Assembly (NCBI GenBank): GCA_014384565.1
Contig: JACNFO010000024.1
Span: forward strand, 1 to 64,000
Reading direction: 5' to 3'
Source of the DNA: Candidatus Pseudothioglobus aerophilus
GTDB taxonomy: Bacteria; Pseudomonadota; Gammaproteobacteria; PS1; Pseudothioglobaceae
DNA length: 64,000 bases
Below the pieces are notes generated by a model that made no database searches, had not been told where the DNA came from, and worked only from the letters and a program-made list of their open reading frames with translations. The translations under genes and the position numbers were made by a program. Shown here piece after piece: positions 1-64,000 of the stretch (the stretch's first letter is position 1; every line of letters begins with the position of its first letter).

Positions 1-49
1 AGGTGGACGCACAGTAGGTGCTGGAGTCGTCTCGAAAATTACGAGTTGA
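1..49 (+). CDS. tuf: Elongation factor Tu, C-terminal end (partial)
   Basis: Reading frame 2 gives the peptide GGRTVGAGVVSKITS followed by TGA, which matches the conserved last strand of EF-Tu (GGRTVGAGVV). Only the last 15 residues lie in the window. EF-Tu brings aminoacyl-tRNA to the ribosome. The position just upstream of tRNA-Trp and secE-nusG is the usual gammaproteobacterial arrangement of the second tuf copy (tufB). Confidence 0.9.
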   Translation, partial: GGRTVGAGVVSKITS

Positions 50-64
50 TTAGTTAATTGAGTA

Positions 65-97
65 AGTGGTTGCTTTTTGAAAGTAGCCACTTTTTTT
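65..97 (+). terminator. Rho-independent terminator after tuf
   Basis: A 9-bp stem (AGTGGTTGC with GTAGCCACT, allowing G-T pairs) and a 9-nt loop are followed directly by a run of seven T. It lies 16 nt after the tuf stop and before tRNA-Trp, so it should separate or attenuate tuf transcription from tRNA-Trp/secE. Confidence 0.8.
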
Positions 98-111
98 AGG
101 GTTTGATATTT

Positions 112-187
112 AGGCAAGTGGCTCAATTGGTAGAGTAGTGGTCTCCAAAACCATTGGTTGGGGGTTCGAGTCCCTCCTTGCCTGCCA
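112..187 (+). tRNA. trpT: tRNA-Trp (anticodon CCA)
   Basis: The cloverleaf is complete. Acceptor AGGCAAG pairs with CTTGCCT, followed by discriminator G and an encoded CCA. The anticodon loop CTCCAAA carries CCA, and the T arm contains GGTTCGAGTCC. The tRNA sits between tuf and secE, its usual place in gammaproteobacteria, and its 3' end is only 15 nt before the secE start, so both are probably co-transcribed. Confidence 0.97.
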
Positions 188-202
188 AATTAAAGGATAT
201 AT

Positions 203-586
203 GTGGCTAAACAAATAGAAAATTTAAAGAGTGGTTCTGATCAGTGGAAAACTATCTTAGCAGTTTTAATAGTAGTTGCTGGACTTGCTTTATATTATGT
301 CAATCCTTTAGGATTTAATGCACTTACAAAAGTTTTAGTAACCCTTGTAGTTTTGGTTATAGCGGTTACTGTTTTTGTGAAATCTGAGCAAGGTGATAGA
401 TTTGTTCATTTTTTGAAAGAGACACGAATTGAATTACGAAAGGTTGTTTGGCCGACTCGTCAAGAAACAATAAAAACAACTGGAATCATTATGGTTGCAG
501 TAGTTATAGTTGCAATTTTCCTTTGGATTGTTGATGCATTCTTTACTTGGGGTGTTCAATCAATTTCGTCAATTAATATTTTTTAA
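203..586 (+). CDS. secE: Preprotein translocase subunit SecE
   Basis: SecE clamps the SecY channel of the Sec translocase in the inner membrane. The 127-residue protein has the three-helix gammaproteobacterial form: membrane segments at about 17-33, 40-59 and 94-118. The conserved amphipathic stretch RKVVWPTRQET lies at 79-89. The start is GTG. An ATG two bases upstream is out of frame and stops after five codons, while AAAGGA lies at the right distance before the GTG. nusG follows 13 nt later, the classic secE-nusG pair. Confidence 0.97.
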   Translation: MAKQIENLKSGSDQWKTILAVLIVVAGLALYYVNPLGFNALTKVLVTLVVLVIAVTVFVKSEQGDRFVHFLKETRIELRKVVWPTRQETIKTTGIIMVAVVIVAIFLWIVDAFFTWGVQSISSINIF

Positions 587-599
587 GTAAAGGATTATT

Positions 600-1133
600 A
601 TGTCTAAGAATTGGTTTGTAATCCATGCTAGAAGCGGCTACGAAGCGAAAGTTAAAATAGCTATTGAAGAAGCTGTGACTAGAGAAGGTATTGAAGATTT
701 AGTTGATGAGATTCTTATTCCAACTGAACAAGTAGTTGAGCTAAAAGCTGGAAAGAAAAAAGAAACTGAGCGTAAATTTTTCCCAGGTTACATGCTTATA
801 AAGATGGAGCTTACGGAGCCTAGCTGGTTATTAGTTAAGAACACTAATAACGTTATAGGATTTATAGGCGGTTCATCTGGAAAACCTTCTCCAATAACTC
901 AGAGAGAAGTGGATAGAATTTTTGCACGCGTTCAAGAAGGTGCTGACAAGCCTAAGCCTAAGGTTGCATTTCAACCAGGTGAAGAAGTTTTGGTTACTGA
1001 AGGTCCATTTAATGAATTTAATGGAACTGTTGAAAGTGTTAATTATGAAAAAAGTTTGTTGACTGTAGAGGTTTTGATTTTTGGCCGAACAACTGCAGTC
1101 GAATTAGAGTTTTCTCAAGTAGAGAAGACATAA
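600..1133 (+). CDS. nusG: Transcription termination/antitermination factor NusG
   Basis: NusG binds the RNA polymerase clamp, suppresses pausing and links polymerase to Rho or to ribosomal protein S10. The 177-residue protein has the N-terminal NGN domain (WFVIHARSGYEAKV near the start, FFPGYMLIKM near residue 60) and a C-terminal KOW domain (GEEVLVTEGPFNEFNGTVE). It has the usual length and no insertion. It is preceded by AAAGGA and follows secE closely. Confidence 0.98.
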   Translation: MSKNWFVIHARSGYEAKVKIAIEEAVTREGIEDLVDEILIPTEQVVELKAGKKKETERKFFPGYMLIKMELTEPSWLLVKNTNNVIGFIGGSSGKPSPITQREVDRIFARVQEGADKPKPKVAFQPGEEVLVTEGPFNEFNGTVESVNYEKSLLTVEVLIFGRTTAVELEFSQVEKT

Positions 1134-1204
1134 GTCAATCAGTCAGAAGCGACTGAATTTGTTAACGGGGAGCTTAAAAGCGTTTGAACCCATAGGAGAT
1201 AAAA
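1134..1204 (+). promoter_or_regulatory. L11 operon leader, candidate L1 autoregulatory site
   Basis: The 71-nt gap before rplK holds a hairpin, TCAGTC-AGAAGC-GACTGA (1139-1156). A second possible helix with a GGGGAGC strand and a GAACCC strand follows, then the AGGAG ribosome site. In Escherichia coli the L11 operon is translationally repressed by L1 binding to a 23S-like structure in this leader. I infer the same role from position and folding; I did not match a covariance model. Confidence 0.45.
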
Positions 1205-1633
1205 ATGGCAAAAAAAATTGAGTCATATATTAAGTTGCAGGTTCCTGCAGCAGAGGCAAATCCTTCACCACCAGTTGGTCCAGCATTGGGTCAACATGGT
1301 GTAAACATTATGGATTTTTGTAAGGCGTTTAATGCTCAAACGCAAGAGCTTGATAAAGGGATGCCAGTACCTGTAATTATTACTGTATACAGTGATCGTA
1401 GTTTTACATTTATAACGAAGACTCCTCCTGCAGCAGTTTTGCTTCTTAAAGTGACAGGTATTGAAAAAGGCAGTAGTGAGCCACATCTTAATAAGGTTGG
1501 TAAAGTTACTCGTGCGCAATTAGAAGAAGTTGCGAATATAAAAATGAAGGACTTAAATGCAAATGATTTAGATGCAGCGGTTCAAATTGTTGCGGGCACT
1601 GCTCGCTCAATGGGTATTGTGGTGGAGGGATAA
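1205..1633 (+). CDS. rplK: 50S ribosomal protein L11
   Basis: L11 forms the GTPase-associated centre of the large subunit and is needed for RelA-dependent stringent response. The 142-residue protein is the standard length. It carries the signature [22 protein letters not shown] near residues 22-43 and the rRNA-binding C-terminal domain ([26 protein letters not shown]). It is preceded by AGGAG and rplA starts 2 nt after its stop, so the two are coupled. Confidence 0.98.
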
Positions 1634-1635
1634 TA

Positions 1636-2331
1636 ATGGCTAATTTATCAAAAAATCAAAAAGCAAGTGCTTTAAAAATTAAAGAAGGCTCTAAGTACGC
1701 AATTACTGAAGCTTTAGCATTAGTCAAAGATTGTGCTTCAGCTAAGTTTGATGAGTCGGTCGATGTTAGTATTAACTTAGGTATCGATACAAAAAAATCT
1801 GACCAAAATGTTCGTGGTGCAGTTGTCCTTCCTAATGGAACTGGAAAGGTTGTACGAGTGGCTGTTTTTACTCAAGGTGAAAACGCTCAAAAAGCAACCG
1901 ATGCTGGCGCAGATATTGTAGGTATGGATGAGCTAATGAAAAGTATGCAAGATGGAGATTTAAATTATGATGTAGTTATTGCATCTCCAGATGCTATGGG
2001 CGTTGTTGGAAGATTAGGCCAGGTTCTTGGACCTCGTGGATTAATGCCAAATCCAAAAGTTGGAACTGTAACGCCTGACGTTGCTACTGCTGTAAAGAAT
2101 GCAAAAGCTGGTCAAGTACGTTACCGCGCTGATAAAGCTGGAATTGTCCACGCTGGTATTGGAAAAGCTTCTTTTGACGTGAAAGCGTTAGAAGAAAATA
2201 TTGCTGCACTAATTGATGCGATTAAAAAAGCTAAACCAAGCTCGGCAAAAGGTATTTATTTCAAAAAAGTAAGTGTGTCGTCGACTATGGGCCCAGGCCT
2301 TAGTATTGATAGCGCAAGTTTAGACATTTAA
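1636..2331 (+). CDS. rplA: 50S ribosomal protein L1
   Basis: L1 forms the mobile L1 stalk at the tRNA exit site and is the usual translational repressor of the L11 operon. The 231 residues match family length. The signature [25 protein letters not shown] lies near the middle, and the C-terminal GPGLSID motif is intact. The ATG is 2 nt after the rplK stop with GGAGG overlapping the rplK end. Confidence 0.98.
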
Positions 2332-2343
2332 ATAGATTTAAAT

Positions 2344-2367
2344 GCTGATAATTTAATAATTATCAGC
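2344..2367 (+). terminator. Hairpin after rplA (possible weak attenuator)
   Basis: A perfect 10-bp inverted repeat, GCTGATAATT-TAAT-AATTATCAGC, starts 12 nt after the rplA stop. It has no following T run, so it is unlikely to be a strong intrinsic terminator. It may be an RNA-processing site or mark the upstream edge of the L10 leader. Confidence 0.4.
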
Positions 2368-2376
2368 TAAGGAATT

Positions 2377-2551
2377 CTTTGGGCAACAAGGTAACTTGTT
2401 CTGCCTCAAAGACCATAGGTGCGACAGATTGATGATAATTTGTTGCTTAATAAATTGATCCTTCAATTTGCCTATGTAGAGGGTATGGAAATACCTTGTG
2501 GCGAAAGTTGTAATTTTATAGCTTTCATTTTTTAATTGTTCAGGAGAGATT
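2377..2551 (+). promoter_or_regulatory. Ribosomal L10 leader (rplJL autoregulatory element)
   Basis: The 220-nt gap before rplJ folds into nested stems. One is CTTTGGGCA-ACAAG-GTAA-CTTGT-TC-TGCC-CAAAG (2377-2411). A long-range CATAGG/CCTATG helix joins 2414-2419 to 2471-2476, and GGTAT-GGAA-ATACC lies at 2482-2495. The length, the position directly before rplJ and the stacked helices resemble the L10 leader, where the L10-L7/L12 complex represses translation. A hit to the Rfam L10 leader model would confirm it. Confidence 0.65.
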
Positions 2552-3073
2552 ATGGCTCTAAATCTTGAAGCAAAAAAAGCAGTCGTTGAACAGGTCAATG
2601 CAGTAGCTAATGGTGCTGTGTCTGTAGGTGTTGCTGAGTATCGTGGATTGAATGTTGGACAAATGACTAATTTGCGAAATGCTGCTATGGACGCAGATGT
2701 TTCTTTGCGTGTTGTTAAAAATACGCTTGCAAAGAGGGCATTAGCTGAGACAGGGTGTGAATGTATTATCCCAGTCTTAAGCGGACCGGTTATCTTGGGT
2801 TTTTCTCAAGAAGATCCGGGCGCTGTAGCGCGTGTTTTCAGTGACTTCATCAAAGATAATGAAGCATTAGTTGTTAAAGGTTTGGGAGTTTCCGGTGAAT
2901 TTATTGATGCAGATCAATTAAAGAGAATCGCGAGCCTACCAACCAAAGATCAAGCAATCAGTATGTTGATGGCGTTGATGCTTGCACCAACTGAGAAATT
3001 AGTTAGAACTTTAAACGAAGTTCCAACGAAGTTAACTCGTGTTGTAGCAGCTGTTCGTGATCAAAAACAATAA
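2552..3073 (+). CDS. rplJ: 50S ribosomal protein L10
   Basis: L10 anchors the L7/L12 dimers on the ribosomal stalk and acts as operon repressor. The 173-residue protein has the rRNA-binding N-terminal domain ([30 protein letters not shown]) and a C-terminal helix ([21 protein letters not shown]) that recruits L7/L12. It is preceded by AGGAGA and followed 24 nt later by rplL. Confidence 0.98.
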
Positions 3074-3097
3074 TAATTATATAAAGGAGTTAATATC

Positions 3098-3478
3098 ATG
3101 GCGAAATTAAGCAATGAAGATATTTTAGGTGCAATTGCAGACATGTCTGTAATGGATGTTGTTGAGCTAGTATCAGCAATGGAAGAAAAGTTTGGAGTTT
3201 CTGCAGCAGCGGTTGCAGCAGCACCAGTAGCAGCAGCTGCAGATGCTGGATCAGCAGCTGAAGAAAAGACTGAGTTCAATGTAATGCTAACAAGTTTTGG
3301 TGAAAAGAAAGTTGCCGTTATTAAAGCTGTTCGTACTATTACAGGTTTAGGCCTTAAAGAGGCTAAAGATCTTGTTGAAAGCGCTCCTGCAGCAATTAAA
3401 GAAGGTGCATCAAAAGCGGAAGCTGATGATATTCAAAAGCAGCTTGAAGAAGCTGGTGCTAGCGTAGAACTTAAGTAA
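3098..3478 (+). CDS. rplL: 50S ribosomal protein L7/L12
   Basis: L7/L12 is the multicopy stalk protein that recruits translational GTPases. The 126 residues comprise an N-terminal dimerisation helix, an alanine-rich hinge (about 35-50) and the C-terminal domain with [24 protein letters not shown] and [12 protein letters not shown]. The strong AAGGAG site fits its need for four-fold synthesis over L10. An attenuator follows it. Confidence 0.98.
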
Positions 3479-3495
3479 TTTGTTTAATGCTACAA

Positions 3496-3531
3496 ACCAA
3501 AATCCCCAAAGGGGATTTTGGTGTTTTTTTT
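3496..3531 (+). terminator. rplL-rpoB attenuator hairpin
   Basis: A 12-bp perfect stem, ACCAAAATCCCC-AAA-GGGGATTTTGGT, is followed by GTTTTTTTT. It is a textbook intrinsic terminator located between rplL and rpoB. In E. coli a partial terminator at the same place lowers rpoBC transcription below that of the ribosomal protein genes. The strength here suggests strong attenuation or a separate rpoB promoter. Confidence 0.88.
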
Positions 3532-3575
3532 AGAAGTAATTTTGAAAACCATTTATTGATTATTACGGGGCATCC

Positions 3576-6500
3576 ATGACTTATTCATTTACAGAAAAAA
3601 AACGTATCAGAAATAATTTTGGAACAAGAGAGTCGATTCTTAAAGAACCAGATTTATTATCTATCCAGATTAATTCATTCAATAGCTTTATTCAAAAAGG
3701 AGCTACTGAAAAGGAAAATATTGGCCTTCACTCTGTCTTTCAATCTGTATTTCCAATTACCGCCCTAAATGGTTATGCTGAAATTGAATATTTAGATTAT
3801 GAGCTTCAAGAGCCTAAATACAATGTTAAAGAATGTAAGCTTCGTGGTGTAACGTATGCTGCAACCTTACAAGTTAAACTTAACTTGGTTCTTTTTGACA
3901 AAAATGGCTCTAATTTAAAGAAGAAGCGTCGTGTTAAGCAAATTATTGAAGAAAGTGTCTACCTAGGCCAGCTTCCATTGATGACTGACACTGGAACCTT
4001 TGTAATTAATGGTACAGAGCGCGTTGTGGTTTCTCAGCTTCATCGTTCTCCAGGAGTTATTTTTGAGCACGATAAGGGGAAGACTCACTCCTCAGGTAAA
4101 ATATTATTCTCATCACGTATTATTCCTTACCGTGGTTCATGGTTAGATTTTGAGTTTGATCATCACGAGCATTTATTTGTTCGAATTGATCGAAGAAGAA
4201 AACTACCTGTCACCTCACTGCTACGTGCAATGGGACAGTCTACAAATGATATTATTGATACTTTTTTTGATCATATTATTGTTAAATTAAAATCTAAATC
4301 ATGTGATTTAGTTATAAAGCCTGAGCGCTTGAAAGGAATCATTGCAGAATTCGATATCAAGATTGGCAAGGATGTCATTGTTGAGCAAGGTCGACGAATT
4401 ACAGCTAGGCACGCAAAAATTTTACAAGATGCAAAAGTAGACTCAATCAGTGCTCCGCTAGAGTATCTTATTGGGAAGGTAATTTCCTCAGATGTAATTG
4501 ATACTGATACGGGTGAAATTTTATTAGCTGCTAACTCATTGATAACTGCAGAATCTATTGAGGTCTTATCAGCAACTAAGATTAAAAAAATAAATATTAT
4601 TTATCTTAACGATGCGGAAAATGGTATTTATATATCTGACACTTTACGTCTAGATGAGTTGCAAACAGAAATTGAAGCTCGCATGTCAATCTATCATGTC
4701 ATGAGACCGGGTGAACCTGCAACAGAAGATGCAGTTAACACACTTTTTTCTAATCTATTTTTTAATAATGATCGATATGATCTTTCACGTGTTGGAAGAA
4801 TGAAGCTTAATAGGAGGCTAGGTGTTGCCAGTGAGACTGGTGAGCATGTTCTAACTCATGATGATATTATTAATGTAATCAAACAGTTAATTGATATCAA
4901 GAATGGACATGATGTTGTAGATGATGTTGACACTCTAGCTAATAGAAGAGTAAGAGCAATTGGTGAAATGATTGAAAACCAATTTAGAATAGGCCTTATT
5001 CGCGTAGAAAAAGCAGTAAAAGAGGGATTAAATCTTGCTGAAACAGATGAATTAACTCCTCAAGACCTTATTAATTCTAAACCAGTTTCAGCAGCGGTTA
5101 GAGAGTTTTTTGGCTCTTCACAGTTGTCGCAATTTATGGATCAAGTTAACCCATTGTCTGGTGTAACTCATAAACGCCGTATATCTGCCTTAGGTCCAGG
5201 TGGCCTTACAAGAGAGCGTGCTGGTTTCGAAGTTCGTGACGTGCATCCATCCCACTATGGTCGGTTATGTCCAATTGAGACGCCAGAAGGCCCAAATATT
5301 GGATTGATTAATACTTTGGCAGTTTACGCAAGAACAAACGATTACGGTTTTTTAGAAACACCATATCAAATAGTTAAAAAAGGATTGGTAACTAAAGAAA
5401 TTGTTTATGTATCAGCAATTGATGAAATCAATCACACTATCGCTCAAGCAAACTCTAAAGTAGATAGCAAGGGTTATTTGGTAGACGATCTTGTTTCAGG
5501 ACGCCATAAAAATGAATTTGTACTGGTAGATAAGTCTGAGGTGACATTGATTGATATTGATTCAAAACAAATATCATCAGTAGCTGCATCACTGATTCCA
5601 TTCCTTGAGCATGATGATGCAAACCGTGCGTTGATGGGTTCTAATATGCAGCGTCAAGCTGTGCCTGTTCTTAGGGCTGAGAAGCCACTCGTTGGAACAG
5701 GCATTGAGCGAGTTGTTGCAACAGATTCAAGGGTCTGTGTTGTTGCAAATCATGATGGAGTTGTTGAAACAGTAGATGCTTCTAGAATCGTAATTCGAGT
5801 TGATGCCAAGCAAGCAAAGGCTGGAGAGCTTGGTGTTGATATTTATAGTTTGGTCAAATATTCGCGTTCAAATCAAAATACTTGTATCAATCAAAAGCCA
5901 CTTGTTCAACCAGGTGATAAGGTTGTTGCAGGTGATGTGTTGGCAGATGGTCCATCTACTGATTTAGGTGAGCTTGCACTAGGTCAAAATATGATGATTG
6001 CCTTTATGCCTTGGAATGGATATAACTTTGAAGACTCAATACTAATATCTGAAAAAGTTGTTCAGGAAGACCGCTACACTTCAATTCATATTGAAGAATT
6101 GACAGCTTATGCTAGAGATACAAAGTTAGGCGCTGAAGAGGTTACTGCAGATATTCCTAATGTAAGTGAATCTGCCCTATCAAAACTAGATGATGTAGGT
6201 ATTGTATATGTAGGTGCTCGAGTAAAGGGTGGCGATATTCTTGTTGGAAAGGTTACTCCCAAAAGTGAAACAGTGCTTTCTCCTGAAGAGAAACTATTGA
6301 GAGCTATTTTTGGAGAAAAAGCTAATAATGTGAAGGATACTTCTTTGAGAATGGGTGCTTCAAAGTCTGGAGTAGTAATCGATGTCCAGATATTCACTAA
6401 GGACCGTATTGCAAAAGATTCTCGTGCGCTAGTCATTGATGAAGAGCGTTTAGAGAACATCAAAAAAGATATTGATGATGAGTTTGGAATTATTGATGGA

Positions 6501-7658
6501 GATATCTTTCGCCGAATTCGTTTAAAGCTTTCTGGAAATGTTTCGACTAGTAATATTGGAAGCATTAAAAGTGGTGATAAATTAGCTTCTAAAGATCTAA
6601 AGTCCCTAGAAAATGATCAATTATCAAAATTAAAAGTTAAAGATTCAGCAGTAAATAAAGAAGTTGCTGCACTAGTAAAGCAGTCAAAAGCGAAACAAGA
6701 AGAGTTTGAGCTTTTTTATGAGCAAGAGAGTGCCAAGATTAAAGAGGGAGCTGAATTGCCACCAGGGGTTCAAAAGATGGTGAAGGTTTATGTGGCAACC
6801 CGTAAAACTCTGCAGGTTGGTGATAAGATGGCTGGACGACATGGCAATAAAGGCGTTATTTCACGTGTATCACCGGTTGAAGATATGCCTCATCTTGCAG
6901 ACGGCACACCAGTTGACGTTGTTCTTAATCCACTTGGTGTCCCATCACGCATGAATGTTGGACAGGTGCTTGAGGTTCACTTAGGGTGGGCTGCTAAGGG
7001 TTTGGGTCAAAAAATTGGTGATTTACTAGATGAGCATCGTAAAGACACTATTAAGCAAATTCGCTCAATGCTGGATTCTATTTACAATAGTTATGGAAAA
7101 GCTGAGGATTTAAAGTCATTTAGTGATGATGAGATATTGGAATTAGCTAATAATCTTCGATCTGGAGTTCCAATGGCAACACCAGTATTTGATGGAATTA
7201 AAGAAGATGACATTAAGTCTTTACTAAAGATGGCAGATTTGCCTGAGAGTGGTCAAATTCAATTATTTGATGGACGTACAGGAGATGCATTTGACCGCGA
7301 TATAACTGTTGGCTATATGCATATGCTTAAGCTCAATCACTTAGTTGATGATAAGATGCATGCTCGCTCTACAGGACCATATTCACTTGTTACCCAGCAA
7401 CCATTGAGTGGTAAAGCTCAATTTGGTGGCCAAAGATTTGGTGAAATGGAAGTTTGGGCGCTTGAAGCTTATGGCGCAGCTTATACGCTGCGAGAAATGT
7501 TAACAGTTAAGTCTGATGATGTTACTGGAAGAGCTAAGATGTACAAAAATATAGTGGACGGTGAAAATCGTACTGAGTCAGTAATGCCAGAATCGTTTAA
7601 TGTTCTTGTGAAAGAAATTCGATCTCTAGGTATTGATACTGAACTTGAACAACATTAA
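3576..7658 (+). CDS. rpoB: DNA-directed RNA polymerase subunit beta
   Basis: This is the beta subunit of RNA polymerase, 1360 residues, close to the gammaproteobacterial length. The rifampicin-binding region starts near residue 515 ([20 protein letters not shown], then [10 protein letters not shown]). The D, H and S positions usually altered in resistant mutants are wild type. The active-centre motif [12 protein letters not shown] and the C-terminal segment [20 protein letters not shown] are present. It follows the attenuator by 45 nt and precedes rpoC by 14 nt. Confidence 0.99.
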
Positions 7659-7672
7659 ATTAGGAGAATAAT

Positions 7673-10600
7673 TTGAAAGATTTATTACAAATTTTAAAAC
7701 AGCAAAATAAAGATCAAGATTTTGATGCAATAAGAGTTGGACTTGCTTCCCCTGAAAAAATTCGTTCATGGTCATTTGGTGAAGTAAAAAAACCTGAAAC
7801 TATTAACTATAGAACCTTTAAACCTGAAAGAGAGGGTTTATTTTGCGCCAAGATTTTTGGTCCAATGAAAGACTTTGAATGCTTGTGTGGTAAATATAAG
7901 CGCATGAAGTTTAGAAATGTAGTGTGTGAAAAATGTGGCGTTGAAGTCACTCTTTCTAAAGTAAGGCGAGAAAGGATGGGCCACATCGAGCTGGCTGCTC
8001 CAGTTGCACATATTTGGTATCTAAAATCTTTACCTTCTAGGTTAGGATTGCTTATGGATATGACCTTGAAAGATATTGAAAGGGTTCTTTATTTTGAAGC
8101 TTTTTTGGTAACAGATCCTGGTAGCACCCCACTAATCAAAAAACAACTTCTTACTGAAGAGATGTATTTTGAAGCTTTAGATCAATATGGTGATGATGAG
8201 TTTGTTGCAAAAATGGGCGCAGAAGCAATGCAGGATGTTCTTTCTGAAATGCAACTTGAAAAAGAAGCTGCAAATTTGCGAGATGATGCTCTTAATACAA
8301 AATCACAAACTAAACTGAAGAAAATCAATAAGCGTCTTAAGCTAGTTGATTCTTTAATAAAATCAGGAAATAAACCAGAATGGATGGTTTTGAATGTGCT
8401 TCCAATTCTGCCTCCAGATTTAAGACCCTTAGTTCCTCTAGATGGCGGTCGTTTTGCAACATCTGATTTAAATGATTTATATCGCCGAGTAATAAATAGA
8501 AATAATCGTCTTGGAAGATTATTAGAGCTTGATGCGCCTGAAATTATTGTAAGAAATGAAAAGCGTATGCTACAAGAAGCAGTCGATTCCTTGATTGATA
8601 ATGGTCGTCGTGGTCGTGCTGTAATGGGCAATAATAGACGCCCTCTTAAATCAATTGCAGATATGATTAAAGGTAAGCAAGGACGATTCCGCCAAAACTT
8701 ACTAGGAAAAAGAGTTGATTATTCTGGACGTTCTGTTATTGTTTGTGGTCCATATTTAAAACTTCATCAGTGTGGACTTCCTAAGAAGATGGCTTTAGAG
8801 CTTTTTAAGCCTTTTATTTATAATCGCCTGCAAGCTAATGGATTGGCTTCAACTATTAAAGCTGCAAAGAAAATGGTTGAAAGTGAGATTCCTGAAGTGT
8901 GGGATATACTTGAAAGAGTTGTTCATCAGCACCCTGTTTTACTAAATCGTGCACCTACTCTACATAGACTGGGTATCCAAGCATTTGAACCACTTTTAAT
9001 TGAAGGCAAGGCAATTCAGCTTCACCCTCTAGTATGTACTGCGTTTAATGCGGACTTTGATGGTGACCAGATGGCTGTTCATGTCCCACTCTCTGAGGAA
9101 GCTCAATTAGAAGCAAGAACTCTAATGCTAGCGTCAAATAATATTCTTCATTTAGCCAGTGGTGACCCAATTATTATTCCATCTCAAGATGTAATTCTTG
9201 GTCTTTACTATATGACTAGAGAGATGGTTAATCAGCAAGGCGAAGGTATGATTTTTGCTAATACTAATGAAGCACTTTCTGCTTATGATGCAAAGTTAGT
9301 TAGCCTTCATGCTAAGATTAAATTAAGAGTACAAGATTATAAAAAAATAGACTCTGCTTTCACACCTGTAGGTACTCGTATTGTTGACACTACAATTGGT
9401 AGAGCGATTTTTTCTAGAATTTTGCCTAAAGGCTTATCGTTTGACTTAATTAATGAAGCTTTAACTAAAAAAGTAGTTTCAAACTTAATACACGTTTGCT
9501 ATAGATCTCAAGAGCTTAAAGAAACAGTAATTTTTGCTGATCAAATGATGTATATGGGCTTTGAATACTCTACTAAATCAGGAATATCTTTTTGTTCAAA
9601 TGACATGATCATTCCAAGTGAAAAAGCTGAGATGATTGATAAGGCTTCTTCTCAGGTCAAAGATGTTCAACAGCAATTTGCTTCTGGTGTTGTTACTAAT
9701 GGTGAGCGTTATAACAAAGTTATTGATATTTGGTCAAGAACTTCTGAGGAAGTTGCTAAGGCAATGATGGATAAAGTTGGTTATGAAGATATAACGGATG
9801 CTGAAGGAAAGACAGAAAAAAAGCCATCATTTAATTCAATCTATATGATGGCTGATTCTGGAGCTAGAGGCTCACCAGCACAGATACGTCAGTTGGCCGG
9901 AATGCGTGGTCTAATGGCAAAGCCAGATGGATCAATTATTGAGACTCCAATTACAAGTAATTTCCGTGAAGGTCTAAATAATATGCAGTACTTTATTTCT
10001 ACTCATGGAGCTCGAAAAGGTTTGGCTGATACAGCATTAAAAACTGCCAACTCTGGTTATCTGACTCGAAGGTTAGTTGACGTAGGACAAGATTTAGTTG
10101 TAACAGAAGAGGATTGTGGAACTAAGAATGGTTTGGTAATGAAGGCTGTTATTGATGGAGGAAATGTAGTTCAAACATTAGGAACTGCAGTTCTTGGTAG
10201 AGTGGTATCTGAAAAAGTGATGCTACCCAATTCAAAAGATGTGTTCTTAGAGAAAGATCATTTAATTACATTAGATGATTCAGATAAAATTAATGAACTT
10301 GGTATTGAGTTTATTAAAGTGCGCTCTGCAATTACTTGCGAATTATCTTATGGTGTCTGTGCATCTTGCTATGGAAATGATATGGCAAGAGGTCACAAAA
10401 TAGGAGTTGGTGAGGCTGTCGGGGTTATTGCTGCTCAATCAATTGGTGAGCCAGGAACTCAGCTAACAATGCGTACTTTCCATATTGGTGGTGCTGCTAG
10501 CTCATCTACTGCAGTTAATAGTATCAATATTGATACTAATGGCATTGTTCATTTTGAAAATATGAAGTCTATTAAAAATGCTAGTGGTGATTTTGTTGTT

Positions 10601-11860
10601 GTATCAAGATCTTCTGAAGCCTCAATTAGAAATGAACTAGGCCAAGTAAAAGAGCGCTATAAGTTGCCTTATGGAGCTATTGTTCACTTTAAAGATGGTG
10701 GCAAGGTCAAGGCTAAAGATAAGATTGCTGATTGGGATCCGCATACACACCCAATAATAGCTGAAAATTCTGGAAGAGTTTCATTCATTGATTTTGTTGA
10801 GGGTTTAACAGTTGTTAAAAACTCAGATCCTTTGACTGGTTTAATCTTCTTTGAAATAATTGAGGAAGCACAAAGAACTTCAGCAGCAAAAGATATGAAG
10901 CCAATGCTTCAATTGGTTGATAAAAAAGATAAAAAATTGATATTGTCAACGCACTATTTGCCGTCCGGAGTTAAAATAAATCTAGAAGATGGACAGCTTA
11001 TTGATGCAGGTTCAATACTTGCTAAGATTCCTAAAGCAGTTTCAAAAACAAGTGACATTACTGGTGGTTTGCCAAGAGTTGCTGATTTATTTGAAGCACG
11101 TAAAGCTAAAGATCATGCGATTCTCGCAGAAACTGTTGGTGTTGTTAGTTTCGGAAGTCCTACAAAGTCTAAAGTTCGCATGCTTATTACGAGTGATGAT
11201 GGTGATGTAACTGAAATGATGATTCATCATTGGAGGGCAATCAACGTATTTGATGGTGAAACTGTTGAAAAAGGTGATGTGATTTCTGATGGCCCATATA
11301 ATCCCCATGATATTCTCCGCTTATTAGGCGTAGAAGCTTTAGCTAACTATATGGTTAGAGAAGTTCAAAATGTTTATCGACTTCAAGGAGTTAAGATATC
11401 AGATAAGCATATAGAGGTGGTCGTTAAGCAAATGCTTAGAAAAGTTGAAATTATCGATAATGGAGACTCAAACTATGTAAATGGCGAAACAGCTGAATTT
11501 GTTCATGTTGTAGAGAAGAATAAGCAGTTGAAGGCACAGAAGAAAGATGAGATTGTATTCCAAAGATTGCTAATGGGTATTACAAAAGCATCTTTATCTA
11601 CTGAATCATTCATCTCTGCTGCTTCTTTCCAAGAAACTACAAGAGTTCTTACTGAGGCTTCAATAACAGGAAGAGTAGATGATCTTAAAGGTCTTAAAGA
11701 GAATGTAATTGTAGGTAGACTTATTCCTGCCGGCACTGGCTTTAAACACCATCAGGAAAAGAGAAAGAAGCGCATAGACGCCTCATTTATGCAAACGAAT
11801 GATGCTGAGCAAGAGCTATCTGCTCAGTTGAGTGAAGTTGAGGCTGAAGTGGAAGAGTAA
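7673..11860 (+). CDS. rpoC: DNA-directed RNA polymerase subunit beta-prime
   Basis: This is the catalytic beta-prime subunit, 1395 residues. The N-terminal zinc-binding cysteines are C70, C72, C85 and C88. The magnesium-chelating motif NADFDGDQM lies near residue 459. The second cysteine cluster (CGTKNG near 815, then [11 protein letters not shown] near 888) and the trigger-loop region are intact. The start is TTG, supported by AGGAG a few bases upstream and by alignment to the family N-terminus ([11 protein letters not shown]). Confidence 0.99.
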
Positions 11861-11879
11861 AAAAAGGTTCATTTAAATT

Positions 11880-11922
11880 AAAGGCATTTCAATTTATTTC
11901 TTAAATTGGAATGCCTTTTTTG
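11880..11922 (+). terminator. Rho-independent terminator after rpoC
   Basis: AAAGGCATTTCAATTTA and TTAAATTGGAATGCCTTT form a long stem of about 17 bp with a G-T pair and a short loop. It ends in a T run and closes the rplKAJL-rpoBC transcription unit 20 nt after the rpoC stop. Confidence 0.9.
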
Positions 11923-12005
11923 TATACTCAAGTAGAATTTTAATTTAACAATTTAATAAAGCCTTTCGCCGAGTAATTAATCTAAAGATTTCATAATCTG
12001 GGTAA

Positions 12006-12014
12006 TGCTAAAAT
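12006..12014 (+). promoter_or_regulatory. Extended -10 promoter directly before trpE
   Basis: TGCTAAAAT is an extended -10 element whose TAAAAT hexamer ends 6 nt before the trpE ATG. A start 7 nt past the hexamer falls on the A of the ATG, which would make a leaderless mRNA. No ribosome-binding sequence precedes the ATG, which fits. No clear -35 is visible. Confidence 0.4.
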
Positions 12015-12020
12015 ATACCC

Positions 12021-13475
12021 ATGCAAAAGTCAAAATTCAACAGCCTTATCAATCAAGGCTTTAATCATATCCCTCTTTCTAAAGAGGTTGTTATTGATAC
12101 AGCAACGCCTCTAGCTTTGTATCTTAAGCTTGCTAACAATCCTTATAGTTACTTTTTAGAATCTGTTCAAGGCGGTGAAAAATGGGGTCGATATTCATTT
12201 ATTGGGTTAGCTGCTGAAACAGTAATTAAAGTTTACAACTATGAAGTTCAAGTTGAAAAAAATGGAAAATTAATTCAAGAGAAGTTGGTAGAGGATCCGC
12301 TTGCGTGGATTGAAGAATACCAAAATCAATTTAAAGTTCCACAGTTAGATAGTCTGCCAGATTTTAATGGTGGATTAGTTGGATACTTTGGATATGAAAT
12401 AGTTCGTTATATAGAGCCAAAACTGGCGCATATAAATAAAACTGATGAGCTAAATGTTCCAGATATTTTATTAATGGTTTCAAATGATCTTTTGGTAGTT
12501 GATAATTTAACTAGTAAAGTGCACATAATTACTCATGTTAATCCTAATGAAGAGTCATTTGAAAAGGGCCTTAGAAAGCTTAGTTTGATTGAAGCTAATA
12601 TTAAGAAATCATTTGAATATTCATCTACTCCTTCCGAAAATATAAAGTCAGAAGATTTTGTATCAAGCTTTGGCAGAGAAAATTATATAAGTGCAGTTGA
12701 AAAAGTTCAAAAATACATTAAAGCTGGGGATGTAATGCAGGTTGTTCCATCTCAACGATTAAGCTGTGCATTTAAGTCAAATCCTGTTGAGCTTTACCGG
12801 CAATTAAGAATACTTAACCCTTCTCCATATATGTATTTTCTTAATTTAAATGGCTTTGCAATAGTTGGCTCCTCACCTGAAATATTAACACGTGTGGATA
12901 ACAATAGTATTGCAACTATCCGGCCTATAGCAGGAACTCGCTCAAGAGGAAAAACACTTGAAGAGGACCTTAAGCTAGAGGAAGATCTTTTATCAGATGA
13001 AAAAGAAATTGCTGAACATTTAATGTTAATTGATCTTGGCAGAAATGATTTAGGCAGAATTGCTAAAACTGGAAGTGTTACTCTTACAGATAAAATGTTT
13101 ATAGAGCGTTACTCGCATGTTATGCATATTGTTTCAAATGTGGAATGTGAATTAAAACAGAATATGAGCTCTATTGATGTTCTTAGAGCTACTTTCCCAG
13201 CGGGTACATTAAGCGGCGCACCAAAAGTAAGGGCAATGGAAATTATTGATGAAGTTGAAGATTTAAAGCGTAATATTTATTCTGGAGCTATTGGTAATTT
13301 ATCGTGGCATGGAGGAATGGACCTTGCAATAGCTATTAGAACCGCTATTGTTAAAGATCAGAGGCTATATATCCAAGCTGGAGCAGGAATTGTTTATGAT
13401 TCCTTGCCTGAAATGGAGTGGCAAGAAACTATGGATAAAGCACAGGCTCTAATTAAGGCTGCACAAAATATTTAA
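12021..13475 (+). CDS. trpE: Anthranilate synthase component I
   Basis: TrpE converts chorismate and ammonia to anthranilate, the first step of tryptophan synthesis, with a TrpG glutaminase partner. The 484-residue protein has the N-terminal regulatory domain (FLESV near the usual LLES tryptophan-binding motif) and the chorismate-binding domain. The latter shows AGDVMQVVPSQR, PSPYMYFLN, GSSPEIL, RPIAGTRSRG and SGAPKVRAMEII. The lone gene lacks an adjacent trpG, so its partner is elsewhere. The start is chosen by family length, as no ribosome site is visible. Confidence 0.96.
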   Translation: MQKSKFNSLINQGFNHIPLSKEVVIDTATPLALYLKLANNPYSYFLESVQGGEKWGRYSFIGLAAETVIKVYNYEVQVEKNGKLIQEKLVEDPLAWIEEYQNQFKVPQLDSLPDFNGGLVGYFGYEIVRYIEPKLAHINKTDELNVPDILLMVSNDLLVVDNLTSKVHIITHVNPNEESFEKGLRKLSLIEANIKKSFEYSSTPSENIKSEDFVSSFGRENYISAVEKVQKYIKAGDVMQVVPSQRLSCAFKSNPVELYRQLRILNPSPYMYFLNLNGFAIVGSSPEILTRVDNNSIATIRPIAGTRSRGKTLEEDLKLEEDLLSDEKEIAEHLMLIDLGRNDLGRIAKTGSVTLTDKMFIERYSHVMHIVSNVECELKQNMSSIDVLRATFPAGTLSGAPKVRAMEIIDEVEDLKRNIYSGAIGNLSWHGGMDLAIAIRTAIVKDQRLYIQAGAGIVYDSLPEMEWQETMDKAQALIKAAQNI

Positions 13476-13595
13476 CCTATTCATTGGTTTATTTTTTATA
13501 GTTGAATTTCAGATATATAATTGTTAAAAGCTAAAAGTTGGTATTGAAATTGTTTGTAAAATAGATCAGTAAATTTCATATTTTTTTTCGGATAA

Positions 13596-16500
13596 ATGAG
13601 TTCTGTGGATTTTGTTCACCTTCAATGTCAAAGTGAGTATTCTGTAAAGAATAGCTTAGTTCGTGTTTCAAAACTTATAGATAGCGTTAAAGAAGCAGGT
13701 ATGAAAAGTATTGCTCTAACTGACGACATGAGCCTTTTTTCTGCGATTAAATTTTATCAAAAAGCTACTAATGCTGGCATCAAACCTATTATTGGCGCAA
13801 AAATATCCGTAGATTTTGATTTAGGTCATTATGAAGTGCTCTTGCTTTGTCAAAACCACGAGGGCTATTTAAATCTTTCAGAGCTTATTTCCAAGGCCTA
13901 CCTTAATGAGCAAGGAATTTCAATTGTTAGTGTTACAGAAGAGCAATTAATTTCTCACCAAAAGGGCTTGCTTATGATTGCAACTCCAATCAACTCAGAC
14001 ATATCTCAACTACTTTTGACAAATGAGCTAGAACTTGCCCATACTAAAGCTAAACACTGGCAATCTATTTTTAAAGATCGATATTATATTTCGGCACAAA
14101 GAACTGATAGACATTCAGATGAAAATCTTCTTAACCTTACTATTGAATTAGGATTGAAGTTAAATATCCCGGTTGTTGCGACTAATGATGTGCAGTTTCT
14201 AAGCAAAAGTGATTTTGATGCCCATGAAGCTAGGATCTGCATAGCCGAGGGAGGGCTCTTAGATGACTCCAGGCGTTTAAAATTTTTTAGTAATAGTCAA
14301 TACCTTAAGACTGCCAATGAAATGTCTGAACTATTTAAAGACTATCCTCAGCTAATAGCAAATGCTTCTGAAGTTGCCAAAAGATGTAACTTACACTTTA
14401 AATTATTCGAAAAGAATTACCTCCCAGCCTTTCCAACACCTAAAGGAAAGTCTATAGCTGAATTTTTTAGTGAGGAGTCAAATAAAGGTCTTCAAGTAAG
14501 GCTTAAAGGCCTTAATGTAAATGAAAAGAGTTATTTTGATAGGCTTAATTTTGAATTATCCGTAATCCTTGAAATGGATTTTCCAGGTTACTTTTTAATT
14601 GTCTCTGATTTTATAAGATGGGCTAAAGAAAATGGAATTCCAGTTGGTCCAGGTAGGGGCTCAGGAGCTGGCTCTCTTGTGGCATGGGCACTTTCTATCA
14701 CCAATGTTGACCCTATTCAGCACGATCTTTTATTTGAGCGTTTTTTAAATCCTGAGCGAATCTCTATGCCTGATTTTGATATTGATTTTTGCACAGATCG
14801 TCGAGATGAAGTTATTGCTTATGTTTCGAATAAATATGGCTCAGAAAAAGTATCACAGATTATTACTTATGGAACCATGGCAGCTAAAGGCGTAGTAAGA
14901 GACGTAGGTAGGGTATTAGGGCATCCATATGGTTTCAGTGACCAGATCTCTAAGATGATACCAAATGAATTAAAAATGACTTTAGGTAAGGCATTAGAGG
15001 ATTCCAATGAATTGAAAGCAAGATATGATTCAGAGGAAAGTGTTTCAACACTGATTGATCTATCTCAAGATTTAGAAGGCCTCATTAGGAATGTTGGCAC
15101 CCACGCTGGTGGCGTTGTTATTGCGCCAAGTAAAATTAGTGATTTTTGCCCAATTTATAAAGGATCCGATGAGTCAGATGTTGTTGTTTCTCAATTTGAT
15201 AAAGATGATGTTGAGGCTGTAGGGCTTGTAAAATTTGACTTTTTGGGATTATCAAACCTAACCGTAATAGATAAAGCGGTAAAAATTATAGCTAAAAAAG
15301 GCTTAAGTGAGGGCTTGATTGATATTGATACACTTAAGCTTGATGATCCAAAGGTATTTAAGTTACTCCAAGATTGTAATACTACTGGAGTTTTTCAGCT
15401 TGAATCAGATGGTATGCGAGGCTATTTAAAGAAGCTTAAGGCTGACTCTTTTGAAGATATTGTTGCTATGCTAGCGCTTTATAGACCAGGCCCACTAGAT
15501 GCTGGCATGGTGGATGATTACATACAAGTTAAACATGGGGCAAAAGTAAGGTATCCACATAAGATGTTAGAGGAAATTTTAAAGCCCACAAATGGGGTAT
15601 TTCTATATCAAGAGCAAGTAATGAAATCTGCTCAAGTTATGGCTGGCTACTCTTTAGGTGGTGCAGATATTTTACGCCGCGCAATGGGTAAGAAGAAAGT
15701 GGAGGAAATGGCAGAGCAGCGTGAAGTATTTGTCAAGGGAGCGGCTGAAAAAAATATTGAAGAGAGTAAGGCAAATGAAATTTTTGATCTTATTGATAAG
15801 TTTTCAGGTTACGGATTTAACAAATCTCACTCAGTTGCTTACGCCTATATTTCATATCAAACAGCATGGCTTAAAGCTCATTTTCCAGCTCCATTTATGG
15901 CTGCTGTTCTTTCAGGAGTTATGGATGATACTGACCGTGTTGCGTTTATAGTTGGAGAGTCTAAGAAAAATGGCGTTGTAGTTATAGCGCCTGATATTAA
16001 TCAGTCTGAGTATGAATTTAGTATTACTGATAATAAAACAATAGTATATGGGCTAGGGGCTATTAAAGGTGTTGGAGAAGCACTTGTCAAAGCGATAGTT
16101 ATAGAGAGAGAAAAAAATGGAAAATATTCTGATATTTTTGATTTGTGTTTTCGAGTAGAAAAAAAGTTTTTAAATCGAAGGGCTATCGAAGCTCTAATAT
16201 ACAGTGGAGCTTTTGATTTATTTGATATTAAGAGGGCAACATTAATTGCGACTTATCCAAGAGCAGTTAAGCAAGCAGAGCAAAGACAAAGCGATTCATC
16301 AAAAGGTCAAGATAGCCTTTTTGCAGAAGTGGATAGCCATACTGAGTACGAAAAAAATTATATAAAAGGAGAGTTTCTCTCGTTTAAAGATGTAATGAAG
16401 TTTGAAAAAAATGTAATGGGTTACTATCTAGAGCGCCACCCTACAGATTGGTATAAATCAGATTTAAAATCAATAGTTTGCACGCTTCCAAAAGATTTGA

Positions 16501-17006
16501 TATTTAGAAATAATCGAGAAGTGAGGGTTCTTTCGCTGATCTCTGACATTGTCTATAGAAATACAAGAAGAGGCCAAATGGCAAGCCTGACTCTTGAAGA
16601 TGGAGAGAAAAGAATTAATGCTGCGGTCTTTTCACAAAAACTTGCAGAAAATAGCGAACATATATTATTAGATGAAGTGGTTGTAGTTTCTGGAAAGGTA
16701 AGTAAAGATTTCAGAGAGCATTGGCAGATTGTCGTCGACCGCATAGATCCAGTGGATAGGGTTCAAATAAAATATGCTAAATATCTCAAAATTCAACTAA
16801 CAGAAGAGAATAAAAGTGAGTACCTAAAGCTGTGTGAATTATTGAAAGAATATCCAGGAAAGTGTCCAGTAATAATTGAGTATCAGTCGACTAATTCATC
16901 TGGAAAGATCCCTCTTTCTAAAGAATTTGATGTTTCATTAAATCGAGAGTTTTTAGACTCAATTGAGAAAAAATTTGGGCATCAAAAATATCAAATCCAA
17001 TATTAG
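13596..17006 (+). CDS. dnaE: DNA polymerase III alpha subunit
   Basis: DnaE is the replicative polymerase catalytic subunit. The 1136-residue protein begins with a PHP domain (VHLQCQSEYSVKNSL). It carries the family C polymerase core (GPGRGSGAGSLVAWALSITN, then PDFDIDFCTDRR with the catalytic aspartates) and helix-hairpin-helix and OB-fold regions. A likely beta-clamp motif, QDSLF, lies near residue 905. It is slightly shorter than the E. coli protein (1160). The ribosome site is poor (CGGATAA). A TATAAT at 13516-13521 could give it its own promoter. Confidence 0.98.
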   Translation: MSSVDFVHLQCQSEYSVKNSLVRVSKLIDSVKEAGMKSIALTDDMSLFSAIKFYQKATNAGIKPIIGAKISVDFDLGHYEVLLLCQNHEGYLNLSELISKAYLNEQGISIVSVTEEQLISHQKGLLMIATPINSDISQLLLTNELELAHTKAKHWQSIFKDRYYISAQRTDRHSDENLLNLTIELGLKLNIPVVATNDVQFLSKSDFDAHEARICIAEGGLLDDSRRLKFFSNSQYLKTANEMSELFKDYPQLIANASEVAKRCNLHFKLFEKNYLPAFPTPKGKSIAEFFSEESNKGLQVRLKGLNVNEKSYFDRLNFELSVILEMDFPGYFLIVSDFIRWAKENGIPVGPGRGSGAGSLVAWALSITNVDPIQHDLLFERFLNPERISMPDFDIDFCTDRRDEVIAYVSNKYGSEKVSQIITYGTMAAKGVVRDVGRVLGHPYGFSDQISKMIPNELKMTLGKALEDSNELKARYDSEESVSTLIDLSQDLEGLIRNVGTHAGGVVIAPSKISDFCPIYKGSDESDVVVSQFDKDDVEAVGLVKFDFLGLSNLTVIDKAVKIIAKKGLSEGLIDIDTLKLDDPKVFKLLQDCNTTGVFQLESDGMRGYLKKLKADSFEDIVAMLALYRPGPLDAGMVDDYIQVKHGAKVRYPHKMLEEILKPTNGVFLYQEQVMKSAQVMAGYSLGGADILRRAMGKKKVEEMAEQREVFVKGAAEKNIEESKANEIFDLIDKFSGYGFNKSHSVAYAYISYQTAWLKAHFPAPFMAAVLSGVMDDTDRVAFIVGESKKNGVVVIAPDINQSEYEFSITDNKTIVYGLGAIKGVGEALVKAIVIEREKNGKYSDIFDLCFRVEKKFLNRRAIEALIYSGAFDLFDIKRATLIATYPRAVKQAEQRQSDSSKGQDSLFAEVDSHTEYEKNYIKGEFLSFKDVMKFEKNVMGYYLERHPTDWYKSDLKSIVCTLPKDLIFRNNREVRVLSLISDIVYRNTRRGQMASLTLEDGEKRINAAVFSQKLAENSEHILLDEVVVVSGKVSKDFREHWQIVVDRIDPVDRVQIKYAKYLKIQLTEENKSEYLKLCELLKEYPGKCPVIIEYQSTNSSGKIPLSKEFDVSLNREFLDSIEKKFGHQKYQIQY

Positions 17007-17449
17007 ATAAAACTCAAAAATTGCCTTTAATTAGTGGCTTAAAGAGCTATATTAAGGCCTTTAACTGTATTCAATTTATTGGAAGTTTTATAGGAGTTAA
17101 TTAGCTTAATTTAACTCAAAAATAAATCTTTTATTATTGAGTATGAATAGAGATTTAAATTTACCAATTTAGCCTTTAAACCCCAGTCTATAAGGGCAAA
17201 ACTTAAAAAGTTATCCGCGAATTGATAATTAAGTAGATTGTCTTCTAAAGCAGAAATAAATTCATAAATTTTTAAAAATATAAGTCATTGATTTATAACA
17301 AAAAAATTGATATGATTATTTATTAACCAAAACCATAGAAATTGTTAGTCTGAAGCTAAATTTGTATCTTAATTTTGAGATATCAACAGAGTTATCCACA
17401 GTATTGTGGGTAAGTCGATTACCCCTTGATTTATAAGCATTTACTACGT
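17007..17449. other. 443-nt AT-rich convergent intergenic region without genes
   Basis: No coding frame or RNA gene is apparent between the ends of dnaE (plus) and coaBC (minus). The region is very AT-rich. It holds a perfect DnaA box TTATCCACA (17392-17400) facing a near-perfect one (17405-17413), plus a weaker TTATCCGCG (17211-17219). AATCTTTTATTAT (17125-17137) resembles the E. coli oriC 13-mer GATCTNTTNTTTT in 9 of 11 defined positions. It may be a DnaA-binding locus or replication origin candidate. Confidence 0.5.
17392..17413. promoter_or_regulatory. Head-to-head pair of DnaA boxes
   Basis: TTATCCACA-GTAT-TGTGGGTAA is an inverted pair. The left arm is the exact strong E. coli DnaA box; the right arm read on minus is TTACCCACA, one mismatch. 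The 4-nt spacer means it could also form a 9-bp hairpin, but no T run follows on either strand, so a terminator role is not favoured. Confidence 0.5.
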
Positions 17450-18643
17450 TTAGAAAAAATATTTTGTAACTTTTTTTATTATCTTTTCTGCAATAATTTG
17501 TTTACTACTTCTATCTATTTTCTCAGTTTTTTCTTGTGATATAAAGTGAACTTCATTCTCATCTGAGTTAAACCCAATATCACTACTTGAAATATCATTT
17601 AAAATAATTGCATCACACTTCTTGTTCTTTAATTTTGCTTTTGCATTGGTAAGAAAATTTTCAGTTTCAGCTGCAAATCCAATACAGATAGGTTTATTTT
17701 TAAGCTTGCAAACACTTTCTAAAATATCTATATTTTTTGTAAGTTCAATTGCTGCTAAATTCTCATCTTTTTTAATCTTATTATGACTTATTTTTGTTGG
17801 CCTGAAATCCGCAACTGCGGCGCAGCTTATAAATAAATCTTGTGTTTTAATTTTTTTCATTACTGCGTCATACATTTCATTAGCACTAGTTATGTATATT
17901 GCTTCAGCCCTTTTTTCCACTTCAACTGATATCGATCCAATTATTAGTGTTGTTTCTGCTCCAGCTTGGATGCATGCATGAGCAAGGGCCATGCCCATTT
18001 TTCCGCTACTATGATTTGATATATACCGAACTGGATCTATTGCTTCAAGAGTTCCGCCAATGGTTATGAGAACTTTTTTTCCACTAAGAGAGCTATTTAA
18101 AAATATATTGGCTACCTGTTTTGCAATTTCTGTTGGCTCTGCTAGTCTGCCCTCACCCACATCACCACAAGCTTGCTCCCCAAATCCTGGATTTATTGTT
18201 ACCACACCTCTATTATTAAGTATCTTGAGATTTTCTTTAATTGCTTTTGATGCAAACATTTGTTGATTCATCGATGGGGCAATTAATACAGAGGCATTTG
18301 TTGCAAGAATTACCGTTGTCAGGAGGTCATCTGCCTTACCATGACAAAGTCTGGCTATCGTATTTGCTGATGCTGGAGCAATGATTACTGCGTCAGCCCA
18401 TTTTGCGAGTTCAATGTGGCCCATTGCTAGTTCTGTTTCTTTATCCCAGAGGTTGTCATGAACTTTATGTTTTGAAATGGTTTGCAGTGATAATTCACTA
18501 ACAAACTCTCTGCCTCCACTCGTAATAATGACTCTAACTTCTGCACCTAAATCTTGCAGCCTTCTAACAATGTCAGGTGATTTATAGGCAGCAATAGAGC
18601 CGCTAACACCTAAGAGAATTCTTTTATTTGTTAAGTTATTCAT
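17450..18643 (-). CDS. coaBC: Bifunctional phosphopantothenoylcysteine decarboxylase / phosphopantothenate-cysteine ligase
   Basis: CoaBC performs two steps of coenzyme A synthesis: CTP-dependent ligation of cysteine to 4'-phosphopantothenate, then FMN-dependent decarboxylation. The 397-residue fusion has the flavoprotein CoaC domain first (RILLGVSGSIAAYKS, substrate-clamp PSMNQQM near residue 120). The CoaB domain follows (ITIGGTLEAIDPVRYISNHS, SSGKMG, with KKDENLAAIELTKN later). Its ATG overlaps the ribD stop by 4 nt (ATGA), so the two are translationally coupled. Confidence 0.97.
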   Translation of the reverse strand: MNNLTNKRILLGVSGSIAAYKSPDIVRRLQDLGAEVRVIITSGGREFVSELSLQTISKHKVHDNLWDKETELAMGHIELAKWADAVIIAPASANTIARLCHGKADDLLTTVILATNASVLIAPSMNQQMFASKAIKENLKILNNRGVVTINPGFGEQACGDVGEGRLAEPTEIAKQVANIFLNSSLSGKKVLITIGGTLEAIDPVRYISNHSSGKMGMALAHACIQAGAETTLIIGSISVEVEKRAEAIYITSANEMYDAVMKKIKTQDLFISCAAVADFRPTKISHNKIKKDENLAAIELTKNIDILESVCKLKNKPICIGFAAETENFLTNAKAKLKNKKCDAIILNDISSSDIGFNSDENEVHFISQEKTEKIDRSSKQIIAEKIIKKVTKYFF

Positions 18644-19683
18644 TTGATGGTGGCTCTAATTTTAATGTCACAACCTATTTGACTAACCTCAACAATGTTA
18701 AGTTTAATTTTGTCAGACATTTTTTTGAGAGGAATTTCTATCATCGGATTAGCATCACTTCCAAGTATTAATGGAGCGGTATAGATAATAAACTCATCAA
18801 TTAGCCCAGCCTCAGTCATTGCCCCATTAAGGCCGCTTCCAGCCTCTAGAAGTAAATTATTAATACCCATTTCCCCAAGTTTTTTAAGCACAGATTTTAG
18901 ATCTAACTTCCCGTTAGCAAGAATTTCTGAATTATTGTTATTTAAAATGAGAGTATTAGCATCAGAAGAAAAAATGTTAAGTGATTTATCAGTAATAATA
19001 TTATTACTGTCAACAACAACACGAAGTGGGTTTGAATCTGCATTTTCAGTTCTAACAGTCATCATCGGGTTATCGCTTTTGATTGTGCCTGAGCCTGTCA
19101 AGATGGCCTGATTTAGGCTTCGTAGCATTTGTACATCCTCTCGAGAAGCTTCAGAAGTAATCCATTTGCTCTCCCCATTCTTCATTGCTGTTCTTCCGTC
19201 AAGGCTCATTGCAATTTTTGATGTTACAAAAGGCAAGCCAGTTGTCATTCTTTTGACAAAGCCGCGATTAATTTTATTAGCTTCCTCTTCAAGCAATCCA
19301 ACTTCAACCTCGATCCCACTATCTTGAAGTACCCTCATTCCTCTTCCAGAAACTAATGGGTTTGGATCAAGCATTGCAATAAAAACTTTCTTAACTCCAG
19401 CCCTAATAAGTGCCTCAGCACAAGGCGGCGTCTTGCCAAAATGAGAGCATGGCTCAAGAGTAATATATACTTTAGTATTCTCACCTTTGTAATTAATTTT
19501 TTCTAAAGCGTTGACCTCTGCATGGGCCTCACCATATAGGCGATGGTAGTCTTGAGCAATAATTTTATCATCACGAGAAATCACACATCCCACCATTGGA
19601 TTTGCACCAACAGCTTTGCGACCAAACTGAGAAAGTTTGAGTGCGAGAGCCATACATTCCGTATCTTGATGAGTGAAAGCCAT
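18640..19683 (-). CDS. ribD: Bifunctional riboflavin deaminase/reductase RibD
   Basis: RibD deaminates and then reduces the pyrimidine intermediate of riboflavin synthesis. The track ORF begins 23 codons earlier, but that extension (MFFLFIHS...) runs into recA and is not family-like. I start at MAFTHQDTECM, giving 347 residues. The zinc deaminase site is HAE (54-56) with C79 and C88 in PCSHFGKTPPC. The C-terminal reductase domain has SKIAMSLDGRTA and LLEAGSGLNGA. It lies upstream of coaBC in the same unit and diverges from recA. Confidence 0.95.
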   Translation of the reverse strand: MAFTHQDTECMALALKLSQFGRKAVGANPMVGCVISRDDKIIAQDYHRLYGEAHAEVNALEKINYKGENTKVYITLEPCSHFGKTPPCAEALIRAGVKKVFIAMLDPNPLVSGRGMRVLQDSGIEVEVGLLEEEANKINRGFVKRMTTGLPFVTSKIAMSLDGRTAMKNGESKWITSEASREDVQMLRSLNQAILTGSGTIKSDNPMMTVRTENADSNPLRVVVDSNNIITDKSLNIFSSDANTLILNNNNSEILANGKLDLKSVLKKLGEMGINNLLLEAGSGLNGAMTEAGLIDEFIIYTAPLILGSDANPMIEIPLKKMSDKIKLNIVEVSQIGCDIKIRATIK

Positions 19684-19731
19684 TATAATAATTGTATATA
19701 AATTTATTATCATTTTACGCGGGAGAACGGA

Positions 19732-20781
19732 GTGGATGAAAAGAAAAAACAAGCACTACAAGTAGCACTTGGACAAATTGAAAAACAGTACGGTAAAGGG
19801 TCTGTCATGTTTTTGGGTGACGAAGAGGCGAGAAGTGATATTGAAGCTGTTTCAACGGGCAGTTTAAGCCTTGATATAGCTTTAGGAATTGGTGGCTTGC
19901 CTCGAGGTAGGGTAATAGAAATTTATGGCCCTGAGTCCTCAGGAAAAACAACTATGACTCTTCATGTTATTGCCGAAATGCAAAAATTAGGTGGTACAGC
20001 GGCATTTATTGATGCAGAGCATGCTTTAGACCCTTCTTACGCAAGAAAATTGGGCGTAAATACAGATGATCTTCTAATTTCCCAGCCTGATACTGGCGAG
20101 CAAGCTTTAGAAATTACAGATATGCTGGTTCGCTCTGGAGGTGTTGATATAGTTGTCATTGACTCAGTTGCTGCGTTAACTCCTAAAGCTGAAATTGAAG
20201 GCGAAATGGGTGCTTCGCATATGGGCTTACAAGCCAGGCTGATGTCTCAAGCACTAAGAAAGCTAACCTCCAATATTAAGCGAACTAATACTATGGTAAT
20301 CTTTATTAATCAACTTAGAATGAAGATTGGGGTGATGTTTGGCAATCCTGAAACTACAACTGGTGGAAATGCACTTAAATTTTATGCCTCCGTAAGACTT
20401 GATATTCGAAGAATTGGCGCTATTAAAAAAGGCGATGAAATTCTTGGAAATGAGACGCGCGTTAAGGTTCTCAAAAATAAGGTAGCTCCGCCATTTAAAA
20501 AGGCTGAGTTTCAAATTTTATATAATCAAGGAATCTCTAGGGAGAGTGAGATAATTGATTTAGGCGTTGAGCATGGTTTTGTTGAAAAGGCAGGTGCTTG
20601 GTATAGCGTTGAAGGGGAAAGAATTGGTCAAGGTAAGGATAATTCTCGTGACTTCCTAAAAGACAATACTAAAATGAGTCAAATGCTTGAGGCGAAAATT
20701 CGTGAGAAATTAATGAGCAAGGATAATGACGAAATACAGCCAGTAAAGAGCGATAATGACGAAACAGAGTCAGCAGAGTAA
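19732..20781 (+). CDS. recA: Recombinase RecA
   Basis: RecA forms the filament for homologous strand exchange and triggers LexA self-cleavage. The 349-residue protein has Walker [10 protein letters not shown] at 66-74, the [20 protein letters not shown] region, loop 2 around [18 protein letters not shown], and an acidic C-terminal tail. The start is GTG; GGGAGA lies upstream and the nearby ATG is out of frame. I saw no E. coli-type LexA box (CTG-N10-CAG) in the 48-nt gap to ribD. Confidence 0.98.
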
Positions 20782-21181
20782 ATGCTACGCAGCCGCATTA
20801 AAGATGTTAATGAGGCGAGAGCACTCTAAATTAGAATTAAGACAAAAATTAAATCTTAAAGATTTTGATGACGCTGTCATCAATGACAGCCTCTCTTTGC
20901 TAGCTGAGCAAAAATACCAGAGCGATGAAAGGTTTTCTGAGGCTTTTATACTTATGCGCTTTAACCAAGGCAAAGGGCCTATAAAAATTTCTATGGAGCT
21001 TAAATCAAGAGGTATTAGTGAGTTTGATTTAACTTTATACAATTGGTTTGAGCTTGCAAAAGATGTTAAGAGTAAGAAATTTGGAGATAGCAGATTTTTA
21101 GACTATAAAGAAAAGGCTAGGCAAAAACGTTTTTTACAATCAAGAGGCTTTGGGTTTGATGAAATAAATCAAGCATTCTAA
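20756..21181 (+). CDS. recX: Regulatory protein RecX
   Basis: RecX caps and limits RecA filaments. The 141-residue protein has the family N-terminal repeat ([21 protein letters not shown]), the central [20 protein letters not shown] and a C-terminal [18 protein letters not shown]. The ORF overlaps the recA end by 26 nt in another frame. If the overlapping ATG is used, translation is likely coupled to recA and RecX output kept low. Confidence 0.93.
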
Positions 21182-21190
21182 TAAAGCTAA

Positions 21191-22321
<1,131 letters not shown>

Positions 22322-22332
22322 ATAGATTTAAT

Positions 22333-24186
22333 CTAATTCAGTGTATTTAGTTCAACTGGATTTTTAATAAAGTATTCGTCTAATAGTTCTCTTGCCAAAG
22401 GCGCTGCTTTTGAGCTACCACTGCCTGCATTTTCAACAATAATAGCAATTGCGACTTGCGGGTCTTCGATAGGTGCAAATCCAGTAAATAGAGCATGATC
22501 TCTTAATTTCTCTTCAATATCTTCAGCAATGTACTCTTCTTCTGGGTCAAGACCAAAAACCTGTGCGGTTCCGGTTTTACCCGCCAAGCTATATTTGAGT
22601 TTATTGTTAAGTCTTTTGGCTGTTCCAAATTTGCCGTATACCGTTTGCTTCATTGCTTCAATAATTAACTCCCAATTATTGATATCCTTTATAGGTATTT
22701 GCTTTGATTTTAGGTTTTGATCTTCAAATAAATCACCATTTTTTGATTGAGAATGCATCAATACTTGGGGCACTAATAGCTGACCTTTGTTTGCTATAGC
22801 TGCTGTTGCTAGGGCAAGTTGAAGCGGGCTTGCAGTCATAAAACCTTGGCCAATTCCTGTTATAAGGGTTTCTCCTCTATACCAAGGCTCGTCCTTATTA
22901 ATCTTTTTCCAGTCTCTAGAGGGAAGGATGCCGCCAAGTTCTCCTGGTAAGTCAATTCCTGTTTTTTTGCCAAATTGAAAGAATGAAAGGCTGTCATGAA
23001 TTTGATCAATGCCCATATTAAAAGCTAAATCATAGAAAAATACATCACATGACTGAGCAATAGCCTCAATCACATCTACTTTTCCATGACCAGTTCGTTT
23101 CCAGTCATTAAACTTTCTAGAATAATTATTTAATTTGTAGTATCCAGGACAAAAGGTACTATCTTTAATAGTGATATTACCTAGCTCTAAACCAGCAAGA
23201 GCAACCATTGGCTTGATAGTCGATCCAGGAGGATAGAGACCCTTAATGCTTCTATCAAAGAGTGGTAAGTCCTGATCGTTACTGAGCTTATTATATCTTT
23301 CGACTGAAATTCCATTAACAAACCAATTTGGATTAAATGAAGGGGTGCTTACTAGGCTGAGTATTGACCCATCTTTAACATTTATAAGTGCTATAACGCC
23401 TCTACTATCTCCGAGAAGTGATTCAGCCTTAAGTTGCAAGTCTATATCAATATTCAAGTAGATATCTTGCCCAGCGATAGAGGGTGTTATAATTTTAGTA
23501 TCAACAATTCGTCCAGCTACATTTCGCTCAATTTGCTTTACACCAGATTGCCCATGAAGTAGCTTTTCATATTGTTTTTCAATGCCTGTTTTGCCAACAA
23601 AATTTGTGCCATTGTAGTTTTTTTTATCATAAATACTTTTATCTGTTTTACTCATTGAAGAAACGTATCCAATGAGATGAGCGCTCGATTCACCGTAAGG
23701 ATAAACACGATGAAAATACGGCTCCACCTCAACACCAGGGCGTTGGTTTTCTAATAAAAATGAAGCAACGGATGACTCGGAGAGGTTAAATTTTACGGGT
23801 ATATTATGAAATTTTTTAAAGCGACTTAATTTTTTATTAAATTTTTTAATATCTTCGTAAGTAATTAAATCACTTATTTCCAATCCTATCAATGTTTCGT
23901 TTAAATTGATTACTTTTTCTGGAGTGATCGTCAATATATATGAAAATTCATTGGTGGCTAATATTTTCCCATTTCGATCTAGAATATCACCTCTAATTGG
24001 CGTTATAGGAAGGTTTTGCATTTGATTGCCAAGCGCTTCTTTTACATAGTAATCATGCTTAGTTATTTGAAGATTAAAGAGTCTTACTATTAAGACCAGA
24101 GTTATCGAAAGCATTATGATTGCGGAAAAAATTACTCTTGATTTGAATACTACTTTTTCGCGCTTAATGTTTCCAATTTTTTCCAT
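22333..24186 (-). CDS. mrdA: Penicillin-binding protein 2 (elongasome transpeptidase)
   Basis: PBP2 is the D,D-transpeptidase of the rod-shape elongation machinery. The 617-residue protein has one N-terminal membrane helix (about 17-38), the dimerisation domain (RGDILDRNGKILATN near 65-79) and a transpeptidase domain. The active-site serine is S322 in GSTIKP, followed by the SCD motif and KTGTAQ. It is the last gene of mreB-mreC-mreD-mrdA. rodA does not follow; tgt converges instead. Confidence 0.96.
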   Translation of the reverse strand: MEKIGNIKREKVVFKSRVIFSAIIMLSITLVLIVRLFNLQITKHDYYVKEALGNQMQNLPITPIRGDILDRNGKILATNEFSYILTITPEKVINLNETLIGLEISDLITYEDIKKFNKKLSRFKKFHNIPVKFNLSESSVASFLLENQRPGVEVEPYFHRVYPYGESSAHLIGYVSSMSKTDKSIYDKKNYNGTNFVGKTGIEKQYEKLLHGQSGVKQIERNVAGRIVDTKIITPSIAGQDIYLNIDIDLQLKAESLLGDSRGVIALINVKDGSILSLVSTPSFNPNWFVNGISVERYNKLSNDQDLPLFDRSIKGLYPPGSTIKPMVALAGLELGNITIKDSTFCPGYYKLNNYSRKFNDWKRTGHGKVDVIEAIAQSCDVFFYDLAFNMGIDQIHDSLSFFQFGKKTGIDLPGELGGILPSRDWKKINKDEPWYRGETLITGIGQGFMTASPLQLALATAAIANKGQLLVPQVLMHSQSKNGDLFEDQNLKSKQIPIKDINNWELIIEAMKQTVYGKFGTAKRLNNKLKYSLAGKTGTAQVFGLDPEEEYIAEDIEEKLRDHALFTGFAPIEDPQVAIAIIVENAGSGSSKAAPLARELLDEYFIKNPVELNTLN

Positions 24187-24199
24187 ATCTTTAACTTAA

Positions 24200-24667
24200 C
24201 TATTGTTTAAGCTTTGCTAATAAGTATCGAATTAAGGGCCATAAAATTGCACTAGTAAATGGAGAAAGCAATAATAGCCACTTAAAATTTAGGTCTTGAG
24301 TTAATTGATGGACCAGTAAAAATATAATCAGATAAATTATAGATCCTAAAAAAATATAAACTTGTTGAGTTGTTAAATTTGAAACAAAAAAAGATTTTTT
24401 TACATTTAAAATAAAAGCAGAGCTAAGCACTAGGGCAGAAGCGTTTTGACCTAGGGTTCCTCCCTCAATAATATCAAGTAATATTCCAAGAATAAATGCA
24501 GCAGTATAGATATTCTTACCATTTGAATAAATAACCCAGTAGCTAAAAAAAGGTAATAACCAAAAAGGAGAGGCAACCTCTAGAAAAGACGGCAGCGAAA
24601 TTGCACAAGTAATCAATGCAATGATAGATATTTTAACTAGAAGAGCTAAGTGATTTGAATTAGTCAT
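24200..24667 (-). CDS. mreD: Rod shape-determining protein MreD
   Basis: MreD is a small integral membrane protein of the elongasome. The 155 residues are almost entirely hydrophobic, with about five predicted helices, and LLDIIEGGTLGQNAS matches the family's central motif region. It overlaps the mreC end by 8 nt and precedes mrdA by 13 nt. Sequence alone is weakly diagnostic; position makes the call firm. Confidence 0.92.
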   Translation of the reverse strand: MTNSNHLALLVKISIIALITCAISLPSFLEVASPFWLLPFFSYWVIYSNGKNIYTAAFILGILLDIIEGGTLGQNASALVLSSAFILNVKKSFFVSNLTTQQVYIFLGSIIYLIIFLLVHQLTQDLNFKWLLLLSPFTSAILWPLIRYLLAKLKQ

Positions 24668-25463
24668 TTTTTCCTTTAATAATAAGGACCATTTCTAATT
24701 GATCCATATTTTGAGATGGCTGAAGCGTAATAGATAAGAATGAGGGATCTAAAGAATTATCAATTGAAGTTACCCTTCCCAAAAGATAGCCGGATGGGTA
24801 TGAATTACCAATTCCACTAGTAAGGTATAAATCTCCAACTTTAACATCTGAATCTAATGGCACATATTCAACTATCATGCCTTTTTCATTTGATGCAATT
24901 CCTTTGGTAATGCCTCGAATTCCATTTCTGGAGTTTTTAACGGGCATAAATTGGGTGGGATCAGAAATAAGCCTAACTGTTGCGAATAGAGGTGTCACTT
25001 GCATAACTTGACCAACAACCCCACTAGAAGCAACTACAAGCTGAGAAAGGGCTAATCCATCATTTGAGCCCTTATCAATAACTATTTTATTCGATAGCCT
25101 AGACTGAGAGATTGACTTAACACGTGCAAGCAAAACATTGTGATTTGGTATTTCATAGCTTGAATCTAAAAGCGCTGAAATTTTTTGATTTTCTAAGGCT
25201 AGATTATTGTAGGTCTGAAGCCTTGCTTTAAGCTCAATTAATTGACCTTTTAAATAATCATTTTCACTAATTAGATTCTCATTATCAGCACCCTTGTCAT
25301 TGACCCAATCAATAACTTGGCTGGGAAAATCAACAATTATATAAATTGGGCTGAGAAGAGTTAAGGTGAATCTTTTAAAATTATCTAAGTAAGAAAAGCG
25401 AGTATCTAATAAAATTAAGATAATTGAAAGAAGTACTGCTAGTAAAAGTTTGACAAGCCGCAT
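24660..25463 (-). CDS. mreC: Rod shape-determining protein MreC
   Basis: MreC is a bitopic scaffold of the elongasome. The 267-residue protein has an N-terminal membrane helix (about 4-21), a coiled-coil stretch (about 62-105, ENDYLKGQLIELKARLQTYN), then the beta-rich periplasmic domain with VIDKGSNDGL and VSSGVVGQV-like motifs. It lies 25 nt after mreB in the operon. Confidence 0.95.
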   Translation of the reverse strand: MRLVKLLLAVLLSIILILLDTRFSYLDNFKRFTLTLLSPIYIIVDFPSQVIDWVNDKGADNENLISENDYLKGQLIELKARLQTYNNLALENQKISALLDSSYEIPNHNVLLARVKSISQSRLSNKIVIDKGSNDGLALSQLVVASSGVVGQVMQVTPLFATVRLISDPTQFMPVKNSRNGIRGITKGIASNEKGMIVEYVPLDSDVKVGDLYLTSGIGNSYPSGYLLGRVTSIDNSLDPSFLSITLQPSQNMDQLEMVLIIKGKND

Positions 25464-25488
25464 TATTAATTCCTCGACTTATTTAGAC

Positions 25489-26529
<1,041 letters not shown>

Positions 26530-26612
26530 CTAGCAAAAAAATGATTAAAATGATAGGAGATTATAATATATCTTGCTTTAATATACTAGACAATAGGTGA
26601 ATCCAAATAAAT

Positions 26613-28109
26613 ATGATAATTAAACAAGACCATTTAATAGAAAGTATTCATTCTGCATTGCAGTATATTTCTTATTATCATTCACCAGATTTTATTAGTG
26701 CGATGGTTTCAGCTTATGAAAGAGAAACCAATCAAAGTGCAAAAAATGCGATATCTCAGATTTTAATTAATTCTAAGATGTGTGCTCTGGGTAAGAGGCC
26801 AATTTGTCAAGACACTGGAATTGTAAACGTTTTTGTTGAAGTTGGAATGGACATTCAGTGGGAGTCCGAGCTTACCCTTGAAGAGATGATTAATGAAGGA
26901 GTAAGGAGGGCCTACACTGAGCCTGATAACCGCTTAAGGGCTTCAATCGTTAGTGATCCATTATTTAGTCGAAAAAATACTCAAGACAACACTCCCGCCG
27001 TTATCCACACCAAGTTAGTTAAAGGAAATAAATTAGATATTACGGTTGCTGCAAAAGGTGGTGGTTCTGAAAACAAATCAAAGTTTACAGTTCTAAATCC
27101 TGATGATAATCTGACGAATTGGGTTCTGAAAACAATTCCAACAATGGGGGCAGGTTGGTGCCCACCAGGAATGATAGGTATTGGAGTAGGAGGAACCGCG
27201 GAAAAAGCCATGCTAATGGCCAAATCCGCGCTCATGGATCCAATCGATATTAATCAAATTAAAGATAAAAGTAATCCCACTGAAATAGAATCCCTAAGAA
27301 TTGATTTATTTAATAAGATCAACGCGCTTGGGATTGGCGCTCAGGGCCTGGGAGGCTTAACAACAGTTCTTGATGTTAAGATTCAGGATTACCCAACGCA
27401 CGCAGCCTCTCTCCCGGTTGCAATGATTCCAAACTGCGCTGCCACAAGACATGTTCACTTTACATTGGATGGCTCGGGAGTTGCTGAATTGCCAGAGGTT
27501 GATTTAAGTCTCTATCCAGACTTGGAGATGGACGTTTCTAAGTACACAAAGGTAGATTTAAATAATCTAACTCAATCTCAGATGGGTCATTGGAATATTG
27601 GAGATACACTGCTACTATCTGGAACAATTATTACTGGAAGGGACGCCGCCCATAAGCGCCTTAAGTCAATGATTGATGGTGGAGAGGGGCTTCCTAAAGG
27701 CGTTAATTTTGATAACAAGTTTATATACTACGTTGGTCCTGTTGACGCTGTGGGTGATGAGGTAATCGGCCCTGCAGGTCCAACAACCGCGAGTAGGATG
27801 GATAAATTTACGGATATGATGTTAGAGAACACAGGAATTTTGGGCATGATTGGTAAGGCTGAGCGCGGTGAAGCAACTATTAAAAGTATTAAAAAACATA
27901 AGGCAAGTTATTTGATTGCAGTTGGCGGCGCAGCTTACTTAATCTCTAAATCCATTAAGAAGGCAAAAGTTTTAGCCTTTGAAGAGATGGGAATGGAGGC
28001 GATCTATGAGCTTGAAGTTAAAGATATGCCGGTAACTGTTGCAGTCGATACTGATGGTGAAAATATTCATAATGTGCTAAACAATATCCCTTTAACTTTT
28101 CAGAGTTAG
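26613..28109 (+). CDS. fumA: Fumarate hydratase, class I (iron-sulfur)
   Basis: Class I fumarases interconvert fumarate and malate with an oxygen-sensitive 4Fe-4S cluster. The 498-residue protein carries the likely cluster cysteines C65 (PICQDTG), C183 (GWCPPG) and C275 (IPNCAATRH). The C-terminal beta domain has GRDAAHKR and GPVDAVGDEVIGPAGPTTASRMD. Class I family members also act on tartrate or mesaconate, so the fumarase call rests on full length and single-chain form. The fumA symbol means class rather than paralogue. Confidence 0.92.
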   Translation: MIIKQDHLIESIHSALQYISYYHSPDFISAMVSAYERETNQSAKNAISQILINSKMCALGKRPICQDTGIVNVFVEVGMDIQWESELTLEEMINEGVRRAYTEPDNRLRASIVSDPLFSRKNTQDNTPAVIHTKLVKGNKLDITVAAKGGGSENKSKFTVLNPDDNLTNWVLKTIPTMGAGWCPPGMIGIGVGGTAEKAMLMAKSALMDPIDINQIKDKSNPTEIESLRIDLFNKINALGIGAQGLGGLTTVLDVKIQDYPTHAASLPVAMIPNCAATRHVHFTLDGSGVAELPEVDLSLYPDLEMDVSKYTKVDLNNLTQSQMGHWNIGDTLLLSGTIITGRDAAHKRLKSMIDGGEGLPKGVNFDNKFIYYVGPVDAVGDEVIGPAGPTTASRMDKFTDMMLENTGILGMIGKAERGEATIKSIKKHKASYLIAVGGAAYLISKSIKKAKVLAFEEMGMEAIYELEVKDMPVTVAVDTDGENIHNVLNNIPLTFQS

Positions 28110-28138
28110 ATAAAGTTTTTAGTTGGCCATAGTGCGCC

Positions 28139-28166
28139 TTTAAATAGAACATTCCTAGCGTATAAT
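28139..28166 (+). promoter_or_regulatory. Promoter of rnpB
   Basis: TTTAAA (28139-28144) and a consensus TATAAT (28161-28166) are separated by 16 nt. The -10 ends 8 nt before the RNase P RNA 5' end, matching the expected start site. Confidence 0.7.
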
Positions 28167-28174
28167 TTTTTCTT

Positions 28175-28524
28175 GAAGTTGGCCGGATAGTCGCCGAGTG
28201 CAATTGCGCTAGGAGGAAAGTCCGGGCTCCATAGAGCAAAGTGCTAGTTAACGGCTAGGCGCAGTGATGCGACGGAAAGTGCAGCAGAAAATAAACCGCC
28301 TGTTTTGATAGGTAAGGGTGAAATGGTGAGGTAAGAGCTCACCGCATACTTAGTGATAAGTGTGGCATGGTAAACCCCACTTGGAGCAAGCTCAAATAGG
28401 AAGGCATTGGCGCTGCTCGCGTTGTCTTCGGGTAGAGTGCTAAAGATGCTTGGTAACAAGTATCGTAGATGAATGACTATCATGACTTTGGTCATACAGA
28501 ACCCGGCTTATAGGCCAACTTCAA
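28175..28524 (+). ncRNA. rnpB: RNase P RNA (type A)
   Basis: The ribozyme that matures tRNA 5' ends. The outer helix is GAAGTTGGCC at 28175 with GGCCAACTTC ending at 28522. The conserved core blocks GAGGAAAGTCCGGGCTCCATAG, AGGTAAGGGTGAAA, GGTAAACCCCACTTGGAGCAAG and GATGAATGACT, and the 3' block ACAGAACCCGGCTTAT, are all present. Length of about 350 nt fits the proteobacterial type A form. A T-rich stretch (ATTATTTTTTAT) after the outer helix probably ends transcription. The ORFs reported here on minus are shadows. Confidence 0.98.
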
Positions 28525-28596
28525 TTATTTTTTATAGTTCTTGTAAAGTTTATTTCTTAAGGTTATACTGTGATTTTTACAGTCACTTTAATCTTT

Positions 28597-28926
28597 ATGA
28601 CGTACGTTTACTTAGCGCTTGCAATTGCAGCTGAGGTTGCTGGAACGACTCTTTTAAAGGCTACAGAAGAGTTTACTAAGCTAGTGCCAACTACATTTTT
28701 GGTTATTTTTTATCTTATCTCTTTTTGGTTAATGACTCTCGCTCTAAGGGAGCTGCCATTGGGGGTTGTGTATGCTGTTTGGTCTGGCTTGGGAATTGTT
28801 TTGGTTGCATGTTCTGGGGCAATTATTTATAAGGAGATGCCAGATCTTGCCTCATTTATTGGTATGGCGTTAATTATCTCAGGCGTGGTTGTGATGCACC
28901 TATTCTCAACATCAATTAAACATTAA
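28597..28926 (+). CDS. Small multidrug resistance (SMR) family transporter
   Basis: This four-helix inner-membrane exporter of the EmrE/SugE superfamily is a proton-coupled antiporter of cations, guanidinium or polyamines. Starting at MTYVYLALAIAAEVAGTTLL gives 109 residues, the EmrE length; the track start nine codons earlier is less likely. The essential membrane glutamate (E13 here, E14 in EmrE) and the YAVWSGLGIVL motif of helix 3 are intact. It lies 7 nt before the eutA-like gene on the same strand. Substrate is unknown. Confidence 0.9.
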   Translation: MTYVYLALAIAAEVAGTTLLKATEEFTKLVPTTFLVIFYLISFWLMTLALRELPLGVVYAVWSGLGIVLVACSGAIIYKEMPDLASFIGMALIISGVVVMHLFSTSIKH

Positions 28927-28932
28927 TTTATT

Positions 28933-29664
28933 ATGACTATAGAATCAAAAAAATATCAAATATCTGATACTTTGAACGAGAGAAGGGATAGGCCATCAGT
29001 AGGGCTGATAGTCTTAAATACAGATTTCACCTTTGAGCGTGACTTTGTAAGAATGTACACAGAGCAAAAACCAGACTATGACTTTTATTTCAACCGAATT
29101 CACTTTGCAAACCCTATGACCCCAGAGTCTTTAGCAGCAATTGGCGATGATTTGACTGAAGCTGCAGCACTAATACTTCCTAATTATGATCTCGACCTAG
29201 TTGTATTTAATTGCACCTCATCATCATCCATAGTTGGTGATGAGGCAATAGAGCGTGCAATTCATGAAAGCAAGCCGACAGCAAAAGTTCTTTCTACCTC
29301 TCAGGCAGTTGTTGCAAATTTTAAGGCGCGAGACTTTAAAAAAATCAGCGTTTTAACGCCTTATAGTGAAGAGGTTTCCTCTCTTTTGAGGGGCTATTTA
29401 GAGCGTAATGGTGTTGAAATGGTGTCGTCAATGCATATGGATATGGATGACGACAGAGATGTTGCTATGCTCCCTACCGATGAAATCATTGCAGCAGCAA
29501 AGGCAGCAATTCATGAGGATGCGGATGCGATATTTATATCGTGCACAGCAATGAGGTCTGCAGAAATAATTCCTGAAATTGAAGCGGCTATTGGTAAGCC
29601 AGTTTTTACTTCAAACCAGGCTACTTTTGATCAAATTTCTCAAATTATAGGCAGTCTTAATTAG
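28933..29664 (+). CDS. eutA: Asp/Glu racemase-superfamily protein, EutA-like (ectoine utilisation)
   Basis: The 243-residue protein belongs to the maleate isomerase/arylmalonate decarboxylase branch of the Asp/Glu racemase superfamily. Two catalytic-type cysteines sit in symmetric motifs, FNCTSSSS (C94) and SCTAMRS (C204). The N-terminus PSVGLIVLNTDFTFERDF resembles EutA of ectoine-degradation clusters, where its proposed role is processing a diaminobutyrate derivative. Neighbouring Lrp/AsnC-type regulator and doeA genes support that reading. A generic maleate isomerase or racemase remains possible. Confidence 0.7.
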   Translation: MTIESKKYQISDTLNERRDRPSVGLIVLNTDFTFERDFVRMYTEQKPDYDFYFNRIHFANPMTPESLAAIGDDLTEAAALILPNYDLDLVVFNCTSSSSIVGDEAIERAIHESKPTAKVLSTSQAVVANFKARDFKKISVLTPYSEEVSSLLRGYLERNGVEMVSSMHMDMDDDRDVAMLPTDEIIAAAKAAIHEDADAIFISCTAMRSAEIIPEIEAAIGKPVFTSNQATFDQISQIIGSLN

Positions 29665-29712
29665 CTAGACCAAAGCATCTTTTAGCCTCGTAAATCGCTG
29701 ATTATTATCATT

Positions 29713-29737
29713 AATTCACACAGCAGTGAATTTTTTT
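29713..29737 (+). terminator. Rho-independent terminator after eutA-like gene
   Basis: AATTCAC-ACAGCA-GTGAATT forms a 7-bp stem running into TTTTTTT. It lies 49 nt after the eutA-like stop and ends before the Lrp-family gene, so the regulator is probably transcribed from its own promoter. Confidence 0.7.
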
Positions 29738-29773
29738 GGTAAATTAAATCTCCTTTAGAGTGATAATAGCTAA

Positions 29774-30277
29774 ATGCATAAGCTTGATGAAAGAGACATT
29801 CAAATACTGGTTATTCTTCAGGAAGAGGGAAGAATAACTAAAACTGCTCTTGCAGAAAAACTTAATTTATCACTTACCCCTTCCTGGGATCGACTCCAAA
29901 GATTAGAGGAGGCTGGGATTATTAAAAGCTATGGCGCAAGACTGTCTTCTTCATTTTTAGATAATTTTCATCTAGTAATTACTGAGGTTGAACTTGAAAG
30001 TCATAAGCAAGGCCAGTTTGCAAGATTTGAAGAGGCTATACTGGGGTTTGATGAAGTGCTCTCATGCTGGTCTGTGGGCGGAGGTCTAGACTACATATTA
30101 AAAGTCCTTGTTAAAGACGTTAATGATTACCAAGAATTCATTAAGAGAGTCTTAAAAGCGGATATTGGTATGAGGCGTTATTTCAGTTATGCAGTCTTAA
30201 ATAAAATCAAAGATACTGATGTTATTCCAGAAGGCTTAATCAAAAAGTCAGACTTAGTGAAGAGAAACCTTACTTAA
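29774..30277 (+). CDS. doeX: Lrp/AsnC-family regulator, DoeX-like
   Basis: The 167-residue protein has an N-terminal winged helix-turn-helix (LDERDIQILVILQEEGRITKTALAEKLNLSLT) and a C-terminal RAM/AsnC ligand domain (CWSVGGGLDYILKVLVKDVNDYQEF). DoeX is the Lrp-type regulator of ectoine catabolic genes, whose inducers are diaminobutyrate derivatives. It lies between a eutA-like gene and doeA, overlapping the doeA 3' end tail to tail by 8 nt. The specific DoeX identity rests on context. Confidence 0.72.
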   Translation: MHKLDERDIQILVILQEEGRITKTALAEKLNLSLTPSWDRLQRLEEAGIIKSYGARLSSSFLDNFHLVITEVELESHKQGQFARFEEAILGFDEVLSCWSVGGGLDYILKVLVKDVNDYQEFIKRVLKADIGMRRYFSYAVLNKIKDTDVIPEGLIKKSDLVKRNLT

Positions 30278-31448
30278 CTAATAGCTTCCTAGGCACATTG
30301 GATAGGCATTCGCCGCCATTACTTCCAACACGAATACTCTCAGTCATTTCAAAGCCCCAGTCATCAAACCAGATCGCGGGCATAAAATGAAATGTCATGT
30401 TTTCTTCTAAAACTGTTTGATCAGTTCCTCGAAGACTCATTGTGCGCTCGCCCCAGTCAGGTGGGTAACTGCAACCAATAGGGTAGCCGCATCGATTATT
30501 TTTTTCATAGCCATATTTTTTCAGGGTCGCTGTAAAGTTGTCTGAAATCTGAGCGCAGGTATTGCCCGGCTTGAACATCTCGATAGCATTTACAATGCAC
30601 TCATTAATTACCTTTTCAATATCTAAGTACTGCTGAGGGGGTGTTCCTAAAAATAAAGTTCTTGAGCAAGGACAGTGATATCTTGCGTACGCTCCTCCAA
30701 GCTCTAAAAACATACCTTCATTATTTTTTAGTGGCTCGTCATTCCATGTCATGTGACAGGCCGCTGCTTCTTCTCCTGCGCCAATAAGAGGAACGAATGA
30801 GGCATAGTCCCCATAATGCCCTTGGTGCCCTTGAACACCTGCGTGATATATTTCAGCAACCAAGTCATTTTTCTTCATTCCAGGCTCTGCCACCTGCATA
30901 ACCCTTTCATAAACTCCTTCAATAACCTTACCTGCACGCTTCATATAAGTAATTTCAGTTTCAGATTTAACGGCTCTTTGCCAGTTTACTAACCCTGTCT
31001 GATCACTAAAAGTTGCTGCAGGAAGTGAGCTATATAATGACTCTGCGGCTCTAGCAGAGAAGTAATAGTTATCTTTTTCTAGGCCAATTCTTTTATTATG
31101 CAGACCTTTCTCTTTTAGGATAATGGCAAGGAACTCCATTGGATGTCTCTCGGGGCTCATCACATAATCATCTGGATATGAGAGGATATTATTTAACTCA
31201 AGGTCTGTAGTAAGTTCTGCCCCTTTTGCATCAATCCCTCTGCCATACCAAAAAAGACCACCATCTGTTGTAATTACAACGCATTGATGAACATAAAATG
31301 ACCAGCCATCATAACCCGTTAACCAGAACATATTAGCAGGGTCATAAACAATTAAAACTTCTACGTTTAAAGCATTCATAGACTTGCGAGTCTTTAATTG
31401 TCTATCAAGGTACTCCTCTTGAGAAAATCTTCTTCTTTCTTGTTTCAT
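30270..31448 (-). CDS. doeA: Ectoine hydrolase (peptidase M24 family)
   Basis: DoeA/EutD opens the ectoine ring to N-acetyl-diaminobutyrate. The 392-residue protein has the creatinase-like N-terminal domain and an M24 'pita-bread' C-terminal domain. Characteristic strings match what I recall of the ectoine hydrolase family: LTGYDGWSFYVHQCV (43-57), VNWQRAVKS, RYHCPCSRTLFLGTPP, PPDWGERTMSLR and MTFHFMPAIW. No DoeB/EutE deacetylase lies beside it. It is downstream of a PLP enzyme gene by 18 nt and likely co-transcribed with it. Confidence 0.88.
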   Translation of the reverse strand: MKQERRRFSQEEYLDRQLKTRKSMNALNVEVLIVYDPANMFWLTGYDGWSFYVHQCVVITTDGGLFWYGRGIDAKGAELTTDLELNNILSYPDDYVMSPERHPMEFLAIILKEKGLHNKRIGLEKDNYYFSARAAESLYSSLPAATFSDQTGLVNWQRAVKSETEITYMKRAGKVIEGVYERVMQVAEPGMKKNDLVAEIYHAGVQGHQGHYGDYASFVPLIGAGEEAAACHMTWNDEPLKNNEGMFLELGGAYARYHCPCSRTLFLGTPPQQYLDIEKVINECIVNAIEMFKPGNTCAQISDNFTATLKKYGYEKNNRCGYPIGCSYPPDWGERTMSLRGTDQTVLEENMTFHFMPAIWFDDWGFEMTESIRVGSNGGECLSNVPRKLLVK

Positions 31449-31466
31449 TGTATTCTCCTAAAATTC

Positions 31467-32660
31467 TTAAGAAATTTCTTTAAATGCCTGCTCTAAATCA
31501 GCAATCAAATCCTCTACATCCTCAATTCCAGTTGAGTATCTGACTAAGCCTTCAGGTATTCCAGCAGCCTTTCGCTCCTCTGCGCTACACTCTACATGAC
31601 TTGTCGTTAATGGAGGACCAACTACCGTTTCAACGCATCCCAAATTAGCCGCCATATGAGCATATTTAAGTTTTGGTAAAAATTTCTTAATTGAATCTAG
31701 ACCACCTTTAACAGAAAAACTTAACATTCCGCCGTATCCACCATTCATTTGCTCTTTAGCTATCTCATGAGCTGGATGAGACTCTAAGCCAGGATAGTTA
31801 ACCTGATCAACCAAAGGATGATTTTCTAAGAACGTTGCAATTAACATAGCGCTTTCATTTTGTCTTTCAACTCGAAGCTTTAATGTTTTCATACCTCTTA
31901 GGAGGCTATAGGCGTCCATTGGGGCTAAAGTAGCACCGTTTATTTCACGGTAATGATAAACTTTCTTAACTAAGTCTTTATTCCCACAAATAACTCCTCC
32001 AAGAGCATCTGCGTGACCCCCTAGGTACTTAGAGGCAGAATGCAGCGTAATGTCAGCACCAAGCGCAAGCGGACTTTGATTGATTGGAGTTGCAAATGTG
32101 TTGTCAACAACGACAAGTGCGCCTACTTTTTTAGCTGCCACGCTTAAGCGTTTGATGTCAGTAATTTTAATGGTTGGATTGGTTGGCGTTTCTAAATATA
32201 ACACCTTGCAGCCTTTAGCAATTTCACTTTCTATTTGCTCATAATTACCTGTTTCACAAAGGCTAACATCAATATTAAGTGGCGGTAAAAATTCATTAAA
32301 AATGACATTTGTGCCCCCATAACTATCCTTGATTGAGACAATGCGGTCGCCAGGCTTTAAAAAGGTTGCCAAGGTATTACTAATTGCCGCCATTCCTGAG
32401 GAGAAGCTAGTTGCTGCTTCAGCGCCTTCAAGTTCTTTTACTTTGTCCTCAAAAGCGCGTACTGTTGGGTTCGTATTTCGAGAGTATATATGGCCTTCAG
32501 CTTCACCTAGGGCAACTTTATGCCAAGTATCAATATCTTTGTAGGCAAATGAAACGCTATGGACGACTGGTACTTGAGTTGAGCGCTCATATAGTTCGTG
32601 CTCTTGCTCTCCACCCCAAATACTTTGAGTTGATTGACCGATGTGTTTTTTTTCAAGCAT
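31467..32660 (-). CDS. Cys/Met metabolism PLP-dependent enzyme (cystathionine gamma-synthase/lyase family)
   Basis: The 397-residue fold-type I PLP enzyme has YSRNTNPTVRAFEDKV, FSSGMAAISN, the phosphate-binding region and the Schiff-base lysine in HSASKYLGGHADALGG. Family members make or cleave C-S bonds: cystathionine synthase or lyase, homocysteine synthase, methionine gamma-lyase. The sequence does not decide among them. It is the promoter-proximal gene before doeA, which suggests a role in ectoine/diaminobutyrate or sulfur amino acid handling, but that is inference from spacing. Confidence 0.85.
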   Translation of the reverse strand: MLEKKHIGQSTQSIWGGEQEHELYERSTQVPVVHSVSFAYKDIDTWHKVALGEAEGHIYSRNTNPTVRAFEDKVKELEGAEAATSFSSGMAAISNTLATFLKPGDRIVSIKDSYGGTNVIFNEFLPPLNIDVSLCETGNYEQIESEIAKGCKVLYLETPTNPTIKITDIKRLSVAAKKVGALVVVDNTFATPINQSPLALGADITLHSASKYLGGHADALGGVICGNKDLVKKVYHYREINGATLAPMDAYSLLRGMKTLKLRVERQNESAMLIATFLENHPLVDQVNYPGLESHPAHEIAKEQMNGGYGGMLSFSVKGGLDSIKKFLPKLKYAHMAANLGCVETVVGPPLTTSHVECSAEERKAAGIPEGLVRYSTGIEDVEDLIADLEQAFKEIS

Positions 32661-32915
32661 AAGTAACCTCTTATAGTTGCGTTGAGTATAAAAAAAAATG
32701 ATAATAAATCACTTAAATCCTATTTTCAAGGCAGCGCTTAATAAGCCTTTATCTTGATAAAAATTATTATACATCCACTTCGATGCTTTTGACAATCTTG
32801 AATTTTATATTGATCGAAATTTCAATAAACTTAGAGCAGTAAATAAATATTGCTAAATTAATAGTTTCTGCTATATTGCAAGTCTGCAATACACCACATT
32901 CAGCTCTTTAAAACT

Positions 32916-33863
32916 ATGAGTATATCTACCTCAATAGAGTCAACTGACAACAAAACAACAATTGTTAAGTCTAACTTTCTTTGTGTGTTTTCTATACTTC
33001 TTTTTGCAACGGGCTTTCCTGCTGCTGAATATTTATTAAAGGACTGGGATGTTGTTAGTGTAATTACAGCTCGAAATGTTTTTTCCTTTATTTTAATTTT
33101 TATAATTTGGTTATTTATTGAAGGAATACAAAAAGTCAAATCTGCTAAATGGTTAAAGGGTTTTTTAATAGGCTTATCAGGATTTGGAATTGGGGCTTTT
33201 TTAATCCTTATGCTTCAATCATTAACAACACCAGTAATCGCAGCACTGGCGGTAGCCACAATGCCAGTTTTTGCTGTGAGTTTGGAGATGCTTCTTGATG
33301 GACGCAAAATGACATTATGGTTTTTCTTTGGTGTCGTTCTAGTATTGCTTGGTGGCTATATTGCTTCAGGCGCCTCACTAAGAGAGGATAATGTTGGCAT
33401 AGCTGCTCTCATAGGAATTATTGGAGTTGCATTATTTGCATGGGGCTCCAGAGCAACAGTCAAAAGCCTTCCTGGCATGTCTAATCTAGGTCAAACAGCA
33501 GTCACATCTTCTGGTATGGCGGGGCTATCAATATTCTTATATTTTGTCTGTAGTGTATTTTTTGATTTAACTAATGCTACGTCAATTATTACTATTGAGC
33601 ATTTAGGCTTAGTGCTTATCTACGCTTGGCTTGGGTTGGGAATTTCTCAAATTTTCTGGATAAAGGCTGTTAGTCAACTCGGAATTGGTTTGGCGTCATT
33701 TCATTTAAATGCTGTTCCATTCTACGTCATGTTTATGCTGTTTCTTCTTGGTGATAGCTGGATATGGCACCAAGCATTTGGAGCTTTAATCGTTATTTCT
33801 GGGGTTATATTAGCTCAACAAAAGTCTTCAAAGAAAAAAGCAGAATTTTTTGAGTTACCTTAG
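32916..33863 (+). CDS. DMT-superfamily EamA transporter
   Basis: The 315-residue membrane protein has about ten hydrophobic segments arranged as two EamA repeats. The first repeat holds FATGFPAAEYLLKDWDVVSVITARN, and the second ends with HLNAVPFYVMFMLFLLGDSWIWHQAFGALIVISGVILA. These permeases move metabolites or amino acids, and the substrate here is unknown. A 255-nt gap with no visible gene separates it from the divergent PLP enzyme. It overlaps prmC tail to tail by 9 nt. Confidence 0.85.
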   Translation: MSISTSIESTDNKTTIVKSNFLCVFSILLFATGFPAAEYLLKDWDVVSVITARNVFSFILIFIIWLFIEGIQKVKSAKWLKGFLIGLSGFGIGAFLILMLQSLTTPVIAALAVATMPVFAVSLEMLLDGRKMTLWFFFGVVLVLLGGYIASGASLREDNVGIAALIGIIGVALFAWGSRATVKSLPGMSNLGQTAVTSSGMAGLSIFLYFVCSVFFDLTNATSIITIEHLGLVLIYAWLGLGISQIFWIKAVSQLGIGLASFHLNAVPFYVMFMLFLLGDSWIWHQAFGALIVISGVILAQQKSSKKKAEFFELP

Positions 33864-34649
33864 TTCTGCAAGGATTGCCCTATCGAGCTTATTGAGGTCT
33901 TTAAATGTTTTGATATTTGTAAAAGACTCTTCTAGTAACTTAATAATTCTATCCTTTTGGTCATATCCGTGCTCAAGCAGTAAATATCCACCAATGTTAA
34001 GAAATTCTGTTGATTTGGTGATGATTTCTCTGATGTCATTAAGCCCATCATCGCCTGAGACTAAGGCCTCAATAGGTTCATATTTTAAATCTTCTAAGTG
34101 CGGGTCATGCTCCTTAATATACGGCGGGTTACTGACAATTAAATCAAATTTTGAAAGAGGTAATGGGTCAAACCAGCTGCCACAATAAAAATCAATACCT
34201 TTAGTTGAATTGAGTTTGGCAATATTCAGCGCATCAATCGACTGATCAGTGGCTGAAATCTTCCATTTTGGACACTTTTCAGAAAGAGTTATGGCTATTA
34301 TGCCGCTTCCAGTTCCTAGGTCTAGTAAGCTTATTTTTTTATTTGTATCAAACGTATCAAGTGCAATGTCGATTAATAGCTCTGTTTCGGGTCTTGGAAT
34401 TAAAGTTGCAGGTGAGACTATAAAATCAAGATCATAAAATCCTTGAGTGCCTTTGAGATAGGCAAAAGGCTTGCCATTACTTCTTTGCTTAATTAAACTA
34501 TCGAGTGTTTTCAGTTCTGCATTATTTAGCTCATAATCCTGATTTGAAAACAACTGCTCTTTAGTTTGATCAAGTGCTAAACATAAGAGTTTTAATATAT
34601 CTTTGACATCAATCTTAAGATAGTCTTTAGTCGATTTTCTTATAGACAT
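33855..34649 (-). CDS. prmC: Peptide chain release factor N5-glutamine methyltransferase PrmC
   Basis: PrmC methylates the GGQ glutamine of release factors RF1 and RF2. The 264-residue protein has a helical N-terminal domain, PATLIPRPETELLIDIAL, the SAM motif LDLGTGSGIIAIT and the catalytic NPPYI motif. It is shorter than E. coli PrmC (277) by a compact N-terminus. prfA and hemA, frequent neighbours, are not next to it. Confidence 0.96.
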   Translation of the reverse strand: MSIRKSTKDYLKIDVKDILKLLCLALDQTKEQLFSNQDYELNNAELKTLDSLIKQRSNGKPFAYLKGTQGFYDLDFIVSPATLIPRPETELLIDIALDTFDTNKKISLLDLGTGSGIIAITLSEKCPKWKISATDQSIDALNIAKLNSTKGIDFYCGSWFDPLPLSKFDLIVSNPPYIKEHDPHLEDLKYEPIEALVSGDDGLNDIREIITKSTEFLNIGGYLLLEHGYDQKDRIIKLLEESFTNIKTFKDLNKLDRAILAELR

Positions 34650-34792
34650 GGAGTAAATTTAGGTTGCTTGAGATTGTAAAAAGCTTCTAATTTCTATGTA
34701 ATATTTCATTTTTAATATTATATCAACAAGCGAGTTTTGGTAATTAGTTTATGTTCTATGGGATGATAATGTTATTTGTGAAAAGTAGCTGT

Positions 34793-35242
34793 ATGTTAAA
34801 TTTAGTTTTATACCAACCCGAGATACCCAGTAACACAGGAAGTCTAATACGTTTGTCAGCAAATATGGGTGCAAATCTTCACCTTATAAAGCCTTATGGA
34901 TTTGAGATTAATGATAAGCGCTTAAGACGAGCTGGGCTTGACTATAAAGAGTTAGCTCAGGTTTATGAATATGAAAATTTTGATGACTACTTAGACAAAG
35001 CCAACCCAGCTAAGCTCTATTTTGTAAGTACAAAAGTGAGTAGAAGCTATGCTGACGTTAAATACCACAGTGATGATTCATTTCTATTTGGCTCTGAAAC
35101 TAAGGGCCTTCCAAAGGAGATAATGGGTGAATATGAAGGGATAACTCTTCCTATGCAAAAAGGCTCGAGAAGTCTAAATCTTTCAAATTGTGTTTCAATC
35201 GTAGCTTATGAGGCCTGGAGGCAGATTGGATTTATTAATTAA
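34793..35242 (+). CDS. trmL: tRNA (cytidine/uridine-2'-O-)-methyltransferase TrmL
   Basis: TrmL methylates the ribose of wobble nucleotide 34 in leucine tRNAs. The SPOUT-fold protein begins MLNLVLYQPEIPSNTGSLIRL, identical in layout to E. coli TrmL. The track start 14 codons upstream has no family support, so I use the internal ATG (149 residues). KRLRRAGLDY, LFGSETKGLP and the knot-forming SRSLNLSNCVSIVAYEAWRQ are all present. Confidence 0.94.
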   Translation: MLNLVLYQPEIPSNTGSLIRLSANMGANLHLIKPYGFEINDKRLRRAGLDYKELAQVYEYENFDDYLDKANPAKLYFVSTKVSRSYADVKYHSDDSFLFGSETKGLPKEIMGEYEGITLPMQKGSRSLNLSNCVSIVAYEAWRQIGFIN

Positions 35243-35253
35243 GGGTATATTTT

Positions 35254-36183
35254 TTAGCTTAGCTCAAGTAATTGGTAAGCATTATTAAAGTCTTTAATTG
35301 AAACTTCATTTTTTCCAGCAAGCTGGACTTTCTTGAGGCTTAAAACGCCATTTCCAGTTGCAATATAGCAAGCGTCCTTGCTTTGCTTAATGACTGTTCC
35401 TGGGGTTTTTGAGGATTCATGTTGAACTTCTTCAGCCTCTATAATTCTAATTACTTTGCTTTCAAATTGTTTAGCTTTTGCATTAGTTTGAGCTATAGGA
35501 CGAGGATTAAAAGCTCTAACCATTAGGCTTATATTTTTTGCACTTTGATACCAGTCTATTTGAGACTCTCTTTTCACAATCTTTTTTGCATAAATCGCGT
35601 CCTTATCATTTTGAGGTGTAGCCTTTAATTGCTTTAATTGATTTAAAGCATTAAAGATTAATTTAGCCCCAATGATTGATAAAGAGTCCGTCAGTGATTG
35701 AGAAGTCTCATTGCTATCAATTAAATATTTTTGTGTAAGTAAAACATCTCCAGTGTCCAGTCCTTCATTCATTTGCATTATTGAAATTCCAGTTTCTTTA
35801 TCACCTGCAAGGATTGCTCTTTCGATAGGGGCAGCTCCCCTCCATCTTGGTAGGAGAGATGCATGAATATTAAGACATCCATACTTTGGAGCTTTAAGTA
35901 CATTACTTGAAAGTATTTGGCCATAAGCTGCGACCACCATGATATCTGGGTTTAGTGAGGAAAGTATTTTTTGGTTTTGTTCACTACTGAAATCTTCAGG
36001 CTGAATGACTCGCAAGTTATTTTCTTCTGCGTATAGTTTGACTGGGCAAGCTGATAAAACCTTTCCTCTACCTTTTGGCCTATCAGGCTGGCAATATACC
36101 CCAATTATCTCGTGTTCAGATTTATGAAGAATGGCTAGAGATTCGACGGCAAATTTAGGGGTTCCTGCAAAAACTATGCGCAT
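35254..36183 (-). CDS. fmt: Methionyl-tRNA formyltransferase
   Basis: Fmt formylates initiator Met-tRNA. The 309-residue protein has the formyltransferase domain (IVFAGTPKFAVESL, the catalytic-region NIHASLLPRWRGAAPIERAI, and the family motif GETGISIMQ-like DKETGISIMQMNEGLDTGD) and a C-terminal OB-like domain. Its ATG shares one base with the argH stop (TAATG), so it is coupled to argH instead of the common def partner. Confidence 0.96.
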   Translation of the reverse strand: MRIVFAGTPKFAVESLAILHKSEHEIIGVYCQPDRPKGRGKVLSACPVKLYAEENNLRVIQPEDFSSEQNQKILSSLNPDIMVVAAYGQILSSNVLKAPKYGCLNIHASLLPRWRGAAPIERAILAGDKETGISIMQMNEGLDTGDVLLTQKYLIDSNETSQSLTDSLSIIGAKLIFNALNQLKQLKATPQNDKDAIYAKKIVKRESQIDWYQSAKNISLMVRAFNPRPIAQTNAKAKQFESKVIRIIEAEEVQHESSKTPGTVIKQSKDACYIATGNGVLSLKKVQLAGKNEVSIKDFNNAYQLLELS

Positions 36184-37568
36184 TACTTAATGGATTTTCG
36201 CCCTGCTTTAATGGCAATTGAAATTTGTCTTGGAGAGGTTCCACCTAGATGATTTCGCGAGTTAATAGAGCCTTCCAGAGAGATTACATCAAAAATATCT
36301 TCTTCAATTAATGAGTTAAAATTTTTGAGCTCATCAATTGAAAGTTCACTCAAGTCTTTACCTTCTTTGATTCCATAAGAGACAGCCTTACCAACAACAC
36401 CATGTGCATCTCTAAAAGCTAAACCCTTCTTTACAAGATAATCCGCCAAATCTGTTGCAGTTGTATAACCTTTAAGAGCAGATTGATACATATTTTCTTT
36501 ATTAGCTTTGATCGTTGGAACCATATCAGCAAACACACGAAGACAAGAATAAATAGTTTCAACACTATCAAATAGCGGCTCTTTATCTTCCTGGTTATCC
36601 TTATTGTATGCCAATGGCTGGCCTTTCATTATTGTTAATAATGAAATTAAATTACCAGTTACTCGGCCTGTCTTACCGCGCACTAATTCTGGAACATCTG
36701 GATTTTTCTTTTGAGGCATAATAGACGAGCCCGTGCAAAAGCTATCAGGTAGAGATATAAATTCAAATTGTGCGCTAGACCACAGAATTAGCTCTTCAGA
36801 AAACCTTGAAAGATGCATCATAATTAGACTCGCATTTGAAGCAAACTCAATCGCAAAATCGCGGTCACTGACAGCATCAATCGAGTTTAAGCTTATTTGC
36901 TCAAATCCTAAAAGTTCAGCAGTACGTTCGCGATTAATTGGATAACTAGTTCCCGCAAGAGCAGCACTCCCTAATGGCATTGTATTAATTCTTTTAAAGC
37001 TCTCTTGCAGGCGCTCACGATCTCGCTTGAGCATCTCAAAATAGGCCAGTAAATGATGGCCAAAGCTAATTGGCTGAGCAGCTTGAAGGTGAGTATAGCC
37101 AGGCATAATCGTTGCTTTTTCTTGTTCTGCAAGATCAAGAAGAGCATTTAAAAGTTTTTCTAACTCTTTTGTAATTAGCCGTACTTGATCTCTAAGGTAG
37201 AGCCTAATGTCAGTCGCAACTTGATCATTTCGAGAGCGACCAGTATGAAGTTTTTTCCCTGAATCTCCGCAAATTTCAGTTAACCTTGATTCGATATTCA
37301 TGTGAACATCTTCCAGTTCAACTGACCAGTTAAATTGATCATTAACTATTTCATCTTTGACTTTATCAAGACCTTCAAGAATTTGTTTTAGCTCAGTGCT
37401 TGAAAGGACATTAACTTCACAGAGCATTGTCGCATGAGCAATAGAGCCCTCAATGTCATAGAGGGCAAGAACTTTATCAAAAGTAACAGAGGCGCCAAAA
37501 ATTTTGACAAATTCATCTGTTGGCTGATTAAAGCGCCCACCCCATAAATGATTTTTTTTAGACTTCAT
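36183..37568 (-). CDS. argH: Argininosuccinate lyase
   Basis: ArgH cleaves argininosuccinate to arginine and fumarate. The 461-residue protein has the N-terminal [33 protein letters not shown] and the lyase signature [12 protein letters not shown]. It has full family length. It heads an argH-fmt unit and diverges from hemC across 223 nt. Confidence 0.98.
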
Positions 37569-37709
37569 AGTTCAATTTACTCTGTCATTAATACGAATTT
37601 CAATAACTGCACATTATTCCACTATATAGGCGATAAGTTACTGAAAATAATATAAAAACCTTTTTTAGGTGAGTATTGATTACTAAAAATATATTTTTTA
37701 TCATCATAA

Positions 37710-37728
37710 TATAATTGGCAAAAGCCAA
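37710..37728 (+). promoter_or_regulatory. Candidate hemC promoter -10 and leader hairpin
   Basis: TATAAT (37710-37715) is followed at once by TTGGC-AAAA-GCCAA (37715-37728), about 65 nt before the hemC GTG. A wider CCAACA...TGTTGG pairing (to about 37762) is an alternative fold. No clear -35 is seen. The hairpin would lie around the transcript 5' end or act as an operator-like palindrome. Confidence 0.35.
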
Positions 37729-37791
37729 CATTGTTAATAAACACCCGATAAAATATTGTTGGTAGTAAATTGAATTGGAGACATTATCACA

Positions 37792-38700
37792 GTGCTTAAA
37801 ATTGCAACACGTAAAAGCCCTCTGGCCCTTTGGCAGGCAGAGTTTGTAAAGTCAAGACTCCAATTTTTTCACCCTGATATAGAGGTTGAGTTGGTAAAAA
37901 TGACTACTCAGGGTGATAAGATATTAAATTCACCACTTTCAAAAATTGGCGGCAAAAGCCTATTCATTAAAGAGCTCGAAATAGGTATTCTGGAAGGAAG
38001 GGCTGATATCGCCGTTCATTCCATGAAAGATGTTCCTTATGAGCTTCCAAAGGAATTCGAGATTGGCGCAATTTTGGAGCGAGAAAATCCTTTTGACGCA
38101 TTTGTTTCAAATGATTTTGACAGTGTAAGTGAACTTCCACATGGAGCTAGAGTTGGTTCTTGTAGTTTAAGGCGTATCGTTCAATTAAAAGCATTAAGAC
38201 CTGATTTGGCCATTTTAGATTTAAGAGGAAATGTTAATACTCGATTAAGAAAGCTAGATGAAGGTGAATATGACGCTATTATTTTGGCATGCTCAGGCCT
38301 TATAAGGCTTGGTTTTGAAGGTAGAATTAAGCAGCATCTGAGCGCTGAAAAATCCCTACCAGCAGTTGGTCAGGGTGCTTTAGGTATAGAGATTAGAAAA
38401 GATGATAAGGACATAATTAGCCTTATTGAGCCGCTTATAAATAAAAAAACCATGAATGAGGTTTGTGCTGAAAGGGTAATGAATTCTACTCTTGAGGGTG
38501 GATGTTCGGTTGCAATTGGTGGCTACGCAACCAGTAATAACACTGAGATGAGACTTAAGGGTATGGTCGGTAATGTTGACTCTGGAGTTATTTTGAGGGT
38601 AGAAGAAAGTGGCGATATATCAAAACCAAAGGTATTAGGTGAGCTTGTTGCTAATAAGCTATTATCTATGGGAGCAAAAGAGCTCTTAAACGAGGTTTAA
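37792..38700 (+). CDS. hemC: Porphobilinogen deaminase (hydroxymethylbilane synthase)
   Basis: HemC polymerises four porphobilinogens to hydroxymethylbilane in haem synthesis. The 302-residue protein has IATRKSPLALWQAEFVK, SMKDVPYELP, GSCSLRR and the dipyrromethane cofactor cysteine C238 in EGGCSVAIGG. The start is GTG with TTGGAG about ten bases upstream. hemD does not follow; a pterin dehydratase gene does, 1 nt later. Confidence 0.97.
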   Translation: MLKIATRKSPLALWQAEFVKSRLQFFHPDIEVELVKMTTQGDKILNSPLSKIGGKSLFIKELEIGILEGRADIAVHSMKDVPYELPKEFEIGAILERENPFDAFVSNDFDSVSELPHGARVGSCSLRRIVQLKALRPDLAILDLRGNVNTRLRKLDEGEYDAIILACSGLIRLGFEGRIKQHLSAEKSLPAVGQGALGIEIRKDDKDIISLIEPLINKKTMNEVCAERVMNSTLEGGCSVAIGGYATSNNTEMRLKGMVGNVDSGVILRVEESGDISKPKVLGELVANKLLSMGAKELLNEV

Positions 38701-38701
38701 T

Positions 38702-38992
38702 TTGATTTTAACTAATAAACAATTAAATACATATTTAGAAGAACTTAATGATTGGAGTATCGTTAATGAAAAGCTTTCTAAGACGTTTAAGTTTTCTAAC
38801 TTTATCCAAGCTTTTGGTTTTATGACGGAAGTTGCAATTACCTCAGAGGCAATGGATCATCACCCAGAATGGTCAAATGTTTATAATAGAGTTGAGATTA
38901 ATTTGATTACTCATAGTGAGGGCGGAATAACAAAGCTTGATACTGAGCTTGCTAAGAAGATTGACACTATCAGTTGCTCTATAAAATCATAA
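38702..38992 (+). CDS. phhB: 4a-hydroxytetrahydrobiopterin dehydratase (pterin-4a-carbinolamine dehydratase)
   Basis: The 96-residue protein carries the PCD family active site HHPEWSNVYNRVEI followed by LITHSEGGIT and LDTELAKKID. The enzyme regenerates the pterin cofactor of aromatic amino acid hydroxylases. It begins with TTG one base after hemC, so it depends on hemC transcription and possibly on coupled translation. No phhA hydroxylase is in the window; solitary bacterial PCD homologues have also been linked to molybdopterin or other roles. Confidence 0.9.
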   Translation: MILTNKQLNTYLEELNDWSIVNEKLSKTFKFSNFIQAFGFMTEVAITSEAMDHHPEWSNVYNRVEINLITHSEGGITKLDTELAKKIDTISCSIKS

Positions 38993-39001
38993 ATAAGTTA
39001 A

Positions 39002-39955
39002 CTAATCAAATAATGCATCAACAAAATCTTTTGCATTAAAAGGTTTTAAATCATCGATTGCTTCGCCAACTCCAATAAAACGAATAGGCAGTTTAAGAGA
39101 ATCTGAAATTGCAAATAAAACTCCACCTTTGGCTGTTCCATCAAGTTTAGTGACAGCGAGTCCTGATAGGTTAATGGATTTATGAAATTCATTTGCTTGT
39201 TGAATCGCATTTTGACCAGACCCACCATCGATAACTAAGAGAGTTTCGTGTGGCGCATCTTCATTATGCTTTTTAAGTACTCTCTTAATTTTTTCAAGTT
39301 CTTGCATTAAGTTGTCTTGTGTATGAAGTCTTCCTGCAGTATCTGCAATTAATATATCAATATTTTTAGCAATCGCTGACTGGTAAGCGTCATATACAAC
39401 CGAGGCTGCGTCTGCCCCTGTTTTTTGAGCGATGACTGGAATATCATTCCTCTGACCCCAAACCTGAAGCTGCTCAACAGCAGCAGCACGAAAAGTGTCT
39501 CCAGCTGCAAGCATTACAGATTTTCCCTCACTTTGAAATAGCTTAGCAAGCTTACCAATCGTGGTAGTTTTTCCAGCGCCATTGATACCAACAACCAGAA
39601 TAACAAAAGTTTTATCAACATTTGTTTGTAGTAAATTTTCTGTAATTAAGAATGATTCAAGTTCAATTTTTATAAGTTCATAAAGACCATCACTGTCCTT
39701 AAGTTCTTTTCTAGATGCTTTTTTTCTCACAGATTCAATAACCTTATCAGTTGTTTGAATACCTATATCTGCTCCAATTAAAAGCATTTCTAAATCTTCA
39801 AGAAGTGCTTCATCTATTTTCTTTTTACCCATAAGAAGGGATGAAAGACCATCTCCAAGTTTAGTTTTGGATTTAAATAGCCGATCTTTTAGTGAAGGTT
39901 TTTTTGTCTCACCTTCAGACTTAGGGCTTTTATTTTTTTTAAAAAAGTTTAGCAT
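39002..39955 (-). CDS. ftsY: Signal recognition particle receptor FtsY
   Basis: FtsY docks the SRP-ribosome complex at the membrane. The 317-residue protein has only a short basic N-terminus instead of the long acidic A domain of E. coli (497 residues). An N helical domain and the SRP GTPase follow: VGINGAGKTTTIGKLA, DTFRAAAVEQL, DTAGR, TKLDGTAKGG and IGVGEAIDDLKPF. Shortness fits a streamlined genome. ftsE and ftsX are not adjacent. Confidence 0.97.
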   Translation of the reverse strand: MLNFFKKNKSPKSEGETKKPSLKDRLFKSKTKLGDGLSSLLMGKKKIDEALLEDLEMLLIGADIGIQTTDKVIESVRKKASRKELKDSDGLYELIKIELESFLITENLLQTNVDKTFVILVVGINGAGKTTTIGKLAKLFQSEGKSVMLAAGDTFRAAAVEQLQVWGQRNDIPVIAQKTGADAASVVYDAYQSAIAKNIDILIADTAGRLHTQDNLMQELEKIKRVLKKHNEDAPHETLLVIDGGSGQNAIQQANEFHKSINLSGLAVTKLDGTAKGGVLFAISDSLKLPIRFIGVGEAIDDLKPFNAKDFVDALFD

Positions 39956-40084
39956 TAAAGTTCAATTATAAAGACTAGGTAAATTTTACTATGTCAATCA
40001 ACATAATAACCGTTAATCAATAGATAGTGTTTCATATAACTTCATTGTATTCTGACGGTATTATGTAACTATTTTGGAGTTCAA

Positions 40085-40510
40085 ATGCTTTGGATTAAGG
40101 CTTTTCACATTTTGACGGTAATAACTTGGTTTGCAGCACTGTTTTATTTGCCGCGACTTTTTGTTTACCATGCTATGGCAACTGATGAGATTAGTATAGA
40201 GCGCTTCAAAGTAATGGAGCGAAAACTATATAGAGGCATTATGATGCCAAGCTTCGTTATTACAACGCTTATGGGCGCTTGGATGCTCTATGGCTATGCT
40301 TGGGAAGTCTATGCTGATCAATATTGGCTTCAGCTTAAACTAGCTTTAGTTGTCATTCTAATTGCGTATCATTTTTATTGCGGCCATTTGGTGAGAGTGT
40401 TTGCTGAAGATAAAAATACACGGAGCCATGCTTTTTATCGATGGTTTAATGAGTTTCCAGTTTTACTTCTTTTTGGTATTGTTATTCTTGTTGTTGTTAA
40501 GCCTTTTTAA
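40085..40510 (+). CDS. hemJ: Protoporphyrinogen IX oxidase HemJ
   Basis: HemJ is the membrane oxidase of protoporphyrinogen in many bacteria lacking HemG or HemY. The 141-residue protein has four hydrophobic segments. Family motifs include LWIKAFHILTVITWFAALFYLPRLFVYH at the N-terminus and FYRWFNEFPVLLLFGIVILVVVKPF at the end. Conserved histidine H8 is present. It starts after a TTTGGAG site and lies near hemC, only ftsY and phhB intervening. Confidence 0.94.
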   Translation: MLWIKAFHILTVITWFAALFYLPRLFVYHAMATDEISIERFKVMERKLYRGIMMPSFVITTLMGAWMLYGYAWEVYADQYWLQLKLALVVILIAYHFYCGHLVRVFAEDKNTRSHAFYRWFNEFPVLLLFGIVILVVVKPF

Positions 40511-40557
40511 AAATTTACTTATATAATTTAAATCTTTATCACAAAAAAAATTAACTG

Positions 40558-41214
40558 ATGAGTATCTCGCAAGACACAAAAGAGTTAAATTCATATATCA
40601 ATAAAAAAGTTGATATTGAATCAGTTGCTTCTTTTAAAGGCAATGAGCACATTATCAAATTAAATCTTAAGTTTGATATTAATCAAATGCGCGAAGCACT
40701 TGATGAAGTTAAAGCTATGTCAGAGTTTAAAACTGCTGCGTCAGGTTTTCACGCTCTTGCGATGACTCGCAGAAAGAATAGCTCTGTTGAGTCTGATAAT
40801 AACCTTGTGGGTCGCTACTATACTCGCTTAGATGATAGCTATGAAGAGATAGCCAAGGATGAGTTAGTTGATGAGGCTTCATTTACTGAGCTTGTTGAAG
40901 TGTTTAAGGGTACTTATTTTGAAACTATTCACAAGGAGCTATCAGTTCGTTACCCTATTGGAAGGGTTCGCATATTAGAAAAAGATAGCTTTAATTGCAA
41001 TTCATGGCATAGAGATCCTGAGCCAAGGATACATATTCCAATTTATACAAACCCTGGTGCTTTATTTATAGTAAACCATCACTGCACCCACCTTCCTGCT
41101 GATGGCTCCGTATATTTTACGGATACGAGGGGTTACCACACCGCCCTTAATGGTGGAGATGAGTCTAGAACCCATCTCGTAGCCACTTTAGCCTATCCAG
41201 AATACCAACCTTAA
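40558..41214 (+). CDS. Aspartyl/asparaginyl beta-hydroxylase-like 2-oxoglutarate dioxygenase
   Basis: The 218-residue soluble protein shows the facial-triad spacing of Fe(II)/2-oxoglutarate dioxygenases. H151-x-D153 lies in SWHRDPEPRIHIPI, the distal H194 in GYHTALNGGDES, and R204 fits the 2-oxoglutarate salt bridge. This layout matches the aspartyl/asparaginyl beta-hydroxylase-like fold, in which small bacterial members hydroxylate free amino acids or peptides. No signal peptide is seen. A threonine-aldolase-family gene follows by 13 nt, implying a beta-hydroxy amino acid product. The substrate is unknown. Confidence 0.75.
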   Translation: MSISQDTKELNSYINKKVDIESVASFKGNEHIIKLNLKFDINQMREALDEVKAMSEFKTAASGFHALAMTRRKNSSVESDNNLVGRYYTRLDDSYEEIAKDELVDEASFTELVEVFKGTYFETIHKELSVRYPIGRVRILEKDSFNCNSWHRDPEPRIHIPIYTNPGALFIVNHHCTHLPADGSVYFTDTRGYHTALNGGDESRTHLVATLAYPEYQP

Positions 41215-41227
41215 GTGTAAAACAGTT

Positions 41228-42289
41228 ATGAGCCAATATAAGAAAAATATAAATAACCAAGAGAAATTAGAGAGTCCAATAGATTTTCGAAGTGATACAG
41301 TTACTTTGCCATCCCATGAAATGCTTGCAAGTATCAATAATACCAAGCTTGGAGATGATGTTTATGAAGAGGATATCGAAGTAATCGAACTGCAAGAATA
41401 TGCAGCAAATCTCTTAGGAAAAGAAGCAAGCTTATTTTTTCCTAGTGGCACTCAAAGTAATTTAACTGCTATGCTCGCCCATTGTCAAAGAGGCGATGAA
41501 GTTTTGATTGGTAGGCATTATCATACAAATGTTTATGAGGCTCGAGGCGTTTCAGTTTTGGGAGGTGTGGGGATTTGCCCTATTGATACTTCAGCATCTG
41601 GATCTATGAAAGTAAGCGATATGCTCAGTCAGATTAAAGCTAACGATCCTCACTATGCCGTAACAAAACTTCTTTGTTTAGAGAACACTTTTTCTGGAAA
41701 AGTTCAACCTCAAAAGGAACTTGATGCATTGGCAAAAGCTGCACATAGTAAAGGCTTAAAAGTACATTTGGATGGCGCTCGCTTATTTAATGCACATATA
41801 CACTCAGGTCTAACAATGAAGGCTTTGACAGAAAGTTTTGACAGTATATCAATATGTTTATCAAAAGGCTTAGGCGCACCAATTGGGTCTCTTTTAGTAA
41901 GTGATCAAGCTACCATTAATAAAGCCTTGCGATTACGAAAGATGCTTGGCGGCGGCATGAGACAAGTTGGCGTTATCGCTGCTTATGGAATGTATGCTTT
42001 AAAGAATAATATAAAGAGGCTTCAAGAGGATCATGATAATGCAAAATATCTTGCTAGTGGCCTGTCATCAGTTTCTGAATTAACTATAGACTATGGTGAA
42101 AATCAAACAAATATGGTTTTTGTGGATTGTCCAGAACTGCACAGAGATAGCTTAGAAAGACATCTTTTTGATAGAAATATTATAATTTCTAATCTTGATC
42201 GAGGAAGGCTAGTATGCCACTTAGGAATTAGTAAAGAAGATATTTTGGTGGTTATTAATGCCTTTAAAGATTATTTTAAAAATATTTAA
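41228..42289 (+). CDS. ltaE: Low-specificity L-threonine aldolase family enzyme
   Basis: The 353-residue PLP enzyme has the family N-terminus IDFRSDTVTLPS, GDDVYEED, SGTQSNLTAM, LDGARLFNA (182-190 with PLP-contact D182) and the Schiff-base lysine K213 in SKGLGAP. Members cleave threonine, allo-threonine and other beta-hydroxy-alpha-amino acids to glycine plus an aldehyde. Co-location with a dioxygenase that could make such substrates is notable. Confidence 0.88.
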   Translation: MSQYKKNINNQEKLESPIDFRSDTVTLPSHEMLASINNTKLGDDVYEEDIEVIELQEYAANLLGKEASLFFPSGTQSNLTAMLAHCQRGDEVLIGRHYHTNVYEARGVSVLGGVGICPIDTSASGSMKVSDMLSQIKANDPHYAVTKLLCLENTFSGKVQPQKELDALAKAAHSKGLKVHLDGARLFNAHIHSGLTMKALTESFDSISICLSKGLGAPIGSLLVSDQATINKALRLRKMLGGGMRQVGVIAAYGMYALKNNIKRLQEDHDNAKYLASGLSSVSELTIDYGENQTNMVFVDCPELHRDSLERHLFDRNIIISNLDRGRLVCHLGISKEDILVVINAFKDYFKNI

Positions 42290-42293
42290 ATTA

Positions 42294-43055
42294 TTAGATA
42301 AGAATTTGGTCTAAAAAAGTTTTAGTTCGATCACTTTTTGGGTTATTAAAGAATTCGTCTGGAGTATTTTGCTCCACAATCTCCCCGTCTGCCATAAATA
42401 TTATCCTGTCTGCAACTTGCCTTGCAAAGCCCATTTCATGAGTAACGCAAATCATTGTCATGCCGCTAGTTGCAAGCTCGACCATGGTATCTAAAACTTC
42501 TGAAACCATTTCGGGGTCTAGCGCCGAAGTTGGCTCATCAAATAACATGACTTTAGGCTCCATACATAAGCTTCTAGCAATAGCAACTCGCTGCTGCTGA
42601 CCACCAGATAGTTGATCTGGATATTTGTCCGCCTGCTCTGGGATCTTGACTTGTTCAAGCATTGCAACCGCTCTTTTTTCCGCTTCTTTTTTATCAATTC
42701 CTCTGACCCAGTTTGGACCAGCCATGCAGTTTTCAAGGACAGTTAAGTGTGGGAATAAATTAAAATTTTGAAATACCATTCCAATGTCTCGTCGAACAAT
42801 ATCAACATCTTTCATGGTTTCATGAAGCTCAACTCCGCTAACATGAATTTGACCTTCTTGATGAGCTTCAAGTCGATTTAGGCATCGAATTAGAGTCGAT
42901 TTTCCTGAACCAGATGGGCCACAGATGACAATTTTTTCTTTTAGATTTATTTCAAGATTTATATCTTTAAGTGCCTGAAAATCCCCATACCATTTGCTGA
43001 CACCATCCAGTGATATAACAGGGTTTTCAATTTTAGTTTTAGCACTCACAATCAA
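42294..43055 (-). CDS. Polar amino acid ABC transporter ATP-binding protein
   Basis: The 253-residue ATPase has Walker [10 protein letters not shown], signature LSGGQQQR, Walker B VMLFDEP and the H-loop VTHEMGF, the GlnQ/HisP pattern. It overlaps the permease gene by 4 nt (ATGA). With the permease and binding protein upstream it forms a three-gene importer for a polar amino acid or similar compound. Confidence 0.93.
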
Positions 43056-44029
43056 GCCTTCTGTTGGTATTTTCTTTCAATGCGCGCTTGAATCATTTCA
43101 AGAATGATTGTCAGGGCCCAATAAATCATTGCAGCTGTAAGTAACATTTCTAAATTATTGAAATCTTTCGCGCCTATTTTTTTGGCCATGAACATTAACT
43201 CCCAAATCCCAAGAACAGAGACTAAAGAACTATCCTTAAGCATTGCAATAAATTGGTTGCCGGTTGGTGGAACTATAATTGGTATTGACTGGGGTAATAT
43301 AATTTTTCGAAGTATCAGCCCAAACTTAAAGCCCAATGCTCTTGAGGCCTCCCATTGCCCTTTTGGTATGCTTTGAATACCTGCACGAAAAATCTCCGTC
43401 ATGTAGGCACCATAACAAAGTGACAGAGCTGCAATACCAGAAGGAATAGCATCAATCATGAATCCTAGTTGAGGAAGACCCATATAAATTAGATAAATTT
43501 GTAGAAGAAGAGGGAGTCCTCTAAATAAAGACGTATAAAAACTTGCTATCGCATAAGCAAAGCCATTATTTGAAAGTTTAGCAATAGCTCCAACGATTGC
43601 TATAGCAGTAGCAATTGCAATTGAAACTGCTGATATATAAATCGTAGTAAAAAGACCCTTGGAAATCATAAGCCAAAGTTTGCTTGGCTCGCCGATAAAT
43701 ATATAGGCTAACTCAAGATCAAAAGAGTAGGCAAAAGCAAGAAAAAGAAAAAACAATTCAATCCAAACAATGAGTATTTGAATTTTCAACCTAGCAAAGC
43801 TAATTAATAATAAATTTAGGACAAATATTATTGAAAGTACAAACGAAACAACCAGTCGTCCAAAAAACCCGCTTTCTTTTGGATTTCCAATAACTGGGCT
43901 GAGGAATTCTCCAAATATGGTGTCGGTAAGATTAAAGGCAAAGAAAAACGCCAATACCGCTATTGATAATCCTAAAAGGAACGCTGGTTTGTGCAGCGAC
44001 TTATCTTCAATAACGGTATCAACGAACAT
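43052..44029 (-). CDS. Polar amino acid ABC transporter permease with extended N-terminus
   Basis: The 325-residue membrane protein has the HisM/GlnP-type permease domain in its C-terminal two thirds. It includes [20 protein letters not shown] and the EAA loop [22 protein letters not shown]. About 100 extra N-terminal residues with roughly three hydrophobic segments precede it; single-domain homologues such as HisM are about 240. Only one permease gene is present, so it should work as a homodimer. AAAGG precedes the start. Confidence 0.9.
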
Positions 44030-44074
44030 ACCTTTCTCTAAAGCTTAATTAAAACTTATAACTAAATGCTCTAA

Positions 44075-44932
44075 TTAAAACGCAATAGTGTAGTCATTTG
44101 AACTACCATCTGCGTTTTTAAACCACTTCATTGACATCATTGTCAATGTGTAGTCTTTTTTCATAGCAGCAATAATTCTAGCAATCTCTGCATCTAACTC
44201 AGGGTCATCATTACCTTTGTCAGTTGCTACTGAAAGAGGCTCAAAGAAAGCAGGGTCACCCAAGAAACGAATTGGGTATCCATCTTCTATAGCGCCTTGA
44301 ATCATCGGAATAGAATCAATAATACCGTCATTACGAACACCAGCACCTAGTCGAGTGTCATCCAGACATGTATGACCGTCAGCAAGCGAAGTAATTGTTC
44401 CTGGCGTAACTTTATATTTAAATGCTGGAGCGTCAATCATATCTAGACTTCCTTCAAGATACATTTCCCAAGTTGAGGCTGCTGTAGTACAAACATTCTT
44501 TCCATTTAAACCGGCCAATGTTGTTATAGGTGAATCTGTGTGAACCGCAAAACCAGCTGGAGTGTAATAATAAACTGCCGGGAAGTTGAGTACTTCCGAG
44601 CGAGTTTCTGTTGGCGTCATAGAGCCCACTGATACGTCCCAACGCATATTCCAGTTACCTGAAGTTATAATATCCCATGAAGGAGTAATGAAGCGAGCTT
44701 CTACGCCCATACGCTTAGCAATTTCTCTACCAACATCAACGTCAAAGCCTTCCATTTCGCCAGCATCGTTAATGTATGAATATGGTGCCCAGTTTGCATC
44801 AGTTGCAATCATCAATTCATTGTTTGATTTAATATAATCATAAACTGCACCTGCTTGAACTGTCATGTTTAATGATAATAGCGCGACTGCAAATGCAATC
44901 GACGACTTTTTAAAGCCTAGCTTAATACTCAT
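44075..44932 (-). CDS. Periplasmic amino acid-binding protein of ABC transporter
   Basis: The 285-residue family 3 solute-binding protein has a signal peptide (about 1-28, basic KKSS, hydrophobic core, cut near VQAGA). The fold motif LMIATDANWAPYSYINDAGEMEGFDVDVGREIAKRMG follows. It is the first gene of the minus-strand SBP-permease-ATPase operon. Ligand is unknown; D- and R-type contacts resemble polar amino acid binders. The operon converges with the dioxygenase-aldolase pair. Confidence 0.92.
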   Translation of the reverse strand: MSIKLGFKKSSIAFAVALLSLNMTVQAGAVYDYIKSNNELMIATDANWAPYSYINDAGEMEGFDVDVGREIAKRMGVEARFITPSWDIITSGNWNMRWDVSVGSMTPTETRSEVLNFPAVYYYTPAGFAVHTDSPITTLAGLNGKNVCTTAASTWEMYLEGSLDMIDAPAFKYKVTPGTITSLADGHTCLDDTRLGAGVRNDGIIDSIPMIQGAIEDGYPIRFLGDPAFFEPLSVATDKGNDDPELDAEIARIIAAMKKDYTLTMMSMKWFKNADGSSNDYTIAF

Positions 44933-45039
44933 TTGTCTCTCCTATTTATATTTAAATAATTTACGAATTTACAATTGTACACATATTTTTGAAGAAAATT
45001 AGCATTCAAAACAGATAGAAACATATAAAAGTTTATATT

Positions 45040-45939
45040 CTAGGTTTTAAAAACACCTGTAGAAAGATAGCGATCACCGCGATCACAAATAATTGTAACA
45101 ATAACGGCATTATTAACCTGTTTAGAAAGCTCGATTGCTGAAGCTACTGCGCCTCCAGCTGATACGCCAGAGAAGATGCCTTCACGAGTTGCAAGATCCC
45201 TTGTTGCTTGCTCTGCACTTGATTGCGAGATATCCATAATTTTATCCACCCTGGTTGAGTCAAAGATAGTGGGGAGATACTCTTTAGGCCACCTCCTAAT
45301 TCCTGGAATGTGTGAGTCATCATCAGGCTGAATACCTATGATTTGTATTGCTGGATTTTTTTCTTTGAGATACCTTGAAACCCCCATAATGGTGCCCGTA
45401 GTACCCATGGAGCTTACGAAATGTGTAATTTTTCCATTTGTATCATTCCAAATTTCTCTGGCAGTTGAGGCATAGTGAGCGCTTGGATTATCTTGATTAG
45501 AAAATTGGTTAAGCTGAAGGCCTTTATTTTCTATACTCATTTGATTTGCAAGATCACGTGCTCCTTCCATCCCAAGCTCTTTGGTCACTAAAATCAATTC
45601 TGCGCCATATGCGGTCATCGCATCTCTTCTCTCTTGCGATAGATTTTCTTGCATAATTAGAATCATCTTATAGCCCTTAATAGCTGCAACCATAGCTAGG
45701 GCAATGCCTGTGTTTCCACTAGTTGCTTCAATAAGAGTGTCTCCAGGATGAATCTCGCCCCTATTTTCTGCCTCAGTAATCATATTAAAGGCGGCGCGAT
45801 CTTTAACGGATCCAGCTGGGTTGTTGCCTTCGAGTTTACCAAGAATTATATTAGAAGGATTTGGATTTAATCTTTGCAGTTTAACTAAAGGAGTCTTTCC
45901 TATGCATTGATCAATTGTTAAATAGTTATTATTGCTCAT
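45040..45939 (-). CDS. cysM: Cysteine synthase B-type (O-acetylserine sulfhydrylase)
   Basis: The 299-residue PLP enzyme of fold type II has CIGKTPLVKLQRL, the Schiff-base lysine in NPAGSVKDRAA, EATSGNTGIALAM and the phosphate loop GTTGT. Length and RRWPKEYLP resemble CysM, which can use thiosulfate as well as sulfide. It lies 39 nt after thrC, placing it at the end of a hom-thrC-cysM unit, so homoserine-derived and cysteine synthesis may be co-expressed. Confidence 0.9.
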   Translation of the reverse strand: MSNNNYLTIDQCIGKTPLVKLQRLNPNPSNIILGKLEGNNPAGSVKDRAAFNMITEAENRGEIHPGDTLIEATSGNTGIALAMVAAIKGYKMILIMQENLSQERRDAMTAYGAELILVTKELGMEGARDLANQMSIENKGLQLNQFSNQDNPSAHYASTAREIWNDTNGKITHFVSSMGTTGTIMGVSRYLKEKNPAIQIIGIQPDDDSHIPGIRRWPKEYLPTIFDSTRVDKIMDISQSSAEQATRDLATREGIFSGVSAGGAVASAIELSKQVNNAVIVTIICDRGDRYLSTGVFKT

Positions 45940-45978
45940 AATTTGATAGTTATTATCATAAATTTAAAGCCCTTAGAA

Positions 45979-47046
45979 CTACATATTGTTTAAGATGGCT
46001 TTTTTTACTTCCTCAAGTGTTGGATTCACATTAATCATTGCACTTGTGTCGCATTGAGCAATTGCAGTGTCTGGGTCTTTAAGTCCATGACCTGTAAGAG
46101 TACATACAACGCTCGAGCCATCAGGTATTTTTCCTGATTTTATATCTCTTAGAGCTCCTGCAACTGATATTGCAGAGGCAGGCTCACAAAAAATCCCTTC
46201 CTTTTCAGTCAGCATCTTTTGTGTTGCTAAAATTTCTTCATCTGAAAATGCATCAAACCATCCGTTCGATTCTTTACTAAGTTTTAAAGCTTGATCCCAG
46301 CTTTGAGGATTTCCAATTCTTATTGCAGTCGCAATAGTTTCTGGATTATGAACTCTCGAACCGTGAATAAATGGAGCAGCACCTTCAGCTTGATAACCGA
46401 GCATGACAGGTGTTGAATCTGCTTTTCCTTTCTCGTGATATTCTGTATAGCCCATCCAGTGCGCAGTAATATTTCCTGCATTACCAACAGGGAGGCAGTG
46501 GTAATCTGGAGCATGACCGAGCTCTTCAATAATTTCAAATGCTGCAGTTTTTTGACCTTGCAGCCTAAAAGGGTTGATTGAGTTGACTATTGAGACGGGT
46601 GCAAATTCAGCAACCTCTTTAACGAGCTGCATGCCGTCATCAAAGTTACCCTTAATTTGAATAATAGTAGAGCCATGTATCATTGCTTGCGCTAATTTAC
46701 CTAGCGCAATTTTTCCTTCTGGAATGAGAACAAATGCCTTAATTCCTGCTCTTGCAGCGTAGGCAGCAGCAGCAGCTGACGTATTTCCAGTTGATGCGCA
46801 AATAATTGCTTTTGAGCCACTTTCCACAGCCTTTGTAACTGCCATAGTCATTCCGCGATCTTTAAATGAACCTGTAGGATTTAATCCTTCGTACTTTATA
46901 TAGAGTTCAACTTGCGTCCCCATTTCACATGGGATATTTTCAAGTCTAATTAATGGTGTATTGCCTTCACCAAGACTTATGATACGAGTGTTGTCACTGA
47001 CAGGTAGAGTATCTCTATATTTGTCAATTAATCCTGTATATCTCAT
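45979..47046 (-). CDS. thrC: Threonine synthase
   Basis: ThrC converts O-phosphohomoserine to threonine. The 355-residue short type has GEGNTPLIRLENI, the PLP lysine in NPTGSFKDRGMTMAVTKA, ASTGNTSAAAAAYAARAGI and GNAGNITA. It is 16 nt downstream of hom. No homoserine kinase (thrB) is adjacent. Confidence 0.97.
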   Translation of the reverse strand: MRYTGLIDKYRDTLPVSDNTRIISLGEGNTPLIRLENIPCEMGTQVELYIKYEGLNPTGSFKDRGMTMAVTKAVESGSKAIICASTGNTSAAAAAYAARAGIKAFVLIPEGKIALGKLAQAMIHGSTIIQIKGNFDDGMQLVKEVAEFAPVSIVNSINPFRLQGQKTAAFEIIEELGHAPDYHCLPVGNAGNITAHWMGYTEYHEKGKADSTPVMLGYQAEGAAPFIHGSRVHNPETIATAIRIGNPQSWDQALKLSKESNGWFDAFSDEEILATQKMLTEKEGIFCEPASAISVAGALRDIKSGKIPDGSSVVCTLTGHGLKDPDTAIAQCDTSAMINVNPTLEEVKKAILNNM

Positions 47047-47062
47047 AGTTCTCTCAATTGGT

Positions 47063-48340
47063 TTAGTCTAGTAATTCAATATGAATAATTTGAACTTCTG
47101 CTTGATTAAAGTCGCTCGCTTCAATCGATTTTTTGATACTCATGACCGTTTTAGTGCTAACTTTATCAGTTGTTATTGCAATATGAGCGTTATTGTTCTC
47201 ATCGGCTTGCTTTTGAATTAGCGCATCTATACTAACATTATGGTCATTAAATATGCCTGTAACTTTAGCAAGAACCCCTTTAATGTCACTCACTAATAGC
47301 CTTAAAAAGAATTCACTATGAATATCATCACTTTTAATTACAGGAAGTTTTTGCTGAGATTTCCAGCCCAAGATATGGTTACTTGTTTGATTATTAATGA
47401 TGTCATTTAGATCAGCAATAACTGCAGAAGCAGTAGCCTCATCACCAGCTCCAGCGCCATAATATAAGCTAGTTCCTAAGGCATCACTTTTAACCATAAC
47501 TGCATTCATCACTCCATCGACTTGTGCAATTAATTGCTTATTTGGAACTAAGGTAGGGTGCACTCGAAGCTCGATTCCATCACCAGATCTTTTTGCAATG
47601 CCAAGATGCTTAATTGTATAGCCGAGCTCTGAAGCATGAATGATATCTTCAGTGGTTATATCGCTGATGCCTTTGGTAGAAACTTTATCAAATTGAAGTT
47701 CAGTACCAAATGCAATTGCAGCTAAGATAGATAACTTATGCGCAGCATCAATTCCTTCAATATCAAAAGTTGGGTCTTCTTCTGCGTAACCTAATGCTTG
47801 CGCTTCTTTCAGAACATCATCGAAATCCCTTCCCTTTTCCTTCATATCAGTAAGAATGAAGTTTGCAGTACCGTTAATGATTCCAGCAAGCGATTCAATA
47901 TTATTTGCACTCAGGCCCTGTTCAAGAGATTTTATGATTGGAATTCCTCCAGCCACTGAGGCTTCAAATAAAAGCCTTACTTGTTTTTTATTGGCTAGTT
48001 TAATTAATTCATTGCCATGATTCGCAATCAACGCCTTATTGGCAGTAATGACATGCTTTCCATTATTTATGGCTGTTTCAACCAGCTCTTTTGTAAGTCC
48101 AATTCCACCAATCAACTCAAGAACTACATCAACATCTGGGTGATTGACAACTTCAAAAGGATCTATAGTTAATTTAATAGTTGAGGTATCGCAGATACGC
48201 TTTTGTTTGACATCTCTAACGCCTGCTAGAACAACTTCTATTTTAACGCCAGTGCGTCTTTCAATAGATTCGCTATTTTTTTGCAATACATTTACAACGC
48301 CACCACCAACTGTTCCAAGACCTAGGATTCCAACTTTCAT
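47063..48340 (-). CDS. hom: Homoserine dehydrogenase
   Basis: Hom reduces aspartate semialdehyde to homoserine. The NAD(P)-binding motif VGILGLGTVGGGVVNVL is at the N-terminus, the catalytic region has GIINGTANFILTDM and AYAEEDPTFDIEG, and a C-terminal ACT domain (LLVSDIKGVLAKVTGIFNDHNVSID) suggests threonine feedback. The track ORF starts ten codons earlier at an ATG that overlaps a TATAAT box; I prefer the start at MKVGILGLG (425 residues). Neither start has a clear ribosome site. Confidence 0.95.
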   Translation of the reverse strand: MKVGILGLGTVGGGVVNVLQKNSESIERRTGVKIEVVLAGVRDVKQKRICDTSTIKLTIDPFEVVNHPDVDVVLELIGGIGLTKELVETAINNGKHVITANKALIANHGNELIKLANKKQVRLLFEASVAGGIPIIKSLEQGLSANNIESLAGIINGTANFILTDMKEKGRDFDDVLKEAQALGYAEEDPTFDIEGIDAAHKLSILAAIAFGTELQFDKVSTKGISDITTEDIIHASELGYTIKHLGIAKRSGDGIELRVHPTLVPNKQLIAQVDGVMNAVMVKSDALGTSLYYGAGAGDEATASAVIADLNDIINNQTSNHILGWKSQQKLPVIKSDDIHSEFFLRLLVSDIKGVLAKVTGIFNDHNVSIDALIQKQADENNNAHIAITTDKVSTKTVMSIKKSIEASDFNQAEVQIIHIELLD

Positions 48341-48368
48341 TATTGTATTTTGTAAATTCAAATGCGCC

Positions 48369-48374
48369 ATTATA
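48369..48374 (-). promoter_or_regulatory. Candidate -10 box of the hom-thrC-cysM unit
   Basis: On the minus strand the sequence reads GGTATAATGGCG. The TATAAT includes the first two bases of the ATG used by the longest hom ORF, so transcription would begin after that ATG. The -35 is not recognisable. Confidence 0.4.
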
Positions 48375-48464
48375 CCAACCAGTGAAAAGGCGCACTAGCA
48401 ATCATGTTTAAAAATGTTAGTAGAGTTATTGAGCTTGATTAAAGTAATAGGTTTAAATTTTTTT

Positions 48465-49919
48465 TTACTTAAGTCCGCCCATACAAATGTACTTTAGTTC
48501 GAGAAAGTCATCTATTCCATAGTGCGAGCCTTCTCTGCCTAATCCTGATTCCTTGATTCCACCAAATGGAGCTACTTCATTAGATATGACACCTTCATTA
48601 ACGCCAACCATTCCGTATTCTAAGGCTTCAGATACGCGCCATATTCTATTAATATCGTTTGTATAAAAATAAGAGGCCAATCCAAACTCCGTATCATTAG
48701 CCATATCTATCGCTTCTTTCTCAGTTGAAAATTTGAATACCGGCGCAAGCGGTCCAAAAGTTTCTTCTGTTGCAATTTTCATAGTGCTGTCTGCATTACT
48801 AATGACTGTTGGCTCAAATGTAGTTCCACCATTTTTATGAGGCTTTCCACCTACAGCAACGAGTGCTCCTCGATCAATAGCATCTGACAAGTGGTCTTTA
48901 ACTTTTTCAAGTGCTTTAAGGCTTATAAGCGGCCCTTGATTAACACCCTCATCCATTCCATTTCCAACATTTAGGGTTTTAACTGCTTTTGCAAGTCTAG
49001 TTACAAACTCATCATAAATTCCCTCTTGAACTAAAAAGCGATTAGTACAAACACAGGTTTGCCCAGTATTACGAAATTTTGAAATCATTGCACCTGAAAC
49101 TGCAGAGTCGATATCGGCATCATCAAAGACTATGAACGGAGCATTGCCCCCTAGCTCCATAGATACTTTTTTCATTGTGTCGGCGCAGTTGCGTGTTAGG
49201 ATTTTTCCAACAGCAGTTGAGCCAGTAAATGAAAGTTTTCTAACAATTGGGCTACTGGTTAAGGCTTGTCCAATTTCACTTGAATTAGTTCCAACAACTA
49301 CATTTATTATGCCTTTGGGTACTCCAGCTTGCTCAGCAAGTTCTGCAATTGCTAGCGCTGATAAAGGAGTTTCGGCAGCGGGCTTGATGACAACTGGACA
49401 ACCCGCAGCAAGTGCAGGAGCACATTTTCTGGTGATCATGGCGATTGGGAAATTCCAAGGCGTAATTGAAGCAACAACACCGATTGGCTGTTTAATAACA
49501 AGTATTCTTCTGTCATTTGCGGGCGTTGGAATTATATCGCCATAGGTTCTTTTTCCCTCTTCTGCAAACCATTCTATAAAGGATGCACCATATCCAACCT
49601 CACCCCTAGCTTCTGCTAATGGCTTTCCTTGTTCTGCTGTCATTAATATGGCTAAATCTTCTTGATTTGACATAATTAAATCAAACCATTTTTTTAAGAT
49701 AATTGCTCTTTCTTTAGCAGTTCGGCTGCGCCAATCTGGCCACGCGGCATTTGCTGCATCGATGGCCTCATCGGTTTCTTTTTTACCCATGTCTGGTAAA
49801 GTACTAATTACTTCATTTGTATAAGCATTAGTCACATCAAAGCGTGACTCTGTATCATCACCAACCCACTGTCCATTGATGTATCCGTGAGCTTTTAAAA
49901 GGCTAGTATTTTTGAGCAT
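48465..49919 (-). CDS. gabD: Succinate-semialdehyde dehydrogenase (NAD(P)+) / omega-semialdehyde dehydrogenase
   Basis: The 484-residue aldehyde dehydrogenase has TPWNFPIAMITRK, FTGSTAVGK, the general-base glutamate in MELGGNAPFIVFDDAD and the catalytic cysteine in NTGQTCVCTNRF, closest to GabD. It oxidises succinate semialdehyde from GABA, and GabD enzymes often accept glutarate semialdehyde. It is the last gene downstream of puuA-potFGHI and is the only aldehyde dehydrogenase visible for the diamine pathway here. Confidence 0.93.
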   Translation of the reverse strand: MLKNTSLLKAHGYINGQWVGDDTESRFDVTNAYTNEVISTLPDMGKKETDEAIDAANAAWPDWRSRTAKERAIILKKWFDLIMSNQEDLAILMTAEQGKPLAEARGEVGYGASFIEWFAEEGKRTYGDIIPTPANDRRILVIKQPIGVVASITPWNFPIAMITRKCAPALAAGCPVVIKPAAETPLSALAIAELAEQAGVPKGIINVVVGTNSSEIGQALTSSPIVRKLSFTGSTAVGKILTRNCADTMKKVSMELGGNAPFIVFDDADIDSAVSGAMISKFRNTGQTCVCTNRFLVQEGIYDEFVTRLAKAVKTLNVGNGMDEGVNQGPLISLKALEKVKDHLSDAIDRGALVAVGGKPHKNGGTTFEPTVISNADSTMKIATEETFGPLAPVFKFSTEKEAIDMANDTEFGLASYFYTNDINRIWRVSEALEYGMVGVNEGVISNEVAPFGGIKESGLGREGSHYGIDDFLELKYICMGGLK

Positions 49920-49938
49920 AATTTATCCTTGGATTTAT

Positions 49939-49973
49939 ATTGAACTATAAAGGTGCTAATTATAATGTTCAAT
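49939..49973. promoter_or_regulatory. Inverted repeat in the gabD upstream region
   Basis: ATTGAAC (49939-49945) and GTTCAAT (49967-49973) form an inverted repeat. A minus-strand TATAAT candidate lies within the spacer (ATTATA on plus at 49959-49964). It is a possible operator for an unknown regulator; it does not match the TGTGATCACA motif seen upstream. Confidence 0.25.
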
Positions 49974-49989
49974 TGAGCTGAAATGTTCT

Positions 49990-50793
49990 TCACGTATGTT
50001 GCGCTTTTGGAGTTTGTTGTTTCTGTCGTCTTCCAATTAATGAGGCGGTTATTACGCCTAGAGTGACAACTCCTACTAAGATTGTTGAAACTGCATTTAT
50101 TTCAGGAGTGACTCCTAGCCTTACCATCGAATATATTTTCATTGGAAGGGTTGTAGAGCCTGGACCAGAAGTAAAGCTCGCAATTACAAGATCATCAAGT
50201 GACAGAGTGAAAGATAAAAGCCAGCCAGAGATAACTGCTGGGAGGATTATTGGAAGTGTTATTAGGGTAAACGTTCTAAATGGGGTGCACCCTAAGTCAA
50301 GCGCTGCCTCCGTTAGACTATCATCATAGCTTGACATTCTTGACTGCACAACAACTGCAACATAGCACATTGAAAATGTTATATGAGCCAAAGTCACAGT
50401 AAAAATACCTCGATCAATTGCAAGCGCAACAAACATAAGTAAAGTTGATAGCCCAATGATTACTTCTGGCATAACCATTGGCGCATAGATCATCCCTGAA
50501 AAAAGAGTTCTGCCTTTAAAATTACCAAAACGTGTCATTACCAGACCAGCAATAGTTCCTAAAATTGTTGCAATAGTTGAAGAAAAAAAAGCAACCTTTA
50601 TTGTTACCCAGGCGGCATCTTTGATACCCTGGTTTTGCAATAGCTCGCCATACCACTTAGTTGAGAAACCACCCCAAACTGTAACTAATCTTGATTCATT
50701 AAAGCTAAATAAAATTAATAATATTATTGGTATATATAAAAATGAAAAACCAACAATCAGTGAGAAAATATTGAAGCTACCAAACTTTTTCAT
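49990..50793 (-). CDS. potI: Putrescine/polyamine ABC transporter permease PotI
   Basis: The 267-residue membrane protein has six hydrophobic segments and the permease EAA loop EAALDLGCTPFRTFTLITLPII. SFTLSLDDLVIASFTSGPGSTTLPMKIYSMVR is typical of PotC/PotI. It overlaps potH by 4 nt. It pairs with PotH to form the channel of the importer. I use the putrescine (FGHI) names because puuA, puuB and spuC flank the cluster. Confidence 0.93.
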   Translation of the reverse strand: MKKFGSFNIFSLIVGFSFLYIPIILLILFSFNESRLVTVWGGFSTKWYGELLQNQGIKDAAWVTIKVAFFSSTIATILGTIAGLVMTRFGNFKGRTLFSGMIYAPMVMPEVIIGLSTLLMFVALAIDRGIFTVTLAHITFSMCYVAVVVQSRMSSYDDSLTEAALDLGCTPFRTFTLITLPIILPAVISGWLLSFTLSLDDLVIASFTSGPGSTTLPMKIYSMVRLGVTPEINAVSTILVGVVTLGVITASLIGRRQKQQTPKAQHT

Positions 50794-51704
50794 GAGATTG
50801 CCTTCTCTTGTGATCTCTGGTAAAGCATTATTGGGACAACGAGAATTGCAAGTAGAAGGATTGCGACTGCTGAGGCCACTGGCCAGTCTCGGTTATAGAA
50901 AAACTCTGTCCAAAGAACCTTTCCAATCATTAGCGTTTCAGAGCCGCCAAGTAAATCTGGGATTACAAACTCACCCATAACTGGTATAAAAACCAAGAAG
51001 CAGCCAGCGATAATTCCAGATAGAGATAGTGGAACAGTTACTGTCCAGAAGGCTTTAAAGGGTCTGCACCCAAGATCAGCCGCAGCTTCTAATAAACTCA
51101 TATCCATTTTTTCAAGATTTGCATACAGAGGCAGAATCATAAAAGGCAGATAAGAGTATACAATGCCAATATAGACTGCAAGATCAGTGTTCATTATCAT
51201 GAGTGGCTGTTCAATAATTCCTATGGACATTAAAGCTAAGTTAAGTAAGCCCTCCGTCTTTAGTATTCCAATCCACGCATAGACTCGTATTAAAAAAGAA
51301 GTCCAAAACGGAAGAATAACCAGCATGAGAAGTATTCCTCGCCATCGGGTGGGCGCTCTTGCGACGCTGTAAGCTATTGAGTAGCCTATTATTAGGGTTA
51401 GTATTGTTGAAATAAAGGCAATTTTTAAACTTGAAAGATAGGCCTTAATATACAAAGAGTCACTAAAAAGAAATAAATAGTTATCAAAGCTTGCTTTAAT
51501 TGAAGGTAGCCATGAATCTCCCCAAATTAGAAGCGAGGAATATGGCGGCCTTGCATAAATTGTTTCTGCAAAACTTATTTTTAAAACATAGATAAAAGGC
51601 AGTAAAAAAAGCAAAAGCAGCCAAATATATGGAATTGCAATTACGGCGTTTCTTCCATTAAAGATACTTTTAAAAAAATTTGGATTTGTTTGCATAAGCT
51701 TCAC
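50790..51704 (-). CDS. potH: Putrescine/polyamine ABC transporter permease PotH
   Basis: The 304-residue permease has an N-terminal membrane helix and a periplasmic loop. The EAA loop is EAAADLGCRPFKAFWTVTVPLS, and the C-terminal FIPVMGEFVIPDLLGGSETLMIGKVLWTEFF is highly characteristic of PotB/PotH. It begins 6 nt after potG and overlaps potI. Confidence 0.94.
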   Translation of the reverse strand: MKLMQTNPNFFKSIFNGRNAVIAIPYIWLLLLFLLPFIYVLKISFAETIYARPPYSSLLIWGDSWLPSIKASFDNYLFLFSDSLYIKAYLSSLKIAFISTILTLIIGYSIAYSVARAPTRWRGILLMLVILPFWTSFLIRVYAWIGILKTEGLLNLALMSIGIIEQPLMIMNTDLAVYIGIVYSYLPFMILPLYANLEKMDMSLLEAAADLGCRPFKAFWTVTVPLSLSGIIAGCFLVFIPVMGEFVIPDLLGGSETLMIGKVLWTEFFYNRDWPVASAVAILLLAILVVPIMLYQRSQEKAIS

Positions 51705-51710
51705 AGGAAG

Positions 51711-52841
51711 CTAAGAAAGAAGGACCACAGCAGAATGCGGCGCCCATTGAAGGTAAACTTCATCATCCCATGTTAAATGGTGCTCTTTAGTTCGTTCACG
51801 ATTTGCACGTATTGCTTTTAAGATTCTTCCATTATCTAGTTTGACATGGTAAGTGGAAAAGCTCCCTCCATAGGCAATATCTTCAATCGTTCCTTTTAAT
51901 ATATTGTGATCATGAGATGGCGCTACTTTAGATATTTCAAGTTTTTCTGGCCTTATTGCAAACCACATTTCATCTTCAACTGAGGCGCCAACCTCTTGTG
52001 TTGCAAACACAATTGAATTTGAATCTTCAGAAAACAACTGAGTGCCAACTTCATTTTGTCCTTTGTAGATCCCCTTTAATATATTAACATCACCTATAAA
52101 GTCAGCAACATCCTTGTTAATTGGTGCTTCATAGATTTCTGCGGGTGTTGCAACTTGAACTAAATTTCCAGAATCCATAACGCCGATCCTACTTGAAACA
52201 GTCATCGCCTCTTCCTGGTCATGGGTAACAATAACAAAAGTGACCTCTAGTTTTTCCTGAATATCCATTAATTCAAACTGAGTTTGTTCTCTCAACCTTT
52301 TATCGAGTGCTCCTAAAGGCTCATCAAGAAGTAGTAATTTTGGACGCTTGGCAAGGCTTCTTGCAAGAGCAACCCTTTGACTTTGACCACCAGAGAGCTG
52401 ATTAGGTTTACGATTAGCAAAGTCAGTAAGCTCAACAAGCTCGAGCATTTCTTCTACTCTTTGATTAATCTCGTTAGCAGGAAGATTGTCTTGCTTTAAT
52501 CCAAAGGCAATATTTTTTTCAACAGTCATATGAGGAAAAAGCGCGTAGGACTGGAACATCATGTTAATTGGTCTTAGGTGAGGAGGTATTTCAGATATAT
52601 CTTCTCCATCCAAAAGAATCTTGCCATTAGTGATTTTTTCAAAGCCTGCAAGCATTCGAAGGAGCGTTGTTTTTCCGCAACCAGAAGGACCCAGTAAAGA
52701 GAAAAATTCATTTTTATAGATATCTAGAGTTAAATTATCAATTGCTGTAAATTCACCAAACCGCTTGGTGACATTTTGAATTTGAATGTAGGGTTTATGA
52801 CTTGAATCGAGCCAAGGGCTGACTTTAATAGTTTCAGACAT
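51711..52841 (-). CDS. potG: Putrescine/polyamine ABC transporter ATP-binding protein PotG
   Basis: The 376-residue ATPase has Walker A GPSGCGKTT, signature LSGGQSQR, Walker B LLLLDEPLGALD and H-loop VTHDQEEA, followed by a TOBE regulatory domain (WFAIRPEKLEISK, GTIEDIAYGGSFSTYHVKL). The layout is PotA/PotG. It follows an intrinsic terminator after potF, so its level should be below that of the binding protein. Confidence 0.95.
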   Translation of the reverse strand: MSETIKVSPWLDSSHKPYIQIQNVTKRFGEFTAIDNLTLDIYKNEFFSLLGPSGCGKTTLLRMLAGFEKITNGKILLDGEDISEIPPHLRPINMMFQSYALFPHMTVEKNIAFGLKQDNLPANEINQRVEEMLELVELTDFANRKPNQLSGGQSQRVALARSLAKRPKLLLLDEPLGALDKRLREQTQFELMDIQEKLEVTFVIVTHDQEEAMTVSSRIGVMDSGNLVQVATPAEIYEAPINKDVADFIGDVNILKGIYKGQNEVGTQLFSEDSNSIVFATQEVGASVEDEMWFAIRPEKLEISKVAPSHDHNILKGTIEDIAYGGSFSTYHVKLDNGRILKAIRANRERTKEHHLTWDDEVYLQWAPHSAVVLLS

Positions 52842-52854
52842 AGAATTATGATTA

Positions 52855-52890
52855 TTAAAAACCCTCCATGATGCAAAGCATCATGGAGGT
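52855..52890 (-). terminator. Rho-independent terminator/attenuator between potF and potG
   Basis: Read on minus, CCTCCATGATGC-TTT-GCATCATGGAGG is a perfect 12-bp stem followed by TTTTTAAT. It lies 16 nt after the potF stop and before potG, a common way to overproduce the binding protein relative to the membrane complex. Confidence 0.85.
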
Positions 52891-52905
52891 AATAGTAGTT
52901 TAAAG

Positions 52906-53997
52906 CTACTGACCTGTTGTAACTTTAGTCCAGGTACGTGTTACCACTCTTTGAGATTTGGAATCGTATGTTGGGCTAATGTATAAACCTTCCATAACCT
53001 CAGGTGTTGGGTAAACCGCTGGATCATTTAGAAGATCTTCCTCTAGGAGAGGTTGAGAGGCTAGATTACCATTCGCATACCAAACATAGTTTGTTGCTGT
53101 TGCAATTTGCTCAGGATCCATTATCCAGTTAATATACTTATGTGCATTATCGGCATTAGGAGCGTCATCTGGAATTGCTAATTGATCAAACCACATCAGC
53201 GCGCCTTCATCAGGAATCGAATAAACGATTTCTACGCCATTTTCCGCATCCCAGGCTGCATATTGAGCCATAAACACATCACCCGACCAGCCAACAACTA
53301 GACATATATCTCCATTGGCAAGAGCATCAATGTACTGAGATGAGTGAAATTTTTGAATGTACGGACGAATCTTGGTCAAGACAGCTTCTGCTTTAGCTAT
53401 AACATCCGAATCAGTGCTTCTTGGGTCCTCACCAAGATAAGCAAGTGCTGCAGGAATTATTTCAGTTGGTGCATTTAGAAGATGAACGCCGCAATCGGCG
53501 AATTTTGAAACAACATCTGGATCAAAGACCATAGCAAGAGAGGTTGTAGGTGCATTCTCCATCCTTTCATTAATCAAGCCTTCGTTGTAGCCAATACCTG
53601 TTGTTCCCCACATGTAGTTAACAGAGTAGTCATTTAGAGGACCAAATTGTGCTACCTGCTCTTCAATATCGCTCCACATGTTTCCAATATTTGATAATTT
53701 TGATTTATCCAATTTTTGGAAAACACCCGCTTCAATTTGACGCGCTAAGAAACTACTCGAAGGAACGACAACGTCATACCCAGAGCTTCCTGCAAGAAGC
53801 TTAGCTTCTAGGACTTCATTAGAATCGAACACATCATAGACAACCTTAATGCCTGTTGCAGCTGTAAAGTCTGCATTAACCTGCTCATCAATATAATCAG
53901 ACCAGTTTAGAACATTAACTACTTCTTCTGCAATTACAGCTTGAGCAGTAAATGTTAACGCTCCAGCAATAAGTAGATTATTTAATTTATTTTTCAT
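52906..53997 (-). CDS. potF: Putrescine-binding periplasmic protein PotF
   Basis: The 363-residue protein has a signal peptide (MKNKLNNLLIAGALTFTAQAVIA, cut near residue 23). The PotD/PotF fold follows, with VVNVLNWSDYIDEQVNADFTAATGIKV, SGYDVVVPSSSFLARQIEAGVF, CLVVGWSGDVFMAQYAA and PDEGALMWFDQLAIP. W37-S38-D39-type residues and the later aspartate of this family bind diamines. It has AAGGAGAG before the ATG and a TATAAT candidate upstream, so it may also have its own promoter. Confidence 0.94.
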   Translation of the reverse strand: MKNKLNNLLIAGALTFTAQAVIAEEVVNVLNWSDYIDEQVNADFTAATGIKVVYDVFDSNEVLEAKLLAGSSGYDVVVPSSSFLARQIEAGVFQKLDKSKLSNIGNMWSDIEEQVAQFGPLNDYSVNYMWGTTGIGYNEGLINERMENAPTTSLAMVFDPDVVSKFADCGVHLLNAPTEIIPAALAYLGEDPRSTDSDVIAKAEAVLTKIRPYIQKFHSSQYIDALANGDICLVVGWSGDVFMAQYAAWDAENGVEIVYSIPDEGALMWFDQLAIPDDAPNADNAHKYINWIMDPEQIATATNYVWYANGNLASQPLLEEDLLNDPAVYPTPEVMEGLYISPTYDSKSQRVVTRTWTKVTTGQ

Positions 53998-54092
53998 TAT
54001 TACTCTCCTTTTATTTTATTTTTACTAACTGGATTATATTAAAGTTTATTCTTTAATATGCACTTTTTTTGAAATTACAATTCAATCATATA

Positions 54093-55451
54093 TTAAAGAT
54101 GCCTTAAATAAGAGTTATATTCGAAGTCAGTAATCGTACTTTCAAATCTTTTTATCTCAGATTCTTTGACACATTGATAGGATTTTTGAAACTTTTCACC
54201 AAAAAATTCTTTAACTACTGAGGATTCACTTGTTTTATGAACAGCTTCTCTCCAGGTTATTCCTAATGCAGCTTCATGCTGCGCATGAGCATTCCCAATA
54301 GTTTCTTTATCAAGTGGATATTTATTTGTAATTCCTGACAAAACACTTGAAAGAATGGACGCGAATACTAAGTAAGGATTCGAGTCTGCACTTGGAAGTC
54401 TAAACTCTAAACGCGTTGCTTTTGAGGATGCCTCAGGCAATCTTACTAGGGCAGTCCTATTTTCATTACCCCAGCTTAATGTTGTTGGAGCGTGATCTGC
54501 ATTATGAACTAAACGTCGATATGAATTTGAGTGTGATGCATAAAAAGAAAGAAAATCAGGGGCATTCTTTAAAAGGCCCGCAATAGAGTTCGCAAAGATA
54601 CCTTGAGGCTGTTTATCTTTATTGACTGAAAAAACATTGTTACCATCTTTATCAATAATGCTAAGGTGCGCGTGCATACCGTTGCCAGCTTGATCTGAAA
54701 AAGGTTTGGCCATAAAGGTGGCATTCATATTAAATTGTCTAGCGCAGTTTTTAATTAAGCGTTTCATTAAAAAGGCCTGATCAGCCATCAAGAGGGCGTC
54801 ATCATGATGTAGTAAATTAATTTCAAATTGTCCAGGTGCACACTCCTTGATGGCAGTCTCAGAAGGAATCCCTAGAGAGTGAGAACTTTTTTCTACTAGG
54901 GCAAAGAAGCTTTCAAAGTCATCCATCTCATTCAAGTTGAGAAGCTGAACATCTTCATATCTTCTGTTAGTGCCTGGAATGATTGGCATTTGTGGATGGC
55001 CATTTTTTTGCAATTGCTTATCAACAAGATAAAATTCCATTTCAGGAGCAATAACTGGCTTTAAATTAAGCTTTTGAAAACGCTCAAGTACTGAAGATAG
55101 GATTTGCCTTGGGTCTGCATAAATTGCCTCTCCATCACCGTTTTCCATACTAACAAGGCACTGGGCTGTCTTACGAGTACTCCATGGCGTGACTGCTAGT
55201 GAACTTATAACGGGCCTACATATTGCATCACCGTCACCTGACATTACCAGCCCAGTTCCCTTAGGGTTGTCACCCCAAACATCAAGTACATAGCTCGATA
55301 TAGGCATTTTAAGGCCACCATCAAAAGCTTTAATTAAAGTTTTTGGTGAGGCATATTTGCCTCTTGGGATACCATTAAAGTCAACATAGATAAACTCAAC
55401 TTTTTCAAGGTCAGAGTGCAGTTCTAAAAATTTTTTTGCAATATTTTCCAT
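54093..55451 (-). CDS. puuA: Gamma-glutamylputrescine synthetase (glutamine synthetase family)
   Basis: PuuA ligates glutamate to putrescine using ATP, the first step of the Puu pathway. The 452-residue protein has the GS-like beta-grasp start (YVDFNGIPRGKYA). The catalytic core shows APEMEFYLVD, CAPGQFEINLLHHDDALLMADQ, HATFMAKP-like NATFMAKPF, GNGMHAHLSI and LEFRLPSADSNPYLVFASIL. Length and motifs fit PuuA better than GlnA. It is first on the minus strand of the island, divergent from the GntR regulator, with that regulator's presumed operator at its promoter. Confidence 0.9.
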   Translation of the reverse strand: MENIAKKFLELHSDLEKVEFIYVDFNGIPRGKYASPKTLIKAFDGGLKMPISSYVLDVWGDNPKGTGLVMSGDGDAICRPVISSLAVTPWSTRKTAQCLVSMENGDGEAIYADPRQILSSVLERFQKLNLKPVIAPEMEFYLVDKQLQKNGHPQMPIIPGTNRRYEDVQLLNLNEMDDFESFFALVEKSSHSLGIPSETAIKECAPGQFEINLLHHDDALLMADQAFLMKRLIKNCARQFNMNATFMAKPFSDQAGNGMHAHLSIIDKDGNNVFSVNKDKQPQGIFANSIAGLLKNAPDFLSFYASHSNSYRRLVHNADHAPTTLSWGNENRTALVRLPEASSKATRLEFRLPSADSNPYLVFASILSSVLSGITNKYPLDKETIGNAHAQHEAALGITWREAVHKTSESSVVKEFFGEKFQKSYQCVKESEIKRFESTITDFEYNSYLRHL

Positions 55452-55533
55452 AACTTTAGTATTAAATTAATTCGATAAATATTATCTTAAAAAAGATTTG
55501 GAAAAATAATCTTTACAAACATATTTAATATTA

Positions 55534-55570
55534 ATTATAAGATAAGTGTAACATATTTGTGATCACAAAT
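55534..55570. promoter_or_regulatory. puuA/gntR control region with 16-bp palindrome
   Basis: ATTTGTGATCACAAAT (55555-55570) is a perfect palindrome with the GT...AC core typical of FadR-subfamily GntR operators. A minus-strand TATAAT (ATTATA at 55534-55539) lies 15 nt away, so the palindrome covers the expected -35 of puuA. It lies 31 nt before the regulator's own ATG, consistent with autoregulation. Confidence 0.65.
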
Positions 55571-55601
55571 TATAAATATAAATATAAATGATTAATAAAA
55601 T

Positions 55602-56276
55602 ATGAGTAAGGATATATTATCAAAAGTTAAACCAAGGGATTCAAAGCATAATACTAATGAATGGGTTTACAACTCTCTATGCCAGTTAATTCTTACAGGA
55701 GAATTTGTTCCTGGTATTTCTTTTACATTTAGAGGGATTGCTAATTCATTTGGAGTTAGCACAATGCCTGTACGTGAGGCTGCAAAGAGACTTATTTCTG
55801 AAGGCGCTCTTGATATGTCTGAAAAGCGAAGAATTACTGTCTCTCAGATGTCTCAATCTAAGTTTGATGAATTGATGATTGCTAGATTAAATTTAGAGCC
55901 TCAGTTATCTGTCCTTGCTTTAAAACATATTGATTCTAAAAGACTTAAACTACTGATAAATATAGATAAAAATCTTGATTATGCTATCTCAACTGGAAAT
56001 ATTGAAGACTACATTAAATACAATTATCAGTTTCATTTTGGTATTTATGAGGCTGGACTATCGCCTGTTCTACTTCCACTAGTAAGAACTTTATGGTTAC
56101 GTTTTTCACCTTTTTATAGAATTGTTGCAGGTAGAGCAGGAACTCAAACTCTGAAAGATTTTCATCATTCAGCTATTGATGCAATTATAGCTAAAGATTC
56201 TGTTGCTCTGGAAGTAGCTATCCATAGTGATATATTAGAAGGGATGGAAATGCTCAATGAATCTCTCAATGAGTAA
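55602..56276 (+). CDS. GntR-family (FadR/FCD subfamily) regulator of diamine catabolism
   Basis: The 224-residue protein has an N-terminal winged helix (GISFTFRGIANSFGVSTMPVREAAKRLISEGAL, residues about 38-70). The C-terminal FCD domain shows metal-site histidines in YQFHFGIYEAG, FHHSAIDAII and HSDILEG. Such proteins are usually repressors released by a small acid or amine. It lies between puuA and spuC, both of whose upstream regions carry TGTGATCACA. The effector is unknown; a pathway intermediate is likely. Confidence 0.88.
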   Translation: MSKDILSKVKPRDSKHNTNEWVYNSLCQLILTGEFVPGISFTFRGIANSFGVSTMPVREAAKRLISEGALDMSEKRRITVSQMSQSKFDELMIARLNLEPQLSVLALKHIDSKRLKLLINIDKNLDYAISTGNIEDYIKYNYQFHFGIYEAGLSPVLLPLVRTLWLRFSPFYRIVAGRAGTQTLKDFHHSAIDAIIAKDSVALEVAIHSDILEGMEMLNESLNE

Positions 56277-56355
56277 TCATACTTGATCTTATTGTTTAAT
56301 TTTATTTGCACATAATGAGTTAAAAGTTCTTGCGTTTATTCTCATTTATCTATAT

Positions 56356-56372
56356 TATAATCTGTGATCACA
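56356..56372 (+). promoter_or_regulatory. spuC promoter -10 and overlapping GntR operator
   Basis: TATAAT (56356-56361) is followed one base later by TGTGATCACA (56363-56372), the same core as the palindrome before the GntR gene. The expected start site (about 56368) falls in the palindrome, so binding there would block transcription. The spuC ATG is 47 nt downstream, after GAGGAA. Confidence 0.62.
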
Positions 56373-56419
56373 ATATTTTTTATTAGCTAATTTATTGACA
56401 ATTTAATTGAGGAATTCTA

Positions 56420-57793
56420 ATGACTATAAGCACATCTGCTCTCCAACAAAAAAATGCTAAGCATCTTATTCAATCCTTTAGTGATTTAAGTTACATCAAT
56501 AAGCCTGAGGAAACTCATATCATCAGCCGAGCAGATGGAGTTTATATCTATGACAATGATGGTAAGAAGATTTTAGATAGTATGTCTGGCCTATGGTGCG
56601 TTAATATGGGCTATGGTCAACAATCAATTATTAAGGCTGTGAATGAGCAAATGAAAGAGCTTGTTTACTATAATAATTTCTTTGGGTCTAGTCATCCTTC
56701 TGCAATTAAGTTATCTGAAATGATTGCGGATAAAACTCCAGAAGGGATGAATAAAGTTTATTTTTGTGGTTCTGGATCTGAAGCAAATGATACTGTTGTG
56801 AGATTAACAAGACACTATTGGAGTGCAAAAGGCAAGCCCTCTAAGTCTGTCATTATTAGTCGTAAAAATGCCTACCATGGCTCTACTATGGCAGGGGCTA
56901 GTTTAGGAGGAATGAGCGCCATGCATGCTCAAGGCGGCTTACCAATTGCTGATATTGAACATGTAGAACAACCCTACTATTATGATGCTTGCGTCGAAGC
57001 AGGTGGAAAAATTGATGAGGATGAATTCGGAATTAAGATGGCTCAAAGCCTTGCTAAAAAGATTGACGAGCTTGGTGAAGATCGCGTTGCTGCATTTATT
57101 GCAGAGCCTGTTCAAGGAGCTGGAGGCGTTATTATTCCTCCAAAAACTTATTGGCCAGAGATTAGTAGAATTTGTAAAGAGAGAAATATCCTTTTAGTTG
57201 CAGATGAAGTAATATGTGGCTTTGGAAGGACTGGGGAATGGTTTGGCTCTGGACACTTTAACTTTAAGCCAGATTTAATGGCATTTGCAAAGGGAGTAAC
57301 TTCGGGTTATCTGCCAGTTGGAGGTGTTATTGTTCATGATGATATTGTGGATGTATTAGCCTCAGCTAAGGAAGAGTTTAATCATGGATATACTTATTCA
57401 GGACATCCAGCCTGTATGGCTGCAGCTATAGCTAATCTTGAGTTAATGGAGAGCACTAATATAATTCACCAAGTTAAAAATAATACCGCCCCATACTTGG
57501 GAAGCAAGTGGAAGGATTTAGAGAATCATTCCTTGGTGGGTGAAGCTAGACAACTTGGAATGCTTGCAGCAATTGAAATTGTTGAAGATAAAGAAAATTG
57601 CAAGCGATTTGATAATAGTGGAGAGATTGTTGGAAAATGCCGTGATTTTTGTTATGAGAACGGCATAGTAATGAGGGCAATTAAAAATAAGATGGTTATT
57701 TCTCCTCCTTTAATTTGTACTAATGAGCATATTGATGAGATAATTGAAAAGGTTTGGAAGTGTCTTGATTTGACTGCCAAATCAATTAAGTAA
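56420..57793 (+). CDS. spuC: Putrescine-pyruvate aminotransferase (class III)
   Basis: The 457-residue PLP aminotransferase has ILDSMSGLWCVNMGYG, FCGSGSEANDTVVRL, NAYHGSTMAGASLGG, LLVADEVICGFGRTGEWFGS and the Schiff-base lysine K291 in FAKGVTSGYLPVGG. These strings closely follow Pseudomonas SpuC, which converts putrescine to 4-aminobutanal with pyruvate. A beta-alanine or GABA aminotransferase role (PuuE-like) is the alternative. It starts the plus-strand catabolic operon. Confidence 0.88.
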   Translation: MTISTSALQQKNAKHLIQSFSDLSYINKPEETHIISRADGVYIYDNDGKKILDSMSGLWCVNMGYGQQSIIKAVNEQMKELVYYNNFFGSSHPSAIKLSEMIADKTPEGMNKVYFCGSGSEANDTVVRLTRHYWSAKGKPSKSVIISRKNAYHGSTMAGASLGGMSAMHAQGGLPIADIEHVEQPYYYDACVEAGGKIDEDEFGIKMAQSLAKKIDELGEDRVAAFIAEPVQGAGGVIIPPKTYWPEISRICKERNILLVADEVICGFGRTGEWFGSGHFNFKPDLMAFAKGVTSGYLPVGGVIVHDDIVDVLASAKEEFNHGYTYSGHPACMAAAIANLELMESTNIIHQVKNNTAPYLGSKWKDLENHSLVGEARQLGMLAAIEIVEDKENCKRFDNSGEIVGKCRDFCYENGIVMRAIKNKMVISPPLICTNEHIDEIIEKVWKCLDLTAKSIK

Positions 57794-57806
57794 ATACTTT
57801 CTTTGC

Positions 57807-59075
57807 GTGCAATCTTATTACCTAGCATCTCGAAATATTGAGATTGATCAACCTAAGCTTACTGGCGACGTGCATGCTGACGTTTGCATAATTGGCGGAG
57901 GCTACACGGGTTTATCGACCGCTCTTTATTTAGCAAAAGAAGGAGTAAATGTTCTCCTACTTGAGTCCAACAAGCTGGCATCTGGAGCCTCTGGTGCTAA
58001 TGGAGGCCAAGTATCTGGTGGTATGAGAAGGGATCAGTTCTATCTAGAAAAAAAGTTAGGAGTTGATTATGCTAAAGTTTTATGGGAGATTGGCGAGAAA
58101 TCAAAATATCACGCTAAATATCTAATTGACCAATATCAAATTCAGTGTGATTATAAAAAAGGTATTGCCCACCCGAATCATAAGCAAAAATATTGCGAAG
58201 AGTCAAAACAATATGTAGATCATATGAATGAAAACTATGATTATCATGACATTGAGTATTTGAATGATAATGAAATGAGAGATGTGACTGGCTCAAATAC
58301 ATATTATGGAGGTAGTTATGATGAAGGCGAGGCTCATTGTCACCCACTTAATTATGCACTTGGGATTGCAAAAGCTGCTATCTTAGCAGGCGCAAAGATC
58401 TTTGAAAATAGTCCTGCATTAAGTTATAAGATTAATGATGACCATGTAAAGGTAATAACTAAAGATGGCTCCATCAAAGCAGATCGGGTTGTTCTGGCTT
58501 GTAATGGTTACCTTGGTAATCTTGAAAAAAGCTTAACATCAAAAATACTGCCAATGAACAATTACATTGTTGCTACAGAGGCGCTAGATGACCAGACTGT
58601 TAAAAAAATTAACCCAAGAGATATCGCCTTTGCTGACTCTAGGTTTGTTATTAACTATTTTCGATTGAGTGCTGATAAGCGCTTACTTTTTGGTGGCGGT
58701 GAAAATTATTCACAAGAACTGTCGAATAATATTATTCCAATAGTCACCAAGCCTTTAGAGAAGATTTATCCATTTTTAAAGGGCGTAAAAATTGATTATG
58801 CTTGGGGCGGGAAGCTTGCGATAACGATGAATCGCCTGCCATTCTTTACAACACTCCATCAAGATAAAATTATATCTGCTCAGGGCTATTCTGGTCAAGG
58901 TGTTGCTCTTGCTAGCTACTCTGGAAAATTAGTTTCTGAGAAAATTACTGGAAATGGAGAGACTTTTGATATTATGGCAAAGATTCCAAGGCAAAGTTTC
59001 CCTGGTGGAAGGTTTCTTAGGAATCCAAGTATGAAGCTTGGCATGCTATATTATTCGCTAATGGACCGATTATAA
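57807..59075 (+). CDS. puuB: Gamma-glutamylputrescine oxidase-like FAD oxidoreductase
   Basis: The 422-residue DAO-family flavoprotein has the FAD motif CIIGGGYTGLSTALYLA (27-43), ASGASGANGGQVSGG, VLACNGYLG, LLFGGGENYS and GYSGQGVALASYSGKL. It ends LYYSLMDRL, nearly as in E. coli PuuB. PuuB oxidises gamma-glutamylputrescine to the aldehyde. The GTG start lies 13 nt after spuC without a clear ribosome site, so coupling to spuC translation is likely. Confidence 0.87.
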   Translation: MQSYYLASRNIEIDQPKLTGDVHADVCIIGGGYTGLSTALYLAKEGVNVLLLESNKLASGASGANGGQVSGGMRRDQFYLEKKLGVDYAKVLWEIGEKSKYHAKYLIDQYQIQCDYKKGIAHPNHKQKYCEESKQYVDHMNENYDYHDIEYLNDNEMRDVTGSNTYYGGSYDEGEAHCHPLNYALGIAKAAILAGAKIFENSPALSYKINDDHVKVITKDGSIKADRVVLACNGYLGNLEKSLTSKILPMNNYIVATEALDDQTVKKINPRDIAFADSRFVINYFRLSADKRLLFGGGENYSQELSNNIIPIVTKPLEKIYPFLKGVKIDYAWGGKLAITMNRLPFFTTLHQDKIISAQGYSGQGVALASYSGKLVSEKITGNGETFDIMAKIPRQSFPGGRFLRNPSMKLGMLYYSLMDRL

Positions 59076-59110
59076 TAAAGAGCTAGTTTTTCAACATATA
59101 GGAAAAATTA

Positions 59111-60085
59111 ATGAGTACTGATGACTTTGAAGATATAAAGACTGATCAAGCTTTCACTAAAAAAACTCTCTATGGCAGAGACAATGAAATGACCTATGGC
59201 GGCGCTCTTAGTTTTTTAAGGCGCAAGTATACAAAGAATCTAAAGGGTGTTGATATTGCTGTGAGCGGCATTCCATTTGACGCTGCAACGAGTTTTAGAC
59301 CTGGTGCAAGGTTTGGCCCGAAAGCAATAAGAGAGGCCTCAGTTCAGCTTGCAGAATTATTAGCATTTCCAGATGGAATCGATCCCTTCAAAACATTAGC
59401 AGTAACAGATTATGGAGACTGTGAATTGGATTATGGTTTTCATGGAAATGTGGTTGCTCAAATCGAGGCTCATGCTAAAACTATATTAGACTCTGGGGCA
59501 GAGATGCTCACTTTTGGGGGTGATCATTTCGTAACCTATCCACTTTTAAGGGCACACGCTGCAAAGCATGGACCGGTTGCGCTTGTTCATTTTGATGCGC
59601 ATACAGATACGTGGCCCGATGAAGATGGGAGGCTTGATCATGGCACGATGTTTTCAAGAGCCATCAAAGAAAATTTAATTGATACCGGGCACTCCATACA
59701 AGTTGGAATAAGAACTCATAATAGCAATACCAAGGGGGTGACTATTCTTGATGCGCCATGGGTTCATGAGAATGGCGTAAATAAAGTAATTAAAAAAATA
59801 ATTGAAGTCGTTAAAGATCGCCCTGCATACCTTACTTTTGATATTGATGGGCTTGACCCAGCCTATGCACCTGGAACTGGAACACCAGTCTCGGGAGGTT
59901 TAACTTCTGCCCAGGCCTTAGGAATTATTAGGGGCTTAGAAAATTTAAATTTTATTGGTGCAGATGTTGTTGAAGTGGCTCCAGTTTATGATCATGCTGA
60001 AATTACAGCAATTATTGCAGCGACTATTGCGCATGATTATCTAGTTATTAGGGCAAAACAAAAAATGAAAAAAGTAAAAATTTAA
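59111..60085 (+). CDS. speB: Agmatinase-family ureohydrolase
   Basis: The 324-residue protein has the arginase-family manganese ligands in GGDH (136-139), DAHTD (162-166) and DIDGLD (244-249), plus SGIPFDAATSFRPGARFGP typical of agmatinases. Agmatinase yields putrescine and urea. In a catabolic operon it may instead be guanidinobutyrase or a related guanidino hydrolase. It lies 35 nt after puuB and precedes the amidotransferase by 12 nt. Confidence 0.88.
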   Translation: MSTDDFEDIKTDQAFTKKTLYGRDNEMTYGGALSFLRRKYTKNLKGVDIAVSGIPFDAATSFRPGARFGPKAIREASVQLAELLAFPDGIDPFKTLAVTDYGDCELDYGFHGNVVAQIEAHAKTILDSGAEMLTFGGDHFVTYPLLRAHAAKHGPVALVHFDAHTDTWPDEDGRLDHGTMFSRAIKENLIDTGHSIQVGIRTHNSNTKGVTILDAPWVHENGVNKVIKKIIEVVKDRPAYLTFDIDGLDPAYAPGTGTPVSGGLTSAQALGIIRGLENLNFIGADVVEVAPVYDHAEITAIIAATIAHDYLVIRAKQKMKKVKI

Positions 60086-60097
60086 TTTCTTAAGAAT

Positions 60098-60817
60098 ATG
60101 ATGAAAATTGGAATATTATTAGTCGGAAGGGCTTCAGAAGATTTGGTTGAAGAATATGGTACTTATGCAGAAATGCTTATTGCGCTTATTAATTCTGAAG
60201 AGCAAGTGTTTGAGTTTAAAACATTTAATATTCTTGATTCAGTATTTCCAAAAGATCACCTTGAGTGTGATGGATGGATTGTTACTGGCTCTCCACACGG
60301 CGTTTATGAGGGACACTCTTGGATACCAGTAGTCAGTGATCTGATTAAAAATATCTATAAAGACAGACTACCAATCTTTGGAGTATGTTTTGGTCACCAG
60401 TTAATTGCCCAAGCGCTTGGAGGACATGTTGAAAAGTCAATAAAAGGATGGGGTTTGGGACTTCATACTTATCAAATTAGTAATAAAACAGGTTATATGA
60501 GTAACTTGTTGGAGGAGGTGACCTTAAATATTTGTCATCAAGATCAGGTCCTTCAAGCGCCAGTCGGCGCTACTGTTTATGCAAAATCTGATTTTTGTGA
60601 AAATGCTGGTTTTTATATTAAAGATAAAGTTCTTACAATGCAAGCGCATCCAGAGTTTTTGGTTGATTTCACAAAGGACCTTCTAGCAGCTCGAAGAGAT
60701 ATAACAATTCCAAAAGAATTTGTAGACCCTGCTTTAATTAAGCTTAAAGCGAAGCCAGAAAGCGTTCAATCAGCTCAGTTTGCTGAGACTATAAGGCAGT
60801 TTTTTAAATTAAGTTAG
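60098..60817 (+). CDS. Class I glutamine amidotransferase-like hydrolase (possible PuuD substitute)
   Basis: The 239-residue stand-alone GATase1 protein has the nucleophile C97 in FGVCFGHQ and the His/Glu pair H184 and E186 in QAHPEF. It resembles GMP-synthase-type glutaminase domains rather than the peptidase C26 type of E. coli PuuD. Last in the spuC-puuB-speB unit, it is a good candidate for hydrolysing gamma-glutamyl-GABA or gamma-glutamyl-aminovalerate. That role is inference. Its end overlaps lhgO by 9 nt tail to tail. Confidence 0.75.
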   Translation: MMKIGILLVGRASEDLVEEYGTYAEMLIALINSEEQVFEFKTFNILDSVFPKDHLECDGWIVTGSPHGVYEGHSWIPVVSDLIKNIYKDRLPIFGVCFGHQLIAQALGGHVEKSIKGWGLGLHTYQISNKTGYMSNLLEEVTLNICHQDQVLQAPVGATVYAKSDFCENAGFYIKDKVLTMQAHPEFLVDFTKDLLAARRDITIPKEFVDPALIKLKAKPESVQSAQFAETIRQFFKLS

Positions 60818-62011
60818 TTTGTTATAAGCCTCAGTCGCTTTATCCGTAATATACCTTCCAATTGGTATAGCTGAAGTTGCTGCAGGAGATGGTGCATTAC
60901 ATACATGGATTGATCGCCTGCTCTCAGCAAATAAAAAGTCATGCACAAGTGTGCCATCATCCAAAACTGCTTGTGCTCTAATTCCTGCAGGGTATGGCTG
61001 GAGATCGCTAAGTTTTACCAAAGGGCTATATTTTTGCACCTCCTTTAAATAACCTCTCTTAAAGATTGAATTTTTCATTTCATATAAACCCGATTTAAAG
61101 TTTTTCATAAGTACTTTATGAAACCCTTTGAATGATAATAGTTGAAAACTATCCTTAAGGCTGAAATTAAACTTACTATAACCCTCACGTTTAAATCCAA
61201 GAACTGCATTTGGTCCAACAGTTATGCTTCCATCAATCATTTTGGTTAAGTGAACTCCTAAGAAGGGGAGAGTTGGGTCAGGTATTGGGTAGATCAAATG
61301 CTTAACGAGATTGTTATGTTTTTCAGGAAGCTTGAAGTACTCTCCTCTAAATGGAACAATTTGAAAGTTAATTTTAATTTTAAGTAGTTTTGCTATTCGA
61401 TCAGCCATTAGCCCAGCGCAGCAAACAAGGTATCTTGAGCTGAATGTTTCATTCGAAGTTATTATTTGAATTTTATCTTCGTCTTCTTTAAGATTAATTA
61501 TTTTAGTGTTAAGAAGAAACATGCCACCTAATGACTCAAATTGCTCTGACATTTTCCTTGTAATTAATTTATAGTTAACGATTCCAGTTGACTTGACTAA
61601 AAGCGCACCAATACCAGAGATGTGTGGTTCAATTTCATTTAATGTTTTTTCGTTTAAAATTTCAACTTCAATATCATTCGATTTGCACCGCTCATAAAGC
61701 TCTTTCATCCGCTTCAATTCTGTGTCATTAGTTGCTACTAACAGCTTACCACACTGCTGATATGGAATTTTATGAAGCAAGCAGAATTTGATTGTTTCTG
61801 TTAATCCTTCTCTGCAAAATTTTGCCTTTAAGCTGCCAGGTTCATAGTAAACACCAGCATGAATGACGCCACTATTGTGTCCCGTTTGGTGTTGAGCGAA
61901 AGATTCCTCTTTTTCAATTAGCAGGATGCGTTTATCAGGGTGTTTTGTGATAAGTGAAAGTGCCGTCGAAACGCCAACAATACCTCCTCCTAAAACAACA
62001 TAATCGAACAT
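60809..62011 (-). CDS. lhgO: L-2-hydroxyglutarate dehydrogenase/oxidase LhgO
   Basis: LhgO oxidises L-2-hydroxyglutarate to 2-oxoglutarate and feeds electrons to quinone. The FAD motif YVVLGGGIVGVSTALSL is followed by HQTGHNSGVIHAGVYYEPGSLKAKFC, near identical to E. coli LhgO. SPAATSAIPIGRYI ends the FAD site. I choose the internal start MFDYVVLGGG (400 residues): CGGAG sits just upstream of it and nothing precedes the ATG five codons earlier. It follows csiD as in E. coli csiD-lhgO. Confidence 0.94.
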   Translation of the reverse strand: MFDYVVLGGGIVGVSTALSLITKHPDKRILLIEKEESFAQHQTGHNSGVIHAGVYYEPGSLKAKFCREGLTETIKFCLLHKIPYQQCGKLLVATNDTELKRMKELYERCKSNDIEVEILNEKTLNEIEPHISGIGALLVKSTGIVNYKLITRKMSEQFESLGGMFLLNTKIINLKEDEDKIQIITSNETFSSRYLVCCAGLMADRIAKLLKIKINFQIVPFRGEYFKLPEKHNNLVKHLIYPIPDPTLPFLGVHLTKMIDGSITVGPNAVLGFKREGYSKFNFSLKDSFQLLSFKGFHKVLMKNFKSGLYEMKNSIFKRGYLKEVQKYSPLVKLSDLQPYPAGIRAQAVLDDGTLVHDFLFAESRRSIHVCNAPSPAATSAIPIGRYITDKATEAYNKLT

Positions 62012-62050
62012 TAGCTCCGTATTCATTTTTACAAGTGTATATGGAATAAA

Positions 62051-63010
62051 TTATTTATCATTATCGCCAGTATTTTCAGCAAAAACACCTCTTTGACGAA
62101 GAAGTTCTCTATGAAGGTTTTTTTTGGCTATAAATTTGTCTCTTCCATGAAGCCAGCAATAATTATTAATAATAAGCATACTGCCTTCGGGTAATTTTAT
62201 ATTTGAAGTATTCGTCTCTTTTTCAAGTGACTCTCCCATTTCATATAAATAAAGCCCTTGCTCAATATTCAAAGGTTCAACGAATTGATCAATAAAAGAC
62301 ATAATTGGCTTTCCATCATTCATCTCCTCTAAAAAGATTGGATGAGACGTTTTATAAGCAATATTTTTACTAGAGGGCGATCCCCATTGAAGATTTTCTT
62401 TTGCTAATGGATGATGATAAAATTTGTCCAAATCTTTCCAATCATCAACATGAAGTAAAAGTGAATCACCACCTTCGACATCAATTTCAAGAATTTTTTG
62501 CATGATTACCCAGTCAGTAGTCTCTTCAACATAAGTCCCATCATTGTGGAGTTCCATTCTGCGATGAGCTTGACGGAGGTAGCTGTCACTATTATCTTCA
62601 TTTTTAACACTAAATCTTGCATAAAACTTGCCAGACATTGAATCAAGGTTTGGAATGCCGATAAGATGAGAAATTGCCGTAGAAAGTAGAACATTAAAAT
62701 CTATAAACTCTATTCCGTTAAGCGTTGAGTTATTTAATAGCTCACATTCCAGTAATATTGCCCCTGTTGATCGATTCTTAAGAGTTTTTAATAGAAATTT
62801 ACCTAAAGTATCATCGGTTAGCTTGTTTAGACAATTAGCAAGATAAAACCTTAAAAACGGTTTATATTCAATTGATTGAACATTGTAATCAACTATTTTC
62901 TTAGAAAATTTTTCTACAGTATTTTTTGATAGCTTAAGGACCTGAACTCTTGAGTTATTTTTGTGTTGACTCAATTCAAAACCAACATTTAAAGTATTTT
63001 TTGAATTCAT
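62051..63010 (-). CDS. csiD: Glutarate 2-hydroxylase CsiD (GlaH)
   Basis: CsiD is an Fe(II)/2-oxoglutarate dioxygenase that hydroxylates glutarate to L-2-hydroxyglutarate. The 319-residue protein has H155-x-D157 in LHNDGTYVEE, GGDSLLLHVDDW, FIDQFVEP, the distal H288 in NNYCWLHGRD and the 2-oxoglutarate arginine in ELLRQRG, matching the E. coli protein along its length. It is first of the csiD-lhgO unit, whose substrate arises from lysine or cadaverine via 5-aminovalerate. Confidence 0.95.
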   Translation of the reverse strand: MNSKNTLNVGFELSQHKNNSRVQVLKLSKNTVEKFSKKIVDYNVQSIEYKPFLRFYLANCLNKLTDDTLGKFLLKTLKNRSTGAILLECELLNNSTLNGIEFIDFNVLLSTAISHLIGIPNLDSMSGKFYARFSVKNEDNSDSYLRQAHRRMELHNDGTYVEETTDWVIMQKILEIDVEGGDSLLLHVDDWKDLDKFYHHPLAKENLQWGSPSSKNIAYKTSHPIFLEEMNDGKPIMSFIDQFVEPLNIEQGLYLYEMGESLEKETNTSNIKLPEGSMLIINNYCWLHGRDKFIAKKNLHRELLRQRGVFAENTGDNDK

Positions 63011-63032
63011 AGTAATATATTAAGTATTTTTC

Positions 63033-63080
63033 AATAATGTCGACATTATTAAATTATAACTACATTTTTAAATAATTCAA
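63033..63080 (-). promoter_or_regulatory. csiD promoter and 18-bp operator palindrome
   Basis: On minus, TTGAAT (63080-63075) and TATAAT (63058-63053) are 16 nt apart. The predicted start near 63046 lies inside AATAATGTCGACATTATT (63033-63050), a perfect palindrome with a GT...AC core fitting a GntR regulator. A second inverted repeat, TAACTACA (63057-63064) with TGTAGTTA (63088-63095), brackets the divergent promoter region. Confidence 0.62.
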
Positions 63081-63137
63081 GCTATACTGTAGTTAAATTG
63101 TAAATTATCTAACTTTAAATTAAATAAAAAATAGTGA

Positions 63138-63800
63138 ATGGATACTTCTAAGCAAAATACAGCTTCTAAAATTCTTGATGCATTAACGAGTGATATTATT
63201 CAGGGCGTGTTCCCACCTGGGGAAAAATTACAAATTAAAACTTTAAAAGATCGCTATAAAGTTGGAACAAGTCCAATTAGAGAAGCACTATCGCAACTAA
63301 TTGCCAAAGATTTAGTTGTTTCTGAAAACCAAAAAGGCTTTTATGTTAGTAATATATCTATTGATGATTTAACTGACATTTATCAGGCAAGATCAAAAAT
63401 AGAGGGCTTATGTCTTGATATGGCTATAAAAAAAGGTGGTGATTTTTGGGAGTCAAAAATAATTGCAGCTTCTCATTTATTAGCTAAATATAGCAAATCT
63501 GAAAATATTGATATGGACGAATGGCAAAATCGACATTTTTCATTTCACGAAGCATTGGTTTCTGGTTGTAATTCCCCAAGGCTTTTTCAGATAAGGCAAT
63601 CACTTTATGAAAAATCTACCCGATACCGAAATCTTTGGCTTCAAGAAAACGTTACTAACTATGAAAGGCTGCAAGCAAATCAGAACGAGCATGTTGCGCT
63701 TATGGTATTGGTGCTTGAAAGGGATTCCATGCCTGCTCAAAAGCTTATAGAGGCACACATAATGACACCGGTCGAGATTATAAAGAAAAACCTGCCTTAA
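63138..63800 (+). CDS. csiR: GntR-family (FCD) regulator, CsiR-like
   Basis: The 220-residue protein has the winged helix (SKILDALTSDIIQGVFPPGEKL, YKVGTSPIREALSQLIAKDLV) and an FCD domain with a histidine in NRHFSFHEALVSGC and another in NQNEHVALMVLV. In E. coli CsiR represses the csiD-lhgO-gabDTP operon and responds to glutarate. Here it diverges from csiD across 127 nt holding a palindromic operator, which supports the same role. Its stop overlaps the rppH end by 4 nt tail to tail. Confidence 0.88.
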   Translation: MDTSKQNTASKILDALTSDIIQGVFPPGEKLQIKTLKDRYKVGTSPIREALSQLIAKDLVVSENQKGFYVSNISIDDLTDIYQARSKIEGLCLDMAIKKGGDFWESKIIAASHLLAKYSKSENIDMDEWQNRHFSFHEALVSGCNSPRLFQIRQSLYEKSTRYRNLWLQENVTNYERLQANQNEHVALMVLVLERDSMPAQKLIEAHIMTPVEIIKKNLP

Positions 63801-64000
63801 TAAAGCTTGATGGCAGTAAACTGCAGAGGCCGAGAAAGTTTTGTTGGAATGCTATGTTCATTTTCAAATAGAATTGGTGCTAATGCTTTTAACATATCCT
63901 CATAGACCGCTCTTTTAAAGTCAATCACTTCATCGACTGGTTTCCAGTAATCAACCCACTTCCAGTCATCAAACTCAATATCATGGTGTGAGTCAAGAGT
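63797..64000 (-). CDS. rppH: RNA pyrophosphohydrolase RppH, C-terminal part (partial)
   Basis: The minus strand is open from the window end to a TAA at 63797-63799, 67 residues plus the stop. The peptide EFDDWKWVDYWKPVDEVIDF followed by KRAVYEDMLKALAP matches the C-terminal Nudix-fold segment of RppH (E. coli [26 protein letters not shown]). RppH removes pyrophosphate from mRNA 5' ends to start decay. The Nudix box lies beyond the window. This ORF is not in the supplied track. Confidence 0.82.
   Translation of the reverse strand, partial: TLDSHHDIEFDDWKWVDYWKPVDEVIDFKRAVYEDMLKALAPILFENEHSIPTKLSRPLQFTAIKLY

Follow-up and report, generated by a model that had tools for sequence, protein, structure and literature searches.

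What do two adjoining genes, one for a small iron-dependent dioxygenase and the other for a threonine-aldolase-type enzyme, accomplish together in a marine bacterium? The question is raised by a stretch of 64,000 nucleotides (hereafter the window; positions 1 to 64,000 of contig JACNFO010000024.1) from Candidatus Pseudothioglobus aerophilus, whose genome is a 1.47-Mb draft that is 91% complete, and whose named relatives (80-98% identity) belong to 'Candidatus Thioglobus', the SUP05 cluster and the PS1 clade, several having been assigned to Pseudothioglobaceae. On the forward strand, behind a hemJ-type gene (UPF0093), lies an AspH/Cpz10-like Fe(II)/2-oxoglutarate dioxygenase of 218 aa (40558..41214), followed after 13 nt by a threonine-aldolase-type PLP enzyme of 353 aa (41228..42289). 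Tail to tail with this pair, on the reverse strand, stands a polar amino acid ABC importer consisting of an ATPase (42294..43055), a permease of a rare subtype whose N-terminus is extended by about 115 aa (43052..44029) and a family-3 substrate-binding protein resembling Lys/Arg/Orn-binding proteins (44075..44932). The gene pair, motif residues and 13-nt spacing claimed in the initial annotation are all present, as judged by the open reading frames, the invariant residues and the alignment with Cpz10, and the importer that it saw converging on the pair does so, with 4 nt between the aldolase end and the ATPase gene end. A scan for promoters and terminators around the pair returned fewer promoter-like sites than the chance number and no usable signal. 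Downstream of the importer, a GabD-like aldehyde dehydrogenase (ALDH), a PotFGHI-like transporter and a glutamine-synthetase-like PuuA gene form a putrescine-type cluster (48465-55451). We considered its ALDH (48465-49919) as a pathway member and rejected it, since it stands with these PuuA- and Pot-like genes.

Our analysis suggests that the pair is quite likely a two-enzyme catabolic module, in which an imported free amino acid undergoes hydroxylation and then retro-aldol cleavage. With O2 and 2-oxoglutarate, the dioxygenase would hydroxylate a free amino acid at its beta carbon; the aldolase would split the resulting beta-hydroxy amino acid into glycine and an aldehyde; and, in this genus, the convergent importer would supply the substrate. 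From the enzymes' identity, active-site residues, fold and gene order, all of which are described below, we infer that the two act in sequence and on a free amino acid. The aldolase requires a free alpha-amino group, as its PLP chemistry dictates, and therefore the substrate should be a free amino acid if the enzymes do act one after the other.

The dioxygenase carries the expected active site. Its iron ligands would be H151 and D153, within the H-R-D codons at 41008..41016 (forward strand, as are all codons given here) that align with Cpz10, together with H194 (41137..41139), while R204 (41167..41169), aligned with the arginine changed in the Cpz10 mutant 7v4o, is the proposed ligand of the 2-oxoglutarate carboxylate. 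All four residues are conserved without exception among 51 aligned relatives from alpha-, gamma- and actinobacteria and phages. Cpz10, a small-molecule beta-hydroxylase of caprazamycin biosynthesis (PDB 7v4f; PMC9814697), is the only solved sequence relative (E 2.5e-18, about 27% identity); the two have the HRD...H...R motif in common, and the positions altered in the deposited Cpz10 mutants are precisely those that correspond to D153 and R204. An AlphaFold2 model (pLDDT 92, pTM 0.88) matches Cpz10 best (TM 0.88); L-proline cis-4-hydroxylase and proline 3-hydroxylase come next, ahead of human AspH, so that the closest folds, as far as the model tells, are those of small-molecule and free-amino-acid hydroxylases. 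With its HxD...H triad, distal arginine and double-stranded beta-helix, the protein is a Cpz10-like Fe(II)/2-oxoglutarate enzyme; Cpz10 differs from it in acting on a nucleoside antibiotic intermediate, in antibiotic biosynthesis. The likeness to human AspH is one of family and of the double-stranded beta-helix fold: PF05118 is matched by 44 of the 51 dioxygenase relatives at E<=0.01, although the window protein scores 19.3 bits, below the gathering cut-off of 22.6. Unlike the AspH-type protein hydroxylases, it gives no TPR-domain match anywhere in its 218 residues and has the HxD motif; AspH is described as lacking the usual iron triad (PMC13168262), its iron site being without a carboxylate ligand. 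The window dioxygenase has no match to TIGR02410 (trimethyllysine dioxygenase, TMLD) and none in PHROGs, and no residue was found in it that would fix the substrate.

Relatives of the dioxygenase also occur in at least 428 viral contigs, at about 35-45% identity and with the same SWHRDPE motif; these include L146-L225 and phage Mosig EXVC030M (L061, 4007-4609). Thirteen sampled viral copies form one separate clade, and none of the 13 has an aldolase beside it.

The aldolase is a fold-type-I PLP enzyme whose nearest structures are solved threonine aldolases. It passes PF01212 with 295 bits, the LtaE model NF007825 with 366 bits (cut-off 312) and the GntG family model NF041359 with 384 bits (cut-off 230), the last being a broad model that also matches in E. 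coli. With E. coli LtaE and mouse Tha1 it has in common the fold type and the catalytic lysine, K213, whose codon at 41864..41866, in an S-K-G motif, encodes the PLP Schiff-base residue that is invariant among linked aldolases. It differs from them in its operonic dioxygenase and in the residue just before the active-site histidine (Y98-H99 codons, 41519..41524): position 98 is tyrosine in 40 of 44 dioxygenase-linked aldolases, whereas it is alanine in 8 of 9 generic threonine aldolases sampled. In the tree the linked aldolases form a near-clade, which also takes in unlinked, relocated copies from dioxygenase-bearing Kiloniella genomes. In a close relative (L066 / L002) the aldolase is split into two frames, through a frameshift or a sequencing error of the metagenome-assembled genome (MAG), with the dioxygenase intact.

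Is the pairing more than an accident of one genome? Linkage across related genomes had been set beforehand as the check, and it proved to be conserved. The dioxygenase is present in 23 of the 29 genomes of the genus and in none of the 54 genomes from other genera of the family, and the aldolase adjoins it in 22 of those 23 cases. In four further genus genomes (G007, G014, G015, G025) no dioxygenase was found, and the aldolase directly follows hemJ with the importer kept in place. In the remaining case, G028, the aldolase stands alone at the usual place, and the dioxygenase is flanked by a GbcA-like Rieske oxygenase gene and by a LysR gene, with ProVW-like and sarcosine-oxidase genes adjoining. 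These dioxygenase-free loci and the separated genes of G028 imply that either part can function on its own. The importer adjoins the aldolase even where the dioxygenase is missing; in G010, G024 and G026 other genes take its place.

Outside the genus, a scan of species genomes returned at least 577 dioxygenase relatives, and the analysis retained the best 80. At 29 of 66 non-genus loci an aldolase lies downstream on the same strand, and 28 of these 29 abut the dioxygenase, the exception (L142) being 2 kb away. The linked lineages comprise Rhodobacteraceae/Roseobacters, Kiloniellaceae, Kordiimonadaceae, Neomegalonema, Oceanospirillaceae and Pseudomonadales, and many linked loci in Rhodobacteraceae, Kordiimonadaceae and Neomegalonema show a 4-nt start/stop overlap (ATGA). 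Linked loci are dispersed across the dioxygenase tree, with 15 changes of state; well-supported branches force at least 3 of these. More than half of the non-genus loci are without an adjacent aldolase, some having an MmgE/PrpD or DddP-like gene instead, and 18 of 22 sampled genomes with such a dioxygenase hold a threonine aldolase elsewhere.

These other companions are of some interest in themselves. The commonest is an MmgE/PrpD-family gene, found at 25 of the 66 non-genus loci, whether or not an aldolase is present (L104, L108, L110, L116, L125, L138, L085, L090, L098, L115 and others). In the SAR324-like loci L112, L122, L128, L134 and L143, a DddP-like M24 protein directly precedes the dioxygenase; it scores 430 bits against a DMSP lyase cut-off of 600, and Rieske and MttB-like genes occur in several of these loci.

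The idea that the substrate is imported, put forward in the initial annotation, gains support. The family-3 binding protein, the permease and the ATPase identify the transporter as a polar amino acid importer, and the best curated model for the binding protein is Lys/Arg/Orn-binding. At E<=1e-45 no permease of this type turned up in 273 other gammaproteobacterial genomes, and 12 of 50 dioxygenase-bearing genomes have one, a contrast that is suggestive only, the two samples differing in taxonomy. Moreover, importer orthologues (49-72% identity) adjoin the dioxygenase in two other gammaproteobacterial lineages. In one, an Oceanospirillaceae genome (L082), the importer (51-72% identity) is divergent beside a dioxygenase-aldolase-ALDH row; in the other, a gammaproteobacterial MAG (L119), a five-gene operon runs from the dioxygenase, across 7 nt, to a TMLD-like dioxygenase, the binding protein, the permease and the ATPase. 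In three Kiloniellaceae-type genomes the importer adjoins or follows a TMLD-like gene, and the dioxygenase-aldolase pair lies elsewhere in the genome. Orthologues in other genomes keep varied gene company, and the importer is therefore not tied to one pathway everywhere; in this genus it probably brings in the substrate of the pair.

Which amino acid might this be? Quaternary-amine genes recur near the dioxygenase across lineages, among them MttB-like methyltransferases, GbdR-like regulators, GbcA-like Rieske oxygenases and sarcosine oxidases. An intact ALDH gene stands directly behind the aldolase in L082 only, and its best models are betaine-aldehyde dehydrogenase and aminobutyraldehyde dehydrogenase. 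A remnant of the same arrangement is found in L139, where the start of the aldolase (~48 residues) runs on, within one short open reading frame (10645-11091), into the C-terminal portion of a protein resembling betaine-aldehyde dehydrogenase; the fusion, whether made by deletion or by assembly, would imply a former aldolase-ALDH neighbourhood, and we take it as a faint hint. Hydroxytrimethyllysine is a substrate of the mouse and E. coli threonine aldolases (PMC11016064), and free trimethyllysine has been reported in seaweeds (PMC3890275). These observations, together with the operons that combine TMLD-like and importer genes, make N6-trimethyllysine (TML) the leading candidate, and the best single one when set against other basic or methylated amino acids, but we put it forward tentatively. 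For concreteness, TML would be converted to 3-hydroxy-TML, this to glycine and 4-trimethylaminobutanal, and the aldehyde to gamma-butyrobetaine.

The eukaryotic carnitine route (TMLH, HTMLA and TMABADH) follows the order of steps proposed here, namely 2-oxoglutarate-dependent beta-hydroxylation, PLP-dependent retro-aldol cleavage and then an ALDH, and in L082 the hydroxylase, aldolase and ALDH genes stand in a row. The bacterial hydroxylase of the pair differs in being of AspH/Cpz10 type, unrelated to TMLD, and TML is for it a candidate substrate. It is conceivable, if somewhat doubtful, that marine proteobacteria possess a TML route equivalent to the first half of eukaryotic carnitine biosynthesis, in which an AspH/Cpz10-type hydroxylase replaces or accompanies TMLD, the Tyr98 aldolase serves as HTMLA, a betaine-aldehyde-type ALDH yields gamma-butyrobetaine, and a dedicated importer supplies the substrate.

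The TMLD-like enzymes bear directly on this reading. Genes over the curated TMLD cut-off occur in 14 of the 29 genus genomes (for example L256 8090-9205, L258 8011-9111 and L259 337-1464) and several relatives also have TMLD-like enzymes; the gene of L119 has TMLD as its best model at 246 bits (cut-off 268), and the Kiloniellaceae-type genes likewise fall below the cut-off of TMLD, their best curated model. In the window's own draft genome such genes are absent. We looked for complementarity, a genome holding either the dioxygenase or the TMLD-like gene, and did not find it; many genus genomes hold both. The TMLD-like enzymes of the same genomes could thus perform the TML step, leaving a related substrate to the AspH-like enzyme.

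This leads to the alternative that survives best, and which we regard as entirely possible: the two-step chemistry acts on a substrate other than TML, be it lysine, ornithine, arginine, a methylated lysine or arginine, or a sulfonium analogue such as S-methylmethionine, while the TMLD-like enzyme takes TML. It is a sub-case of the two-enzyme module rather than an alternative to it. Since the two hydroxylases occur together in many genomes of the genus, and also within the L119 operon, they may differ in substrate, and the Lys/Arg/Orn-binding model of the binding protein points the same way; but the quaternary-amine neighbours and the betaine/aminoaldehyde-type ALDH fit a quaternary ammonium side chain, and the parts list of a carnitine route is exactly two dioxygenases, an aldolase and an ALDH.

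A second family of dioxygenases in the genus might seem to complete such a route. TIGR02409 (gamma-butyrobetaine dioxygenase) is matched over its cut-off in 23 of the 29 genus genomes. We rejected these matches as proof of carnitine synthesis: where examined, the gene has an HD-domain gene as neighbour or fusion partner, and the L257 copy also scores above the TmpA cut-off (436 against 400), which points to use of 2-trimethylaminoethylphosphonate. Judged by sequence, the gene is more likely TmpA than a gamma-butyrobetaine dioxygenase. TmpA/TmpB-like pairs, with predicted 2-trimethylaminoethylphosphonate use, lie at 7978-9680 in L257 and 11467-13173 in L254, and are fused in G010.

Could the two genes be no more than co-regulated neighbours, an ordinary low-specificity threonine/allo-threonine aldolase beside a dioxygenase with an unrelated small-molecule job? 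The LtaE score of the aldolase, its retention without the dioxygenase in four genus genomes and the many relatives that have no adjacent aldolase would all be natural on such an account. It leaves aside, however, the same-strand adjacency that recurs across classes with overlapping codons, the distinct Y98 near-clade formed by the linked aldolases, and the retention of both genes in Kiloniella after their separation, and we consider it unlikely.

Two further readings can be treated briefly. In guanitoxin biosynthesis a GntG-family aldolase cuts the product of the 2-oxoglutarate hydroxylase GntD, and the window aldolase, whose GntG family score exceeds its LtaE score, matches that family model; that the pair is likewise biosynthetic, making a secondary metabolite, is nevertheless very improbable, the model being so broad and the surroundings of the pair being catabolic, with importers, LysR/GbdR-type regulators and catabolic oxidases in place of biosynthetic genes and with no other gnt genes seen. 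Equally remote is modification of a protein or peptide in the manner of human AspH, for which the relation to PF05118 speaks, but against which stand the small size of the enzyme without the AspH TPR domain, its nearness in fold to Cpz10 and the free-proline hydroxylases, and its occurrence in operons alongside ALDH, aldolase and importers of small molecules.

The preferred reading remains that of a catabolic pair acting in sequence on an imported free amino acid. Among the matches listed in searches of the open literature there was no description of such a hydroxylase-aldolase pair, which is not proof of absence. The pair is a widespread operon in marine bacteria, occurring in Pseudothioglobus/PS1, Roseobacters, Kiloniellaceae and Oceanospirillaceae, and the combination of the dioxygenase with a Y98 aldolase provides a genomic marker, whatever the substrate. 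According to the literature, carnitine biosynthesis has not been observed in prokaryotes (PMC8085414). If TML or a similar methylated amino acid is indeed degraded, the pair would represent a prokaryotic counterpart of that pathway, and a means for ocean bacteria to exploit an amino acid known from algae, tied to the cycle of betaine and methylated amines.
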